The position numbers and the translations under genes were made by a program. 64,000 nucleotides of DNA, taken from Cocleimonas flava (GTDB lineage Bacteria > Pseudomonadota > Gammaproteobacteria > Thiotrichales > Thiotrichaceae). How positions within the stretch are numbered: the first letter of the stretch is position 1; each line of letters starts with the position of its first letter. Positions 1-64,000 of the stretch are shown here, piece by piece. The DNA lies in NCBI RefSeq assembly GCF_004339015.1, contig NZ_SMFQ01000002.1, positions 931,351 through 995,350 of the forward strand, read 5' to 3'. Below the pieces are notes generated by a model. The model worked only from the letters and a program-made list of their open reading frames with translations, was not told the origin of the DNA and searched no databases.

Positions 1-2
1 AT

Positions 3-557
3 GTGCAAAATCAAATCAATACTGCAGCACAAGAATTAGGACGAATTCACAAAGGCAAACGCTCTCCGGTTAGATTTCCGCCCAGTCGTTTTGGTCGCAA
101 ACTTGAACAAGTCACTCAAATGATCATTAACGGTATGGATACGCCAGTTTACAAAGTTTCACTGGAAGGTTTTGATACGCATGCATCACAGGTAGATCAG
201 CATAATAATCTGATGAATCACTTAGGTGGTGGCTTGCAGGCATTTTCTCAAGCAATGAAACGTGCAGGACTGTGGAACAATGTGATGGTTATTACGTATT
301 CTGAATTTGGTCGTCGCGTTGCCGAAAACAACAGTGGCGGAACAGATCATGGTTCAGCAGCACCACATTTTGCTATTGGTGGACGAGTGCGTGGTGGTAT
401 GTATGGAAAACAGCCGAGCTTATCGCCAGATAAATTACACGACGGAGATTTGATTCACACGGTAGATTTCCGTGAAGTGTATGCGACGTTAGCGCAGCGC
501 TGGTGGAGAAGACCCAACCCCTGGGAAAAACAATTCAGACCAATTCCGTTTGTTTAA
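3..557 (+). CDS. DUF1501 family protein, C-terminal part (5' end outside window)
   Basis: This is the last ~184 residues of a DUF1501 protein, a family related to the sulfatase/alkaline phosphatase fold and usually exported. Visible family features are the FDTHASQVDQH segment (about residues 57-67), the VMVITYSEFGRRVAEN stretch (about 94-109) and GTDHGSAAPHF (about 113-123), which carry the His/Asp residues typical of the metal-binding core. No upstream stop is present in this frame, so the true start lies before the window. The substrate is unknown for most members of this family. It converges on metF across a repeat hairpin. Confidence 0.8.
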   Translation: MQNQINTAAQELGRIHKGKRSPVRFPPSRFGRKLEQVTQMIINGMDTPVYKVSLEGFDTHASQVDQHNNLMNHLGGGLQAFSQAMKRAGLWNNVMVITYSEFGRRVAENNSGGTDHGSAAPHFAIGGRVRGGMYGKQPSLSPDKLHDGDLIHTVDFREVYATLAQRWWRRPNPWEKQFRPIPFV

Positions 558-590
558 ATACTGAAATAGTTAGATAGAAAACACATAAAA

Positions 591-656
591 TAGGGGGTGG
601 CTTTAGGTGTTTTTAAAACAACTAAAGCCACCCCCCTACTTATAAGCATATTTTTT
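591..656. repeat. Dispersed C-tract repeat, locus 1 (inverted pair, hairpin)
   Basis: The right arm (622-656) is a good copy of the dispersed repeat: CTAAAGCCACCCCCCTACTT, then GCA and a T6 tract. The left arm (591-606, TAGGGGGTGGCTTTAG) is complementary except for one missing G, giving a 16-17 bp stem with a 15-base loop. It sits between the convergent DUF1501 and metF genes, where a hairpin followed by T residues could terminate the rightward transcript. Confidence 0.85.
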
Positions 657-681
657 ATCTATGTTTTTAAGTAAATGAAAT

Positions 682-1524
682 TTAAGCCTCAGAAAGCCCT
701 AAGTTATTCCAGATAGCTAAACTTGGCTCGACTCTATTCATCGAATAGAAATGCAAACCCGGTACACCTTGTTCCAGTAAACGCTCACACATTCCAGTGA
801 CAAACTCATTGCCCAGTTTCTGTATCGATTCAACATCGTCACCGTATGATTCAAAACGCATACGTAACCAACGAGGAATTTCAGCACCAATTGCATCAGA
901 AAAACGCGCCATCTGTGAAAAATTAGTAATTGGCATAATTCCAGGCATCACCGGAATATCAATCTGTGCTTTTTCTAAACTATCCATAAAATGGAAGTAA
1001 GCATCAGCATTGAAAAAGTATTGTGTAATTGCACGGTCTGCGCCCGCTTTTGCTTTACGACCAAAATTTTCGATATCTGCATCAAAGTTTTTAGCTTGCG
1101 GATGTTTTTCAGGATAAGCAGCGATTTCAATTTGAAAGTGATCGCCAGTTTCTGCACGAATAAATTCAACTAGCTCATTGGCATAGTGAAAATCACCAAT
1201 TTCAAACATACCTGATGGCAAATCACCGCGTAATGCCACGATGCGATTGATTCCGTTGTCTTTATAATCGTTCAGCATTTGACGAATCTGTTCTTTCTCA
1301 GAACCGATACAGGAAAGATGTGGTGCTGTTGCAATTCCCGTCTCTTTCTGAATACTGAGAACCGTTCCTTTTGTCGCATCTTGTGTTGTTCCGCCTGCAC
1401 CGTAAGTAACAGAATAGAACGCTGGATTATAGTGAGATAATTCTTTGCTAACTTGTGAGAGTTTTTCAACACCAACTTCAGTTTTAGGAGGGAAGAACTC
1501 AAAGCTATATGAATGGTCTTTCAT
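682..1524 (-). CDS. metF: 5,10-methylenetetrahydrofolate reductase
   Basis: MetF reduces 5,10-methylene-THF to 5-methyl-THF with flavin and NAD(P)H, supplying methyl groups for methionine synthesis. The 280-residue product has the usual bacterial length. The N-terminal SFEFFPPKT motif (about residues 7-15) holds the family's catalytic glutamate, and VTYGAGGTT (about 39-47) and ALRGDLP (about 98-104) are characteristic. The ATG follows TAGGAG at a good distance. It is the third gene of metK-ahcY-metF, but it is separated from ahcY by ~275 bp containing a repeat hairpin, so it may have its own promoter. No third SAH riboswitch was seen in front of it. Confidence 0.95.
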   Translation of the reverse strand: MKDHSYSFEFFPPKTEVGVEKLSQVSKELSHYNPAFYSVTYGAGGTTQDATKGTVLSIQKETGIATAPHLSCIGSEKEQIRQMLNDYKDNGINRIVALRGDLPSGMFEIGDFHYANELVEFIRAETGDHFQIEIAAYPEKHPQAKNFDADIENFGRKAKAGADRAITQYFFNADAYFHFMDSLEKAQIDIPVMPGIMPITNFSQMARFSDAIGAEIPRWLRMRFESYGDDVESIQKLGNEFVTGMCERLLEQGVPGLHFYSMNRVEPSLAIWNNLGLSEA

Positions 1525-1725
1525 GGTTATTACTCCTAGTTAAGTTGAAATCTTTGCGCAACATAATGACTGTAAAAAATACGATGAAAATCTTCATCTT
1601 TTTCATAAAACTCAGACAATATCCGAGATTGTTTTATCATTAATATGAAAAACTGGGAAATGAAATGTATTTAGATTCGCCGGGTGATGACGAAAAGATC
1701 TCTGAAATATAAAGTACTACTAATG

Positions 1726-1781
1726 ACACCCCCCCACTTTAGGGCAGTTTTTTAAAAATATGCCTGTAAGTGGGGGGGTGT
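1726..1781. repeat. Dispersed C-tract repeat, locus 2 (perfect inverted pair)
   Basis: Two head-on copies of the repeat lie between ahcY and metF. ACACCCCCCCACTT (1726-1739) is exactly complementary to 1768-1781. Inside it, GGCA (1743-1746) pairs with TGCC (1761-1764), and the two T/A tracts meet in the loop. As RNA this is a long hairpin just downstream of the ahcY stop codon, likely to terminate or process the leftward transcript. Confidence 0.9.
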
Positions 1782-1799
1782 ACTTTATAAAACTAACTA

Positions 1800-3200
1800 T
1801 TAGTAACGGTAATGCTCAACTTTGTAAGGACCCGCTTTATCAACACTGATGTAATCAGCCTGAACTGACGTTAATTCAGTTAAGTTTGCACCAATTTTTT
1901 CAAGGTGAAGACGAGCAACTTCTTCGTCTAATGCTTTTGGTAGCATGTAAACGTCGTTCTCGTACTTTTCGCCATGACAGAAAATTTCGATCTGCGCTAA
2001 CACCTGGTTAGTGAAAGAAGCTGACATTACGAAACTTGGGTGTCCAGTTGCACAACCCAGGTTTACTAAACGACCTTGAGCAAGAAGAATGATGCGGTTG
2101 CCGCTAGGTAAAATGATGTGGTCAACTTGTGGTTTGATGTTTTCCCACTCGTATTTTTCCATATCTGCAACAGCGATTTCGTTATCGAAGTGACCGATGT
2201 TACAAACGATAGTCTCATGCTTCATCTGTAGCATGTGCTCTTCAGTAATTACATTGAAGTTACCAGTCGCTGTTACAACGATATCAACTTGTGCTGCTAC
2301 GTCATCCATATTTACAACGCGGTAGCCTTCCATTGCTGCTTGAAGTGCACAAATTGGATCGATTTCAGTAACCCAAACAGTAGCGCCTAAACCACGTAGT
2401 GATTGTGCACAACCTTTACCAACGTCACCGTAACCAAGTACAACAGCAATTTTACCTGCGATCATTACGTCAGTAGCACGCTTGATACCGTCAACCAAAG
2501 ACTCGCGACAACCGTATAGGTTATCAAACTTAGACTTAGTGACAGAATCGTTTACGTTGATTGCTGGGTAAGCTAGCTCGCCCTTTTTAACCATTTCGTA
2601 TAAACGATGTACACCCGTAGTTGTTTCTTCCGTAACACCTTGAATGTTAGGACGAATGTTTGAGTACCATGTTGGATCTGTCTTCAATTTCTCTTTGATA
2701 GAGTTGAACATGCAGATTTCTTCTTCACTGCCTGGGTTATCCAGTACAGAGATATCTTTTTCAGCTTTAACACCTAACTCGATTAAACCAGTAGCGTCGC
2801 CACCATCATCAAGAATCATGTTTGGAGTACCGCCATCATGCCATTCAAAAATTCTGTGGCAGTAATCCCAGTACTCGTCCAGTGTTTCGCCTTTAACCGC
2901 GAATACAGGAACACCCGATGCAGCGATTGCAGCAGCAGCGTGATCTTGAGTAGAGAAGATGTTACACGTTGCCCAACGAACTTCTGCACCTAATGCAGTT
3001 AACGTTTCGATAAGAACAGCTGTCTGAATAGTCATGTGTAAAGAGCCAGCAATACGAGCACCTTTTAAAGGCTTGTCTGTACCGTGCTTTTCACGTAATG
3101 CCATTAAACCAGGCATTTCATTTTCTGCGATATTGAGTTCTTTACGACCCCAATCTGCGAGTGTTATATCAGCGATAATATAATCTTGTGCTTTAGTCAT
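1800..3200 (-). CDS. ahcY: S-adenosylhomocysteine hydrolase
   Basis: AhcY is an NAD-dependent enzyme that splits S-adenosylhomocysteine into adenosine and homocysteine, removing the product inhibitor of methyltransferases. The 466 residues show the substrate-site segments [16 protein letters not shown] (about 52-67) and [10 protein letters not shown] (about 83-92), the NAD-binding GYGDVGKG loop (256-263), and the C-terminal PYKVEHYRY end, whose Lys/Tyr complete the neighbouring NAD site. ATG follows AGGAAAATATC. It lies directly behind metK with an SAH riboswitch in the gap, matching feedback control by its own substrate. Length and motifs are normal. Confidence 0.97.
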
Positions 3201-3233
3201 GATATTTTCCTATTAAATTTAAAGTAAAAATTT

Positions 3234-3323
3234 AGGAACGCAGTTGAAAGTTTTAGCTACTTTTCTGAGCCTCCCATGATTACTGATTAAGCAATCCGGT
3301 GCAGCGTTCCTCAGAAAAGTAGC
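3234..3323 (-). promoter_or_regulatory. SAH riboswitch upstream of ahcY
   Basis: Read on the minus strand, P1 forms from GCTACTTTTCTGAG (3323-3310) and its exact complement CTCAGAAAAGTAGC (3269-3256), 14 bp. The conserved SAH-riboswitch core GAGGAACGCTGCA follows the 5' P1 strand, with ATCATGGGAGGCTC entering the 3' strand. GGAACGC then pairs with TGCGTTCC at 3241-3234 as the pseudoknot. The element begins about eight bases after the metK stop codon, leaving no space for a promoter, so it probably acts on metK read-through mRNA and controls ahcY translation or downstream elongation. Confidence 0.9.
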
Positions 3324-3330
3324 AAATAGA

Positions 3331-4485
3331 TTAAACGCTAGCTTTTAGTGCTTCAGCTCGGTCAGTCTTTTCCCAAGGTAAACCGATGTTCTCACGACCG
3401 AAGTGACCGTAAGCAGCAGTTTGCTTGTAGATAGGCTTGAGTAAATCCAGCATTGTCATAATGCCGTAAGGACGTAGGTCGAAGTTTTCACGAACCAGTG
3501 CTTCGATTTTCTCATCAGAAATAGTGCCAGTACCGAATGTTTCGATAGAGATTGACGTTGGCTCAGCAACACCGATTGCGTAAGAAACCTGAATTTCACA
3601 ACGCTCAGCAAGACCAGCAGCAACAATATTTTTAGCGACATAACGACCAGCGTATGCAGCAGAACGGTCAACTTTTGATGGGTCTTTACCAGAGAATGCA
3701 CCGCCACCGTGACGCGCCATTCCACCGTAAGTATCAACGATGATTTTACGACCTGTAAGACCACAATCGCCCACTGGACCACCGATAACGAAGTTACCTG
3801 TTGGGTTGATGTGGTAAAGCGTATCTGCATTTAACCATTCAGCAGGTAAAACCGGCTTAACGATTTCTTCCATAACCGCTTCTTGAAGATCAGCAAGACT
3901 GATGTCTGGGCTGTGTTGCGTTGAAAGTACAACCGCATCGATAGCAACTGGCTTGTCGCCTTCGTAACGGAAAGTTACCTGGCTCTTAGCATCTGGGCGC
4001 AAGAAAGGAAGCGTGCCGTTTTTCATTAGCTCAGCTTGTTTTGCAACCAAAAGATGTGAATAGGTGATTGGAGCAGGCATCAAAACATCAGTTTCGTTAC
4101 TTGCGTAACCGAACATTAAGCCTTGATCTCCAGCGCCTTGTGATTCTTTGTCTTCGCGGTCTACACCCATTGCGATATCAGGTGATTGTTGACCTAGTGC
4201 GTTTATAACGGCACATGAATCGCCGTCAAAACCAATTTCTGAACTGGTGTAACCGATTTCTTTAACTGTATCACGTACGATTTTTTCATAATCGACAACA
4301 GCGCTAGTAGTTACTTCACCAGCAAGAATGATCATGCCCGTCTTAGCCATAGTCTCGCAGGCTACACGTGCATCTGTATCTTGTTCTAGAATTGCATCAA
4401 GGACAGCATCAGAAATTTGATCTGCCAACTTGTCGGGGTGACCCCCAGAAACCGACTCGGATGTGAATAAATGATTCCCAGCCAT
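3331..4485 (-). CDS. metK: S-adenosylmethionine synthetase
   Basis: MetK makes SAM from methionine and ATP. The 384-residue length is standard. Seen motifs: [14 protein letters not shown] (about 14-27) with the catalytic His and metal Asp, the family hexapeptide region [12 protein letters not shown] (117-128), and the phosphate-binding glycine-rich [19 protein letters not shown] (about 261-279). ATG follows TAAGGAGAAC, a strong ribosome binding site. It is the first gene of metK-ahcY-metF, and its leader holds an SAH riboswitch, so SAM synthesis and SAH removal appear co-induced when SAH builds up. Confidence 0.97.
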
Positions 4486-4509
4486 ATTAAGTTCTCCTTA
4501 AATATTAGC

Positions 4510-4614
4510 TGAGCGTCGTTGCATATTCATTAAACAGCCGTCACGGTCTGTCTAATTAGCTTGAGCCTAGTCTAATATTTTGAAAAAAATATCGGATTGC
4601 AACGCTCCTCAAGC
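4510..4614 (-). promoter_or_regulatory. SAH riboswitch in the metK leader
   Basis: On the minus strand, P1 is GCTTGAG (4614-4608) with CTCAAGC (4565-4559). The conserved core GAGGAGCGTTGCAA follows the 5' P1 strand, and GACTAGGCTC leads into the 3' strand. The pseudoknot partner GCAACGACGCTC lies at 4522-4511, complementary to GAGCGTTGC with a small bulge. Between them an AT-rich hairpin (ATATT...AATAT) forms the variable arm. The element ends about 25 bases before the metK ATG. It is a second, sequence-diverged copy of the class found in front of ahcY. Confidence 0.85.
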
Positions 4615-4625
4615 AAGGGGGCAAC

Positions 4626-4636
4626 ATTCTATACCA
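4626..4636 (-). promoter_or_regulatory. Extended -10 promoter for metK
   Basis: The minus strand reads TGGTATAGAAT, an extended -10 (TGnTATA-type) hexamer. A start about seven bases downstream, near 4621, would place the transcript's 5' end just before P1 of the SAH riboswitch. No good -35 box was seen at 17 bp, as is common for extended -10 promoters. Confidence 0.45.
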
Positions 4637-5201
4637 AAAGAAATTTAATTTCTAGTACCCTTAGTGACAAAGGATGTACCGCTTAAACTTCCTTAGAATA
4701 CCTCTGATTAGAGGTTGCTCAGTAAGGCTAAGTCCAGCACAATATGGCCTCTAAATAATCCACCCCCCTACTTTGACGAACGTTTTAAGGTAAGGCTTAT
4801 TTGGATATTTAAGTGTTGATGGTCTTTGTTTATAACGACAGGAATGGTTACTCGTTGATGATAATTACGTTATCTATTTTTCGAGCATAGGAGTCTAAGT
4901 TTATTTTCAAAAATACCGATATACATAAGCAACCCTTATATAATAAGCAGGTAATATTTAGTTTCGTTAAACGTTGAATTGCAACAGAATGTGCCATCTG
5001 TCCCTTTCAACTATAGTAAACATCAGATTTTATAACGTGTTTTATCTTATATGATTAAAGTATAACTCCAGTTAAATAATAGATTTCTATGTGGCTTATG
5101 CACCTAATGAAAGGTTTAGGCTATACAGAAATATATTATCGATACTATTTTTAAACCTGATTAATACTGATTTAAAGCTAACACAATCTAAGGAGAGCTT
5201 A
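4637..5201. other. Divergent metK/tkt intergenic region
   Basis: About 560 bp, AT-rich, with no convincing small gene. It holds the upstream part of the metK promoter, one copy of the dispersed repeat (4760-4787) and the tkt leader. An in-frame extension of tkt back to 5091 exists, but its residues do not resemble transketolase and it has no ribosome binding site. No clear -35/-10 pair for tkt could be chosen. Confidence 0.5.
4760..4787 (+). repeat. Dispersed C-tract repeat, locus 3 (single, degenerate 3' end)
   Basis: CCACCCCCCTACTTTGACGA followed by ACGTTTTA. The C6-YACTT half matches the family; the GCA and T6 positions are eroded (GAACGTTTTA). It lies alone between the divergent metK and tkt genes. 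Confidence 0.75.
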
Positions 5202-7202
5202 ATGTCTAATCGCGCAACTCTGGCTAACGCCATCCGTGCCCTTACCATGGACGCCATACAAATTCCTAACTCTGGCCATCCTGGTGCACCGATGGGAATG
5301 GCAGATATCGCCGAAGTACTTTATAACGACTTTATGAAGCACAATCCAACTAACCCAAACTGGGCTGACCGCGATCGCTTTATTATGTCTAATGGACATG
5401 GCTCTATGTTGCCGTATTCCGTTCTTCATTTAACGGGTTATGATTTATCTATTGATGATCTTAAATCTTTCCGTAAATTACATTCTAAAACACCGGGTCA
5501 TCCAGAATATGGATATGCGCCAGGTATAGAAACAACAACTGGTCCATTGGGTCAAGGCATCACTAATGCTGTTGGTTTTGCATTGGCAGAAAAAGTCATG
5601 GCAGCGCAATTCAACAAAGACGGTCATGAAATTGTTGATCACAATACTTATGTATTCCTGGGTGATGGTTGTTTAATGGAAGGCATTTCTCATGAAGCGT
5701 GTTCATTAGCGGGTTCATTTGGTTTAGGTAAAATGATTTGCTTCTACGATGATAACGACATCTCTATCGATGGAAATGTTGATGGTTGGTTTATCGATGA
5801 TACGCCAAAGCGTTTTGAAGCATACGGCTGGCATGTACAATCTATTGATGGACATGATCCAGAAGCAATCAAAGCAGCAACACAAGCAGCGATTGATGCA
5901 TCTGATAGACCGTCACTTATTTGTTGTAAAACCATCATAGGTAAAGGCGCACCTAATAAAGAAGGTGGACACCATGTGCATGGTGAAGCGTTAGGAGCAG
6001 AAGAAATTGCTGCTACCCGTAAGAACCTGGGTTGGGATTATCCTCCGTTTGAGATTCCAGCAGAAGTTTACGCAGGGTGGGATGCAAAAGAAGCCGGTAC
6101 TGTGGCTGAAAACGAATGGAATGCTAAATTCGCTGCATACAGTGAAGCATATCCTGAAGAAGCATCAGAATTTGAACGCCGCATGGCTGGTGAACTTCCA
6201 ATTGGTTGGGATGAATTTGCGGCAAAGGCGATTGCTGACATTAATGAAGCTGCACCAACTCAAGCAACACGTATCTCATCAAAAATGTCATTAAATGCAT
6301 TCTCTCCGATGCTACCTGAGCTACTCGGCGGTTCTGCCGATTTAACACCATCAAATAACACCTTTAGCGAAACCAGCGTTAAGATTAACGATAACAATGG
6401 TTCTAAAGAGATGAATTTCGCTGGAAACTATATCTCTTACGGTGTGCGTGAATTTGGTATGTCAGCGATTATGAACGGCGTTACATTACACGGCGGATTG
6501 GTACCTTACGGTGCAACCTTCCTGATGTTCTCAGAATATGCACGTAATGCATTACGCATGGCAGCATTAATGAAGATTCAAAGTATCTTTGTGTACACCC
6601 ATGACTCAATTGGATTAGGTGAAGATGGTCCGACTCACCAAGCTGTTGAGCAAATTCCTACACTACGTATGATTCCTAATATGTCAGTTTGGCGTACCTG
6701 TGATGCTGTCGAAACTGCTGTTTCATGGAAACATGCAATCGAGAGAAACAATGGACCTACCACATTAATCTATTCTAGACAGAACCTTGCACACCAACCT
6801 CGTTCAGCAGAACAAATTGCTAATATCGAAAAAGGTGGCTATATTCTGGTGGATACTGATGGAACGCCTGATGCCATTGTCATCGCAACAGGTTCTGAAG
6901 TAGATCTAGCCGTAAAAGCAGCTGAAGCCTCTGATAAAAAAGTACGTGTTGTATCAATGCCTTCAGTTGATATGTATGAAGCGCAAGATGATGCTTATAA
7001 AGAGTCAGTATTACCCGCTGCTGTAACCGCTCGCGTAGCAGTAGAAGCAGCGATTATGGACGGATGGTGGAAGTACGTTGGCACCAACGGTAAGGTCATA
7101 GGCATGACCACTTTTGGTGAATCTGCTCCAGCACCTGACTTATTTGAATATTTTGGCTTTACGGTAGACAATGTAGTTAACGCTATTAACGAAGTAGCCT
7201 AA
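5202..7202 (+). CDS. tkt: Transketolase
   Basis: Transketolase is a thiamine-diphosphate enzyme moving two-carbon units between sugar phosphates in the pentose phosphate and Calvin cycles. The start at 5202 is chosen because AAGGAG lies seven bases upstream and the protein then begins with the usual helix and has 666 residues, the family norm. Seen: [13 protein letters not shown] (about 23-35), [12 protein letters not shown] (about 112-123), and the thiamine-diphosphate/metal motif [13 protein letters not shown] (about 153-165) running to the metal-ligand Asn in [10 protein letters not shown]. It heads tkt-gap-pgk-pyk-fba, a set used in glycolysis/gluconeogenesis and, in autotrophs, in the Calvin cycle; no RuBisCO gene is in the window. 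Confidence 0.95.
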
Positions 7203-7217
7203 ACAAATTATCCAATA

Positions 7218-7250
7218 CGCCCCGATTAAACCGGGGCGCTATTGTTTTTA
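7218..7250 (+). terminator. Hairpin between tkt and gap
   Basis: CGCCCCG (7218-7224) pairs with CGGGGCG (7232-7238) over a 7-base loop, followed by CTATTGTTTTTA. The T-run is interrupted, so this may be a partial terminator tuning tkt versus gap expression. Confidence 0.6.
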
Positions 7251-7289
7251 TCTTTTATCAATTTTTTATATTTTTCTGAGGAGAAACCC

Positions 7290-8288
7290 ATGACAACAAA
7301 AGTCGGCATTAACGGTTTTGGACGTATCGGACGTATGGTATTTCGTGCGATCAAAAAAGACTTTCCTAGCCTTGAAGTAGTTGGAATCAATGACTTGCTT
7401 GATAACGATTACCTCGCATACATGCTTAAGTATGATACGGCTCATGGACGTTTTGATGGTGAAGTAACAGATGTAGATGATAGTTCTTTCACGGTTGATG
7501 GTAACAAAATCCGTTTAACAGCTGAACGCAATCCTGCGGACCTTAAGTGGGCCGATGTTGACGTAGACGTAGTTCTTGATTGTACTGGATTCTTCCTTAC
7601 TGAAGAAAGCTGTCAGGCACATATCGATGCTGGCGCAAAGAAGGTTGTTCAATCTGCGCCTTCTAAAGACGGTACACCAATGTTTGTATACGGTGTTAAC
7701 CATGACGAATATGACGGACAAGCGATTATTTCTGCCGCTTCATGTACCACTAACTGCCTTGCGCCAGTGGCTAAAGTTATCAACGATAACTGGGGTCTTA
7801 AGCGTGGTTTGATGACAACTGTGCATGCTGCAACAGCTTCACAGAAAACCGTTGATGGTCCTTCAACAAAAGATTGGCGTGGTGGCCGTTCTGTATTTGA
7901 AAATATTATCCCATCTTCAACAGGTGCTGCTAAAGCAGTAGGTGTTGTACTTCCTGAACTTAACGGCAAACTGACTGGTATGGCTTTCCGTATCCCATCT
8001 GTTGACGTTTCTGTGGTTGACCTTACTTGTGAGTTAGACAAGCCAGCAAGCTACGAAGAAATTTGTGCGGCAATCAAAGAAGCATCTGAAGGTTCTATGA
8101 AAGGCACGTTACAGTACACAGAAGAGAAAGTTGTATCATCAGACTTCCGTGGTATTAGCGCTTCTTCTATCTTTGACGCTGGCGCTGGTATTGCACTAGA
8201 CGACACATTCGTTAAAGTCGTTTCATGGTACGACAACGAGTATGGTTACACTTGTAACATGCTTCGTTTAGTTGATCATATCGCTTAA
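7290..8288 (+). CDS. gap: Glyceraldehyde-3-phosphate dehydrogenase, type I
   Basis: Converts glyceraldehyde 3-phosphate to 1,3-bisphosphoglycerate. The start at 7290 follows GAGGAGAAACCC and gives a 332-residue protein, the normal length. [10 protein letters not shown] (6-15) is the dinucleotide-binding loop, and Asp35 after the second strand suggests NAD preference. The active-site motif ASCTTNC has its nucleophile at Cys152. WYDNEYGY near the C-terminus is characteristic. An in-frame upstream extension lacks a ribosome binding site and was rejected. Its neighbours are tkt and pgk in the same direction. Confidence 0.97.
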
Positions 8289-8302
8289 CAGCATCGTTTA
8301 TT

Positions 8303-8327
8303 TGTGGGTATGCCTGGCATACCCACA
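8303..8327 (+). repeat. Perfect 25-base palindromic hairpin after gap
   Basis: TGTGGGTATGCC and GGCATACCCACA are exact complements around a single T. The transcript would fold into a very stable hairpin 14 bases after the gap stop codon. No T-tract follows, so mRNA end stabilisation or processing is more likely than intrinsic termination. Confidence 0.8.
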
Positions 8328-8360
8328 GATTGCTTAAATAAGTAGGCTGGTCTGCCTTTC

Positions 8361-8396
8361 CTAAAAAAGCCCTTGTAAGTAGGGGGGTGGCTTTAG
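8361..8396 (-). repeat. Dispersed C-tract repeat, locus 4
   Basis: On the minus strand: CTAAAGCCACCCCCCTACTT, then ACAAGGGC and TTTTTTAG. A full-length single copy lying antisense in the gap-pgk spacer. Confidence 0.9.
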
Positions 8397-8450
8397 ATAC
8401 CTTGCTAGTTTCTTTATTTAATCAATCTAAAAATTAATAGGAGATTCTCT

Positions 8451-9632
8451 GTGTCTGTAATCAAAATGACTGACCTAGACCTTGCTGGCAAGCGTGTTCT
8501 TATTCGCCAAGATCTCAATGTCCCCGTTAAAGATGGCAAAGTAACATCTGACAAACGTATTCGTGCATCGTTACCAACCATTCAAAAGGCACTTGCAGCA
8601 GGTGCCAAAGTCATGATCATGTCACATTTGGGTCGCCCTACAGAAGGCTCTCCTGAAGAAGAATTTTCACTAGCACCCGTTGCTAATCATTTAGGTGAAC
8701 TGCTCAGCACCGATGTTCGATTAATCACTGATTATCTAGAAACAACACCAGAAGTCGCTGACGGCGAAGTCGTTTTATTAGAAAACGTACGTTTCAATAA
8801 AGGCGAAAAAGCCAATGATGAAACACTATCAAAACAATATGCAGCACTTTGCGATATCTACGTAATGGATGCATTCGGTACTGCACATCGCGCTCAGGCT
8901 TCAACGCACGGTGCTGGTCAATTTGCACCTACTGCGGCTGCGGGACCTTTGCTTGCTGGCGAATTAGAAGCCTTAGGCAAAGCACTGGATAATCCAGCTC
9001 GTCCAATGGTGGCACTGGTTGGTGGTTCTAAAGTTTCGACAAAATTAACCGTTTTAGAATCTCTATCAAAAGTTGTAGATCAATTAATCGTTGGCGGTGG
9101 AATCGCGAATACCTTTATTGCAGCTGAAGGTCACAATGTTGGAAAATCACTGTACGAAGAAGATTTGGTAGAAACTGCCAAAAACCTAAAAGCTGCGGCA
9201 CAGGCAAACGGTGGTGACATTCCGGTACCTGTCGATGTGGTTTGCGGTAAAGAGTTTTCTGAAACGGCAGAAGCTACCGTCAAAGACGTTAGCGATGTCT
9301 CTGATGACGATATGATTTTTGATATCGGTCCAAAATCAGCGGCAGAACTTGCTGAAGTCATTAAAAATGCTGGCACAATCGTTTGGAATGGTCCTGTGGG
9401 CGTTTTCGAATTTGATCAATTTGGTGAAGGCACCAAAGCGATTGCAATGGCGATAGCTGAGTCAAAAGGCTTCTCCGTCGCTGGCGGTGGTGACACACTG
9501 GCAGCAGTTGATAAATATGATATAGCAGATAAAGTTTCATATATTTCTACTGGTGGCGGTTCATTCCTTGAGTTTTTGGAAGGCAAAAAACTACCTGTGG
9601 TTGCAATGCTAGAAGAACGAGCGAAGGGTTAA
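8451..9632 (+). CDS. pgk: Phosphoglycerate kinase
   Basis: Transfers phosphate between 1,3-bisphosphoglycerate and ADP. The 393-residue length is standard. The start codon is GTG, preceded by TAGGAG at eight bases. Seen: [11 protein letters not shown] (about 19-29), the substrate-binding SHLGRP (about 58-63), the hinge-region [10 protein letters not shown] (about 189-198), and the nucleotide-binding C-terminal [12 protein letters not shown] and [14 protein letters not shown]. It is the third gene of the carbon-metabolism cluster, and pyk follows 55 bp on. Confidence 0.97.
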
Positions 9633-9687
9633 TATTTTAGTAATGAAGTCACTTTATAATCTGATTTTTTACTAGCATATATTAATC

Positions 9688-11136
9688 ATGAGACGAACTA
9701 AGATAGTAGCAACAATGGGTCCGGCAACGGACACTCCAGAATCTGTTGAGGCAATGATACGTGCAGGCGTAGACGTTGTACGAATGAATTTTTCTCACGG
9801 CGAGGTCGAAGACCATATCCGTCGTGTAAAAATGGTCCGGGATATTGCTGATAAACTGGGTTGGTCTGTTGGCATTTTAGGTGACTTACAAGGGCCTAAA
9901 ATTCGTATCGATCGTTTTGTAAACGATAAGGTTACCATTATCGCAGGTGACTCTTTTATTCTCGATGCGACACTGGATAAGTCATCAGGAACTACAGAGC
10001 GTGTAGGCATTGCTTATAAAGATCTGCCTAATGACGTTTACAAGGGTGATGAACTGTTACTCGATGATGGCAGAATTGTTCTAGCCGTCACGGATGTAAT
10101 CGGAGAAGAAATTCACACCAAGGTCTTGGTTGGTGGTGACCTTTCTAATAATAAAGGCATCAATAAACGCGGTGGTGGTATCTCAGCTGAAGCGTTAACG
10201 GAAAAAGACAAAGAAGATATAAAAACAGCTGCCAAAATAGGCGTTGATTTTTTAGCGGTATCATTTCCAAGAAGTGCAGCAGATATAGAGTATGCTCGAT
10301 TATTAATGCAAGATGCTGGTGGAGATGCCGCACTTGTCGCAAAAATTGAACGAGCAGAAGCGGTAGAACAACCTACTTTAGACGACATTATTAGTGCATC
10401 TGATGTGATTATGGTTGCCAGAGGCGATTTGGGTGTCGAGATTGGTGACGCTAATTTGCCTTTGATGCAGAAAAAGCTGATCAAACGTGCGAGAAACCTC
10501 AACTGTGCGGTGATTACAGCGACACAGATGATGGAGACCATGATTGATAATACAATTCCGACAAGAGCGGAGGTATTTGACGTCGCTAATGCCGTAATGG
10601 ATGGCACTGATGCAGTGATGCTATCTGGCGAAACAGCTGTTGGTAAACACCCGGCAAAAGTTGTTTCTGCGATGGCCAATATTTGTATCGAAGCAGAGCA
10701 ATCTACTTCACAGAAGAAATCCAGGCATCGTATTGGCAAGCGTTTCCAGCGAATTGATGAAGCCATCGCCATGTCGACAATGTATGCCGCAAATCATATG
10801 GGTGTGAAAGGTATTGGTGCCTTAACTGAATCTGGTTCGACAGCACTATGGATGTCTCGTATCAGCTCGGGAATTCCAATATATGCCATGACTACGCATA
10901 AGAAAACCTGTCGTAAAGTGAGTATGTATCGTGGTGTTTATCCTGTTTGGGTACATGAACCTTTGAGTGATCCATTGCAGGCTAATCGCATAGTAGTTGA
11001 ACACTTGGTGGTAGAAAAAATAGTTAAAGATGGTGATTTGGTGATTGTCACAAAAGGCGATTTACTAGGAACAGGATCCGATGGCGGCACCAATCAAATG
11101 AAAGTAATTCGAGTTGGAGAACATCACAACGGTTAA
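9688..11136 (+). CDS. pyk: Pyruvate kinase
   Basis: Converts phosphoenolpyruvate and ADP to pyruvate and ATP. The 482-residue protein starts [14 protein letters not shown], followed by VVRMNFSHG (about 30-38) of the barrel active site. [12 protein letters not shown] (about 244-255) is the substrate-loop motif, and [18 protein letters not shown] (about 306-323) is also conserved. Spacing from pgk is short and the strand is shared, so co-transcription is likely. No obvious Shine-Dalgarno stands before the ATG. Calvin-type clusters in other gammaproteobacteria carry the same pgk-pyk-fba order. Confidence 0.95.
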
Positions 11137-11264
11137 CCCACTTGAAGGTTGTTTTTGCTATTTATATAACAAACGCACCAAACTGTTAAAGCCAGTTAAA
11201 AAGACATTATTCTGATTAACTGATTCGTAATTTTATAAGTGATTAAATAGTAAAGGAGATTTCA

Positions 11265-12329
11265 ATGGCCCTGATTTCGATGAGACAACTGCTAGATCAT
11301 GCAGCAGAAAATGGCTACGGTATGCCAGCGTTCAACGTGAATAACATGGAGCAAGTACATGCGATCATGCAAGCAGCGGATGAAACAAATTCACCGGTTA
11401 TATTACAAGGTTCTGCAGGTGCGCGCGCTTATGCAGGCGAACCTTTCTTACGCCATTTGATAACTGCAGCGACTGAAATGTATCCGCATATACCTGTTGC
11501 TATGCACCAGGATCATGGCTCTGAACCTGCAGTATGTTTGCGTTCTATTCAGTCTGGTTTCACCTCGGTGATGATGGATGGATCGCTAGAAGCAGATATG
11601 AAGACTCCAGCGAGTTTTGAATACAATGTCGGTGTTACCAAAGAAGTGGTAAAAATGGCGCATGCTGGTGGTGTATCTGTAGAAGGCGAATTAGGTTGTT
11701 TGGGTTCTCTAGAAACCGGTGAAATGGGCGAAGAAGATGGTCATGGCGCTGAAGGCAAACTCGACATGGACATGCTACTCACTTCGGCTGAAGAAGCAGC
11801 TGATTTTGTTAAAGCGACCAATGTTGATGCATTAGCAATCGCTATCGGAACCTCACACGGTGCTTACAAATTTACCAAAGAGCCTGATGGAGATATTTTA
11901 CGAATAGATCGTATTAAAGAAATCCACGAGCGTCTTCCTAACACGCACTTGGTAATGCACGGTTCTTCATCAGTACCTCAGGATTGGTTAGAGATCATCA
12001 ATAACTATGGCGGCGATATGGGCCAGACTTATGGTGTTCCTGTTGAGGAAATCGTTGAAGGTATCAAAAACGGTGTTGCAAAAGTTAACATCGATACAGA
12101 TTTACGCATGGCGTCTACGGGTTCTATCCGTAAGTTCATGGCAGAAAATCCATCTGTATTTGATCCACGTAAATTCTTGAAAGAGTCTACCAATGCGATG
12201 CGACAGATCTGTAAAGCACGTTTCGAGTCATTCGGTTGTGAAGGTAATGCGTCAAAGATTACACCGATTTCATTAGATGTAATGTCACAGCGTTATGCAT
12301 CTGGAGAGTTAGACCAGAAAGTGACTTAA
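11265..12329 (+). CDS. fba: Fructose-bisphosphate aldolase, class II (Calvin-cycle subtype)
   Basis: A zinc-dependent aldolase that joins or splits dihydroxyacetone phosphate and glyceraldehyde 3-phosphate. The 354 residues begin [27 protein letters not shown] (about 84-91) holds catalytic Asp and zinc His residues, [17 protein letters not shown] the long glycine-rich loop, and GTSHGAYKF (about 200-208) another zinc/phosphate site. ATG follows AAGGAGATTTCA. The sequence resembles the CbbA-type class IIB enzymes. It ends the tkt-gap-pgk-pyk-fba run and is followed at once by a strong terminator. Confidence 0.95.
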
Positions 12330-12352
12330 TTTCTTAAGTTTCACAAGTCTAT

Positions 12353-12380
12353 AAAAAGGGTGCTTTTAGCACCCTTTTTT
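12353..12380 (+). terminator. Rho-independent terminator after fba
   Basis: AAAAAGGGTGC (12353-12363) and GCACCCTTTTT (12369-12379) form a perfect 11 bp stem with a 5-base loop, ending in T6. It closes the carbon-metabolism cluster. Confidence 0.95.
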
Positions 12381-12387
12381 AATGACA

Positions 12388-12416
12388 TAAAAAAGTGCCT
12401 TAAGTAGGGGGGTGAA
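12388..12416 (-). repeat. Dispersed C-tract repeat, locus 5
   Basis: On the minus strand: GTTCACCCCCCTACTT, then AAGGCAC and TTTTTTA. It begins eight bases after the fba terminator's T-tract, in the fba-ankyrin spacer and antisense to both genes. Confidence 0.88.
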
Positions 12417-12542
12417 CTATTTAAATCAATGTACACCCTTAGTAAGCGTATTTAAAAAGATAACTGCCTAATCATCAAGCAACTGATTTTTACTATTTAT
12501 CTTATAATCAATAGATAAGACGTGCTTACAAAGGAACTTAAA

Positions 12543-13352
12543 ATGAAATGCTCTAACATCGCTTTATACACAGTGGTCACCACTACTTTCCTGGTAAGTA
12601 ATCTATCAGCAAGCGCAAACTCTGAATATGCCTACGATATGTCTGATATTGGGGCCCTGCAAAGCGAGTATCAAAAGCAACTCAAAAAACCAAAAGCAGC
12701 TCCAGCCAAAAGAATGGTAAAGAAACCACCATCGAGACCCGTGACAAAATCATCACAGTCGAACCAGAGTTTCAATGAGCAGGTGCGTCTGTTAAATGCC
12801 CAACAGCAATCACGAAAACAACAGCAATTAGCAACGCGTAAAAAGCAATTACAGCAGCAAACTAAAAAGCGTCAAATGCAGCAGCTACAACAGAAAAAAA
12901 CAAATTTCCAACAAAGACCTGTGCAAGCGTCTCAAAATCGACTTGCGCCAAGAGCACCAGCAGCAACCCAAGCACCTGCACCGACATCCAATGAATTATT
13001 TGATGCGGCTAGTAGAGGCGATGTGCGAACTATTGGTCAATTGATAAATCGTGGAGTGAATGTAAATTCAGGAAATGCGGAGAGAGAAACTGCGCTGCAC
13101 ATGGCGGCTGCAAAAGGACATTATTCCGCAGTCATCTACTTAATCAATCATGGGGCAAACATTAATGCCCGAACAGTTAATAACTGGTTACCGATTCATC
13201 ATGCTACACGCTTTCGCCACGCTCAGATTGCAAATTATCTAAAGCAGCGTGGATCGTCTCCTTATGCTAAAACATCAGATGGATTGAGTGCAATTGATAT
13301 GGCTAAAGCGACCAATGACAGACGAATTCTTGGCGCATTCGGTGTTCGTTAG
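12543..13352 (+). CDS. Exported ankyrin-repeat protein with Gln/Lys-rich linker
   Basis: A 269-residue protein from the ATG at 12543, which has AAGGAAC at a good distance; an upstream GTG in frame lacks one. Residues 1-25 look like a signal peptide ending LSASANS. About residues 45-130 are a low-complexity, Gln/Lys/Arg-rich linker likely to be disordered or coiled. The C-terminal ~120 residues hold three ankyrin repeats (NELFDAASRGDVRTIGQLINRG, broken here as NELFDAASRGD + VRTIGQLINRG; ETALHMAAAKGHYS; NNWLPIHHATRFRHA). Ankyrin repeats bind protein partners, but the partner is unknown. It stands alone between terminator and convergent spoVR. Confidence 0.75.
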   Translation: MKCSNIALYTVVTTTFLVSNLSASANSEYAYDMSDIGALQSEYQKQLKKPKAAPAKRMVKKPPSRPVTKSSQSNQSFNEQVRLLNAQQQSRKQQQLATRKKQLQQQTKKRQMQQLQQKKTNFQQRPVQASQNRLAPRAPAATQAPAPTSNELFDAASRGDVRTIGQLINRGVNVNSGNAERETALHMAAAKGHYSAVIYLINHGANINARTVNNWLPIHHATRFRHAQIANYLKQRGSSPYAKTSDGLSAIDMAKATNDRRILGAFGVR

Positions 13353-13378
13353 AATAAGCGATTACGACTAATTCTATT

Positions 13379-13410
13379 GCCACCCCCCCACTTTGGGGCA
13401 TATTTTTTAA
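13379..13410 (+). repeat. Dispersed C-tract repeat, locus 6
   Basis: GCCACCCCCCCACTTTGG followed by GGCATA and TTTTTTAA. It fills the gap between the convergent ankyrin and spoVR genes and is oriented so that its T-tract follows the ankyrin gene. Confidence 0.9.
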
Positions 13411-13455
13411 ACAATAATAGATCAGTTAACGTTAGTCATTATTACTCAAGTAATG

Positions 13456-15030
13456 CTAAGCATAAGTCGAATAGCTCGTCACTGTCTCTCCATTTTCATC
13501 CACTGAATTTAGTTTGACGTCGTAGCCCCATAACTGACGAATATGTTTTACAACTTCAGTCGTTGCAGGGCCTAATGGTCTGCGGTTATTCATATAGTGA
13601 TTTAGGGTTAGGGTTCTATTCCCAAGAATATCAACATCAAAAACCTGAATATCTGGTTCTCTATAACTCAGGTTATATTGTTGTGATAATTGATCACGGA
13701 TTTGTTTGTAACCTTGCTCATTATGAATCGCTTCTACACCAATCGTCTCTTGCGAATCGTCATCATTCAGATGGAATAATTTAAAATCACGCATGACTTT
13801 TGGAGATAGAAATTGCAGTACAAAACTTTCATCTCGATAATTGCGCATTGCATTATGTAATGTTTCTAACCAGTCGCTGCCTGCAATATCCGGGAACCAT
13901 TCATAATCTTCTTCTGTCGGGTCTTCACATATCCTTCGAATATCTTGCATCATCGCAAAACCCAAAGCATAAGGATTAATACCTGAATAATACGGGCTAT
14001 CAAAATCTGGTTGCGCCACAACACTCGTATGCGACACCAAAAATTCCATGATGAAGCCTTCAGAGACTAATCCTTCATCATATAGCTCATGCAAAATGGT
14101 GTAATGCCAGAACGTCGCCCAGCCTTCATTCATCACTTGTGTTTGTCGTTGTGGGTAAAAGTACTGTGATATTTTTCTTACGATACGGACTATTTCGCGC
14201 TGCCAGTTTTCAAGTTTTGGCGATGTTTTCTCAATAAAGTACAAAAGGTTTTCTTGTGGGTCTTCTGGAAAACGTTTTTTCTTTGCCACTTTATCCTTCT
14301 CTTCAGGCAATGTGCGCCAAAGATCATTAATATGTTTCTGGATATATTCTTCGCGTTCTTTCTGACGTTTTTGTTCTTCAACCACAGAAATTGGAGTAGG
14401 GCGCTTGTAACGATCGACTCCGTAATTCATCAGCGCATGGCAAGAATCCAGAATCTTTTCTACCTCTTCTACTCCGTATCGCTCTTCGCATTTTGCGATA
14501 TAACCTTTGGCAAATAACAGGTAATCAATGATTGCTTCGGCATCTGTCCATTCTCTAAAAAGATAATTTCCTTTGAAAAAAGAGTTATGGCCATAACAGG
14601 CATGCGCTATCACTAACGCCTGCATTGTCAGCGTGTTTTCTTCCATCAAATAAGCGATACATGGGCTGGAGTTAATCACGATTTCATAGGCTAATCCCAT
14701 ACGTCCGCGTTGATAATCCTGTTGCGTACTTAGAAACGATTTGCCGTAAGACCAATGATTATAGTTAATCGGCATACCGACTGATGCATAGGCATCCATC
14801 ATTTGATCTGAACGAATCACTTCTATCTGATTCGGATAAGTGTCTAACTTGAATTTCTCCTTAGCGATACGACTGATTTCTTTGTCGTATTTTTCTAGTA
14901 ATTCAAAAGTCCACTCAGAACTTGTCGAAATATAGTTCTTTTCGTTATGAGGTCCATGAGGTTGTGCGGGTTCTGATCGCCCATCTACATCAAATTTGGA
15001 AAACGGTGTTTGTTTGTTGGTTTTACTCAT
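13456..15030 (-). CDS. ycgB: SpoVR family protein (YcgB-like)
   Basis: A 524-residue SpoVR/YcgB protein, the third member of the conserved prkA-yeaH-ycgB operon. Its biochemical role is not settled; in enterobacteria the operon is linked to starvation and stationary phase. Seen are [10 protein letters not shown] (about 84-93), [14 protein letters not shown] (about 117-130), [12 protein letters not shown] (about 142-153) and the downstream [12 protein letters not shown], all typical of the family. Its ATG overlaps the yeaH stop by four bases (ATGA), indicating translational coupling. Length is normal. Confidence 0.93.
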
Positions 15031-16319
15031 GTCCGAAGCCCCTCTTTTTTAAACAGCTCACGGAACACTGGAAAAATTTCACTGTTATTTCTTACTTTGC
15101 TCAACGCAAAACTATCGCTAAAGCTCTCTTTTAAATCTGTGTATAGACGCCACAATTCTTGCGGGTCTTGCTCCCCAATTTCTATATAAGTGAAGTATTG
15201 AACAGCGGGTAAAATTTGCTGTGTCATTAATTCATGGCACTTTGCGGTATCATTTTGCCAGTTATCACCATCAGATGCCTGAGCACCATAGATATTCCAT
15301 TGATCAGCAGGATAACGTTCTTTGATAATTTCATTCATCAGTTCCAGAGCACTCGATACCACCGTTCCACCTGTTTCACGAGAATAGAAAAAATCCTCTT
15401 CGCTCACTTCTTCCGCTTTAGTGTGGTGACGGATAAACACGACGTCTATTTTTTCGTAACTGCGGTGTAAAAACAGATACAGCAAATAGAAAAAACGTTT
15501 GGCGGTGTCTTTGATTTCCTGAGTCATAGAACCGGATACGTCCAACACACAAAACATCACTGCCTTTGGCGAAGGCTGTGGAATCTTCACGCGTAGATTG
15601 AATTTCAGGTCGAATTCATCGATATAGGGCAGCGCATCCAGGCGGGCTGTTAATGAAGCAATTTCATCTTCCAGCAATAACTTTTTCTTTTTTTGCTCTT
15701 CATCATACGGCTTGGGTGTGGCTTCCAGAAATTCAGCAAGCTCCTCTCGCAACTCTCTGCGCTTCCTTCTTTTTTTACCTCCCAATGCTATTCGACGAGC
15801 TTGTGCGCTGCGCAATGAACGCACCACATTCACTTGATTGGGGCTACCTACTTCGCTAATTCCTGCGCGTTTATAACTGAATGAATCATCCGTACTCAAT
15901 TGCAGTTTGATCATATTCGGCAAGGCCAGATCTTCAAACATGAACTCTAAGAATTCTTCCTGAGAGATCTGAAAAACGAACTCATCTTCACCTTCGCCAG
16001 AATCTGATGCTTCCCCTTCACCAGACCCTCCTTCACCGCCTTCTGGTCGTTTGAATCGATCACCCACGACAAAATCTTTATTGCCCGGATGAACAATATT
16101 TTGGTTGCCACCTTTACCATGGCTAAATACTGGCTCAGATAAATCCTTCTTGGGGATGCTGATGCTATCCCCATTTTCCATATCTTCCAACTTACGCTCA
16201 TTTACTGCGTCGGAAACAGCTTTGCGTATTTGCTTTCGATAGCGCTTTAAAAAGCGCTGACGATTAACCGTGCTTTTATTTTTACTGTTGAGCCGGCGAT
16301 CTACGATGTAAGATGACAT
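15027..16319 (-). CDS. yeaH: DUF444 protein YeaH, von Willebrand A-like
   Basis: A 430-residue YeaH/DUF444 protein. The N-terminal third is charged, with a Gly/Glu-rich acidic stretch at about 93-112. The C-terminal half is a von Willebrand A-like domain with the metal-ion-dependent adhesion motif DVSGS at 260-264 and a conserved [12 protein letters not shown] segment downstream. Partners are presumed to be PrkA and YcgB because the three genes are almost always together. It lies between them here, 54 bp after prkA and overlapping ycgB by four bases. Confidence 0.93.
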
Positions 16320-16373
16320 TTTGTCTCCGTTAGTTTGCTTCAGTTTCCTTAGCTTTTCATGGTAATTACTAGT

Positions 16374-18296
16374 TTATTGAGATTTTCTGACTCTTAAATA
16401 CCATTCAGCAAGTAATCTCACTTGCTTCTCGGTATAGCCACGTTCAACCATCCTTGAAACGAAATTATCATGCTTCTGTTGCTCTTCACTTGAAGACTTG
16501 GTGCTGAACGATATAACTGGCAATAGGTCTTCTGTGCTTGAGAACATTTTCTTTTCGATCACATGACGTAGTTTTTCATAACTGGTCCAAACCGGGTTTT
16601 GACCATCGTTATGTGCTTTTGCACGTAATACAAAATTAACAACTTCATTTCTAAAGTCTTTTGGATTACTGATTCCCGCTGGTTTTTCAATTTTCTCCAA
16701 ATCGTTATTCAAAGCCGCGCGATCTAAAATCTGGCCAGTTTCAGGATCACGATATTCCTGATCCTGAATCCAGAAGTCAGCATAGGTTACATAACGATCG
16801 AACAGGTTTTGTCCGTATTCTGAATAGGATTCTAGATAAGCTGTCTGGATTTCTTTACCAATAAAATCGACATAACGAGGGCTGAGATATTCTTTGATAA
16901 ATCCAATATAACGATCTTGCGTTTCTTGTGGGAATTGCTCTCGTTCGATCTGTTTTTCCAGGATATACATCAGATGTACCGGATTTGCTGCAATCTCTTG
17001 GGCATCGAAATTAAACACTTGAGAGAGTATCTTGAATGCAAAACGCGTTGATAATCCGTTCATACCCTCATCTACACCGGCAACATCTCGGTACTCTTGG
17101 TAGGTTTTTGCTTTAGGATCAATATCCTTTAAGTTTTCGCCGTTATACACGCTCATTTTAGAGAATGTATTGGAGTTTTCTGGTTCTTTAATTCGAGAAA
17201 GCACAGAGAGTTGCGCTAGCATTTTTAGCGTATCAGGCGCGCACGGTGCTTTATTGAGAGAGCTTGCCTCCAACAATTTGTTATAGATTTGAATCTCTTC
17301 ATTGACGCTCAAGCAGTACGGTACTTTTACAATAGAAATACGGTCGATGAATGCTTCGTTATTACGATCATTCTTGAATGACTGCCACTCTGATTCATTT
17401 GAGTGAGCCAGTATCATCCCATCAAAAGGTATGGCTCCAATATTCTCAGTGCCGTTGTAATTCTTTTCCTGTGTTGCGGTTAATAATGGATGTAATACTT
17501 TGATTGGGGCTTTGAACATCTCAACGAATTCAAGCAGGCCTTGATTCGCCATACACAAACCACCCGAATAACTATAAGCATCAGTATCGTTTTGTGAAAA
17601 GTCTTCGAGTTTTCTGATATCAACTTTTCCGACTAAAGCTGAAATATCCTGATTGTTTTCATCACCCGGTTCTGTTTTAGAGATTGCTATCTGATTCAGC
17701 TGAGACGGGTATCTTTTTACTACTTTGAATTGAGTAACATCGCCTCCAAATTCATTTAAGCGTTTTACCGCCCAAGGAGACATGATATTGCCCAAATAGC
17801 GCTTATCAATTCCGTAGTCTTCTTTGAGTATTGCGCCATCCTCTCCTGAGTCGAATAACCCAAGTGGAGATTCATTGATAGGAGAATCCTTAATGCAGTA
17901 AATCGGCATCTTTTCCATCAGCACTTTTAAACGCTCAGCTAATGATGACTTACCACCTCCAACCGGACCTAGTAAATAAAGTACTTGTTTACTTTCTTCC
18001 AGGCCTTGAGAAGCATGGCGTAAGAATGAAACGATCTGTTCTATGGCATCTTCCATTCCAAAGAACTGTGAAAATGCAGGATATCGTTTAATTACCTTAT
18101 TAGAGAATAATCGACTCAAACGCTCGTCATTGGCAGTGTCTATCAGCTCTGGCTCTCCGATAGCCATTAACATTCTTTCGGCTGCTGTTGCGTATACAGA
18201 GGGATCCTCCTTACACAAATTAAGGTATTCTTGAAGTGAGTATTCCTCCTCGAGAAATGACTCGTAACGTGACTGATAACTGTCAAAGATGCTCAT
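16374..18296 (-). CDS. prkA: PrkA family AAA+ serine protein kinase (YeaG-like)
   Basis: A 640-residue PrkA/YeaG protein, cytoplasmic, with an N-terminal AAA+ ATPase module and a C-terminal kinase-like region. The Walker A motif is GPVGGGKSS (110-118), and GMILAHSNESEW lies in the ATPase core. The length matches E. coli YeaG. It is the first gene of prkA-yeaH-ycgB. The 650 bp in front of it holds its promoter, which could not be assigned. Family members act in nutrient-stress responses; the substrates here are unknown. Confidence 0.94.
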   Translation of the reverse strand: MSIFDSYQSRYESFLEEEYSLQEYLNLCKEDPSVYATAAERMLMAIGEPELIDTANDERLSRLFSNKVIKRYPAFSQFFGMEDAIEQIVSFLRHASQGLEESKQVLYLLGPVGGGKSSLAERLKVLMEKMPIYCIKDSPINESPLGLFDSGEDGAILKEDYGIDKRYLGNIMSPWAVKRLNEFGGDVTQFKVVKRYPSQLNQIAISKTEPGDENNQDISALVGKVDIRKLEDFSQNDTDAYSYSGGLCMANQGLLEFVEMFKAPIKVLHPLLTATQEKNYNGTENIGAIPFDGMILAHSNESEWQSFKNDRNNEAFIDRISIVKVPYCLSVNEEIQIYNKLLEASSLNKAPCAPDTLKMLAQLSVLSRIKEPENSNTFSKMSVYNGENLKDIDPKAKTYQEYRDVAGVDEGMNGLSTRFAFKILSQVFNFDAQEIAANPVHLMYILEKQIEREQFPQETQDRYIGFIKEYLSPRYVDFIGKEIQTAYLESYSEYGQNLFDRYVTYADFWIQDQEYRDPETGQILDRAALNNDLEKIEKPAGISNPKDFRNEVVNFVLRAKAHNDGQNPVWTSYEKLRHVIEKKMFSSTEDLLPVISFSTKSSSEEQQKHDNFVSRMVERGYTEKQVRLLAEWYLRVRKSQ

Positions 18297-18883
18297 AATG
18301 TACCCCAGGTTATTTTGAATATTGTCTTATCAACAATAATCTAAACTGCTTTTGGTACTTATTTTTTGCGAACTACTTCTATTTTTTGAATCTTAAACAG
18401 CAATATGCTTTGTAAAGTTATATCCGCATCTTGCCTTGAAATTCACAAAAAATACGTAACTTTGTAGCTTAGAATGATTCAAATTAACACTCATCTATTT
18501 GTTTAGACGTGTGTTTATTCATTTAGTTCGACAGAACAGATTAGTGATTTTTAAAACTGCCCTAAAATTCGCTTTGCTTATATTATTACTTATATTTTAT
18601 TAATCGAATTCGAATTGCAATGCGTAATTTTGTGTTTCGTATGCATTAGATTTTGCATTAAAAACTAGTCTAATACACTATATACAAGCTGCCAAACACA
18701 TTCCCCAAAGCCTTATAAAAAGACCGAGCTACAACCAATTAAATTATTGAAGCTGACTTAATATTAGCTGATATTGAAGCGCTCGTAAATTGAAAGTTAA
18801 TGATTACCCTCTATTGTTTTAATTATTTTAATGGAATGATTCTCATTTCCGTATGAAAAGAGAATCAAATAGTTACGTATGAA
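18297..18883. other. Intergenic region upstream of prkA
   Basis: About 590 bp of very AT-rich sequence with no credible gene. It must hold the prkA promoter. A short dyad GGAATGATTCTCATTTCC (18834-18851) resembles a Fur-type operator only loosely. No other structured element was recognised. Confidence 0.4.
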
Positions 18884-18940
18884 AGGTGCCTTGAAACATT
18901 AATTAAATAAGGCACCTCCCCACTTACGGGCACTTTTTTA
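18884..18940 (+). repeat. Dispersed C-tract repeat, locus 7 (diverged, with partial inverted arm)
   Basis: The right copy (18909-18940) reads AAGGCACCTCCCCACTTACG then GGCAC and TTTTTTA, with the C-tract broken by a T. A partial inverted arm AGGTGCCTT (18884-18892) pairs with AAGGCACCT (18909-18917). It lies just downstream of the pit stop codon. Confidence 0.75.
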
Positions 18941-18953
18941 GAGTATTATGCTT

Positions 18954-20216
18954 CTAACCAAATATTCCTTTCAGCATATAAAAGAACAATATCGAGAGAA
19001 TAGCGCCAGCCGGTAAGGTAATTACCCAAGACATGAATATATTACCCACAACGCGTAAGTCTATTGCTGCGATACCTCTGGCTAAACCAACACCTAAAAT
19101 AGCACCCACTAAAGTTTGCGTAGTTGAAATTGGTAGACCAGTATAAGAGGCTAGTACTACTGTCGAAGCCGCCCCAATTTCTGCAGAAAAACCACGAGTT
19201 GGTGTTAACTCAGTTATATTTTTACCTACTGTCGCCATTACTTTGTAACCTAAGGTAGCAAGGCCTATAACAATACCAATAGCACCTACTAGCAATACCC
19301 AGCTTGGCAACTCTGATTTTGAAGCTAGCTCGCCAGATTGAGCAACACTAATAACAGCCGCCATAGGACCAACTGCATTTGCTACGTCATTTGAGCCATG
19401 AGCAAAAGCCATAGCCGCAGCGGTAAATACCATTAATACAGCAAATATTTTTTCAACATTAGCAAAGTGAAAGCGTTTTTCAGCTTTTTCATCAAACTTT
19501 ACTTTTTTGATTAAATACACACCTAGTAGCGCTACTAACAAGCCTAAGATAATCGCGTAAACAAATTCCATGCCGCCATTAACATCCAGGCCTATGTGCT
19601 TCAAACCCTTTTTGATTGTCACCAAAGCAATAATGAAACCGACCATAAATAAATAAAACGGCCCATATTTTTTTGCATTTTCTAAAGGATTGCTCGTATT
19701 AATAACCAGGTTTTGGATACTTTTGAACACCGCAAATGCTATGCCCCCTGCAAGTACCGGAGAAACCACCCAGCTCATTACTATGGTACCCACTTTGCCC
19801 CAGCTAACAGCGTCAACACTAACGCCGACTGCAGCAAATCCGATAACCGCACCGACAATACTATGCGTGGTAGAAACCGGCCAACCCTTCATGGATGCAA
19901 TTAATAGCCATGTACCTGCAGCTAATAATGAGGCGAGCATGCCCCAGATCAATAAATCCGGATTACCATCAAAAGCATTGAGATCGACGATACCTTTTCT
20001 GATGGTTTTAGTAACTTGCCCTCCAGCAAGGTAGGCACCTAAAAATTCAAATATTGCTGCAATTATAATCGCTTGTTTTATGGTTATCGCTTTTGAGCCT
20101 ACCGACGTCGCCATTGCATTAGCAACATCATTTGCGCCAATACCCCATGCCATGAAAATGCCAAAAACGGCCGCAAGAGTAATATAGATAAACGTTGTAT
20201 CTGTTAAAAATTCCAT
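18954..20216 (-). CDS. pit: Low-affinity inorganic phosphate transporter, PiT family
   Basis: A 420-residue inner-membrane phosphate permease. The duplicated PiT signature is present: GANDVANAMATSVGS near residues 27-41 and GSNDVANAVGPMAAV in the second half. About ten hydrophobic segments alternate with short loops. It lies 11 bp downstream of a DUF47/PhoU-like gene, the usual regulatory partner. The substrate is phosphate, probably as a metal complex with H+ or Na+, from family knowledge. No clear Pho box was found upstream of the pair. Confidence 0.93.
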   Translation of the reverse strand: MEFLTDTTFIYITLAAVFGIFMAWGIGANDVANAMATSVGSKAITIKQAIIIAAIFEFLGAYLAGGQVTKTIRKGIVDLNAFDGNPDLLIWGMLASLLAAGTWLLIASMKGWPVSTTHSIVGAVIGFAAVGVSVDAVSWGKVGTIVMSWVVSPVLAGGIAFAVFKSIQNLVINTSNPLENAKKYGPFYLFMVGFIIALVTIKKGLKHIGLDVNGGMEFVYAIILGLLVALLGVYLIKKVKFDEKAEKRFHFANVEKIFAVLMVFTAAAMAFAHGSNDVANAVGPMAAVISVAQSGELASKSELPSWVLLVGAIGIVIGLATLGYKVMATVGKNITELTPTRGFSAEIGAASTVVLASYTGLPISTTQTLVGAILGVGLARGIAAIDLRVVGNIFMSWVITLPAGAILSILFFYMLKGIFG

Positions 20217-20227
20217 GATTTATATAC

Positions 20228-20908
20228 CTATCGTGCTAGCATCAAAGATAAACGACTACCAACACGCTCGGCATTGTCGGCCACATTTCCAACCCAATCT
20301 ATCAACCTGTAGGTGAAAATTACATCTACTGGGCTTAGGTCATCCTCTAATTTAAAGAGTGTGGCTCTTAAATCATCTTGCATCGTATCTGTTTCACTTT
20401 CGATGGCACCCAAATCAGAAAGCATGCCTTCTACACGTTCGACCTCAAGTCCTCTGAACCCTGTCTCTACTAATTCATCCAGTTCATTAATGGTATGTAA
20501 CGCCTGTTTTACCGAATCGATACAACGTTTGGTGAAAACTAAAAATGGCTCGTTCATTTCTGCCGGCAATTGCATTTTTCGTCCGACAATCAGAGCAGCA
20601 ATATCTTTCGCCTGATTCGCAATAATGTCTTGGCGAAGTAATACATCAAGTACATCACGCCTATCGACAGGCATGAAGAGCCCTTTCGGAAGATGTGTGC
20701 GTAATTCACGCTTCATCTTATCCGCATCATGCTCTCCTTTTGCAATTGCTTTTTGTGCATTTAGAACCTTTTTCTCATCAGACTCCACCATACCTTCTAT
20801 AAGTGGCGATAAATGTCTTACGCACCGATAAACACGGTACATATGTTCTTGCAAAGGGGTTATGGGAGATCTACCAAACAGGCCAGACATATAGTTTTTT
20901 GTAACCAT
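20228..20908 (-). CDS. DUF47 / PhoU-like phosphate transport regulator
   Basis: A 226-residue, largely helical cytoplasmic protein of the DUF47 (TIGR00153-type) family, which resembles PhoU and accompanies PiT transporters. FGRSPITPLQEHM (about 11-23) and FMPVDRRDVLDVLLRQD (about 78-94) are typical. The start at 20908 is preferred over the one at 20890 because GGTGA lies six bases before it. It is the first gene of a two-gene operon with pit and presumably adjusts permease activity. Confidence 0.88.
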   Translation of the reverse strand: MVTKNYMSGLFGRSPITPLQEHMYRVYRCVRHLSPLIEGMVESDEKKVLNAQKAIAKGEHDADKMKRELRTHLPKGLFMPVDRRDVLDVLLRQDIIANQAKDIAALIVGRKMQLPAEMNEPFLVFTKRCIDSVKQALHTINELDELVETGFRGLEVERVEGMLSDLGAIESETDTMQDDLRATLFKLEDDLSPVDVIFTYRLIDWVGNVADNAERVGSRLSLMLAR

Positions 20909-21151
20909 AGCTATTCACCAAGTAAAGGAAGGGGGGTAGTTAAAATTTAGGCGGAGTTTATTGTGTGTATGACTGCTTGTAAAGTAATCTACCAATACCA
21001 ATAAAAACCTTAGCTTATGTATATTTATCGCCTGTATTTACAGTAAATATCAGACAAGTGGCAGTAACTGTTTGACTAATATCAAATTAATGTAGTCAAT
21101 CTGGTTTATACTTTGTCGGATATAATAAAAATTTATTTTGGTGAGTTGATA

Positions 21152-21832
21152 ATGATTTTTTCTAGACCATCCTGCATGAAAATGCATCCATCAATAATTA
21201 TTAGCATTGGTATCCTAAGTTTTCTTAGTTTTAGCAATGCTTATGCACACAATAATGACCCTTTAACCGTTGATGAAATATCCCGAGTAGGAAACTTAGT
21301 CACCCCTCAAACCTTAGCTGCTAAATCTGAAGGTGGTGTAACGGTTAATGATAATCAGGAACTGTTATTGATTGAGCGTAACGAAGAAAAAGGTGCACCT
21401 AAGGATCAACGTCGCGCGGATGTCTATATCTACAACTACTCAACAGATGAATTAGAACAATCTCTGGTTGATTTAAACACATCAGAAATTATAAGCACCG
21501 TTACTAAACAGGGTGTGCAACTTCCTTTAACAGTAAATGAGCTTAAGCGAGCTAAAGAAATAGTGTTTGAGGATGAAGACGAGCGTCAGATTCTTGAACA
21601 TGAATACAATAGAATCACGTCACGTACACTTAATGATACATCTGAGCTAAATATTAAAGCATTTACTTTCACTGCAGACAGTTTGCCTAATAGAGTAAAC
21701 GAAGCGAGTAAACAATGCGGTATTCATCGTTGCGCACAGCTAATGCTGTATACCGATGAAAATATTGTATTTGAAATTTCACCGATCGTTAATCTATCTG
21801 CTGGTGTTGTAACCCAAAGAATTGGTTTTTAA
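21152..21832 (+). CDS. Exported protein resembling copper amine oxidase N2/N3 domains
   Basis: A 226-residue protein with an N-terminal signal peptide (hydrophobic 10-28, ending NAYA). The mature part starts DPLTVDEI, like the first motif of the small N2 domain of copper amine oxidases. It continues with an LLLIERNEEKG...RADVYIYNY strand pattern and ELEQSLVDLNTSEI, which resembles the N3 domain's 'Glu-x-x-Val-Asp-Leu'. The catalytic domain is missing here but is encoded by the next three genes. ATG at 21152 has GGTGAG upstream; a start at 21176 is possible. It lies two bases before the next gene, so the pair looks like a split amine oxidase. Assignment is by pattern only. Confidence 0.6.
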   Translation: MIFSRPSCMKMHPSIIISIGILSFLSFSNAYAHNNDPLTVDEISRVGNLVTPQTLAAKSEGGVTVNDNQELLLIERNEEKGAPKDQRRADVYIYNYSTDELEQSLVDLNTSEIISTVTKQGVQLPLTVNELKRAKEIVFEDEDERQILEHEYNRITSRTLNDTSELNIKAFTFTADSLPNRVNEASKQCGIHRCAQLMLYTDENIVFEISPIVNLSAGVVTQRIGF

Positions 21833-21834
21833 GT

Positions 21835-23013
21835 ATGAGTAATAAAATAATCAAAGCCGGTTTCGCGCTTTTCACTTTATCTTCGTTGTTATTTGCCAGT
21901 TCAAGTTTTGCGCGACCAAACACCTTCTCTTGCGCTGCTGGTAATACAATTTCCAAAACTTTTTCTTCAGGAGCCGCTTGGGATCTTTGCTGGGAAGTGA
22001 GAGATGAAGAGGGCGTGGTGTTAAGTGATATTCACTATAAAGCAGCTAATTCAACCAGAAGAAAAGTTATAGGTGAAATGAGTCTCTCTCAAATTCAAAC
22101 AGAATATGATGATGATTCAGCTGATCAATTCCTGGTTACAGACTTCGGCTTAGGCGGTAATAGTTTGCAAACACTTAATACTTCTATGTGTGAGGGAGGT
22201 CAATTACACGAATATGCAGGTAGAAATGTATTGTGTGAAGTCTCTAGTGCCAACGGTTATATTTATCGATATAGAGACAATATCCGCAGACAAGGTAGCA
22301 AACTAGAAATACTAAGTGCATCAAACATAAACTCAAGAGAGTTTATCATTCGTTCGACTTTTCTCGAAAACGGCACGATAGAAACGGGTGTTGGTATTAC
22401 CGGTCAATTCACGAAAACAACGACAGATTCAAATGCAGGTTGGCCTGTAACGTCGCAAAATAAACTCTCTACCAGCTTCACCGATCATTTCTTTTGGCGA
22501 CTCGATTTTGATATAGGATCCAGTAATAGTAACGATGTTGTTGAACAAATTAAAAGTGTTCCATCTTCTGATCGATTAACTAAAACTAAACAGACTCAAA
22601 CCATATCGTCAGAACTTGCAGCATCATTTACGCCAGCTGATAAAAAATTCTGGCGCATTAAAGACCAAAGCGAAACAAATAATGCAAACCAGCCCGTGTC
22701 TTATGAAATGGTATTACTCAACTATGCACAACAGAGTAAAGGCAACAGTAGCTCACCATGGTTAAAAAATGATGTTTATATCACTGCTTATAATGCCTGT
22801 GAAAGATTCGCTGTTAACAATACAGCAAGTAGTTGCGGCAGCAACGTTTCTGAGTTTGTAAATTCACAAAATACAAACGCTAAAGATATTGTTGTCTGGT
22901 ACCGCATGGCTCATCACACACTTCCAAGAGATGAAGACTTTTCTCCTGTCGCTGTTCAGTGGAGTAACTTTATTCTACTGCCTCGAGACTGGACATCGAT
23001 TAATCGACTGTAA
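21835..23013 (+). CDS. Copper amine oxidase catalytic-domain homologue lacking active-site residues
   Basis: A 392-residue exported protein (signal peptide ending SSSFARP). It aligns along its length with the two next proteins: AAWDLCWEVRDEEGVVL, YDDDSADQFLVTDFGLGG, the FLENGTIE strand, FFWRLDFDI and the terminal PRDEDF...LLPRDW. At the key positions it differs. The putative base Asp is Leu100, the cofactor Tyr is Arg168, and the His-x-His copper pair is Phe215/Asp217. The third copper His appears shifted (HHTLPR). It should therefore be unable to make topaquinone or bind copper in the usual way. It may be a structural or regulatory partner of the neighbours. Confidence 0.75.
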   Translation: MSNKIIKAGFALFTLSSLLFASSSFARPNTFSCAAGNTISKTFSSGAAWDLCWEVRDEEGVVLSDIHYKAANSTRRKVIGEMSLSQIQTEYDDDSADQFLVTDFGLGGNSLQTLNTSMCEGGQLHEYAGRNVLCEVSSANGYIYRYRDNIRRQGSKLEILSASNINSREFIIRSTFLENGTIETGVGITGQFTKTTTDSNAGWPVTSQNKLSTSFTDHFFWRLDFDIGSSNSNDVVEQIKSVPSSDRLTKTKQTQTISSELAASFTPADKKFWRIKDQSETNNANQPVSYEMVLLNYAQQSKGNSSSPWLKNDVYITAYNACERFAVNNTASSCGSNVSEFVNSQNTNAKDIVVWYRMAHHTLPRDEDFSPVAVQWSNFILLPRDWTSINRL

Positions 23014-23025
23014 TGAAAATATAAA

Positions 23026-26000
23026 ATGATTATTCAGTTAGAAAATAGTTTCAGCCGCATACTGCTTAGTATTCTACTCGCATTAACAGTTCTGTCTTTG
23101 CCCACAAAAAATGCAGAAGCGGCCGAACATTGTAGCGATGATTATTTTATTAATGAGACTCTCCCTAATGGGTCGAAATGGGATATGTGTTGGGAACACC
23201 GACAACGCGAAGGCATTATTTTCCATCATGTCTACTACACGCCTAAAAATGGGCAACGCCGTCTTATATTAAACCATGCCGCTGTAGCCCAAATACACGT
23301 TCCTTATGACGATAATGGAGCGCGTTATCACGATATTTCCGATTATGGTATTGGTGGAAATAATATTATTAGCTTAAATAGCGATGAATGTCCGGCAGGT
23401 GATTTACTCAATTTTTCTGGTAAAAACGTTTTATGTAAGCAGATTGAATCTAGACCATTAGCGCATAAAAGCGGCAACAATGTTGTTAATGCTAAAAATC
23501 TAAGTCTTTTTAGTGTTTCGCCTGTTGGTGCTTATTACTATATTCCTACCTGGCGTTTTATGGACGACGGTACAATTGAACCATGGATAGGCGCAACAGG
23601 AGCATTACAACGTTATGGATCTAATCAGAGCCGTGGTTGGAAACTAGGTGATAACCGTGTTGGTATCGCTCATCTACATAATTTTTTCTGGAAACTCGAT
23701 TTCGATTTAAACGGATCACACCTTGATGATGTTGTTGAGGAGATTAACTTCCCATTAGTCAGTGGTAAAAGACAAAGAACCATTACAACTTTTAATACGG
23801 AAGCAGCACGCAAAGTTAATCCAGATACGATGCGTCATTGGCGAATAAAAGATAAAACACTTAAAAATATTAATAATCATAGTGCTTCATACGATATTTT
23901 AATCAATGAAGCTGGCCATCAGGATATAGGTCCAGCGAGTGAACCCTTCACGCACAATGACTTTTATGTCACTAAACAAAAAAATGAAGAGAAGTTTGCT
24001 TCTCATAATCCAACTGGTGCAAGTAACCTGGCAGAATTTGCCAATGGTGAATCAATTACTAATAACGATATCGTGGTCTGGGCTGGCGTTACTTTCTATC
24101 ACATGCCACGTTCAGAAGATGCGCCACATATGGATGCGCATTGGAGCCACATAAAAATAGTGCCGCGTGACTGGCACGCATCGAATCCTTTAGGCAGTAT
24201 TCCTGTCAATACACCACCCACTGTCACTTCACTAAGTAATCAAAATACACAACAAGGTAGCTCTGTTAGTTTAGCTATTCAGGCGACTGATGTTGATGGT
24301 GATTCTTTAAGTTATTCAGCGGCGGGACTCCCAAATGGTCTTCAGATAAATAGTAGCTCAGGATTAATTTCAGGGACTGCTTCAATTGCTGGTAACTATG
24401 GTACGACCATAACTGTAAGCGATGGGAGTGACAGCAGTTCAATACTATTCAACTGGCTTGTATCTGCTAATACAAATACTGCACCTACAATTTCCTCTCC
24501 TGGGAATCAAACAGGTTTGGTCGGTAACAGCATAGATCTTGCTATTCAGGCAAATGATTCAGATGGTGATAGCCTGAGTTATAGTGCCACTGGGCTTCCC
24601 AATGGTTTGCAAATCAATGCAAATTCTGGGCGTATAACAGGTACCTTAAGTACTACAGGAAATTTTTCTACAACGGTTACTGTTAGCGATTCTTCGACAT
24701 CCGCTAACACATCTTTTAATTGGGTTATATCTTCCCCTACAAATTCAACGTCGAATGAAGTCTCTACTACGTCAATTACTATTAATGGCGCAGTCTCAGA
24801 TTGGAGCAGTTTAGAATACTTCAGTAATGATGCTGATGACATTAGTGGTCAAAATAATCAAATAGATTGGCTAAAAGTTGCTATTGCTCATAGCCCGCAA
24901 AATGTCTTTATGACTTATCAGAATAGACAAAATGTAGACCCTAGTAATACTTCAGGTTCCTATATTCCTTGGGGTTGGCAAGCTTTTCTAGATACAGATA
25001 ACAATGTAAATACCGGTTATCAACAAGGCTCTATAGGTGCTGATTACGTCATTAATGGCAATGTAATAGAACGTTATATAGGTACTGGTACCAGCTGGAG
25101 TTGGGATGTTGTAACTTCTTCAACGTTAATGTATTCAGGTGCTAATGTTGAAATGAGCTTTCCTCGTTCGAGTATTGGGAATCCTCAGAGCATGAAAGTG
25201 ATATTTCTGGGAGATAATGCTGCATTTAATGGTGATAGTACTGACCGATACCCAGATACTGGATTCTTTAGCTACACCTTTACGGGTTCTGGTTCACCTA
25301 ATTCAGCACCTATCGCTAATAATCAACAGCTTTCCGTTGGTAGTGGTGCCTCTATAAGTTTAATACTCACAGCATCTGATGCTGATAATGACAGTTTAAG
25401 TTATACCGTTAACCAACAACCTCAACACGGTTCTTTAAGTGGCTCTGCTCCTAATCTGGTTTATACCGCAGATGAGAATTACACGGGGTCAGACAATTTC
25501 CGTTTTCAAGCTAATGATGGTTTATTAAACAGTCAATCTGCCACTGTATCTATTACCGTAACAAACGGACAAACCAATGGGGCTATTGCTAACTATGTAA
25601 GCTCCCCCATATCGGTTAATGGAGATGATTCTGATTGGTCGACATTAATTCGTTTTGAAGACGATGCAGATGATGCTTCAGGAAATATTGATTGGCAGAA
25701 TGCGGCACTTGCGCATGACAGTTCTAAACTTTATTTGCTCTACAATAACAGAGGCAATATCGATCCAAACAACAGTTCTGGTTCTTATCTAGCATGGGGA
25801 TGGCAGACATTTATAGATACCGATAAGAACGCTTCTACCGGCTATCAGGCTGGTGCTATCGGTGCTGATTACGTTTTAGAAGGTAATCAAATTCAGCGTT
25901 ACGACGGAAGCGGCAGTAATTGGAGCTGGGCTCACTTGGGTTCAGTTGAATCTCAATATCAAGGTAATATAGCTGAATTAGCATTGCCTCTCAGCCAATT

Positions 26001-27378
26001 AGGCAACCCTGATTCAATTAGAGTGAGTTTTTCAGGCGATAGTAGTTCTTATGCTGGTTCTGGTGCAGACTTATATCCCAACGGACAAAATAATGCTCAA
26101 TCCAGTATTCGCTTTTTCGAATACGACATTACCGGCGGAGATTCAGGCTCTAATGAGCGACCCATCGCTTATACACAGTCTGTCTCTGTAAATTCAAATT
26201 CTACTGTTAACATTACATTAGTAGCATCCGATCCAAATGACGATAATCTTACTTACAGTATTGTATCTAACCCGTCTAATGGATCTTTATCCGGTGTTGC
26301 CCCTAATCTGACTTATGTTCCAAATAGTAATTTTATAGGGCAAGACAGTTTCACGTTTAATGTAAATGACGGTAATGCCATTAGTTCTAATGCTACCGTC
26401 AGCATAAATGTTTCTGGAGCTGAAGGTGGGTCTTACTCCAACCCTGTAAGTAGCATATCCATCGATGGCAATAACGAGGAGTGGGCTAGTCTCTCTGCTT
26501 ATACACAAGATGGTAATGACATCGGCGGCATCAATAACGTTATTGATTGGCAACGTGCTGCGACTGCTCATAACGGATCAGATATTTATTTCATGTACCA
26601 AAGTTACAATGCTATCAATGCCGATGCTAATAATGGCAGCTTTATCAATTGGGGTTGGCAAACATTTATAGATACCGATTCTAATCCTGATAGCGGCTAT
26701 AAAATAGGCACTGTCGGCGCTGAATATGTTATCGAAGGTACTCAAATTCAGAGCTACACTGGTGATGGAAGTAGTTGGAGTTGGAACAATTTCGCAACAG
26801 CCACAGTTAGCTATAATGCCAACACCGTGGAATTAGGCTTTGCCAGAAGTCTTATTGGAAATCCGGATAAGATGCGAGTAATTTTTGTAGGAGACAATGA
26901 TGCGTTTGGCGGTAGCAGTATAGATACTTACCCTAACGCACTGGATTATTTTGAGTACCAACTTTCAGGCGGTACTTCAAGTTCATCAAGTCGACCAGTT
27001 GCATCTTCTATATCATTTAGTGTCAGGAGCAATACGACTAGTGAGATTACTTTATCCGCATCTGACCTTGATGGCGATACACTTACTTACCAACTATTAG
27101 ACCAACCTAACAACGGCATTCTTTCGGGTAGTGGTCAAAACTATATTTATACACCTAATTTAGATTATGTAGGTGAAGATAGCTTTAGATATATAGCCAA
27201 TGATGGCACTTTTGATAGTTCTGTTGAAACAGTTGTATTAAATGTAGCTGAAAATGGAACAAATAGTGGTACAAATACGAATACAGACACTGATAATTCT
27301 AGTGGAGGGGGTTCAGTCCCACTTGAATGGCTAATATTACTTAGCTTTATTGGATTGTTAAGATTTAGAATAAAATAA
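23026..27378 (+). CDS. Giant exported copper amine oxidase-like protein with Ig-like/CBM9-like repeats and GlyGly-CTERM tail
   Basis: 1450 residues. Signal peptide 1-33. Residues ~35-388 match the amine oxidase catalytic domain: Asp103 (YHDISDYG, likely base), VGAYYY (167-172) at the topaquinone site with Tyr170 as the candidate precursor, HLH (216-218) and His359 (FYHMPRSED) as copper ligands. Next come two putative-Ig (He_PIG-type) repeats at ~394-570. Then follow three rounds of a ~170-residue CBM9/DOMON-like domain (DWSSL...W..AF.DTD...GADY) plus a ~90-residue cadherin-like Ig domain up to ~1395. The end SSGGGS, hydrophobic helix, RFRIK is a GlyGly-CTERM (rhombosortase) signal. It is probably surface-exposed and amine-oxidising. 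The N2/N3 part is not in the same chain. Substrate unknown. Confidence 0.8.
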   Translation: MIIQLENSFSRILLSILLALTVLSLPTKNAEAAEHCSDDYFINETLPNGSKWDMCWEHRQREGIIFHHVYYTPKNGQRRLILNHAAVAQIHVPYDDNGARYHDISDYGIGGNNIISLNSDECPAGDLLNFSGKNVLCKQIESRPLAHKSGNNVVNAKNLSLFSVSPVGAYYYIPTWRFMDDGTIEPWIGATGALQRYGSNQSRGWKLGDNRVGIAHLHNFFWKLDFDLNGSHLDDVVEEINFPLVSGKRQRTITTFNTEAARKVNPDTMRHWRIKDKTLKNINNHSASYDILINEAGHQDIGPASEPFTHNDFYVTKQKNEEKFASHNPTGASNLAEFANGESITNNDIVVWAGVTFYHMPRSEDAPHMDAHWSHIKIVPRDWHASNPLGSIPVNTPPTVTSLSNQNTQQGSSVSLAIQATDVDGDSLSYSAAGLPNGLQINSSSGLISGTASIAGNYGTTITVSDGSDSSSILFNWLVSANTNTAPTISSPGNQTGLVGNSIDLAIQANDSDGDSLSYSATGLPNGLQINANSGRITGTLSTTGNFSTTVTVSDSSTSANTSFNWVISSPTNSTSNEVSTTSITINGAVSDWSSLEYFSNDADDISGQNNQIDWLKVAIAHSPQNVFMTYQNRQNVDPSNTSGSYIPWGWQAFLDTDNNVNTGYQQGSIGADYVINGNVIERYIGTGTSWSWDVVTSSTLMYSGANVEMSFPRSSIGNPQSMKVIFLGDNAAFNGDSTDRYPDTGFFSYTFTGSGSPNSAPIANNQQLSVGSGASISLILTASDADNDSLSYTVNQQPQHGSLSGSAPNLVYTADENYTGSDNFRFQANDGLLNSQSATVSITVTNGQTNGAIANYVSSPISVNGDDSDWSTLIRFEDDADDASGNIDWQNAALAHDSSKLYLLYNNRGNIDPNNSSGSYLAWGWQTFIDTDKNASTGYQAGAIGADYVLEGNQIQRYDGSGSNWSWAHLGSVESQYQGNIAELALPLSQLGNPDSIRVSFSGDSSSYAGSGADLYPNGQNNAQSSIRFFEYDITGGDSGSNERPIAYTQSVSVNSNSTVNITLVASDPNDDNLTYSIVSNPSNGSLSGVAPNLTYVPNSNFIGQDSFTFNVNDGNAISSNATVSINVSGAEGGSYSNPVSSISIDGNNEEWASLSAYTQDGNDIGGINNVIDWQRAATAHNGSDIYFMYQSYNAINADANNGSFINWGWQTFIDTDSNPDSGYKIGTVGAEYVIEGTQIQSYTGDGSSWSWNNFATATVSYNANTVELGFARSLIGNPDKMRVIFVGDNDAFGGSSIDTYPNALDYFEYQLSGGTSSSSSRPVASSISFSVRSNTTSEITLSASDLDGDTLTYQLLDQPNNGILSGSGQNYIYTPNLDYVGEDSFRYIANDGTFDSSVETVVLNVAENGTNSGTNTNTDTDNSSGGGSVPLEWLILLSFIGLLRFRIK

Positions 27379-27392
27379 TAAGAGCAAACATT

Positions 27393-28922
27393 TTGAATAA
27401 ATTACTCATAAAAATAGTTTTACTATTTACTCTTTCCTTACTCGGGTTTAGTCACGCTAATGCCGCTGAAAATTGTGGTGATGAATTTTATGTGAATGAA
27501 ATATTTCCCAATGGAGCACGTTGGGATATGTGCTGGGAACATAAAGATAGAGAAGGCATCATATTCAAAAGTATCTATTTTACGCCGAAAAATGGCACAC
27601 GCAGAATGGTTTTAAACCAGGTTGCTATTGCCCAAATACATGTACCTTATGACGATAATGGTACTCGTTTCCATGATTTATCTGATCTCGGGATCGGTGG
27701 TTTGAATATGTTAGAACTTCAATCTGATGAATGTCCGGATGGAAGTCTGATTCCTTTCAGTGGAAAAAACGTACTCTGCAAACAAACCACAAAACAGGAC
27801 ATTTCATTTAAATCAGGCACTAATACCGAAAATGGTTATTATTTAAGTTTATTCAGTGTTTCACCGGTTGGCGCTTATTACTATATACCTACCTGGAAAT
27901 TTTTTGATAATGGTAAAATTGAACCCTGGATGGGAGCCACTGGTGCGTTGCAACGTTTTGGTACAGACGATAGTACAGGCTGGTTATTAGCTGATAACAG
28001 AGTAGGTATCGCACATTTACATAATTTCTTTTGGAAATTAGACTTCGATCTTAATAAAACTTATCTAGATGATGCTGTAGAAGAAATTAATTTTAATCTC
28101 GTAAATGGAAAAAGAGAACGCAGTATTATCCCTTTTTCTACGGAAGCAGCTCGTAAAGTTAACCCCGAAACCATGCGTCATTGGCGAGTCCGTGATAAAT
28201 CAGCTAAAAATGAAAATGGTCACAGCATCTCTTATGATGTCATTCTTAGTGAAATGGGTCATCAGGATATAGGCCCAGCCAGTGAACCATTTACTCATAA
28301 TGACTTTTTCGTTACCACTCAGAATGATAACGAACGCTTCGCCTCACACAATACGAGTGGCGGTACAAACCTGGATGAATTTGTAAATGGTGAAAGCATC
28401 GTCGATAACGATATTGTTGTCTGGGCTGGTGTCACCTTTTACCATATGCCGCGCTCAGAAGATTCACCCCACATGGATGCGCACTGGAGTCATTTAAAAA
28501 TAGTTCCGCGTGACTGGAATGCAAGCAATACCTTAAGTGATGATGTGACTAATAACGCACCAACCATTGCAACTGTAGCCAATCTAAATAGTCAAACCTC
28601 CGACTCTATCACTCTCAACATTCAAGCTAGTGATTCAGATGGTGATAGCTTGATTTATAATGTTTCTAATTTACCTACTGGCTTATCTATAAACACCAGT
28701 TCAGGTGTAATTAGCGGTGTTATTTCAACAGCAGGAACCTATCTTGTGCAAATTACTGTGTCCGATGGACAGCAAAGTGCTTCTACTCAGTTTAATTGGG
28801 TGGTATCTGCAGCATCTACTGGTTCAAGTTCTGGTGGTGGATCACTTTCAATAATGCTGTTATTCAGTCTACTGGGATTAATTTTATTCAATGTATTTTT
28901 CAGATTTAAGAACAATGATTAA
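27393..28922 (+). CDS. Copper amine oxidase-like protein with one Ig-like repeat and GlyGly-CTERM tail
   Basis: A 509-residue paralogue of the preceding protein, starting with TTG and a signal peptide ending HANA. The catalytic-domain residues are kept: Asp95 (FHDLSDLG), VGAYYY (159-164; cofactor Tyr162), HLH (208-210) and His351 (FYHMPRSED). One putative-Ig repeat follows at ~390-480, then SSSGGGS, a hydrophobic helix and a basic end, another GlyGly-CTERM signal. It lacks the CBM9-like repeats of its neighbour. The two are close in sequence and so probably a tandem duplication with later domain gain or loss. The stop codon overlaps the start of the YtkA-like gene. Confidence 0.8.
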   Translation: MNKLLIKIVLLFTLSLLGFSHANAAENCGDEFYVNEIFPNGARWDMCWEHKDREGIIFKSIYFTPKNGTRRMVLNQVAIAQIHVPYDDNGTRFHDLSDLGIGGLNMLELQSDECPDGSLIPFSGKNVLCKQTTKQDISFKSGTNTENGYYLSLFSVSPVGAYYYIPTWKFFDNGKIEPWMGATGALQRFGTDDSTGWLLADNRVGIAHLHNFFWKLDFDLNKTYLDDAVEEINFNLVNGKRERSIIPFSTEAARKVNPETMRHWRVRDKSAKNENGHSISYDVILSEMGHQDIGPASEPFTHNDFFVTTQNDNERFASHNTSGGTNLDEFVNGESIVDNDIVVWAGVTFYHMPRSEDSPHMDAHWSHLKIVPRDWNASNTLSDDVTNNAPTIATVANLNSQTSDSITLNIQASDSDGDSLIYNVSNLPTGLSINTSSGVISGVISTAGTYLVQITVSDGQQSASTQFNWVVSAASTGSSSGGGSLSIMLLFSLLGLILFNVFFRFKNND

Positions 28923-29322
28923 ATCTATTTTAATTTTCGGCCTGCTTTTATATTTCCAATTTCTTTACGCCAACAACACTGCTAGCTGGAAAAAATCACA
29001 AGTATCTGAAAACGAACACTACTCTGTTGATTTACTGTGTAAGCACCCCCCCACTTTGGGCGGTTTTCTTCCATGTAGTTTGGTTCTTAGTGATAATTCT
29101 AATCCTATATCTAATGCTATTATTAAAATAGAGGGTGGTATGCCAGAACATCATCATGGCTTACCTACCTCTCCAACTATAAGTTGGGATAGTGAGAAAA
29201 AAGCATATATTATCAAAGGCTTAAAGTTCAGTATGCCTGGTGCTTGGCAACTTAAATTTCTGATTGAAAAAACTAAAAAGCTGCCACGTGATATTGTCAC
29301 TATTAATTTTGTCATTGATTAA
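28915..29322 (+). CDS. Exported YtkA-like protein
   Basis: A 135-residue protein with signal peptide 1-20 (ending FLYANN). The start at 28915 overlaps the previous stop by eight bases. GGMPEHHHGLPTSP (about 78-91) is the YtkA-type histidine signature; the fold is an immunoglobulin-like sandwich, and in other operons such proteins accompany copper or heme proteins. Residues 43-52 (KHPPTLGGFL) are encoded by a copy of the dispersed C-tract repeat, so part of the chain is repeat-derived. A role in metal delivery to the neighbouring oxidases is an inference from context. Confidence 0.7.
   Translation: MIKSILIFGLLLYFQFLYANNTASWKKSQVSENEHYSVDLLCKHPPTLGGFLPCSLVLSDNSNPISNAIIKIEGGMPEHHHGLPTSPTISWDSEKKAYIIKGLKFSMPGAWQLKFLIEKTKKLPRDIVTINFVID
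29039..29070 (+). repeat. Dispersed C-tract repeat, locus 8, inside the YtkA-like gene
   Basis: GTAAGCACCCCCCCACTTTG, then GGCGG and TTTTCTT: a recognisable copy read in frame as codons 43-52 of the YtkA-like gene. The T-tract carries one C, keeping the frame open. Confidence 0.8.
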
Positions 29323-29337
29323 TTTTCAAAAAATCCA

Positions 29338-30537
29338 ATGATTAAGTATTCTTTTAATCTAATTTTTACCTTATTTTCGATACTAATTGTTTCTTCAATT
29401 AGTGCTAATAGCTGGTCAGATAAAGACATTCAACAGATCTCGGCGTTCACCCTTAAAAAACTACAACCCGTAAAAGACCCGTCAAACAAATATTTATTAG
29501 ATAAAAACGTTATTTCATTAGGTGAAAAACTATTTTCTGATACACGTTTAAGTAGTAATAAAAAGATATCCTGTGCTTCTTGTCATATAAAAGAAAAATC
29601 TTTTACAGACAATCATAACCTTGCTGTTGGCTTACAAAAAGGATTTAGAAACACACCAACGCTTTTGAATTCAGCACACCATAACTGGTTTTTTGCTGAT
29701 GGAAGTAAAGACAGCCTTTGGGCACAAGTATTAAGTTCTATTGAAAACCCCGCTGAACAAAACTTCACCAGAGTAGAGTTATTTAATTTATTCATTAATG
29801 ATAATACTTATAAAACTCTGTACGAATCTGTATTTAAACAATCTCTAACTAAAACCTCTATAGCTACAAATCTACCTGCTAAGGCTGGCCCTAATGCAGA
29901 TTTACAAGGTTTAATAGAATGGAAAAAACTTAATAGCAATCAAAGAGATAGAATAAATTTATTTTTTACTAATATTGGCAAATCGATTGCTTCTTATGTC
30001 ACCACACTTGAATCTAAAGAATCACGTTTTGATAAATTTGCGTATGAGTTATCGGTCACAGGACGTTCTTCACTTCTTAATAAATCTGAAATAAACGGCT
30101 ATAAACTTTTTATAGATCAAAAATCAGGTTGTTCAAATTGTCATAGCGGTCCACTTTTTACTAATAAAGAGTTTCACAATATAGGAACCGGGATTCTTGC
30201 GCACGATAACGGTAGATCAGAAGTTATAAATGCTGTTATTCATGATGAGTTTAATTGTTTAAGCAAATACAGTGATGCAAAAAAAGAAGAGTGTGTTGAA
30301 TTAAATTACATCAATAGAAACAAGCATGGTCTTTCTGGTGCTTTTAAAACACCGTCTCTAAGAAACCTATCTAAAACTGCACCTTATATCCATGATGGCA
30401 GGTTTAATAATTTAGAAGAAGTTTTAAGATATTACAATAGTATTGATGAAAAAAGGGCGCTAGAAGTTGATCTTCCACCTATTTCTTTAACTGTTAAAGA
30501 ACAACAAGATATTGTTAATTTCTTACTTACTTTATAA
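29338..30537 (+). CDS. Di-heme cytochrome c peroxidase / MauG family protein
   Basis: A 399-residue exported protein (hydrophobic signal 4-23). Two heme c attachment sites are visible, CASCH (79-83) and CSNCH (265-269). Family segments are LGEKLFSDTRLS (about 61-72), NTPTLLNSAHH (about 105-115), GSFKTPSLRN-like GAFKTPSLRNL (about 336-346), and the APYIHDGRF motif around 351-359. The family includes hydrogen-peroxide-reducing peroxidases and MauG, which oxidises protein side chains to build quinone cofactors. It lies 15 bp after the YtkA-like gene in the amine oxidase cluster, so a role in cofactor maturation or electron acceptance is plausible but unproven. Confidence 0.85.
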   Translation: MIKYSFNLIFTLFSILIVSSISANSWSDKDIQQISAFTLKKLQPVKDPSNKYLLDKNVISLGEKLFSDTRLSSNKKISCASCHIKEKSFTDNHNLAVGLQKGFRNTPTLLNSAHHNWFFADGSKDSLWAQVLSSIENPAEQNFTRVELFNLFINDNTYKTLYESVFKQSLTKTSIATNLPAKAGPNADLQGLIEWKKLNSNQRDRINLFFTNIGKSIASYVTTLESKESRFDKFAYELSVTGRSSLLNKSEINGYKLFIDQKSGCSNCHSGPLFTNKEFHNIGTGILAHDNGRSEVINAVIHDEFNCLSKYSDAKKEECVELNYINRNKHGLSGAFKTPSLRNLSKTAPYIHDGRFNNLEEVLRYYNSIDEKRALEVDLPPISLTVKEQQDIVNFLLTL

Positions 30538-30632
30538 CCCTATTTGTCTGGGCTAAACACTTTTTTATCTCTTAACATTATGTAACAATGCGTAACAATA
30601 TTCACTCTAATGGGCTAAATGGATTTTTTCTG

Positions 30633-31052
30633 ATGAAAGTTATACCGCTAATATTATTGTCTGTTCTTTTTACGGGTTGCAGCAATTTTAATACTGCTAC
30701 TAATACTATGTCATCACATCCGCTTAAATCTCAAAAAGACGTCAATATTGAAAAAACACTAACAAGTGGGACCTGGAAATACGAACGCCAAGCTGATGAT
30801 TGTAGAGATACATCGTGGTCACAAACGTTTTATAAAAACAGATATTACAAGTCTGTAGGAGATGCGTGTTTAATACCCGATGCATTTTCTGTAGATGCTG
30901 AAAATTGGCATATCAAACGTCAGATTTTATATGTTACAAATCTTTCACCTATCAACGGTGACGATATAATTCTTAAGTACGGAATTGATTTCTTAGACAA
31001 GAATAAACTCATCTTAAGCAGTGGAAATTATAAATATACTTTTGTTAAGTAA
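30633..31052 (+). CDS. Small lipoprotein of unknown function
   Basis: 139 residues from the ATG at 30633, chosen because the product then starts with a clean lipoprotein signal, MKVIPLILLSVLFTGCS, with the lipid-modified Cys at 16. An in-frame ATG at 30588 would add 15 residues in front of it. The mature part is polar, with two Cys (ADDCRDTSW and GDACLIPDAF) that could form a disulfide. No known domain was recognised. It is the last gene of the amine oxidase run. No clear terminator follows. Confidence 0.6.
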   Translation: MKVIPLILLSVLFTGCSNFNTATNTMSSHPLKSQKDVNIEKTLTSGTWKYERQADDCRDTSWSQTFYKNRYYKSVGDACLIPDAFSVDAENWHIKRQILYVTNLSPINGDDIILKYGIDFLDKNKLILSSGNYKYTFVK

Positions 31053-31069
31053 CTGATAATAAAAAGAAA

Positions 31070-31381
31070 TTACTTACAAACACCTAAACTATATTCATAG
31101 ACATTTTTATCACTACAGGCCGTACAGCTATTCGAATAGGTCTTTTTGATAGTTGAAGGAAAGGGTGCTTTTACGCATCTAACCTTAGTATCTACAACTG
31201 CACAAACTGGCTTATATTCTCTCGTACACATTTCAGGTCTTGGATTTGAACACACCTGAGCTTGTGTATTATTTTTATTTTCTAAATTAGAAGAATAATT
31301 TTTATCTGCTTTAGTTTGACATGCGACAACAGCAAATATAGCTAAAGTAATAATAAAAATTTTCTTAGCTATTCTTGGCAT
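31070..31381 (-). CDS. Kazal-domain lipoprotein
   Basis: 103 residues from the ATG at 31381, which gives a lipoprotein signal with lipobox AVVAC (Cys21). The longer reading frame runs back into the dispersed repeat and is not a plausible start. The mature part has seven cysteines in a Kazal-like pattern: VCSNPRPEMCTREYKPVCAV, then YSNSCTACSD and GVC. Kazal domains usually inhibit serine proteases; the reactive-site residue is not obvious. It is convergent with the small lipoprotein gene, with only 17 bases between them. Confidence 0.75.
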   Translation of the reverse strand: MPRIAKKIFIITLAIFAVVACQTKADKNYSSNLENKNNTQAQVCSNPRPEMCTREYKPVCAVVDTKVRCVKAPFPSTIKKTYSNSCTACSDKNVYEYSLGVCK

Positions 31382-31423
31382 GCTAATCACCAACCTTGTT
31401 AACAGGGAATGAATATATAGCCT

Positions 31424-31488
31424 TAAAGTAGGGGGGTGCCTTTTTAATTCTTTATAAGGCACCCCCCTACTTTAGAGCACTTTTTTAT
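31424..31488. repeat. Dispersed C-tract repeat, locus 9 (perfect inverted pair)
   Basis: TAAAGTAGGGGGGTGCCTT (31424-31442) is the exact complement of 31456-31474, a 19 bp perfect stem with a 13-base loop. The right copy continues with GAGCAC and TTTTTTAT. It lies between the Kazal gene and the xth stop codon. This is the best-formed inverted pair in the window. Confidence 0.95.
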
Positions 31489-31522
31489 CTTGATTTCCTG
31501 ATTCATCAATAGCGCTAATCAA

Positions 31523-32290
31523 TTAAATGTCATAGTCATAATCGATTATCAGAGGCGCATGATCTGAGAATTTCTCATCCTTATAGATTTCTGTTTTCTT
31601 AACAGTTCCTTTGAGTGAAGGACTCAGTACATGGTAATCAATGCGCCAACCAGTATTGTTAGCATAAGCCTGACCTCGATTTGACCACCAGGTATAGCTA
31701 TGTTCTTCCTGTTCTAATTCTCTGAACGCATCTACAAAGCCAACATCATCAAAAAGGGTATCTAACCAGGCACGCTCTTCCGGAAGGAAGCCAGAGTTCT
31801 TTTTATTGCCTTTCCAGTTCCTGATATCTTCATTCTTGTGGGCAATATTCCAATCGCCACAAATAATATAATCTCTACCAGAAGATTTCATTTCTTCCAT
31901 AAGATTCATGAAGAAATCCATACACTCATATTTAATAAGCTGTCTTTCATCTTTCGCCGAACCCGAAGGCATGTACAAAGAGATAACGCTTAAGTTGCCA
32001 AATTTAGCTTCTAGATAACGTCCTTCTGAATCAAATGTCTCGTAGCCTGTCCCGCTTATCAAATCATCGGGCTCTCTTTTACAATAAAGAGCGGTTCCGC
32101 TATAACCTTTTTTAACGGCATCATTGTAATAACTAAACCCAGGATGAAATATAGGATCTTCAAGTTGATGGACTTGAGCCTTGGTTTCCTGAATACAGGT
32201 AACATCAGCATCCTGTTTTTCTAGCCAGTCAAAAAAACCTTTTTTTGCAGCAGCACGAATACCATTTGTATTTGCTGTAATTATCTTCAT
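31523..32290 (-). CDS. xth: Exodeoxyribonuclease III (AP endonuclease)
   Basis: A 255-residue Mg2+-dependent nuclease of the ExoIII/EEP fold that cuts at abasic sites and trims 3' ends. Motifs: TANTNGIRAA (about 5-14), CIQETKAQ (about 32-39, catalytic Glu), SLYMPSG, GDWNIAH (about 141-147, catalytic Asp/Asn) and FSDHAPL near the end (catalytic Asp-His pair). Length is normal. It lies 12 bases downstream of gyrB and may share its transcript. I cannot decide between xthA- and exoA-type subfamilies. Confidence 0.93.
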   Translation of the reverse strand: MKIITANTNGIRAAAKKGFFDWLEKQDADVTCIQETKAQVHQLEDPIFHPGFSYYNDAVKKGYSGTALYCKREPDDLISGTGYETFDSEGRYLEAKFGNLSVISLYMPSGSAKDERQLIKYECMDFFMNLMEEMKSSGRDYIICGDWNIAHKNEDIRNWKGNKKNSGFLPEERAWLDTLFDDVGFVDAFRELEQEEHSYTWWSNRGQAYANNTGWRIDYHVLSPSLKGTVKKTEIYKDEKFSDHAPLIIDYDYDI

Positions 32291-32302
32291 AACTGTACTT
32301 TT

Positions 32303-34723
<2,421 letters not shown>

Positions 34724-34849
34724 TTACAACCTATCTATAAGATTTTAGGCACTTAAAATTGCTTGAGAATTTTATTTTTGTGCAGGCAAATATAACCGAC
34801 AAATTATATACCATTTAGCAGGAAATGTATTTAGATTAGCTAGACTTCT

Positions 34850-35935
34850 TCAACCTTGATATTCAGAAAATGACCCGTGTTTCACGTGAAACATCTTTGC
34901 TTGGTCCAAATCATAAGTTAAAGGTTTGGTAGTGGTGATGATGGATTGTAATTTCAAATCTGAAATGAATTTTAAAAGCTTATTCTGGTTTATAACATCT
35001 AACTCTGAAGATAAGTCATCAATTAACAAAATACCTTTACTGGATTTCGTTTCAAGAATAATTTCACTTCGAGCTAAAAGTAAAGATATTGCAATTAGTT
35101 TAAGTTGTCCTCTCGACGCAGACTGAGAAGCAGATGTATCGCCTAGGTTAATTTTTAGATCAGCCTTGTGAGCACCAGTTACCGTTCGCTTAAATTTAAT
35201 ATCAATATCAGATTTTGATTTGTAGAAATCCAGTAAGGATTTCGAATCCGTTTGAATATCATTTGGAAAGCCCGAATATAATTCAATATTGATATCAAGT
35301 TCGGGTAATAACACAGATGTAATTTTTTGAAGTATCGGTTTAATTAACTCAACCGTTTGATGTCGGTATTTAATAATTTCAGGCTGGTTAATAACGAGTT
35401 CGCTTGTCCATTTATCTAAGGCATAAAAATGTTTAGGTGACTTTAAACAGATATTCCTTTGTTTTAAAACATGCTGATAGGTTTTCCACTTTGAATAAAA
35501 ATCAGGAAAAATATAGAAAGCCAACCAATCGATATATGCTCTTCGTAACGATGGAGCTCCAGTAATCAGTTCTAAAGAATTTGGATGAATTATCGTTATA
35601 GGTAAATGAGAACTAAGTTCAGCTTGAGAAAAAATATCTTTCTGATTAATACGAATTGACGTTTTACTCTGGCTTTTATCAATACCCATTTTTATTGAAG
35701 AATTATTATTATTGAGTGTAGCATTCACCAAAGCTGATGGTTGTTGATATTTGATTACTTCAGAAATATGGGAAGACCTGAATGATCTACCACTAGATAA
35801 TAAACTTAAAGATTCGAGTAAGCTTGTTTTACCAGAAGCATTATCACCAATGATGATATTGAATCCAGGACAAAAGTCTAAACTTTCATCCTGAATTGAG
35901 CGTACATTTTTAATGTTGAGTTTCTGAATCCACAT
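34850..35935 (-). CDS. recF: DNA replication and repair protein RecF
   Basis: An SMC-like ATPase that helps load RecA at gaps. 361 residues. Walker A is GDNASGKTS (30-38), the signature SRGQLKLIAISLLLA lies near 272-286, and Walker B LLIDDLSSELD near 302-312. ATG starts MWIQKLNIKNVRS, standard. It sits between dnaN (24 bp) and gyrB in the usual order. Sequence is otherwise unremarkable. Confidence 0.97.
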   Translation of the reverse strand: MWIQKLNIKNVRSIQDESLDFCPGFNIIIGDNASGKTSLLESLSLLSSGRSFRSSHISEVIKYQQPSALVNATLNNNNSSIKMGIDKSQSKTSIRINQKDIFSQAELSSHLPITIIHPNSLELITGAPSLRRAYIDWLAFYIFPDFYSKWKTYQHVLKQRNICLKSPKHFYALDKWTSELVINQPEIIKYRHQTVELIKPILQKITSVLLPELDINIELYSGFPNDIQTDSKSLLDFYKSKSDIDIKFKRTVTGAHKADLKINLGDTSASQSASRGQLKLIAISLLLARSEIILETKSSKGILLIDDLSSELDVINQNKLLKFISDLKLQSIITTTKPLTYDLDQAKMFHVKHGSFSEYQG

Positions 35936-35959
35936 AAGATCAGAAGATATGAAATATAA

Positions 35960-37066
35960 TTACAAACGGATTGGCATAACAACATAACGTGTTTGCAAAT
36001 CATCCGATGAATGTAATAGGGCACTGCTATCAGGTGTAGATAATTCAAGATGAACAATTTTACCTTCTAGATGATTTACTGCTTCAAGCAAATAAGTCAC
36101 ATTAAAACCGATTTCAAATAGTTCACCAGAATAATTGATATCAATTTCTTCTTCGGCACTTTCATTTTCTGGATTGTTACTGTGAAGAACCATTACACCG
36201 TTCTGAAGCTTTAGACGTATTCCACGAAATTTTTCATTAGACAAAATAGCAACACGAGACAAAGTATCTCTGAATTGTTCTCGATCAAGTTCGATATTGT
36301 GTTGGCAGTTAGATGGTATTGCTGCTTGATAATCTGGATATTTTCCATCAATAAGTTTTGATGTAAATCTAATATTATCTTTGTGAACGCGAATATGGTT
36401 ATCGCTGATTTGTAAGGCAACGGGAATTTCACTGGTAGAATCAAGTAAACGAGTTAATTCTAGAATCCCTTTACGTGGCACAATGATTTTCAAAGGAGAA
36501 TCTAATTTAAGATCTTCAACTGTAAATTCAGAAACTGCTAGACGATGTCCATCAGTAGAAACTGCCAAAAGTTTATTATCAGATAGTTCTAACAACAAAC
36601 CATTTAGATAATATCTGACATCCTGATTCGCCATTGAGAATGAGACTTTTTCCATCAAAAGTTTTAAATCTTTTTCTGGAATAGTGATTTCGTTTTGTAT
36701 CGGAATATCATCAAGCAGTGGATATTCTTCTGCAGGTAACGTTGCTAATTCAAATTTACTTCTAAGTCCTTTGATGTGAAGTCTTTCACCTTCCGTTTCA
36801 AATAAAATAAAACAGTCAGCAGGCAAAGCTTTGCAAATATCAAAAAGCTTTCTTGCAGGTGCAGTAATTTGACCAGGTTCTTCTGCTTGAATATCAAGTT
36901 TAGAAGACATTTCAATTTCAAGGTCTGTACCAACAAGGCTTAATTGATTTTCTGAGACTTGAATTAATATATTTTCAAGAATTTTGCTAGTGTGTTTTTT
37001 TTCTACAGCACCGACAACATGAGTGAGTTGATCGAGCAATGTTTCTTTGGAAATAGTTAATTTCAT
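35960..37066 (-). CDS. dnaN: DNA polymerase III beta subunit (sliding clamp)
   Basis: The processivity clamp, a ring-forming dimer. 368 residues in three similar domains. It starts MKLTISKETLLDQL, has VSTDGHRLAVSE (about 173-184) and ends YVVMPIRL, the conserved C-terminus that lines the partner-binding pocket. It follows dnaA after 252 bp carrying two DnaA boxes and is followed closely by recF. Confidence 0.98.
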   Translation of the reverse strand: MKLTISKETLLDQLTHVVGAVEKKHTSKILENILIQVSENQLSLVGTDLEIEMSSKLDIQAEEPGQITAPARKLFDICKALPADCFILFETEGERLHIKGLRSKFELATLPAEEYPLLDDIPIQNEITIPEKDLKLLMEKVSFSMANQDVRYYLNGLLLELSDNKLLAVSTDGHRLAVSEFTVEDLKLDSPLKIIVPRKGILELTRLLDSTSEIPVALQISDNHIRVHKDNIRFTSKLIDGKYPDYQAAIPSNCQHNIELDREQFRDTLSRVAILSNEKFRGIRLKLQNGVMVLHSNNPENESAEEEIDINYSGELFEIGFNVTYLLEAVNHLEGKIVHLELSTPDSSALLHSSDDLQTRYVVMPIRL

Positions 37067-37221
37067 ATTTATATTATATATATATTTAAAAGATAATAGT
37101 AGTAATAGGGGTAATGCTTTACTGTTAACAAAGTTAATAAATACAATTAAATCATATATTTAAAGATACAAATGGGTGTTGATATTGTATCTGATAAAAA
37201 TGATTATATGTGTGTAAGAAC

Positions 37222-37265
37222 TGTGGATAAGTCTGGTTCTAAAATTAAACAGTTTTTTATCCACA
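37222..37265. promoter_or_regulatory. Pair of inverted perfect DnaA boxes in the dnaA-dnaN gap
   Basis: TGTGGATAA (37222-37230) and TTATCCACA (37257-37265) are perfect DnaA boxes facing each other. A run of TA-rich sequence (about 37067-37095) lies next to them. They may regulate dnaN or be part of the replication origin. Confidence 0.85.
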
Positions 37266-37318
37266 GCTTGTTATTAGTTTTACATAGCATTTAATAACGT
37301 CTTATCCTTTTACAAATA

Positions 37319-38710
37319 TTACCTTGTTAAGGTTCTTTCTAGTATACGATAGCTTTCGTCTAAAGTTGTGTCTTCTGTTCTTAATTCTTTAATTTTTTTA
37401 CATGCGTGTAATACAGTAGTGTGATCTCTATTACCAAAGAAGGTACCTATCTCAGGTAAACTATGATTAGTCAGTTCTTTAGACAAGCTCATGGCTACTT
37501 GCCTTGGTCTTGCTATAGATCTAGTACGTCTTTTAGAATCAAGATCAGAAGTCTTTATATTATAATGTTGGGCAACGGTCTTTTTAATGTTATCAACCGT
37601 AACCATTTTATCCTGGCTTGCTAACTGATCGCGTAAGGCGTCGTGAACAAAATCAAGGGTAATGTCAGTACGTTGATGCAAACGTAAACTAGCAAGGACT
37701 CTTTGCAAGGCTCCTTCTAGATCTCTGACATTCGAACGAAAACGTTTTGCAATAAAAAATGCTGCATCTTTTGGTAAATCAAGATGAAACTCTTCTACCT
37801 TCTTAGTTAGTATAGCTACGCGTGTTTCAAGCTCTGGTGGCTCGATTTCGACGGTTAGACCCCAATTTAGTCGTGACCTTAATCGGTCATCGATGCCTTC
37901 TACATCTCTGGGGTATTTATCACTAGTGAGGATTATTTGTTTTTGGCCTTCTAACAGTGCATTAAACGTATGAAAGAATTCTTCCACAGAGCTTTTTTTG
38001 CCAGCGAAAAACTGTATATCATCGATGAGTAATGCATCAACAGTTCGGTAATATAATTTGAATTGATCAATGCTGTTAGTTCGTAAAGCAGTAATCATGT
38101 CGTTTACAAAACGTTCTGAATGAAGGTATACCACCTTGGCATTCGGATTGTTTTCTCTTATTTGATTCCCGACTGCATGCATTAGATGCGTTTTACCTAG
38201 ACCAACTCCCCCATAAATAAATAGAGGATTATACGATTGACCAGGGTTGTCTCCCACCTGTTTGGCTGAAGCTACAGCTAAACGATTAGATTTACCTTCA
38301 ACGAAATTGTCGAAAGTCATTGTAGGGTTTAAATTATTGGTAAAACTTTTCTGATTGATAATAGGTTGTGGCTGTGGATTAGAAACATTTTGAGTATTAT
38401 TGTTTAAAACAGGCGGCGCACTCGGTGCTGTGATAGAAGCTTCAGCAGGCACAGGTTCTGAGTACGAAAGCGTATCACCAGCACCAATCTGCAGAATCAC
38501 TTGAATATTATTGCCATTAGAGATTTTCTTAACTTCATCTTTAATGGTTTCCAAGTGTTGATCTTTAACGTACTGAAAGACGAATGTGTTTGGGGCTAGA
38601 AGTACTAAAACATCATCATGCTGTGTACCATGTAGAGTACGTAACCAGGTATTAATTTCCTGGTCTGATAATTTTGACTCTAGTTTATTCAGGCATTGTT
38701 GCCAGAGCAT
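37319..38710 (-). CDS. dnaA: Chromosomal replication initiator DnaA
   Basis: An AAA+ initiator that binds DnaA boxes and opens oriC. 463 residues: domain I (1-80), a proline/asparagine-rich linker (~85-125), AAA+ domain with Walker A GGVGLGKT (167-174) and Walker B ALLIDDIQFF, and C-terminal helix-turn-helix domain with FGNRDHTTVLHACKKI, the box-binding signature. The order dnaA-dnaN-recF-gyrB leftward and rpmH rightward is the ancestral bacterial arrangement. Confidence 0.98.
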   Translation of the reverse strand: MLWQQCLNKLESKLSDQEINTWLRTLHGTQHDDVLVLLAPNTFVFQYVKDQHLETIKDEVKKISNGNNIQVILQIGAGDTLSYSEPVPAEASITAPSAPPVLNNNTQNVSNPQPQPIINQKSFTNNLNPTMTFDNFVEGKSNRLAVASAKQVGDNPGQSYNPLFIYGGVGLGKTHLMHAVGNQIRENNPNAKVVYLHSERFVNDMITALRTNSIDQFKLYYRTVDALLIDDIQFFAGKKSSVEEFFHTFNALLEGQKQIILTSDKYPRDVEGIDDRLRSRLNWGLTVEIEPPELETRVAILTKKVEEFHLDLPKDAAFFIAKRFRSNVRDLEGALQRVLASLRLHQRTDITLDFVHDALRDQLASQDKMVTVDNIKKTVAQHYNIKTSDLDSKRRTRSIARPRQVAMSLSKELTNHSLPEIGTFFGNRDHTTVLHACKKIKELRTEDTTLDESYRILERTLTR

Positions 38711-39125
38711 AGATGATACTCCTACGAAATTTATGACAATTTAAGGATTAAACCGTTAAACCAATAATTGATTAGTGGGTTGAAAATATTAGTATTTTAA
38801 TTGAATGGCTATAGAGGTAATTTGTTAGGGGACAAACTACTATTTATACACATTCTATTCTTATTATTAGTACTGTCATAAAGCTATAATTTGTAAATGC
38901 TTTGTATCGTACTTAAGAAGGTCAAATACTACTCTCTATGATAAGTTATCCACAAGCAGTTTTTGGTTCAAAAAAATAATATATTATTTGACATTGAGAC
39001 AATCATAGCGTATTTTTTCCGCCCTTTGCGTTCCTACAGTAATTTGATTATAGCAATATGATCAATTGTAGAATGCAATCTTCATAACGAAGTTATAAAT
39101 AACAGATTTTAATAGGTTTTTAGTC
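38711..39125. other. dnaA-rpmH intergenic region, candidate oriC
   Basis: 415 bp between divergent dnaA and rpmH. It holds a perfect DnaA box TTATCCACA (38946-38954) and a second matching the TTATNCACA consensus, TTATACACA (38844-38852). An AT-rich stretch (38972-38990) follows the perfect box and could be an unwinding element. The rpmH promoter is at 38988-39016. With the box pair in the dnaA-dnaN gap, either interval could be oriC; in pseudomonads the dnaA-rpmH gap serves. Confidence 0.55.
38988..39016 (+). promoter_or_regulatory. Sigma-70 promoter for rpmH-rnpA
   Basis: TTGACA (38988-38993), 17 bp spacer, TATTTT (39011-39016). The -35 is perfect. Transcription would start near 39023, about 100 bases before rpmH. 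Confidence 0.7.
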
Positions 39126-39260
39126 ATGAAAAGAACATTTCAACCAAGTAATTTAAAGCGTAAACGTACACACGGTTTTCGCGCACGTATGAGCACTGTT
39201 GGTGGACGTAAAGTTTTAGCATCTCGTCGTGCAAAAGGTCGTGCATCACTCTGCTGTTAA
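39126..39260 (+). CDS. rpmH: 50S ribosomal protein L34
   Basis: 44 residues, too short for many gene finders. It begins [20 protein letters not shown] and continues through [19 protein letters not shown], a clear L34. The last residues are ASLCC where most homologues end KRLSA or similar, an unusual Cys-Cys C-terminus. It is the first gene of rpmH-rnpA-yidC-mnmE, with a consensus promoter upstream. Confidence 0.96.
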
Positions 39261-39299
39261 GTTTTAAGTTTTTTAAACAACTTAAGATTTCAGTTTAAA

Positions 39300-39695
39300 G
39301 TGAACGCAATAGATGTGGCTGACAGTAATATTAAGCTTCATCTTCATCGTGACTTGAAATTGTTGAATGCTGAAAACTATAAATTTGTTTTCAGTGATTC
39401 ACAGCGTTTTGGTAATCGTTGTTTAACTGTATTAGCCAGAACAAATAATTTAGATCATCCTAGATTAGGATTAGCTATATCTAAAAAATGCGCAAAAAGA
39501 GCTGTAGATAGAAACCGCATTAAAAGATTATTCCGTGAAAGCTTCAGGTTAAATCAACATTCATTACCTAATGTTGATATCGTCGCTATGTGTAAGCCAG
39601 GCATTCTTTCTTTAGATAATGCGGAGATGCAAAGGCAAATAGAAACACAATGGCGTTTCATGCGTAAAAAATTCCCTGCATTATCAAACGAATAG
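39300..39695 (+). CDS. rnpA: Ribonuclease P protein component
   Basis: The protein subunit that assists RNase P RNA in maturing tRNA 5' ends. 131 residues from a GTG start. The conserved RNR motif region is KKCAKRAVDRNRIKRLFRES (about 62-81), preceded by PRLGLAIS. It lies 39 bases after rpmH. The Shine-Dalgarno is weak, and coupling to rpmH is likely. The usual next gene, yidD, is absent: yidC starts 13 bases after the rnpA stop codon. Confidence 0.95.
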   Translation: MNAIDVADSNIKLHLHRDLKLLNAENYKFVFSDSQRFGNRCLTVLARTNNLDHPRLGLAISKKCAKRAVDRNRIKRLFRESFRLNQHSLPNVDIVAMCKPGILSLDNAEMQRQIETQWRFMRKKFPALSNE

Positions 39696-39708
39696 AGTCT
39701 TTTTAGTC

Positions 39709-41415
39709 ATGGATCAACAACGCCCTTTTCTATATTTAAGTTTAGTATTTTTAGGTTTCTTAATTTGGTCTACTTGGCAACAAGAACATGCACCAAAGCC
39801 TATCCCTTCAGCGAACACGTCTGTTCAACAATCTGCTAATGGAAATAATTCAGTGCCTTCGGGTTCTAGTGTTTCGGTAAATGGTTCAGATGTCATTCCT
39901 TCGGCAAATAATGCTGCTACAAATGCACAAGCTAAACAAATTCACATTAAAACTGATGTACTCGATATGTATATCAGCACAGTGGGTGGAACCATAGTTC
40001 AAGCTGATTTACCGACACATCCAGTTAGTTTAGAAGAACAGGATAAAGCAACACGTATTATTGATAGAGAAATGAAGTACGCTGCACAAGCTGGTCTTAT
40101 CTATCGTGGAAGCAATGGTGAAAGTTCTGCACCTAATCATTACACTAACTTTGACACTGAGAGTACCGAATATTCTCTACAAGATGGTCAAGACACACTT
40201 CAAGTGCCTCTAACCTGGAGCAATGGACAAGGTATCACTGTTACTAAAACGTTTATATTTGAACGTGGCTCTTTTTTGGTTAAACAAATTCAGACCGTTG
40301 ATAATAAAACAGATCAAGTATGGTCTGGTAATGAGTATTTAGAACTGACTCATAAAGAACATGAGAGATCAGGCAGTCTACTTGGTGGCGCTATCGCCTA
40401 CGTTGGTCCTGCTTATTACAATAATAAGTACGACAAAATTGATTTCGATGAAATAAAAGATGGTGAGTTAAAAGATCTTAATAGTTCTGAAATTAACGCA
40501 TTACCAGAAGAAGAAAAAGCCAGCCGATTAATTCAAGGCGGTTGGGTAGCCATGTTGAAGCACTATTTTGTAAGTGCCTGGATACCTTCTAAAGAAGAAA
40601 CAAACACCTATTACACCCGTTATAACAAATCTAGTGATAACTACATTATCGGTGTTAAATCTCCTGTTAAAGATATTCAACCAGGTACATCGGGTAGTTT
40701 CGACAGTCAACTATACGTAGGGCCAACTGATCAGGCGACATTGGCTGAAATCTCTGAGGGTCTGGATTTGACAGTTGATTACGGGATATTTGCGTTTGTT
40801 TCTAAACCAATATTCTGGGTAATGAGCTTCATTAACAGACATATTGTGAGCAACTGGGGTTGGACAATTATCCTATTAACCATGTTCATAAAGCTTATTT
40901 TCTTCTACCCATCAGCGGTTAGTTATCGTTCTATGGCGAAGATGAAAAAGCTTGGTCCAAAGATAAAAGAAATTAGCGAAAAATATAAGAACGATCCACA
41001 AGCTAAGCAAAAAGAAACCATGGCGTTTTATCGTAAAGAGAAGATAAACCCATTAGGTGGTTGTTTGCCAATGCTAATCCAAATGCCGGTATTTATGGGT
41101 TTATATTGGGTACTTCAGGAGAGTGTAGAGTTACGTCAGGCACCGTGGATTCTTTGGTATAAAGATTTGTCGATCAAAGACCCGTTCTTTGTATTACCGA
41201 TCATAATGGGCGCAAGTATGTTTATTCAGCAAAAGCTGAATCCACCTGCTGTTCAAGATCCGATGCAGCAAAAGATATTTACCTATCTACCGGTTATCTT
41301 CACTGTGATGTTCTTATTCTTCCCTGCTGGTCTTGTACTTTACTGGGTTGTTAATAACATTCTTTCTATTTTCCAGCAGTGGTTTATCAATAAAAAGATA
41401 ATAGGCGACGGATAG
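39709..41415 (+). CDS. yidC: Membrane protein insertase YidC
   Basis: Inserts and folds inner-membrane proteins, alone or with Sec. 568 residues, typical of the gram-negative form: an N-terminal membrane helix (about 5-20), a Ser/Asn-rich linker, a large periplasmic domain (~80-345), then five hydrophobic segments. The conserved core includes PLGGCLPMLIQMPVFMGLY and FFPAGLVLYWVVNN. It sits between rnpA and mnmE as usual, except for the missing yidD. Confidence 0.97.
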   Translation: MDQQRPFLYLSLVFLGFLIWSTWQQEHAPKPIPSANTSVQQSANGNNSVPSGSSVSVNGSDVIPSANNAATNAQAKQIHIKTDVLDMYISTVGGTIVQADLPTHPVSLEEQDKATRIIDREMKYAAQAGLIYRGSNGESSAPNHYTNFDTESTEYSLQDGQDTLQVPLTWSNGQGITVTKTFIFERGSFLVKQIQTVDNKTDQVWSGNEYLELTHKEHERSGSLLGGAIAYVGPAYYNNKYDKIDFDEIKDGELKDLNSSEINALPEEEKASRLIQGGWVAMLKHYFVSAWIPSKEETNTYYTRYNKSSDNYIIGVKSPVKDIQPGTSGSFDSQLYVGPTDQATLAEISEGLDLTVDYGIFAFVSKPIFWVMSFINRHIVSNWGWTIILLTMFIKLIFFYPSAVSYRSMAKMKKLGPKIKEISEKYKNDPQAKQKETMAFYRKEKINPLGGCLPMLIQMPVFMGLYWVLQESVELRQAPWILWYKDLSIKDPFFVLPIIMGASMFIQQKLNPPAVQDPMQQKIFTYLPVIFTVMFLFFPAGLVLYWVVNNILSIFQQWFINKKIIGDG

Positions 41416-41476
41416 TTAACTATTCCTTTGCAATAAAGGTTTATCAACGTTGATTAACATGTAGTGGTATTAGTAA

Positions 41477-42814
41477 ATGATGAATGCCATCGATACAATT
41501 GCCGCAATAGCTACACCATCCGGTAGAGGTGGTGTAGGTATCATTCGTATTTCAGGGCCATACGTTCGCGATATGGCCGTTGATATACTAGGTTCCTTAC
41601 CACTTCCTTTTAAAGCGTCACATCGTCTATTCAAAGATGCTAATCAAGAAACTCTTGATGATGGCGTTGCCATATTTTTCCCCTCTCCCAATTCGTTTAC
41701 TGGCGAAGATGTTTTAGAACTCCAGGGTCATGGCGGTCAAATTGTTTTGGATATGGTTCTAAAACGATGTCTTGAATTGGGATCACGAATAGCAAAACCT
41801 GGTGAGTTTTCGGAAAGAGCATTCCTCAACGATAAACTCGATCTTACACAGGCAGAAGCTATTGCTGATTTGATAGATTCAGGTTCTGAGCAAGCAGCAA
41901 GATCTGCGTTACGTTCTTTACAAGGTGAATTCTCTTCTTCGATAGATTCCCTGTTGATTAAGATGATTGAGATGCGTGTTTATGTCGAAGCGGCATTAGA
42001 TTTCCCAGAAGAAGAAATTGATTTTTTAGCGGATAAAAAAGTCTTAGAACGTTTGCAGGCTATTAAAGATCAACTCACTGAAATCACCTACAAAGCAAAA
42101 CAGGGAAGCTTGTTAAGAAGCGGTTTAAACCTCGTTATTATCGGTGAACCTAATGCAGGTAAATCCAGTTTACTGAATGCTTTATCGGGTAACGATACTG
42201 CTATAGTTACTGATATAGCTGGCACTACACGTGACGTATTGCATGAGTCTATCAACCTTGATGGTATGCCATTACATTTAGTGGATACTGCTGGTCTTAG
42301 AGACAGTGACGATCCTGTTGAAAAGATCGGAATCGAGCGTGCCTGGAAAGCAGTTGAAAAAGCAGATATTGCGCTTTTGCTGTTAGGCGATACCCACTTA
42401 TCTACAAAAAGTGATGAGATAGTCAAAAAACTACCACAATCATTGCCTCTAATTGTTGTGCAAAACAAAATTGACTTGAATGCCAAAGATGCCGGAAAAG
42501 AAAAAGATATTATAAATATCTCAGCTAAATACAATCTTGGTATAGATATTCTTAAAGAAGAACTCAAACAAAGAATGGGATATCAGAATAATAATGAAGG
42601 GATTTTTATAGCAAGAAGAAGACATCTTCAAGCGTTAGAAAGAACTCAGGAATTTGTCGATAATGCAGAAATGCAATTAACTGAATTCAATGCCGGAGAA
42701 TTAATGGCAGAAGAGTTAAGACTGGCGCAGGATGAGCTTAGTCAAATCACCGGAAAATTTACCTCAGATGATTTATTAGGTGAGATCTTTAGTAGTTTTT
42801 GTATCGGTAAATAA
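41477..42814 (+). CDS. mnmE: tRNA uridine-5-carboxymethylaminomethyl modification GTPase MnmE
   Basis: With MnmG, it modifies the wobble uridine of several tRNAs. 445 residues: N-terminal tetrahydrofolate-binding domain ([13 protein letters not shown] at 15-27), helical domain, and an inserted G domain with G1 GEPNAGKSS (223-231), DTAGLRD and VVQNKIDL. It ends with FCIGK, whose Cys is the conserved catalytic-domain residue. Position after yidC is standard. Confidence 0.97.
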
Positions 42815-42853
42815 AGCTTTTATTTCGATTAAAACAGGCTTAGTCTACAGCGA

Positions 42854-42886
42854 AAAGCCACCCCCCCACTTATAAGCAGTTTTTTA
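42854..42886 (+). repeat. Dispersed C-tract repeat, locus 10
   Basis: AAAGCCACCCCCCCACTTAT, then AAGCAG and TTTTTTAG. It lies between mnmE and the first LysE gene, and its 3' end stops nine bases before the latter's ATG, so its TTAGG end overlaps that gene's ribosome-binding region. Confidence 0.92.
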
Positions 42887-42894
42887 GGTTAGCC

Positions 42895-43518
42895 ATGTCT
42901 TTAGAAGCAGCGATTACATTTACTCTCGCAATATTCATTTTTGGTATTACTCCTGGTCCAGGCATCTTTGCAATACTGGCACGTGCTTTAAATTCAGGTG
43001 CAAAATCATGTATTCCATTATCTTTGGGAATGTCTGTTAGCGATGTTATTTATTTGATCTTGGCAACATTTGGTCTTGCAGCAATTGCAGAAAATTATGG
43101 TGGTTTATTTACAACGATACGGTTTATAGGCGCAGCTTACCTGATGTACTTAGGTTGGAAAATGTGGACAACTAAAGTCGATGTAGAAATACAAAAAAAT
43201 AAAGTAAGCCGATCTTCCTGGTTAAGTAGTTTTGTTCAAGGCTTTTTAATTTCTGCATCAAATCCTAAAGTGATACTTTTTTATATCGCGTTTTTACCAA
43301 CGTTTATGGACTTAACCAAACTGTCTACTTCGGATATTGTGTTAGTCAGCGGGTTAACCCTGCTAGCTTTAATGGTTGGTTTGATGCTAGTGGCTGTAAT
43401 GGCATCTTCGGTTAGAAAATATTTAAAGTCGCAAAAGGCTTTAAAACGATTAAACAAAACTGCAGGCAGTATTATGATTGGTGCTGGCTTGTTTTTAGTC
43501 AGCAGAGGAACAAGTTAG
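42895..43518 (+). CDS. LysE/RhtB family exporter (copy 1)
   Basis: A 207-residue inner-membrane protein with about six hydrophobic segments. The family motif near the N-terminus is GITPGPGIFAILARAL (about 17-32), and SNPKVILFYIAFLPTF (about 119-134) marks the central loop. The family exports amino acids, homoserine lactones and similar small molecules; the substrate here cannot be told. It is followed after 38 bp by a second family member with only moderate similarity, so this is a tandem pair of old paralogues rather than a fresh duplicate. Confidence 0.88.
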   Translation: MSLEAAITFTLAIFIFGITPGPGIFAILARALNSGAKSCIPLSLGMSVSDVIYLILATFGLAAIAENYGGLFTTIRFIGAAYLMYLGWKMWTTKVDVEIQKNKVSRSSWLSSFVQGFLISASNPKVILFYIAFLPTFMDLTKLSTSDIVLVSGLTLLALMVGLMLVAVMASSVRKYLKSQKALKRLNKTAGSIMIGAGLFLVSRGTS

Positions 43519-43556
43519 ATTACTTATTTGTTGAGCAAGTAAGCTGATTATCTCTT

Positions 43557-44171
43557 ATGCAAAACCTATCACTTTTCATCACTGCAACATTGATATTAGC
43601 CATGACACCCGGGCAAGATTTTATCTATGTTATGGTTCGCAGTATTTCTCAAGGTATTCGCGCCGGTTTCATTTCTATCGCCGGTTTATTTATCGGGGTT
43701 ATGTTTCACACCTTAGCAGCAGCCACAGGAGCTGCGGCAATTTTATTAACTTCAGCGTATGCATTTACCGTTATTAAAATTGTTGGCGCACTCTATTTGA
43801 TTTATCTGGGTATTCAAGCATTTAGACAAAAAGGGCGTTTAGAAATAAAGAAAACTAAAGACAAAGCATCTGATTTTAAATTATTAAAAGAAGGCATGCT
43901 TTCAAGCACGCTTAATCCAAAACTAGCGTTATTTTTTATGGCTTTTTTGCCTCAGTTTGTAAAACCGGATTCAGATGCTTTTACCAATATGATTTTGCTG
44001 GGTTTACTGTTTCTTGTTTTATCATTGCCCATACTTATCTCTGTGGTTTTATTCTCTTCCAAATTTGGTGAAGTACTCAGTAATAACGAAAAAGTGAGCA
44101 CACTAATTGGCAAGGCGACAGGTGTTATTTTGATTGGTTTAGGTATTAGATTAGGGTTTGTAGAAAGCTAG
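43557..44171 (+). CDS. LysE/RhtB family exporter (copy 2)
   Basis: A 204-residue inner-membrane exporter. MTPGQDFIYVMVRSISQG (about 16-33) replaces the PGP form of the family motif with PGQ, which is common in the RhtB branch. LNPKLALFFMAFLPQFV (about 120-136) is the central signature. Probably co-transcribed with the preceding exporter. It ends five bases from the convergent solute-binding protein gene. Substrate unknown. Confidence 0.88.
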   Translation: MQNLSLFITATLILAMTPGQDFIYVMVRSISQGIRAGFISIAGLFIGVMFHTLAAATGAAAILLTSAYAFTVIKIVGALYLIYLGIQAFRQKGRLEIKKTKDKASDFKLLKEGMLSSTLNPKLALFFMAFLPQFVKPDSDAFTNMILLGLLFLVLSLPILISVVLFSSKFGEVLSNNEKVSTLIGKATGVILIGLGIRLGFVES

Positions 44172-44175
44172 ATCA

Positions 44176-45285
44176 TTAATTGTCTTCTTTAGCATCACCC
44201 ATTTTATTTTGATTTAACCAATCCCAGAATCGTGTTTTCCTTAAATTCTGAGTATTGGCATACCAATTTGCATCTCTGAATAAGGCCCTATCTAAATGAT
44301 GGGTGGCTGTTGGCAATTGATCACGCATAGAAAAGCCTTGTTCAGCATGTAGACCAATTCTGCGTAAGGCACTTTTTCTACTAGGTCCGTAAGGAATAAT
44401 CTCTGCCAGTTTAGCCATGTTTTCGGCTTTTATAACAAAACGGATAAAGTTATTTTTCAAGACAGTTTTAGAATTACTATCCTTTTGTTTGGGGATGACC
44501 CATACATTCCAGTCAATAATCTGAGCATCCCAGATCATGGTTATGGGCGCGCCATCGAGTTGTGCACTAAAGAACCTTCCGTTATATCCTGAAGCCATTA
44601 CAGCTTTACCAGTTGATAATAATGATGCTGCTTGCCTTGGATTATCCCACCATATAATTTCATCCCGAATACTATCCAGGCGGCGAAAAGCAATACGCAT
44701 ACCACGTTCTGTACTGAGTAAATCGTAAATTTGATCTATGGGCACTCCTTCGGCAATCAGCGCCCACTCCAGAATATCAGAGGGTGATTTATTCAGTGCT
44801 CTCTTCCCCGGAAAACGTTTGATATCGAAGAAATCAGATATTGTTTGAGGCTTTTCTCCCGTGAATTCTCTTTCATCATAAGCAATCAAAGTTGAGTATG
44901 AGAGATGTGCTATTCCACACGGTAAAATCGAATGTTTAACAAAGTCGCTTTTAGGATTTTCGTGTTTTTTATCCTTAATAAGAATCTGTTTATAATCCAA
45001 CTTATGAATCAGTTTTTTATCACAGGCGATAAGTGCATCGCCTAATGTCATGTCGATAATATCAGGGAGTAAATCACTGTTTAAAATTGCCAGATCGCCA
45101 GAGTATTTCTGGGTATTTACTAAGGTACCAGTGGCAACTTCAAAAGGTTGAAATAAAGCAGTTTGCTGTGCATTTTCATAACTGCCGCCCCATGTGGCTA
45201 TGGTTAATTCTGATTGGCCGTAGAGTAACGTTGTAGAAAAATAACTACAGAGCAGGAAGATAAAAAAATGATTAAATGCCTTCAT
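44176..45285 (-). CDS. Periplasmic solute-binding protein, spermidine/putrescine (PotD) type
   Basis: 369 residues from the ATG at 45285, which has AGGGATG upstream and gives a good signal peptide (MKAFNHFFIFLLCSYFS...LLYG). The mature N-terminus ELTIATWGGSYENAQ is typical of extracellular solute-binding proteins of the PotD/PotF type. No permease or ATPase genes of an ABC system accompany it. Its start overlaps the end of the ClC gene by 14 bases, so it appears coupled to that gene. Ligand is unknown; polyamines are the commonest in this family, but similar proteins bind many small organic acids. Confidence 0.75.
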   Translation of the reverse strand: MKAFNHFFIFLLCSYFSTTLLYGQSELTIATWGGSYENAQQTALFQPFEVATGTLVNTQKYSGDLAILNSDLLPDIIDMTLGDALIACDKKLIHKLDYKQILIKDKKHENPKSDFVKHSILPCGIAHLSYSTLIAYDEREFTGEKPQTISDFFDIKRFPGKRALNKSPSDILEWALIAEGVPIDQIYDLLSTERGMRIAFRRLDSIRDEIIWWDNPRQAASLLSTGKAVMASGYNGRFFSAQLDGAPITMIWDAQIIDWNVWVIPKQKDSNSKTVLKNNFIRFVIKAENMAKLAEIIPYGPSRKSALRRIGLHAEQGFSMRDQLPTATHHLDRALFRDANWYANTQNLRKTRFWDWLNQNKMGDAKEDN

Positions 45286-46999
45286 TTTCTTCATCCCTAA
45301 TATCATTGGCAATCTTCTGATAGGCAGTAATCAATTCACTTTCAGGTACCATGCCAATCAATTCACCATTACTAGAATCGACGATTGGAACAGCTTCGCC
45401 AGTAAATCCCTCGAGTGCAGACATGGCTTGCCAAAGTGATGTTTTCTCATTGAGTACTGGCATATCCTTTCTGATGAGGTTGGTAATTGCTTGGGATTCT
45501 TCACCAATTAAATCAATGGTTCGTACAACACCTAAATATATATTGTTATGATTAGTGATTGCTCCGGCAGAACGACCAACCTGCTTAAGCTGAATCAGAG
45601 ATTCTTCAATACTGTATGTGTCTTTTAAGTTAGCAAAATCGGTATTATCCAAGGTTAATATATTGATGTTTTCAAGCATCGCTCTATCTCTTCCAGACGA
45701 TAAGTCGACACCTTTACTGGCGAGAACGACATCGAAAATGGAGCGACCGTGTAATCTATAGGCGAGTAAATTTGCAAATACGACGCTGACCATGGCAGCG
45801 ATGGTTAAATCGTAATTATGGGTTAATTCAAAAACAATAAGAATTGTGGTTAAAGGCGCTCCTATGATTGGGCTGGTCAAGGCCATCATCGCGCAGATGG
45901 CGTAAACCACGACACCAGAATTGGGTATGCTGATAAAGTCTAATAAGGTCCAACATAGCGTGCCAAACAAAATACCAATCAGTAGCGATGGGCTGAAAAC
46001 GCCCCCAGCAAAACCAAAGCCTAAGCAGAGTGCAGTCAGCACCATTTTAGCAATTAGTAATAGAATCAGTTCTCCACTACTAAATGCGCCTTCTATGGTT
46101 GCAAAGCGCAATGCTTCTTTACCTATTCCAAGTACATCAGGAAGTTGTAAAGCGATGATTCCCACAGCTAATCCAGCAATAGCAGGCTTAAAAATAGTGG
46201 GTAATGATAACTTCTCCGAAAACGCACTAGTAGAAGCTAACAGTCGCATAAATATAACAGCTAAGAACGCACAGACTAGTCCCAAAATTGCAAACAGCAA
46301 AAACTCGTAACCAAAAGCCACGCCATCAAAATGAACAAGAAACAGTGGAGGACTATCAAAAATAATATTGGCAAAAACGTAACCGGTTGCAGAAGCGACA
46401 GTAGTTGGCGCGAATGCTTGCAATGAGTAATGACGCAAAATCACTTCATGGGCAAAAACCAAACCGGCAATAGGCGCATTAAATGCGGTGGAGATGGCAG
46501 CAGCCACACCACAGGCAATTGCAATTGTTTGGATATTGGGTATATCGAGTTTTAGACGACTGGCAAAATTACCCGCTATGGCACCCATGTAAACCATAGG
46601 ACCGTATTGGCCCACTGAAGCACCACTGCCAAGCGAAACCAGCGAAGCCAAGGTTGAAACAAAACCAGATCGTGTATCTGGTAAAAATGTTCTAAGTTGT
46701 ACCGCTTTAATTGCATCGGCAGGCCCCAAAGGTCTCTTTTCAATGGTTAATTTTTGTATAAGAAAACCAACAATCAGGCCACCAATAGTGGGCACTAATA
46801 CTGTAGCTGCAGTCAGTAAAAATGGATTGTTTAGCTGAATGCGAGAGCGAGGTGAAATAAGTAATACATCATTCATCCAGTCTACTGCTTCAATAAATGC
46901 TATTGCAGCGAGCGAAGCGATACTGCCAAGCGTTAATGCGAGAAGGGTTAAAACGATAATTCGATAGCTAATCCGAATAAAAGTGACATCAGAAGTCAT
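45272..46999 (-). CDS. ClC-family chloride channel/transporter with CBS domains
   Basis: A 575-residue protein with ~10 hydrophobic helices (1-430) followed by two CBS domains (~450-570). GGVFSPSLLIG matches the conserved GGxFxP motif of the anion pathway. The first motif differs: GSGASVGQYGP at 124-134 aligns with the G-[KR]-E-G-P motif, so the gating glutamate is Tyr132. This would be expected to change proton coupling. The gene stands upstream of, and overlaps, the solute-binding protein gene. Confidence 0.88.
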   Translation of the reverse strand: MTSDVTFIRISYRIIVLTLLALTLGSIASLAAIAFIEAVDWMNDVLLISPRSRIQLNNPFLLTAATVLVPTIGGLIVGFLIQKLTIEKRPLGPADAIKAVQLRTFLPDTRSGFVSTLASLVSLGSGASVGQYGPMVYMGAIAGNFASRLKLDIPNIQTIAIACGVAAAISTAFNAPIAGLVFAHEVILRHYSLQAFAPTTVASATGYVFANIIFDSPPLFLVHFDGVAFGYEFLLFAILGLVCAFLAVIFMRLLASTSAFSEKLSLPTIFKPAIAGLAVGIIALQLPDVLGIGKEALRFATIEGAFSSGELILLLIAKMVLTALCLGFGFAGGVFSPSLLIGILFGTLCWTLLDFISIPNSGVVVYAICAMMALTSPIIGAPLTTILIVFELTHNYDLTIAAMVSVVFANLLAYRLHGRSIFDVVLASKGVDLSSGRDRAMLENINILTLDNTDFANLKDTYSIEESLIQLKQVGRSAGAITNHNNIYLGVVRTIDLIGEESQAITNLIRKDMPVLNEKTSLWQAMSALEGFTGEAVPIVDSSNGELIGMVPESELITAYQKIANDIRDEENEGI

Positions 47000-47069
47000 A
47001 CTAAAGACTAGTAAACAACTCTATGTTTAGCAAATGTAACTACGTTCGTGTTACTTCGCTATGATGTGC

Positions 47070-47552
47070 TTAGGCACTGACATGTTCCAGTTCAGTTAAA
47101 CTTCCACCAGTTAGTTGATAGGCTTTACCAAAGCCTTGAACATAACGTCCTTCAGTTGGTGTTAGTTTAAATAGAATAAAATCTGGCAGGCTTCTCAGTA
47201 ATGGAATGATGCTACCAAAAGACTGCTCAAATTTATCCAATCTATCGCTATAACAGGCTTCATCAGATTGAACGATACTGACATCGCAATCATAGCTAAT
47301 ACGTTGTCTGGCAAATAGCTGTCGAGCATCCTGTTCATCCTCTATCAGCAAAATACTCGCCATTGGTTGATTAAGAAGGTCTTGTGTATGGCTGGCCAAC
47401 TGGCTTAGGAACAAATAAAAGCAGCCGTTTTCATCTTCTATGAAAGGTGCATAGCTGATGTTGGGTCGACCTGTTGCGGTCAGCGTTGATAGAGACAGTG
47501 TTTTTATCTTTGCTTTGAAGGTAACAAAGTCTTGTTCGGGTGAGTTGCTCAT
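47070..47552 (-). CDS. HugZ-like pyridoxamine 5'-phosphate oxidase-fold protein
   Basis: 160 residues with the split-barrel fold of flavin or heme-binding pyridoxamine oxidase relatives. The N-terminal FKAKIKTLSLSTLTATGRPN and ISYAPFIEDENGCFYLFLS resemble the HugZ (heme utilisation) group, with SQLASHTQDLLNQPMAS and RQRISYDCDVS downstream. The C-terminal part has YVQGFGKAYQLTG. Related proteins bind or degrade heme; no heme-uptake genes lie nearby. ATG with weak upstream GGTTCATG context. A dispersed repeat lies upstream. Confidence 0.75.
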   Translation of the reverse strand: MSNSPEQDFVTFKAKIKTLSLSTLTATGRPNISYAPFIEDENGCFYLFLSQLASHTQDLLNQPMASILLIEDEQDARQLFARQRISYDCDVSIVQSDEACYSDRLDKFEQSFGSIIPLLRSLPDFILFKLTPTEGRYVQGFGKAYQLTGGSLTELEHVSA

Positions 47553-47583
47553 GAACCTACTTTAAACAGTAATACTTTAAATA

Positions 47584-47617
47584 TAAAGCCACCCCCCTAC
47601 TTTGAGGCACTTTTTTA
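47584..47617 (+). repeat. Dispersed C-tract repeat, locus 11, overlapping a stop codon
   Basis: AAAGCCACCCCCCTACTTTG, then AGGCAC and TTTTTTA. The final TTA (47615-47617), read on the minus strand, is the TAA stop codon of the adjacent membrane-anchored protein gene. Confidence 0.92.
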
Positions 47618-48103
47618 ATTAAGCTTTTTAGTGCTGGTTACCAACACACCACGTTTAGTATCAGGGTTATATATTAAAGCCACAGAACGTCCCTGATCAG
47701 TGCCAGAAAAATAGGTTTCCTGATTCACAGCAGTGGGATGCCACCAACTGGCTGGTGGGTTATTTGTAGAGAAAGTGGATTCTAAAATTTCTGGCGTCAG
47801 CGTATTTTGAGATAATTTTTTATTGATAATGTACTTTTCAACTGGGCGACGACCAACACTAAATGAAAACCAGGATGATGAAGCTTCATTGCCCGACTTG
47901 TTAATGGCTTGTACATCCGTGATCAAGGCATCGGGTGATTGAAACCATTGCTGAAGCGCCATTACAGCTGCTTCTGGTTTTGCTACACGTGTAGCATTCT
48001 CAGGCACGGGGAAAAACTTATCAGCAACGAATGGTGTTACCGCGAGTATCAATCCAGCTAAAATAACGATACCCATAATTATGGTGGAGAGTGTTTTCAT
48101 CAT
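47615..48103 (-). CDS. Membrane-anchored protein of unknown function
   Basis: 162 residues. One N-terminal hydrophobic segment (about 6-26) anchors or exports it; the rest is polar and likely periplasmic. It has a Trp-rich middle (SSWFSFSVG, PPASWWHPTAV). No recognised domain. The start could also be the second ATG three bases on. It lies 29 bases after tatD in the same direction. Its stop codon is part of a dispersed-repeat copy, suggesting the element defined the present C-terminus (KKLN). Confidence 0.6.
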   Translation of the reverse strand: MMKTLSTIIMGIVILAGLILAVTPFVADKFFPVPENATRVAKPEAAVMALQQWFQSPDALITDVQAINKSGNEASSSWFSFSVGRRPVEKYIINKKLSQNTLTPEILESTFSTNNPPASWWHPTAVNQETYFSGTDQGRSVALIYNPDTKRGVLVTSTKKLN

Positions 48104-48132
48104 AAGGTCACATCTAATAATCTGACGCAGGA

Positions 48133-48909
48133 TTATAACGCAAACAACCTCTTCGCATTAGTCGTTGTTACACTCGCTACCTGATTGATGTCTATACCGC
48201 GAATCTCTGCAATGGTATTTGCCACTGTAGGTAAATAAGCTGGTTCGTTACGTTGTTGGTGATGAGATGAGTCAGGTTGATCCGGAGAGTCGGTCTCTAT
48301 CAACATATTGTCCAGGGGCAGTTTTTTTACAAGCTGTTGTAATCGAGTTGCCCGTGTGTAAGTAATAGGTCCGCCGAATCCTAAATAAAAACCCAGATCT
48401 ATCAGCTGTTTTGCTTGTTGTTCACTACCCGAAAAACTGTGAATAGATCCAGTTAAAGAAGGAAATTGTCTGAGGTGTTTTAGTACTATATCGAGTGATT
48501 TACGCGCGTGAATAATAACCGGCAACTGAAACTCATCAGCAATGGCTAATTGCCCGACGAATATATCTATTTGCTTTTGTTTGTTCTGTTGTTGATGACT
48601 TTCGGGGATAAAAAAATCCAGACCAATCTCCCCTATTGCGACGGCTTTATGCTCTTGTAAATACTGTTTTAATTTATCCAGATCATCATTGTTTACATCA
48701 TCCATAAACATCGGATGTAAACCATAAGCTGCATGACATATTGATGGTGTAGCTTCAACGATGTTTGTAATCAATTGCCAACGATCTGCAATTGTCGATG
48801 AAACGATAATATGAGAAACATCTGCGTCTTTAGCACGCAGGATAGCGTCAGTGCGATCATGATCAAACTCTGCAAAATCAATATGTGAATGGCTATCTAT
48901 GAGTTCCAT
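48133..48909 (-). CDS. tatD: TatD family metal-dependent hydrolase (3'-5' DNase)
   Basis: 258 residues with the amidohydrolase-type barrel. Metal ligands are visible as DSHSHIDF (5-12), GEIGLDFF (about 92-99), VIIHAR, HSFSG and ETDSPDQPD. TatD/YcfH/YjjV proteins are Mg2+-dependent DNases or deoxyribonucleotide hydrolases; the exact subgroup cannot be settled by eye. ATG at 48909 gives the standard N-terminus. A small membrane protein gene follows. Confidence 0.92.
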   Translation of the reverse strand: MELIDSHSHIDFAEFDHDRTDAILRAKDADVSHIIVSSTIADRWQLITNIVEATPSICHAAYGLHPMFMDDVNNDDLDKLKQYLQEHKAVAIGEIGLDFFIPESHQQQNKQKQIDIFVGQLAIADEFQLPVIIHARKSLDIVLKHLRQFPSLTGSIHSFSGSEQQAKQLIDLGFYLGFGGPITYTRATRLQQLVKKLPLDNMLIETDSPDQPDSSHHQQRNEPAYLPTVANTIAEIRGIDINQVASVTTTNAKRLFAL

Positions 48910-49035
48910 GGTTTCTTATTTTAGGTTTTTACATTCTTTTTACAAAGTTGTTACACTTGATTAACGAATTAAAAGTCTCGTTCTTTATAGTGATGTCATA
49001 TTCACATGAACATGAACACAACAAAAGGTATAAAA

Positions 49036-50763
49036 ATGTCTAAGAATACTTCTGGCTTAATATTCAAGTCATCTTCACCATTAAAACTAGTGAGTAGTAC
49101 TGCATTATTTGGCTTACTACTCTCTGCTCAATTTTCATCACTGGCATTTGCAGATGACATCGTTGCAGAATCTAGCATTGAAGCGGTCACTGTATATCCG
49201 GGTAGCGCCAAAGTAACGCGAGTTAGCAAGATTTCATTAAATCCGGGCAATAATGAAGTGGTTATAGAAAATTTGCCTTTAAACTTAAATGAGGCATCTT
49301 TGCGTGTTTCTGGTGAAAGTCAGGCAGATGTATCACTTGGTAGCATTGAGCTATTCAAGAATATTAAAAGAGATGTAGTGCAACAACAGGAAAAAGAATT
49401 ACGTCAAAAAATTGAAGATGTTCAGTTAGAACAAAAACGTATTCGAGATGATATAAGTCGTAATAAGACACAACTTCAATTTATTCGTCAGATGGTTTTA
49501 GGTAGTAATAATACGAAGCAAAAAAATGAAGAAGTTAAAAGTGGAAGTTACACGAATCTACCTTTAGAGCAGTGGAAGCAGGCATGGGATACATTAGACT
49601 CTGCAACTGCTGAAGTGCAAGAAAAAATCAGACAGTCTGAAATTGCGCTTTCAGAGAAAGATCAGACATTAAATCAATTGAAACGTGAGCTTCAGCTGGT
49701 TGCTACGAATCAAAAAGAAACCAGAAGTGCAAAACTACAAGTCGAATCTAATGGAGCGACGGAGTTAACCTTAAATCTTACTTATCAAATAAACGGGGCC
49801 CGCTGGGAGCCAGTTTACGATGCTGATTTAGATACAGAAACTGGCGACATTAAATTAAAAACCTTAGCCCAAATTAGTCAACGAACCGGTGAAGACTGGA
49901 CGGGTGTTGATGTAACGTTATCTACCCTGCGTCCTAGCGCAGGCTCTCAATTACCTGTACTTCAACCCTGGGCTTTAGATTTTATGCCAGAAGCTATGCC
50001 TATGGTACAAGCAGAAAGCGCTGGCATGATGATGAAGAAAAGCAATATGGCAGATATGGCACTGGCAGCTCCTATGCCTTCACCCGTCAAAAGAGCGCCA
50101 AAGAAAAGTATGCAGCAACAACAAAGCCGTTTGATCAGTGCAGATTTTTCTGCGGAATATAAAGTTCCGGGAAATATCAGTTTAGGTTCTGGCAGTAATA
50201 AGCGACGTTTCGCGCTGACATCACAAGATTTACAATCAACGATTAATCTTGCTAGCGCACCTCGAATGGATCCTAGAGTGATGATTCTTGCTACTACAAA
50301 ATACCAGGATGAAACACCATTACTGGCCGGCAGTATGTCGCTTTATCGAAACGGTAGTTTTGTCGGCAGTACTTTCTTATCTCAAAAACAATCAGGCGAA
50401 GAAATAAAACTATCATTTGGTGAAGACGATAAAGTGAAAATCAAATTTTTACCTGACCCAGATCAGAAACGAAAAGACGGTTTATTATTTGGTAAAAAGA
50501 AGGTTGTTGAAAGACATTACAAAGTCAGCGTAAACAGTAACCACAATAAAGCTTATCCATTAGTGATACAGGATGTATTGCCTGTTTCATCTAACGAAGA
50601 ACTTAAAATTAAAATACTGGGAGACCTTCCTACCAATACAGATGTAGATGGTAAGAAAGGAGTGTCGAGTTGGGACATTAACTTATTACCAAAACAGTCA
50701 GTGAATATTAAGTATGGTTACTCCGTGAGCTATCCTGAAGATCGTATAGTTCCAGGACTATAA
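49036..50763 (+). CDS. Exported DUF4139/DUF4140 (MuiA-like) protein
   Basis: 575 residues from the ATG at 49036 (AAAGG upstream), with a signal peptide ending SLAFADD. DUF4140-type N-terminal domain (about 45-150: EAVTVYPGSAKVTR and following), a long coiled coil with many Gln/Glu/Lys (about 115-230), then a C-terminal DUF4139 beta domain starting NGARWEPVYDADL. The Met/Ala/Pro-rich stretch at ~310-370 is probably a linker. Members are sometimes called mucoidy inhibitor A; the function is not established. It is a single-gene unit between tatD and the racemase gene. Confidence 0.85.
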   Translation: MSKNTSGLIFKSSSPLKLVSSTALFGLLLSAQFSSLAFADDIVAESSIEAVTVYPGSAKVTRVSKISLNPGNNEVVIENLPLNLNEASLRVSGESQADVSLGSIELFKNIKRDVVQQQEKELRQKIEDVQLEQKRIRDDISRNKTQLQFIRQMVLGSNNTKQKNEEVKSGSYTNLPLEQWKQAWDTLDSATAEVQEKIRQSEIALSEKDQTLNQLKRELQLVATNQKETRSAKLQVESNGATELTLNLTYQINGARWEPVYDADLDTETGDIKLKTLAQISQRTGEDWTGVDVTLSTLRPSAGSQLPVLQPWALDFMPEAMPMVQAESAGMMMKKSNMADMALAAPMPSPVKRAPKKSMQQQQSRLISADFSAEYKVPGNISLGSGSNKRRFALTSQDLQSTINLASAPRMDPRVMILATTKYQDETPLLAGSMSLYRNGSFVGSTFLSQKQSGEEIKLSFGEDDKVKIKFLPDPDQKRKDGLLFGKKKVVERHYKVSVNSNHNKAYPLVIQDVLPVSSNEELKIKILGDLPTNTDVDGKKGVSSWDINLLPKQSVNIKYGYSVSYPEDRIVPGL

Positions 50764-50817
50764 AAGTCTTACTTCGTTATAGATTGGCTCCCGAATAGTT
50801 AATAAAGGTTATGAAAG

Positions 50818-51534
50818 ATGAAAACAATAGGTTTGTTAGGCGGAATGAGCTGGGAGTCTACAGAGCTTTATTACCGTTGGATAAATGAAGGGATAAAACA
50901 AAATCTTGGCGGATTACATTCTGCCAAGATTGTTTTGCACAGCGTAGATTTTTCAGAAATTGAAAAACTTCAGCATCAGGGAAAATGGGATGAAACAGCT
51001 GAAATACTAAAAGCTGCTGCTCAGGGATTAGAAAAAGCAGGTGCTGATTTTATACTGATATGTACCAACACTATGCACCTTGTTGCGCCGCAAATACAAC
51101 AAGGCATTTCTATTCCGCTTTTACATATTGCTGATGCGACGGCAGAAGAAATTGTAAAACAAGGCCTTAATAAAGTTGCTCTCTTAGGCACTGGTTTTAC
51201 CATGGAGCAGGATTTTTACAAAGGCCGTTTGATTAGGGAGTATGGCTTGGATGTGATGGTTCCAAACGAGCAAGATCAACAAATCATTCATCAAATTATT
51301 TACGATGAGTTATGTTTGGGAAATATCGCAGATTCATCAAGACAGGAATATTTGCGGATTATTGATTCCTTAGTGGAACAGGGTGCTGAAGCGATTATTC
51401 TTGGGTGTACTGAAATTACATTGCTGGTTAAACCGGAACATACAACTGCCCTACTTTTTGATACAACAAAAATTCATGCACTTAAAGCTGTTGAAAAGGC
51501 TTTGTTAGGCTATTGTAAGACTGACGTTAAATAA
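50818..51534 (+). CDS. Aspartate/glutamate racemase family protein
   Basis: 238 residues, cofactor-independent racemase fold. MKTIGLLGGMSWESTELYYR opens the chain. The two catalytic cysteines lie in LICTNTMHLV (about 80-89) and ILGCTEITLL (about 197-206). This arrangement matches YgeA/RacX-type amino acid racemases. ATG follows AAAGGTTATGAAAG. A DUF1304 gene follows after 21 bp. The substrate, aspartate or another amino acid, cannot be told by eye. Confidence 0.9.
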   Translation: MKTIGLLGGMSWESTELYYRWINEGIKQNLGGLHSAKIVLHSVDFSEIEKLQHQGKWDETAEILKAAAQGLEKAGADFILICTNTMHLVAPQIQQGISIPLLHIADATAEEIVKQGLNKVALLGTGFTMEQDFYKGRLIREYGLDVMVPNEQDQQIIHQIIYDELCLGNIADSSRQEYLRIIDSLVEQGAEAIILGCTEITLLVKPEHTTALLFDTTKIHALKAVEKALLGYCKTDVK

Positions 51535-51555
51535 ATTTTTCTCTGAGTAGTCTTT

Positions 51556-51912
51556 ATGCAAATGCTAGCCATAGGTTTTACCGCACTGGTAATCGTTCTA
51601 CACATCTATTTTTTAGTCCTGGAAATGTTTCTATGGGATAAACCAATGGGACGAAGAGTATTTGGTTTAACTCAGGAATTTGCCACCCAATCAAAAGCAA
51701 TGGCGGCCAACCAGGGTTTATATAATGGTTTTTTAGCAGCTGGACTAATCTGGGGTTTAAGCCTCGGTGAAAGTGGGCGCTCTATTGTTATATTCTTTCT
51801 TACTTGCGTGATAGTTGCGGGAATATTTGGCGCACTGACAGTGAGTAAGAAGATTGTTGTGTTTCAGGCACTACCTGCGTTTATTGCTTTGGTATTTACT
51901 TTGTTGTTATAA
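51556..51912 (+). CDS. DUF1304 membrane protein
   Basis: 118 residues with four hydrophobic segments. The N-terminal HIYFLVLEMFLWD (about 17-29) and central NQGLYNGFLAAGLIWG (about 55-70) are typical of DUF1304 proteins, whose function is unknown. Likely co-transcribed with the racemase gene. The TAA stop codon is the end of a dispersed repeat that separates it from the convergent DUF454 gene. Confidence 0.88.
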   Translation: MQMLAIGFTALVIVLHIYFLVLEMFLWDKPMGRRVFGLTQEFATQSKAMAANQGLYNGFLAAGLIWGLSLGESGRSIVIFFLTCVIVAGIFGALTVSKKIVVFQALPAFIALVFTLLL

Positions 51913-51945
51913 AAAACTGCTTCAAAGTAGGGGGGTGGCTTAAGT
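51910..51945 (-). repeat. Dispersed C-tract repeat, locus 12, overlapping a stop codon
   Basis: On the minus strand: CTTAAGCCACCCCCCTACTT, then TGAAGCAG and TTTTTTA. The terminal TTA, read on the plus strand, is the TAA (51910-51912) of the DUF1304 gene. The element also begins four bases downstream of the convergent DUF454 gene, where its T-tract is in terminator orientation for that gene. Confidence 0.92.
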
Positions 51946-51948
51946 AAA

Positions 51949-52329
51949 TTAATGATCTTGTTTTGGTTGTTCAGGTCTTGTGACTAACCAGATAGCAATT
52001 ACACTTAAGACAATAGCTACCCCTGCTCCGGCCATAAAGGCTGGCTTTGCAAAAAACTGAAACAAGATATAACTAATAGACATGCTAACAACGGCCGCTA
52101 TTTTACCCTTTCTTGAAACCACGCCATGCAGCATGAAAGCTTCTATCTGAGAGCCATACTTAGCGTTGTCATACACTTTTTGCATGAGCTCAGGCGCACC
52201 GCGAGACCAGAGCCAAACGGCAATAATCCAAAATACGACTGTTGGAAGTAATGGCACAAACATCCCAAGAAAGCCGATAGCAAAGCTTAGCCAACCCAAA
52301 ACTATATAGGTGTATTTTCTCAGTTTCAT
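51949..52329 (-). CDS. DUF454 (YbaN-like) inner membrane protein
   Basis: 126 residues with three or four hydrophobic segments. The N-terminal LGWLSFAIGFLGMFVPLLPT (about 12-31) and the following WSRGAPELMQ are the YbaN/DUF454 signature. Function unknown. It stands upstream of, and convergent with, DUF1304. The amidotransferase gene lies upstream on the same strand, 50 bases away. Confidence 0.88.
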   Translation of the reverse strand: MKLRKYTYIVLGWLSFAIGFLGMFVPLLPTVVFWIIAVWLWSRGAPELMQKVYDNAKYGSQIEAFMLHGVVSRKGKIAAVVSMSISYILFQFFAKPAFMAGAGVAIVLSVIAIWLVTRPEQPKQDH

Positions 52330-52379
52330 GTAGTTAGCGGATTTATCCTGTTGAAAGAAGATAGATAGTAGTTTGTAAA

Positions 52380-53099
52380 TTATGCACGAGAGTTCTTAAT
52401 AAAATCCACCATCCAGGAACCAACGGTTTTACCATCGACCTCTTTCTTTAATGACTCAATAGCGGCATTAGTAGTGTTTTCACCAATGCGATCTAATCGA
52501 TTTGTAATTAAAGTTTCTAAATATTCTTTTGAAAATTCAGGGTGTCCTTGAAACGTAACAACAGAATTTAACTGAAACCCTGCAATGGGACAGAAGTCAC
52601 TACCAGCAATTAATGTGGCGTCTTTCGGCATTTCCACTACTTGATCTTGATGACTAGCGCGCATAGATATTGATTCCAAAGGATTCTTCTTCATCCATTC
52701 TTGTTGGTTTTTAATTTGCCATTGGTGTACACCAACACCCCAACCTTTATCTGTCGCTCTTTCTACTTTACCGCCCAATGCTTCGGCAATGAGTTGATGA
52801 CCGAAGCAAATACCAACTGTGGGTATTTGAGCCTGATATAGATCTTTCACCAAATCTTTGGCTTTATGAATCCAGGGAATGTCTTCAAACGCACTAAACT
52901 TACTACCAGTAATTATGTAGCCGTCACACGCATTCAAATCTATAGGAAACTGATCAGCCGTTAAATCGTATACGCTGATTTCAATCTCATCATCTTGAGA
53001 TAGAACTAAATCAGTAAACATATCCTGATAGTCACCATGATCTTTGATTAAATCATCTGCAACGTGATCGCATTGAAGTATTCCGATTCTGATTTCCAT
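52380..53099 (-). CDS. Class I glutamine amidotransferase-like protein
   Basis: 239 residues with the GATase1 fold. GYIITGSKFSAFED (about 59-72), the nucleophile elbow VGICFGHQLIAEALGG (about 96-111, Cys99), and FQGHPEFS (about 191-198, catalytic His and Glu) are complete, so hydrolysis of a gamma-glutamyl amide is possible. This is the GMP synthase-like branch of stand-alone domains; some members cleave gamma-glutamyl polyamines. The substrate is unknown. Single-gene unit divergent from the pilus operon. Confidence 0.88.
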   Translation of the reverse strand: MEIRIGILQCDHVADDLIKDHGDYQDMFTDLVLSQDDEIEISVYDLTADQFPIDLNACDGYIITGSKFSAFEDIPWIHKAKDLVKDLYQAQIPTVGICFGHQLIAEALGGKVERATDKGWGVGVHQWQIKNQQEWMKKNPLESISMRASHQDQVVEMPKDATLIAGSDFCPIAGFQLNSVVTFQGHPEFSKEYLETLITNRLDRIGENTTNAAIESLKKEVDGKTVGSWMVDFIKNSRA

Positions 53100-53332
53100 G
53101 TTTTATAACCTAGAGCAAGATTGAATTTTAAGGTCTAACGCCTCTCAAGCGTATCATAGAGTTAAACGAGAAATGAGTACAAGCCAACTAAGCTATTAAA
53201 CAAAAGAAAAATTAGAAAAAATAAATATGGTTAAGCCTAGGTAAAGAAAACGCGTTGTATATTGATTTCAGTAACGTTTAGGATTGAGCGTGCTTAAGAA
53301 AAAATAACAATAATACAAGCCGGATGTAAACA

Positions 53333-54064
53333 ATGAACAATATGGACAACAAAAATAACACCTTCCTGATTAAAACTATTATTAGTGTTTTCTTTTTACT
53401 CATGACTTTAAGTAGTCATGCACTACAGATGAATCCTTTATCGTTGGTGCTTAAGCCATCTGGCGGTGGCGCAAAACAATCTGTTAGAGTTTCTAACGAA
53501 AGTAACAAGCCAATCGCGGTTCAATTTAGTGTTACCACTAGACAACAAATCAATAATAAAGAAGTCAGAAAGCCTGCCGATAAGGATTTCATGATTTATC
53601 CTCCGCAAACAATTATTCCTGCTAACTCCACTCAAAGAGTCAGAGTTGAATGGTTGGGTCCAGGACAATTACCACGTGAACAAGCATATCGATTAATTGC
53701 AGAACAGGTTTATGTGTCACTCGAAGAGAAAAATACAACGGGTGTAAAGATGTTGATGACACTCGTAGGTGCTTTGTATGTTCAGCCAAATGGAACAAAA
53801 AGTAACTTAGTAGTTAAAGGTGTTCAGCGTCAGGGAAATAAGTTGGCGATTACTGTTGCAAACACAGGCAATAAGCACCAGCTGATGCGTTACGCTACAT
53901 TGATTTTACGCAATGGTGGACAAACGATCCAACTCAAAGGCAATCAGATTTTGGGGCTGGAAGGCAATAATGTTCTAGGAGGAGCGACAAAGCGCTTTTT
54001 CATACCATTACCGAAGAATTTCAGGGATGGAGCGTGGAAAGCTGAAATTAAGTACCCTAAATAA
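53333..54064 (+). CDS. Periplasmic pilus chaperone (PapD-like)
   Basis: 243 residues with signal peptide (ending SSHA). The mature chain begins LQMNPLSLVLKPSG and shows the immunoglobulin-like N-domain of pilus chaperones: SVRVSNESNKPIAVQFS and the region YPPQTIIPANSTQRVRV, a typical G1-preceding motif. The family chaperones fimbrial subunits by donating a strand. It resembles the archaic (Csu-type) rather than the FimC type, but that is only an impression. It is the first gene of a chaperone-usher-pilin operon. Confidence 0.85.
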   Translation: MNNMDNKNNTFLIKTIISVFFLLMTLSSHALQMNPLSLVLKPSGGGAKQSVRVSNESNKPIAVQFSVTTRQQINNKEVRKPADKDFMIYPPQTIIPANSTQRVRVEWLGPGQLPREQAYRLIAEQVYVSLEEKNTTGVKMLMTLVGALYVQPNGTKSNLVVKGVQRQGNKLAITVANTGNKHQLMRYATLILRNGGQTIQLKGNQILGLEGNNVLGGATKRFFIPLPKNFRDGAWKAEIKYPK

Positions 54065-54130
54065 CAATTCATTAACTGATTCACCGCTATACAACGGCTC
54101 CTTATCGATAAACGCGTGAATTAATTAACA

Positions 54131-57100
54131 ATGAACCAGCAAATCACCCATTGTAGCGTTATCAAAGTTACTTCATGGGTTGCTGGTTTTTTATTGTTTG
54201 TTTTCCCGGTTTTTTTACCATTTTTAACTGTATCAGCCGATGAAATATCAGATGCTGAAATTGCTGCCTTTTATCATCGTCTGACTTCTGCCGAGAAATC
54301 TTCAACTCAAGCAAAAACAAAAGCGTCTCAGCAACAAGTTACTGTTACTCAAAAAAGTAAGCTTCTTTTAAATAAAGAGATGCCATCGAAAAAGCGTAAA
54401 CAAACACGTACTGCAGGTCCAAAAATCACTGATGATTTAAATAAAAATGACCCTGCTTTAATTGCTTTCTTTGAAAGTCTAAATATCGAAGAAGCTATTC
54501 CTGTAACAGAGACAGATGAACCAATAACACCTACTGTTATAAAGAAAACCGAATCAGTTTACGAAAAAACCATAAATAATCAGGCAGATAATCTTTATGT
54601 CGATATAGATGATAAAGGTAAAGCCACCCCCCCACTTATAGCCAATAAAATTATTAAAACTCCAGCTAGAGTTGAAGTACTCAGTAGTACCAGGGAAGAG
54701 ACCGTAACCACTAAAGCAGAAAGTACGCTTCCATCCTCTCAAAATACAAATACAACAGCCCTTTCAAGTCAGGGAGTAAGTGATGATAAACAAGAAAGTT
54801 CTCCAAAATCTGCTAAAGCAAATGATTTAAATGCATTATTTGCAAAAGCATTCGGAAAAAAGACAGTCAGCACACCTAAAGAAGTCACAGCAGAATTGAG
54901 AGTGAATAATTCTACTAAGGGTGAATTAAAGCTATTTAGTAATGATCAAGGCGTGTTGGATAAAGTAGAAACAGAGCCATTACTTGTTTTACTCAAAGAT
55001 GTATTGAAAGAGCATGTCTATTTTCGAGTAAACGAAAAACTGAAGACACAGAAGAAAACCCAGTTTGCTGTTTTAAGTGAAATGGGAATTGATGCCGAAT
55101 ATAACCCCACTAATTTAAGTCTCGATTTAAACATCAAGAATGAATTAAGAAGGCCCAATATTCTGTCCATGATCAGTAAAAAGAAAGCATCAGTCAGAAG
55201 CGAAAATAAAATTAAGGCGAATGAGATCAGTTCTTTTATTAATGCTTACACAACTGTCGGCTTCAATTCTCAAAACGAAAGTGACACTGACTTCAAAATG
55301 AAACTGGAAGGTAGCTTGAATATTGGAGATAAAGTATTAGAAACAACAGTCGATGTACGTGATGAAGAATACACCTTTAGCAATACTACGCTGACGTTTG
55401 ACCAACCTGAAAAATTAAAACGTTTCACCTTAGGCAATATATCTTCCGGTAATAGAAACTTTCAGGAAAACCTTTCGCTCAATGGCATCAGAGTCAGCAA
55501 AGAGTTCTTTATGGATCCTGAGTTGCAGATAAGACCACAAGCGAATGAATCACTGGTTCTTGATTCAGACTCGGAAGTTGAAGTATTCATAAACAATCAA
55601 TTAATCCGTCGTTTTTACTTAAAAGAAGGGGTTTATTCTTTAGAAGATATTGGTCTATATAACGGTGCAAATAATATACGGGTTCGTATAAAAGATGAGT
55701 TTGGAAAAATCACAGTTAAAAGTAGTGAGCAGTTTTATGATTCTCATTTACTAAAATCGGGCCTGTCTCTGTATGCTTTCAGTGTCGGTTATTTGAGTAA
55801 TGAAGAAGGTTACACTAACGATAGTTTAGAAGACGAATTGATCCTAAGTGGCTACTATCAAAAAGGTTTAACAAAAGACCTTACATTGAGCGTAGACGCT
55901 CAAATCACCCCTAATAGTTACTTATTGGGAACTGAAGTTTTAACATCTGTGGCTTTAGGCTCAATAAAGAACAGTTTTGCCGTCAGTGGCGGTGCTGATA
56001 ATCAGGATACAGGTTATGCGACAAGCTTCGAGTTTAGACCCAATAGGAAAAGAGAATATATTAGTCTAGATACCTTACGCGAAGATATGCTCGGACTTGA
56101 ACCACCGATAAATGACTTTCTGAATGGTTGGACAATTACGGGCGAATATCGAAGTGAAAACTTTTCACAAATTAATGAAGTGCAATTAGATACGGTTGAT
56201 GAATTAGGCAATATCGTAGAAGTAAGCAATCAACGTCTAAAGTCGAATTTGCAAACGAACTTCAGTTTGAACTTAAGTGAAAAGTGGAATGGTTATTTAA
56301 ACCTTGGAATATCCGATTACTATGATGCCGATGAAAATATCTATGCAAGCCTGAATACCACCAGGCGATTTGATAATGGTGTGTCTCTCAGTTTAGGTGC
56401 GCGATATGACAGTGAAGATGATTTTTCAATGAGCATGCAGCTCTCTGTTCCTTTATCACATAAATCAAGCCGTCGAAAAAAGAGTCTCGATGTATTAGTG
56501 AATACCAAAGACAGCACTCTAGAATCGAAATTAAGTGTAAAACCAACAAGTTTAGTGGGCACAAACAGTTTGGCAGGGTCTTTAGAACATTATCAAGATG
56601 ATGATACAAGACAGCAGAATCTTAACGTTCAATACAGACACAACAGATTTGAATCTACATTCGCTGCACATAATAGATACAGTATGTCTGATAGTGATAA
56701 CACGCAGCAATTAACTGTTGGCTTTAATACCAGTTTAGCCTGTGTGGGTGGAAACTGCGCAACGTCTTATCCTATCAATGATAGTTTTGCATTGGTTACG
56801 GGGCCATCTAACCAGGAAGCCCCTATAGCAATAAATAACGGCAATAATCGTTTTAGATACTCTGAAGATAATGATACTGGTTTGCCCGATAACTATACGG
56901 CTTTAATACCTGGTAAAGGTGATAGCGCAATTGTGCGTTTAGATTCTTATCGATATCAAAATATTAATATCGATGAAAGCACCCTACCTAATGGTTACGA
57001 TACTGAGAAAACAGAATTTGAAGTATTACCAAAGTATCACCAAGGATTCTTGATTAAAGCAGGCGGAGAACCACAGACTATATTAGATGGGATGTTAGTT

Positions 57101-57388
57101 GATACTGCTAATAAACCTCTAGGCTTTAAAGGTGGTCAATGGATACCTGTTAGTTCTGCTGTAAACAGTGAAGCAAATGATGCTGGGACAATCGATGCAA
57201 AGAATAAAGAAGCGAAGACTATTGCCTTCTTCTCTAATAAGGCAGGTAGATTTAGAGTCATCTCGATGCCCGCTGGAACATATAAGTTAGAATTATTCGA
57301 TTATCCTGATATGAATGACATTCAGATTAGCGTTCCTGATTTGAAAGGAAAAGTTCATCAAGTCGGTAACTTAATTATAGATGAATAA
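54131..57388 (+). CDS. Outer-membrane pilus usher with long disordered N-terminal extension
   Basis: 1085 residues. After the signal peptide (ending LTVSADE) comes ~200 residues of Thr/Lys/Ser-rich, probably disordered chain. This is longer than usual before the usher barrel. From about residue 240 the usher N-domain and beta-barrel follow, with alternating amphipathic strands (LYAFSVGYLSNEEGY; NLGISDYYD and others) and a C-terminal domain with GFLIKAGGEPQTILDG and KAGRFRVISMPAGTYKLELF. It forms the pore that assembles pilin subunits supplied by the chaperone. A dispersed repeat copy is part of its coding sequence, in the disordered part. Confidence 0.85.
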   Translation: MNQQITHCSVIKVTSWVAGFLLFVFPVFLPFLTVSADEISDAEIAAFYHRLTSAEKSSTQAKTKASQQQVTVTQKSKLLLNKEMPSKKRKQTRTAGPKITDDLNKNDPALIAFFESLNIEEAIPVTETDEPITPTVIKKTESVYEKTINNQADNLYVDIDDKGKATPPLIANKIIKTPARVEVLSSTREETVTTKAESTLPSSQNTNTTALSSQGVSDDKQESSPKSAKANDLNALFAKAFGKKTVSTPKEVTAELRVNNSTKGELKLFSNDQGVLDKVETEPLLVLLKDVLKEHVYFRVNEKLKTQKKTQFAVLSEMGIDAEYNPTNLSLDLNIKNELRRPNILSMISKKKASVRSENKIKANEISSFINAYTTVGFNSQNESDTDFKMKLEGSLNIGDKVLETTVDVRDEEYTFSNTTLTFDQPEKLKRFTLGNISSGNRNFQENLSLNGIRVSKEFFMDPELQIRPQANESLVLDSDSEVEVFINNQLIRRFYLKEGVYSLEDIGLYNGANNIRVRIKDEFGKITVKSSEQFYDSHLLKSGLSLYAFSVGYLSNEEGYTNDSLEDELILSGYYQKGLTKDLTLSVDAQITPNSYLLGTEVLTSVALGSIKNSFAVSGGADNQDTGYATSFEFRPNRKREYISLDTLREDMLGLEPPINDFLNGWTITGEYRSENFSQINEVQLDTVDELGNIVEVSNQRLKSNLQTNFSLNLSEKWNGYLNLGISDYYDADENIYASLNTTRRFDNGVSLSLGARYDSEDDFSMSMQLSVPLSHKSSRRKKSLDVLVNTKDSTLESKLSVKPTSLVGTNSLAGSLEHYQDDDTRQQNLNVQYRHNRFESTFAAHNRYSMSDSDNTQQLTVGFNTSLACVGGNCATSYPINDSFALVTGPSNQEAPIAINNGNNRFRYSEDNDTGLPDNYTALIPGKGDSAIVRLDSYRYQNINIDESTLPNGYDTEKTEFEVLPKYHQGFLIKAGGEPQTILDGMLVDTANKPLGFKGGQWIPVSSAVNSEANDAGTIDAKNKEAKTIAFFSNKAGRFRVISMPAGTYKLELFDYPDMNDIQISVPDLKGKVHQVGNLIIDE
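54619..54644 (+). repeat. Dispersed C-tract repeat, locus 13, inside the usher gene
   Basis: TAAAGCCACCCCCCCACTTA then TAGCCA: the C-tract half matches other copies, and the T-tract is lost. Read in frame it codes KATPPLIA in the usher's disordered N-terminal extension. Confidence 0.75.
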
Positions 57389-57585
57389 CCAAAACCCCAT
57401 TGTATAGCCATTTTAACATTATGTTATAGACATACGGTAGAAAACTGAATGATATGTTCAGGAAACGTTCAGCTAAAAATGCATAAGATATATCCAAGGT
57501 CACAATATAAAAATTACTAGTTACCTTTTACAAACTAAAGCAACAAACCAAAACAAACCCTTTACAATAAAAAATAGGAAAAACA

Positions 57586-58074
57586 ATGAAATTCACTAAG
57601 TCTATTCTTGCGTCTGCTGTTCTTTTAGCAACTAGCTCATTCGCTATTGCGGCATCAGATACTACAGAAATTGAAATTAATGTAACTAAAGATGCGTATG
57701 TAAACCTAACAGGCAGCCTTTCTGGAACTACCGCGGTAAGTCTTGCTGAAGCTGATGTAAATGGTGCGACAACTAATCTTGGTACACTAGGAACAGAAGC
57801 AAATACAACGGGTGGTTGTGTGGTAACTGTTACTTCAGATAATGATTTTAGATTACAGCATAATACAGATGCTGCTTTGTACTTACATGGTTCTGATAAC
57901 TACTCTGTAAACTGGGCAGGTACTACTTATACGTCAGGTGCTACTAACACTGCAACATTAACCACATGTAATAATGCTGCAAGCGCATTTAACATGATTT
58001 CACCGGCAATTACTGGAGTTGTATTGGCTGGTACTTATTCTGATACTTTAACTTTAGAAGTTGTAACTCAGTAG
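57586..58074 (+). CDS. Secreted pilin subunit candidate
   Basis: 162 residues with a clear signal peptide (MKFTKSILASAVLLA, ending AIAA). The mature chain is rich in Thr, Asn and Ala, with one Cys pair (GGCVVTV about 84-90; TLTTCNNA about 126-133) that could form the pilin disulfide. It ends AGTYSDTLTLEVV, like the last strand of Csu/spore-coat-U-type pilins. AATAGGAAAAACA precedes the ATG. It lies 197 bp after the usher with a strong terminator behind it, so it probably has a separate promoter, as expected for a major subunit. Confidence 0.75.
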   Translation: MKFTKSILASAVLLATSSFAIAASDTTEIEINVTKDAYVNLTGSLSGTTAVSLAEADVNGATTNLGTLGTEANTTGGCVVTVTSDNDFRLQHNTDAALYLHGSDNYSVNWAGTTYTSGATNTATLTTCNNAASAFNMISPAITGVVLAGTYSDTLTLEVVTQ

Positions 58075-58114
58075 TACAGATAAGTTATAAGTTGAAGCAA
58101 TAATTGCTTCAATG

Positions 58115-58148
58115 AAAAAAGCCGCATCGAAAGATAGCGGCTTTTTTT
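58115..58148 (+). terminator. Rho-independent terminator after the pilin gene
   Basis: AAAAAAGCCGC (58115-58125) and GCGGCTTTTTTT (58137-58148) flank a short loop; T7 follows the stem. A smaller dyad GAAGCAATAATTGCTTC lies just before it (58095-58111). It also faces the convergent ycgL end, so it can act in both directions. Confidence 0.93.
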
Positions 58149-58170
58149 ATGGAACAAAATTATGTCTAGA

Positions 58171-58437
58171 TCAGTTTAGAGATTCATTGTTTCCAAAAAG
58201 CTCACTTTTGGCAGGGGGCATCTGTAAAAAATAGCCATTTTCTTTTAGTATTCTTAATACTTCTTCTGATTCCGCTTTTACTAGTTTACGGTCTTTGCTT
58301 AGGTCAAACTCAAAAGAGAATACGAGTTCACCTAATAATTTCATTAAAGACTCAGGCACATCATCGAAATTGTCTTTTTCAACGAGGTAGAGGTACATAC
58401 CTTGTTTTTTATTACTGCGGTATACATAACAATTCAT
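58171..58437 (-). CDS. ycgL: YcgL domain-containing protein
   Basis: 88 residues. CYVYRSNKKQGMYLYL (3-18) and the C-terminal ILKENGYFLQMPP (about 65-77) are the YcgL/DUF709 signature. A cytoplasmic gammaproteobacterial protein of unknown function. Its ATG overlaps the stop codon of the upstream membrane protein by four bases, so the two are translated in tandem. Confidence 0.92.
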   Translation of the reverse strand: MNCYVYRSNKKQGMYLYLVEKDNFDDVPESLMKLLGELVFSFEFDLSKDRKLVKAESEEVLRILKENGYFLQMPPAKSELFGNNESLN

Positions 58438-59069
58438 CGGTTTGCTTTCTTCACCATAAGCAATACTTGTTTAATTGTGGCAATCGGAATTTCATTTTCA
58501 TACTCTCCTTCAACCACCACACTACTCGCACTTACTGTTTTAATTCGACCTTCAATCTCTTCATTTTGTTGATTGGTTATTTTGACTATACGGCCTTGTA
58601 ATGTACTTATTTGATTAACGGGTACTGGGTCAAAATGCATCGAATATAACGCTTTGCTAGGTAGGCCAAGCATCTTGGATTCATCAATAGGGTTGTATTG
58701 TGTTCTTGAAGAAGTGAGGTTGTTTGAGGCATTACCGTTGTTTGTAACAATGCGCTGCGTATTATCTGCACTGCGTATTACAGTTTCTGCAGAAATATTA
58801 TTTCTTTGAGCAAGGTAATTATTAACAGTTTTATTGGCCCCCAGGATCCATGATCCACCCGCAAGAACTAATCCTACTAGACCCATCAGGAACTTTCCTC
58901 TTCCTTTATCCCAAAGTGAAGGCAGTGTAACTACGTTGAGCACAGGTAATGCTGCGATTACTCCCGTCACAAAATGGTGTTTAAAGCCGGTAACTATATA
59001 AGTGAGATAACTCACTAAAAATAGTAAAACGCCAATGCCTAAAATAATGGTAAGTACTAGTTCGATCAA
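58434..59069 (-). CDS. Membrane protein of unknown function
   Basis: 211 residues. Three hydrophobic segments are visible at about 4-28, 35-50 and 60-78. After these comes a polar, Asn/Ser-rich stretch (~85-130), then a small C-terminal domain with a LQGRIVKITNQQNEEIEGRI pattern and IPIATIKQVLLM that may be an SH3/Sm-like barrel. No known family was recognised. It is the first gene of a pair with ycgL, overlapping by four bases. Confidence 0.6.
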   Translation of the reverse strand: MIELVLTIILGIGVLLFLVSYLTYIVTGFKHHFVTGVIAALPVLNVVTLPSLWDKGRGKFLMGLVGLVLAGGSWILGANKTVNNYLAQRNNISAETVIRSADNTQRIVTNNGNASNNLTSSRTQYNPIDESKMLGLPSKALYSMHFDPVPVNQISTLQGRIVKITNQQNEEIEGRIKTVSASSVVVEGEYENEIPIATIKQVLLMVKKANR

Positions 59070-59132
59070 AAGATGTTCCCCTTTTGGGCATTATTGTACA
59101 TGTTCGAGATTAATGTTGCATATCGAATACCC

Positions 59133-59168
59133 TTAAAAAACGCTTATAAGTGGGGGGGTGCCTTTAAA
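59133..59168 (-). repeat. Dispersed C-tract repeat, locus 14
   Basis: On the minus strand: TTTAAAGGCACCCCCCCACT, then TATAAGCG and TTTTTTAA. A full-length single copy in the divergent spacer upstream of glpR. Confidence 0.92.
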
Positions 59169-59420
59169 TTTTAATAAGGTCCTGAAAAACAAAGCATTTA
59201 GGTTTTCATTAAATACATTTTGCATAATTTTCTTAAAAGAAAACTATGTTTTGGAAATGTTAAAGGGTTATTTAATATTTTGTTTGGTAGTTTTTATGAT
59301 TATGATCCCCATAAAATATCTTCGTTTTACTTTCTCTTTTTAGCTTTAAAGATTAAATGTTTTTCAAAACTTTAATGTGTTTAGTCATTATATATTGTAA
59401 ATCAATATCTTAAGACTGTT

Positions 59421-59449
59421 TTGACAAAGAGTGAAAATTTGCGTAATTT
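59421..59449 (+). promoter_or_regulatory. Sigma-70 promoter for glpR
   Basis: TTGACA (59421-59426), 17 bp spacer, TAATTT (59444-59449), about 60 bases before the glpR ATG. Confidence 0.6.
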
Positions 59450-59508
59450 GTACAATTACAAAAAATCGAAAAGTAGAGTAAAAATAATATAAAGGGACAT
59501 GTGGATTT

Positions 59509-60276
59509 ATGTTTATTAGTAAAAGGCAAAATAAAATTCTCGATATGCTAAAAAAGCTGGATCAGGTTTCTGTTGAAGATCTGGTCGCTGAATTTAATGT
59601 GACTCCGCAAACTATTCGAAACGACCTTAACGAACTCGACAAAGCAAAAAAACTGGTGAGGGTTCATGGTGGAGCGAGACTGCTTAATAGTCGCGGCAAT
59701 GTCGAGTATGAAGCAAGAAGACAGATCGCAGCATCACAGAAAGTACTGATTGGCAAAGCAGCGGCTGAAATGATTCCTGATAATGCCTCCCTCTTCATCA
59801 ATATAGGAACCACTACTGAAGCATTCAGCGATGCGCTTGTTGATCATAAAGGCTTAATGGTCATAACCAATAATATCAATGTTGCCAGTAGGTTAAGACT
59901 GTATTTAGAAAATGAAGTGATAATTACTGGCGGTGTAGTAAGGTCATCAGATGGCGGAATTGTGGGTGAAGCTGCGGTTGATTTTATTGAGAACTTTAAA
60001 GTGGATTACGCCATTATTGGCTCTTCAGCAATAGACTCTGATGGTTCACTATTAGACTTTGATTTTCGAGAAGTAAAAGTAGCTCAAGCCATTATCAAAA
60101 ATGCACGTCACGTTATATTGGTTGCAGATTCAACTAAACTTAAACGTAGCGCACCAGTGAGAATTGGTCACATCTCTCAAATAGATACATTCATCACGGA
60201 TATCATTGACGATAATGAGTTTAGGGAAATTTGTGAGGAGTCCGAAGTAAAGGTTATCGAAGTAGAGGCGACCTAA
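59509..60276 (+). CDS. glpR: DeoR-family transcriptional regulator, GlpR-like
   Basis: 255 residues. N-terminal winged helix-turn-helix (about 1-55: QNKILDMLKKLDQVSVEDLV, TPQTIRNDLNELDKA) and a C-terminal phosphosugar-binding domain (about 75-235) with INIGTTTEAF. It would repress the downstream glycerol genes until glycerol 3-phosphate binds; this is inferred from context and family. It is read toward glpD with a 140 bp gap that carries a glpD promoter and TTCGTT repeats. Confidence 0.9.
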   Translation: MFISKRQNKILDMLKKLDQVSVEDLVAEFNVTPQTIRNDLNELDKAKKLVRVHGGARLLNSRGNVEYEARRQIAASQKVLIGKAAAEMIPDNASLFINIGTTTEAFSDALVDHKGLMVITNNINVASRLRLYLENEVIITGGVVRSSDGGIVGEAAVDFIENFKVDYAIIGSSAIDSDGSLLDFDFREVKVAQAIIKNARHVILVADSTKLKRSAPVRIGHISQIDTFITDIIDDNEFREICEESEVKVIEVEAT

Positions 60277-60324
60277 CGAGATTAGATAGCTTTCACAGTA
60301 CTCAACAAGTCTTTTCTCATAGCT

Positions 60325-60369
60325 TTCGTTTGACATTCGTTTTGTTTTCAAATATCTTTCCTATTCGTT
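60325..60369 (+). promoter_or_regulatory. glpD promoter with TTCGTT repeats
   Basis: TTCGTT occurs at 60325-60330, 60336-60341 and 60364-60369; the first two are 11 bp apart, one helical turn. They overlap a possible promoter, TTGACA (60330-60335), 17 bp, TATCTT (60353-60358). This looks like a GlpR operator region. Confidence 0.5.
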
Positions 60370-60416
60370 GTTTCTGAAGCAATTTCAGAAAAAGTAAAAA
60401 TACATAGGAGAATGTA

Positions 60417-61913
60417 TTGTCTGACATAGATGATATTTTCGTCATTGGTGGCGGAATAAATGGATGTGGTATAGCTCGCGATGCAGTTGGCCGTGGTTAT
60501 TCTGTGCGTCTAGCTGAAATGAACGATCTGGCAAGTGGTACATCTTCCTGGTCATCAAAACTCATTCATGGTGGTTTGCGTTATCTGGAGTATTACGAAT
60601 TCAGATTGGTGCGAGAATCCTTAGGTGAACGTGAAGTGCTTTTGAAAATGGCACCACATATCATTTGGCCGATGCGTTTCGTTTTACCCCATCACAGTGA
60701 TATGCGCCCAGCCTGGTTATTGCGACTAGGTTTATTTCTTTATGATCACATCGGTAAGCGCAAGTTATTGCCCGGCACTTCTCAAGTTAATTTAAAAACG
60801 TCTGTTATAGGAAAACCGTTAAAAAAAATATTTTCAAAAGGATTTGAGTACTCAGATTGTTGGGTAAATGATGCTCGTCTTGTCGTTTTGAATGCACAAG
60901 ACGCCCAAGATCGTGGTGCAAAAATAGAAACTCGCTCTAAAGTTGTCTATGCTTGTAGAGAGAAAGACTATTGGAACATTACGACAGAAGATGTTCGTAC
61001 CGGGGATAGGAAACAGCATAAAGCTCGTTTGATAGTGAATGCTGCAGGACCCTGGGTAGATAAAGTGCTCGATGAAACGATGAGCAGCAACAACGCTAAA
61101 AATGTTCGACTGGTACAAGGAAGTCATATCGTTGTCCCAAAACTTCATAATCATGATAGAGCATATATATTTCAAAATAGCGACAATCGCATTATTTTTG
61201 CATTGCCTTACGAGAATGATTACACCCTGATAGGAACCACGGATCATGATTTCAAAGGTGATCCGATAAACGCCAAAATCACTGATTCTGAAGTTTCGTA
61301 TTTATGTTCAGCAGCCAGTGAGTATTTCGAAAAACCGATCAAAATTGAAGATATCGTTTGGTCATATTCAGGTGTTCGCCCTCTTTATGATGATGGTGCA
61401 ACAGAGGCACAAGAGGCGACACGAGATTATGTGTTACGTGTTGATGGCAAGGGTGATGAACCAAAAGTAGTGAATGTTTTTGGTGGAAAAATTACAACCT
61501 ACCGCAGATTGGCAGAATCAATGCTCGAGAAAATTGAGGATTTGATCGGAAGTCGAAAAGAATCATGGACTGCTGATTCTTCACTACCCGGCGGTGATTT
61601 CGCAGTTTCTGACTATGATTTATTAGTAACAAAGCTAAAGGCTGAATTTCCTTTTATAGAAGAATCTTTGGCTCAAAGGTTGATTCGTTCTTATGGCACC
61701 AAAGCCTGGGTACTGATGGATGGTGCAGTAAAGCTTGAAGATATGGGACGAGACTTTGGTGGTTCGCTCACAGAACGAGAAGTCATGTATTTGATACAAC
61801 ACGAGTGGGCAGAAACCGCAGAAGATATTGTTTGGCGAAGATCCAAACTTGGTATTCGTCTAAGCGGTCAGGAAGTAAAAGAATTAGATAGTTGGCTACA
61901 ACAACACCAATAA
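60417..61913 (+). CDS. glpD: Glycerol-3-phosphate dehydrogenase, FAD-dependent
   Basis: 498 residues. It starts with TTG after TAGGAGAATGTA. The N-terminal GGGINGCGIARDAVGRG (about 10-26) is the FAD-binding Rossmann loop, followed by SKLIHGGLRYLEYYEF. It oxidises glycerol 3-phosphate to dihydroxyacetone phosphate and feeds electrons to quinone from the cytoplasmic side of the membrane. VWSYSGVRPLYDD and the C-terminal helical domain are complete. It lies between glpR and the glpS/glpT ATPase genes, in the glpRDST order known from rhizobial glycerol operons. Confidence 0.96.
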   Translation: MSDIDDIFVIGGGINGCGIARDAVGRGYSVRLAEMNDLASGTSSWSSKLIHGGLRYLEYYEFRLVRESLGEREVLLKMAPHIIWPMRFVLPHHSDMRPAWLLRLGLFLYDHIGKRKLLPGTSQVNLKTSVIGKPLKKIFSKGFEYSDCWVNDARLVVLNAQDAQDRGAKIETRSKVVYACREKDYWNITTEDVRTGDRKQHKARLIVNAAGPWVDKVLDETMSSNNAKNVRLVQGSHIVVPKLHNHDRAYIFQNSDNRIIFALPYENDYTLIGTTDHDFKGDPINAKITDSEVSYLCSAASEYFEKPIKIEDIVWSYSGVRPLYDDGATEAQEATRDYVLRVDGKGDEPKVVNVFGGKITTYRRLAESMLEKIEDLIGSRKESWTADSSLPGGDFAVSDYDLLVTKLKAEFPFIEESLAQRLIRSYGTKAWVLMDGAVKLEDMGRDFGGSLTEREVMYLIQHEWAETAEDIVWRRSKLGIRLSGQEVKELDSWLQQHQ

Positions 61914-61953
61914 AACAAGCTAATTAATAAGCAATAAAGTAGAGGAGCTGGAA

Positions 61954-63033
61954 TTGTTAGAATTGCGTAATGTGAGTAAAAAGGTAGGAAATACCTTTCA
62001 CATAAATGATGTGTCTTTGAAATTAGAGAAAGGCTCTTTGAATGTCCTTTTGGGTCCGACGTTGTCTGGCAAAACGTCATTGATGAGATTAATGGCGGGC
62101 CTCGATAAACCTACATCAGGCGATATTCTCATGGATGGCGTTAGCGTGGTTAAAACGCCTGTGCAAAAACGTAATATTGCAATGGTGTACCAGCAGTTTA
62201 TTAACTATCCAGCGTTTAGTGTGTATGAAAATATTGCCTCACCTTTGCGTGTTGCAGGTATTGATAAAGTAACCATAGATAAAAAGGTTCGTGAAGCAGC
62301 GGAATTGATGAAACTGACCCCTTATCTTGATCGTGGTGTTTTGTATTTATCAGGTGGGCAGCAACAACGAACAGCACTAGCGAGAGCCTTGGTCAAAGAT
62401 GCAGAGCTTGTCTTGCTTGATGAGCCTTTAGCTAATCTGGACTATAAACTTCGTGAAGAACTGCGAATAGAACTGCCTCGAATATTTGCTGAAACAGGCG
62501 CTATTTTTGTATACGCGACTACAGAGCCACAAGAAGCTTTATTATTGGGTGGCGATACTGCAACGTTACATGAAGGCCATATTACACAGTTTGGTCAGAC
62601 TATTGATGTGCACAATAAACCATCAGATTTAGTCACTGCTCAAACCTTTTCTGATCCACCCATGAATGTGATTCCGATGCAAAAGCAAGGCGCACAATTC
62701 GTCTTTTCTCAAGGTAATATTGACTGCCCTGAAGATCTATCTGGATTATCAGACGGTTCTTATAGTATTGGTATCCGCCCTCATCACTTATTGCTCAGTG
62801 AGCCTAAACAACCATCAGTGAAAGTTGTGGCACCCGTTTCTACTTCAGAAATTGCGGGGTCAGAGACGTTTGTACATGTGGCTTTTGATGACATTAAACT
62901 GGTGATTCTCACACACGGTGTTCATCGAGTAGATATCGGTGACCAAGTTCCGGTTTATATGGATCCAGCGAAATTTTTTATATTTGATGGAGAGAATAAA
63001 CTTGTATCTGCTCCAAAGACGGGAGCAGCATAA
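61954..63033 (+). CDS. glpS: Glycerol ABC transporter ATP-binding protein, GlpS-like
   Basis: 359 residues, starting with TTG after GAGGAG. Walker A GPTLSGKTS (34-42), signature LSGGQQQR (132-139), Walker B LVLLDEP (about 150-156) and a C-terminal regulatory/TOBE-like domain (about 240-355). The overlap with the next ATPase gene (TAATG) indicates translational coupling. Paired ATPases plus glpD and glpR fit the glpSTPQUV glycerol uptake system. Permease and binding-protein genes would lie beyond the window. Confidence 0.88.
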   Translation: MLELRNVSKKVGNTFHINDVSLKLEKGSLNVLLGPTLSGKTSLMRLMAGLDKPTSGDILMDGVSVVKTPVQKRNIAMVYQQFINYPAFSVYENIASPLRVAGIDKVTIDKKVREAAELMKLTPYLDRGVLYLSGGQQQRTALARALVKDAELVLLDEPLANLDYKLREELRIELPRIFAETGAIFVYATTEPQEALLLGGDTATLHEGHITQFGQTIDVHNKPSDLVTAQTFSDPPMNVIPMQKQGAQFVFSQGNIDCPEDLSGLSDGSYSIGIRPHHLLLSEPKQPSVKVVAPVSTSEIAGSETFVHVAFDDIKLVILTHGVHRVDIGDQVPVYMDPAKFFIFDGENKLVSAPKTGAA

Positions 63034-64000
63034 TGGCTCAAATTACACTTGATAAACTGGCGCACTCTTACTTGCCGAACCCAAAAACTGATCATGATTT
63101 TGCATTAAAAGAGCTTGATTATGCATGGGATGATGGTGGTGCTTATGCTCTTTTAGGACCTTCGGGGTGTGGTAAAACAACGCTCCTCAATATTATTTCA
63201 GGGCTTCTGGTTCCATCCAAAGGACAGATACTTTTTGATGGAAAAGATGTGACAAATCTACAGCCTGAGCAACGCAATATTGCTCAAGTTTTTCAGTTTC
63301 CAGTGATCTATGACACGATGACTGTACGTCAAAATCTAGAGTTCCCATTAAAGAATCGTAATGTGCCAAATGATGAAATATCAAAGCGCGTTGCTGAGAT
63401 GATAGACATTCTGGATTTAAGTGATAAAGCAGATAGAAAAGCACGTGGTCTTACTGCTGACGAAAAACAAAAGATTTCACTGGGTCGAGGTTTAGTACGT
63501 TATGACGTGAACGCTATTTTGTTTGATGAGCCTTTGACGGTTATCGATCCGCACATGAAATGGCAACTTAGAACTAAGTTAAAAGATTTACATCGTCAGT
63601 TAGGTCATACCATGATTTACGTCACACACGATCAGACCGAAGCGTTGACCTTCGCTGATAAAGTTGTGGTTATGTATGAAGGTGATGTTGTTCAAATAGG
63701 AACCCCAGAAGAACTGTTTGATGAACCGAAGCATACCTTTGTTGGTTATTTTATTGGTTCACCAGGGATGAATATTTTACCTGTTGAGGTCAGTGGTAAT
63801 CAGGCTAAATTAGGCAGTCATACTGTTACTCTTAAAGGCGCTTACCCAGATTTAACAGGGAAAATTGAGCTTGGCATTCGCCCTGAATTTTTATCCCTGA
63901 CAAATTCAGAATCGGGAATTCCTGCACAAATTAATGGTGTTGAAGACATAGGCCGTTTCAAGATTGTACGAGCAAGCATTGAAGGCGTTGAATTAAATGT
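63033..64000 (+). CDS. glpT: Second glycerol ABC transporter ATP-binding protein, GlpT-like (3' end outside window)
   Basis: Partial, 322 codons in the window, starting with the ATG that overlaps the stop of the previous gene by one base. Walker A GPSGCGKTT (42-50) and Walker B AILFDEP (161-167) are intact. The signature motif LSGGQ is replaced by LTADEKQ (140-146), so the composite ATP site made with its partner would be asymmetric. The TOBE-like C-terminal domain begins near residue 240. This pairs with GlpS; the two are paralogous but distinct. Confidence 0.88.
   Translation, partial: MAQITLDKLAHSYLPNPKTDHDFALKELDYAWDDGGAYALLGPSGCGKTTLLNIISGLLVPSKGQILFDGKDVTNLQPEQRNIAQVFQFPVIYDTMTVRQNLEFPLKNRNVPNDEISKRVAEMIDILDLSDKADRKARGLTADEKQKISLGRGLVRYDVNAILFDEPLTVIDPHMKWQLRTKLKDLHRQLGHTMIYVTHDQTEALTFADKVVVMYEGDVVQIGTPEELFDEPKHTFVGYFIGSPGMNILPVEVSGNQAKLGSHTVTLKGAYPDLTGKIELGIRPEFLSLTNSESGIPAQINGVEDIGRFKIVRASIEGVELN

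Follow-up and report, generated by a model that had tools for sequence, protein, structure and literature searches.

Structurally characterised copper amine oxidases (CAOs) make their own cofactor. They are homodimers with the domains D2 to D4 arranged along a single chain, and are described as obligate dimers in which arms contribute to the active site of the other subunit (PMC3382800). Exchange of the Asn before the cofactor Tyr for Ala is reported to slow topaquinone formation 180-fold in AGAO (PMC9491219) and to leave 5-10% cofactor in HPAO-1 (PMC3382800). Among the di-heme enzymes, CorB together with CorA, whose copper site is described as two His, a water and a Trp-derived kynurenine, is a proposed precedent for the enzymatic making of a Trp-derived copper ligand (PMC3912023, PMC3621798). 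BthA has a Tyr ligand, yet efficient H2O2 reduction is reported for it (PMC6405878). Searches of open-access PMC for a split CAO, or for a CAO together with MauG, found nothing relevant.

The window analysed here, a stretch of 64,000 nucleotides from Cocleimonas flava, contains a cluster of seven open reading frames on the forward strand (Table 1), and our ORF check re-found the set given by a first-pass annotation made from the DNA letters. The observation of a split CAO cluster with a di-heme enzyme as neighbour is confirmed. From N to L, the genes are separated by 2, 12, 14, -8, 15 and 50 bp; the eight-base overlap named in the annotation is present, and its largest gap of 95 bp is obtained if L starts at the alternative position 30633, from where a lipoprotein-like signal was recognised by eye, the largest gap being 50 bp otherwise. 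For Y, a further upstream ATG at 28891 is likewise open. L matched no Pfam model and gave a weak NCBIfam match of 18.3 bits; its relatives follow M in only three of 46 loci (L024, L026 and L027), all Cocleimonas-titled. In a scan for promoters and terminators, the sites did not exceed the counts from shuffled sequence. The best explanation of the cluster is, tentatively and at somewhat less than even confidence, a heteromeric split CAO composed of N, A and B/C, with M oxidising Y next door.

Table 1 Genes of the split CAO cluster; positions are those of the window
Gene	Assignment	Position	Strand	Length (aa)	Basis
N	Separate CAO N2/N3 (D2-D3) unit	21152..21832	+	226	Weak profile matches, AF2 model, Foldseek
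A	CAO catalytic-domain homologue, active site degenerate	21835..23013	+	392	PF01179, residue columns
B	CAO catalytic domain, active site complete, long repeat region and tail	23026..27378	+	1450	PF01179
C	Second B-type CAO catalytic domain, active site complete	27393..28922	+	509	PF01179, AF2 model
Y	YtkA-like protein	28915..29322	+	135	PF13115
M	MauG/MbnH-type di-heme enzyme	29338..30537	+	399	PF03150, axial-Tyr alignment
L	Small lipoprotein-like protein	30588..31052	+		Signal judged by eye

Proteins A, B and C all exceed the PF01179 cut-off of 27 bits (111.5, 138 and 133.2 bits, respectively), and membership of the CAO family is supported for each. The earlier count of three catalytic-domain homologues holds for family membership, whereas a complete active site is restricted to B and C. 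These two each contain the base Asp, the cofactor Tyr, the HxH and the third His, found in B within the motifs HDISD, GAYYY, HLH and YHMPR. All five catalytic residues are kept in 84/84 B-type rows of the alignment; protein A of the window has none of them and the A-type rows keep zero to two (34/34), with the Asp in none, the Tyr in six and the third His in 18 of the 34 rows, a contrast that is circular for the HxH, by whose alignment columns the two classes were sorted, and independent of the sorting for Asp, Tyr and third His. C is 68% identical to B across the catalytic domain. The AlphaFold (AF2) model of this domain of C (pLDDT 89.4) was compared with the PDB by Foldseek, and all 50 matches listed are CAOs (TMq 0.73-0.80).

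N is only weakly recognised by sequence, scoring 17.8 bits against PF02727 (cut-off 21) and 35 bits against PRK11504 (cut-off 651). Its AF2 model (pLDDT 86.5) found exclusively CAO chains among the 50 PDB matches listed by Foldseek (TMq 0.50-0.58), so that both predicted structures lead to CAOs and the N2/N3-like protein of the first-pass annotation is borne out. Residues C189, R193 and C194 are invariant in a 26-row alignment of N. The claim that the N-terminal domain stands apart from the catalytic chain proved right as well: D2, D3 and D4 do not share a single chain here, and N is a separate gene in this cluster and in the split relatives. It directly precedes a catalytic gene in 71 of 80 loci. 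The split is old, since N also comes before the catalytic gene in 34/34 Streptomyces and 4/4 Herpetosiphon loci fetched. A 606-aa N in locus L064 resembled a fusion and was rejected as such, because the N-like part lies at the end of a frame whose start had been called too far upstream. The split-CAO proteins of Streptomyces may go by the name tyramine oxidase subunit B; no paper using this name was found in open-access PMC. When C and a Streptomyces B were searched against plasmids, no close split-CAO relative was found; the matches, with names like primary-amine oxidase, all stayed below 60% identity (22-28% for those listed).

The A-type proteins form a single clade (SH-aLRT 100), and A is directly followed by B in 33/33 locus rows. 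The sole exception to this order is genome G038, where A lies beside N, Y and M and B is on another contig. In L059 and L062, A and B have been duplicated as one unit. Distances among A proteins correlate with those among B proteins (r 0.64; 0/2000 permutations as high), a correlation that may merely mirror shared descent. Taken together, these sequence patterns suggest a heteromer with a dead partner. A could instead be a separate protein binding a substrate, a polymer or a surface, with the CAO fold kept and B acting as an ordinary homodimer. The separate frame of 386-491 aa that A occupies in its loci fits this, as does the split arrangement in G038, and B-type proteins seem able to work without A, because 34 loci of Streptomyces and 14 further ones have B and no A. 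The strict succession of A and B in the named loci and the obligate CAO dimer with shared arms favour instead a pairing of the two paralogues, and we regard a separate binding role for A as unlikely.

In B and C, the cofactor motif reads SPVGAYYY. Directly before the cofactor Tyr, all 50 B rows have Ala, Ser, Glu or Gln (Ala in 39), and 34/34 Streptomyces rows have Trp or Tyr; directly after it, the Streptomyces rows have Glu, and none of the 50 B rows has Asp or Glu. The motif is GAYNY in Herpetosiphon and mostly GWYEY in Streptomyces. In these alignments, the B-type proteins of split CAOs depart from the cofactor motif Asn-Tyr-Asp/Glu. Rapid formation of topaquinone in AGAO and HPAO-1 depends on the Asn, which B lacks, so that self-processing of B might be abnormal.

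Protein M matches PF03150 with 133 bits (cut-off 25.6). It contains the heme motifs CASCH and CSNCH, and its Tyr366 aligns with residue 294 of MauG; this Tyr, the predicted axial ligand, is present in 43/43 M rows, in agreement with the di-heme MauG-type neighbour of the first-pass annotation. The annotation had further suggested that such an enzyme could help to build or re-oxidise the cofactor of the CAO and had pointed to co-occurrence as a check. Co-occurrence was found: in a family survey of 63 genomes, 24/24 strong M genes adjoin split-CAO genes, and six weaker M matches do not. M might then build, repair or re-oxidise the quinone of B and C, whose altered Ala-Tyr-X would make self-processing slow, and the frequent Ala before the cofactor Tyr, the mutant data from AGAO and HPAO-1 and the MauG-type Tyr of M are all in line with such a role. 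Against it, M was absent at E<=1e-30 from all eight Streptomyces and Herpetosiphon genomes tested, despite their split CAOs with complete sites and likewise altered motifs; genome G414, too, has a split CAO and no M. M is also missing near eight of 23 testable A-B loci, though three of these (L041, L059 and L062) each share a genome with another A-B locus that does have M. Moreover, M usually partners Y, mostly without any split CAO. The suggestion of the annotation is thus not upheld, and a role of M in cofactor formation is quite improbable.

The pairing with Y points elsewhere. Y matches PF13115 with 34.9 bits (cut-off 25.9), as expected from its earlier description as a YtkA-like, His-rich protein, and displays the motif GGMxxHxHGLPTxP, the cysteines C42 and C54, and W111, as judged from the invariant positions of a Y alignment and of a broader set. 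In the class survey, all 18 genomes that have M show it side by side with Y, and 16 of these lack a split CAO; Y and M are fused once (L138), and two M matches have no adjoining Y. Because Y and M form a pair of their own, mostly without a split CAO, and M is absent from the Streptomyces and Herpetosiphon genomes tested, an action of M on Y is likelier than a part of M in making the cofactor of the CAO. A motif HxHG is found in 8/8 M-paired and in none of ten alignable unpaired YtkA domains, the profile having been built from M-paired Y. Trp111 recurs in nine of the ten YtkA domains shown without M; within this comparison the HxH is the only Y motif that tracks with the presence of M. Being common to M-less domains, the Trp does not stand out as a special target of M, and a kynurenine peculiar to M-paired Y was rejected as evidence.

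M could also be a peroxidase clearing the H2O2 made by the CAO, while Y would carry electrons or buffer copper in an accessory role. CAOs do yield H2O2 (PMC3382800), several cytochrome c peroxidases are found among the relatives of M in the PDB, and the efficient H2O2 reduction reported for BthA shows that a Tyr ligand alone does not exclude a peroxidase. The constancy of the axial Tyr nevertheless speaks against this role, as does the prevalence of Y-M pairs outside split-CAO operons, because of which H2O2 from a split CAO is not the general reason for the pair. We consider peroxidase activity possible, if on balance unlikely. Rather doubtful, in turn, is a closer coupling in which H2O2 from a CAO of N, dead A and live B feeds M, and M converts the Trp or another residue of Y into a copper ligand. 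If true, a single operon would link the oxidation of amines with the handling of copper and a protein-derived ligand, and Y-M pairs would be a widespread modifying system of a new class.

Under the favoured explanation, a heteromeric CAO with M oxidising Y, the proteins N, A, B and C would constitute an exported multi-subunit enzyme. B and its duplicate C would bind copper, make their own topaquinone and convert a primary amine to an aldehyde, NH3 and H2O2. N would provide the D2-D3 shell that ordinary CAOs hold in-chain, and A, a catalytically dead paralogue, would make up the other half of the dimer, so that the resulting A:B heterodimer would contain a single active site. M would use H2O2 to oxidise Y, and Y, a small HxH protein, would then handle copper. 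We propose that the Y-M pair was recruited to this operon because an amine oxidase requires copper and produces H2O2. The sequences themselves demonstrate the family assignments, the patterns of catalytic residues, the gene order and the pairing of Y with M, and the complex, the topaquinone, the action of M on Y, copper binding by Y, the substrate and the location are predictions.

As to the location of the system, the catalytic domain of B is followed by Ig/cadherin-like repeats (Big_9, He_PIG and Cadherin_5 in Pfam), three repeats of about 180 aa and a tail with Gly-rich, hydrophobic and basic parts; in C, one Ig domain and a tail of the same composition follow. The 180-aa repeats had no Pfam match near the cut-off, one of them run against the PDB found no match, and a CBM9/DOMON fold is suspected and not claimed. 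The tail of B matches TIGR03501 (GlyGly-CTERM) across the full model length with 12.2 bits, below the cut-off of 15.5, and the tail of C gave no match to this model. The genome encodes a rhombosortase (141 bits, cut-off 84). The surface system envisaged in the first-pass annotation is faintly indicated by the rhombosortase, with the B tail scoring under the model cut-off.

A conserved split lineage with a dead partner offers a way to ask how one active site of a dimer affects the other and, through its changed cofactor motif, which residues topaquinone formation truly requires. The Y-M pair, which extends far beyond the split-CAO operon, is a concrete candidate for another protein modification of the MauG type.

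Compared with AGAO, ECAO and HPAO, the split CAO shares the catalytic fold and, in B and C, the base Asp, cofactor Tyr, HxH and third His; it differs in the separate N2/N3 gene, the conserved dead paralogue A and the loss of Asn-Tyr-Asp/Glu. M and MauG, which forms bis-Fe(IV) and makes TTQ in methylamine dehydrogenase, both belong to PF03150 and have two CxxCH motifs and a Tyr at MauG position 294. Nonetheless, M scores 131.5 bits against the MauG model TIGR03791 (cut-off 443.85), and its neighbours are Y and the CAO. Against the MbnH model TIGR04039, M reaches 148.2 bits (cut-off 362.85), and Y matched no NCBIfam model at E<=1, so that no MbnP partner is recognised by profile. The arrangement of Y-M resembles that of MbnH-MbnP, SACCP-MopE and CorB-CorA, each consisting of a MauG-like di-heme gene and a partner gene. 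Searched against PDB sequences, the Y profile matched neither CorA nor MopE; Y recalls CorA in its HxH, conserved Trp and adjacent di-heme enzyme, although the Trp is common to M-less YtkA domains. With these YtkA-like domains Y shares the core M.G.W, and in place of the HxHG(L/M/F/Y)PT of M-paired Y proteins, most of the unpaired relatives shown contain stretches rich in Met.

The seven genes of the operon agree with their first-pass annotation as N (a separate N2/N3 unit of a copper amine oxidase, CAO), the CAO catalytic-domain proteins A, B and C, Y (YtkA-like), M (a MauG/MbnH-type di-heme enzyme) and L (lipoprotein-like), all on the forward strand. The intergenic gaps from N to L are, in order, 2, 12, 14, -8, 15 and 50 bp, the last becoming 95 bp if the lipoprotein starts at 30633 instead. 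The listed ORFs flanking the set on either side lie on the opposite strand. The genome holding the window comprises 4.49 Mb on 10 contigs; among the 80 best of the 283 loci that matched, the closest belongs to an uncultured Cocleimonas (Thiotrichaceae), with 89% identity to C. The operon is a real, conserved and unusual gene set.

Coordinates of features in the window and in surveyed loci (L + number)
Feature	Sequence	Coordinates	Strand	Remark
Three repeats of ~180 residues in B	window	24748-27060		GWQxFxDxDxN and similar; no Pfam match near cut-off
Small gene with Kazal-type inhibitor domain	window	31070-31462	-	just downstream of operon; 24.3 bits, cut-off 21
Y-M fusion, one 625-residue frame	L138	6671-8548		adjoins gene of 5'-nucleotidase/SoxB-like family
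Y-M with amidohydrolase-like protein	L109	5455-7862		
Y-M with amidohydrolase-like protein	L110	4922-7336		

A Pfam profile search placed A, B and C above the PF01179 cut-off, confirming their assignment to the CAO family, and the whole genome yielded no further PF01179 match. In an alignment with the one-chain enzyme AGAO, C retains the Asp base, cofactor Tyr, HxH motif and third His. The active sites were compared in an alignment of 121 rows, two of them ordinary CAOs and some near-identical (e.g. L044/L046 and L065-L068); truncated L027 was left out. All five catalytic residues are present in 84 of 84 rows, namely 50 B-type rows (B and C of the window and another 48, which come from Gammaproteobacteria and Chloroflexota) and the 34 Streptomyces rows. 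Of the three catalytic-domain homologues first annotated, B and C have complete sites and A lacks one: the 34 A-type rows, A of the window included, retain none of the five residues in 16 cases, one in 12 and two in 6. The HxH difference between A and B is true by construction because these columns were used to sort them; independent of the sorting, A-type rows have the base Asp in 0/34, the cofactor Tyr in 6/34 (one clade, with Leucothrix) and the third His in 18/34. Stretches resembling the repeats of B were seen by eye in the Thiothrix B of L037. Two split-CAO genomes, G042 and G044 (L004, L005), additionally encode a full-length CAO of the ordinary kind (408-409 bits to PF01179).

In a tree of 97 rows (quick search, long branches flagged; outgroup of five ordinary CAOs, Streptomyces represented by 8 of its 34 rows), the A-type proteins formed a single clade (SH-aLRT 100), as did the gammaproteobacterial B proteins with the exception of L064 (44 rows, SH-aLRT 95). 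The inner order of both clades is broadly similar, with some differing branches such as those of the Methylococcales. Among the best 80 of 283 loci, B directly follows A in 33 of 33 A rows, and B occurs without A at 14 of 45 non-Streptomyces and at 34 of 34 Streptomyces loci; outside these 80, G038 (L112) has the order N-A-Y-M with B on a separate contig, at least one exception to A-then-B. Two Thiothrix loci have the A-B pair duplicated as a unit. A-A and B-B distances correlate (r 0.64 over 33 pairs; none of 2000 permutations that high), which common descent alone could explain. The sequences are most simply read as the outcome of a single old duplication: one of the two copies would have lost its active site and become the retained partner of the other; A would then be the catalytically dead partner of B in a heterodimer. 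The split and the dead partner set this gene set apart as a new form of CAO.

By sequence, N is weakly placed (PF02727 17.8 bits, cut-off 21; PRK11504 35 bits), and its best matches among PDB profiles are amine oxidases at E 0.007-0.06. Its AlphaFold model (pLDDT 86.5, pTM 0.75, from a 26-row alignment) identifies N as a CAO D2-D3 unit, since every one of the 50 PDB structure matches listed is a CAO chain, matched across 203-216 columns. The annotated N-terminal domain on its own gene is borne out by this model and by gene order: of the 80 best among 283 loci that matched, 71 have N just upstream of a catalytic gene (34/34 Streptomyces, 4/4 Herpetosiphon and 33 others), and 9 show no N within the flanks read on that strand. 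This order marks the split as a long-standing trait of the lineage rather than a frameshift. Eight loci of Thiothrix or Leucothrix type (L043, L047-L052, L055) hold B-type genes of 459-584 aa with complete active sites; within the flanks read on that strand, none of N, A, Y and M accompanies them (L048 offers little downstream sequence).

Around the cofactor Tyr, the preceding residue in the 50 B rows is Ala (39), Ser (5), Glu (4) or Gln (2) and the following one Asn (23), Tyr (8), Val (6), His (5) or others; the 34 Streptomyces rows have Trp (32) or Tyr (2) before it and Glu after it throughout. For AGAO Asn381Ala, topaquinone formation is reported to be 180-fold slower and kcat 160-fold lower, topaquinone still being formed (PMC9491219). 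Given this and the altered Asn-Tyr-Asp/Glu motif, B may by analogy be slow, be compensated elsewhere or have a different chemistry. Export of A, B and C is likely from their signal-like first segments, recognized by eye, and anchoring at the surface is possible. The genome encodes a rhombosortase (141 bits, cut-off 84); the tail of B scores 12.2 bits against the GlyGly-CTERM model (cut-off 15.5), that of C gives no match to this model, and the Thiothrix B of L037 has no such tail. Sorting of this kind is the subject of PMC3237569 and PMC6219818.

The annotated association of the di-heme gene with split CAO was examined in 63 family genomes, split-type genes being judged by score and frame length. 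PF01179 matched in 28, one of which (G041) had a partial match of 28.9 bits, leaving 27 with split-type genes. M matched 30 times, 23 times above 480 bits; with a truncated copy (G031:C33, 325.8 bits over 257 positions), all 24 strong M adjoin split CAO genes; the call was made in G007 from the tail of a B-like protein where the contig ends, and in G038 from A and N. No CAO adjoins the six other M matches (146-357 bits; G015, G023, G031:C44, G034, G043 and G046). Three split-CAO genomes are without M (G010, G032, G033), their CAO genes lying near contig ends as judged from coordinates and locus lengths; in G032, Y is at the contig edge. A locus was testable if M was found or at least 2.5 kb had been read past the last B. 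Within the best 80 of 283, 23 of 31 A-B loci were testable, 15 with M and eight without M nearby (L030, L041, L056, L059-L063); for L041, L059 and L062, which are second loci, the same genome has M at its other A-B locus. M was found at 0/13 testable B-only loci, and neither M nor Y at 34 Streptomyces loci, some of them short. Eight Streptomyces and Herpetosiphon genomes, none with M at E<=1e-30, speak against the proposal that M builds the CAO cofactor, as the B-type protein is complete in them. The same search in seven further genomes (eight loci: L030, L053, L056, L060-L064) gave a full M in three: beside CAO in G438, beside the other A-B locus in G441 (Thiothrix eikelboomii) and on a contig away from the sequence read in G442. 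The match in G440 was weak and broken into two, that in G437 weak and partial; G439 and G443 gave none.

In 369 class genomes, split-type CAO occurred in three (G000, G044, G414); three more had matches scoring 91-111 bits, and their frames, 643-710 residues long, look like ordinary CAOs. At E<=1e-55 M was found in 18 genomes, and at E<=1e-6 Y was found in 21. Y lies beside an M in all 18 (G305 has a partial M match at a distance of ~0.6 kb), and 16 of these lack the split CAO. Exceptions to a tight Y-M rule are G414, with split CAO and no M at E<=1e-55, two extra M matches without adjoining Y (G113:C158, G356:C114), and three Y genomes without M at that threshold (G257, G262, G403). Y-M is probably a new member of the MauG-like enzymes with a dedicated partner. 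Besides the fusion in L138, the neighbours of Y-M differ among the neighbourhoods listed: MauE-like (16.8 bits, cut-off 27), amidohydrolase, SoxB-like (91.8 bits, under its cut-off) and family-less. At five loci (L104-L107, L115), the protein encoded after M has AH(I/V)KWFV close to its start, the L104 copy giving the weak MauE match. The amidohydrolase-like neighbour occurs in two same-genus genomes (G027, G028), both with split CAO elsewhere. L140 and L141 have Y-M near two conserved family-less genes, one with LGEFWAADQI after its start; the L140 copy of the neighbour gene has no NCBIfam match.

M contains two CxxCH motifs, and its Tyr366 stands opposite MauG residue 294, as counted on the printed alignment; Tyr occupies this position in every one of the 43 M rows, among them at least two repeats of a genome (L035/L113, L038/L114). 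PMC6405878 cites work on Tyr294 as axial heme ligand in MauG and describes BthA with a six-coordinate heme bound by His and Tyr. M shares both features with MauG but scores under the curated cut-offs of the MauG and MbnH models alike, and is thus related to both families while belonging to neither. In Y, the conserved features are GGMxxHxHGLPTxP, C42/C54 and W111. Of 30 YtkA loci, 12 were not alignable and were left out of the counts; HxHG is present in 8/8 M-paired domains and in 0/10 alignable unpaired ones, which mostly have Met-rich stretches. The Trp is found in paired (8/8) and unpaired (9/10) domains alike and so is a family trait. According to PMC3912023, two His of CorA hold its copper, close to a kynurenine derived from Trp, and corA shares a transcript with the gene of a MauG-like enzyme suggested by the authors to make the kynurenine; MbnP-MbnH and MopE-SACCP are further such pairs (PMC3621798). 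By analogy with CorA, MbnP and MopE, M might modify its partner Y.
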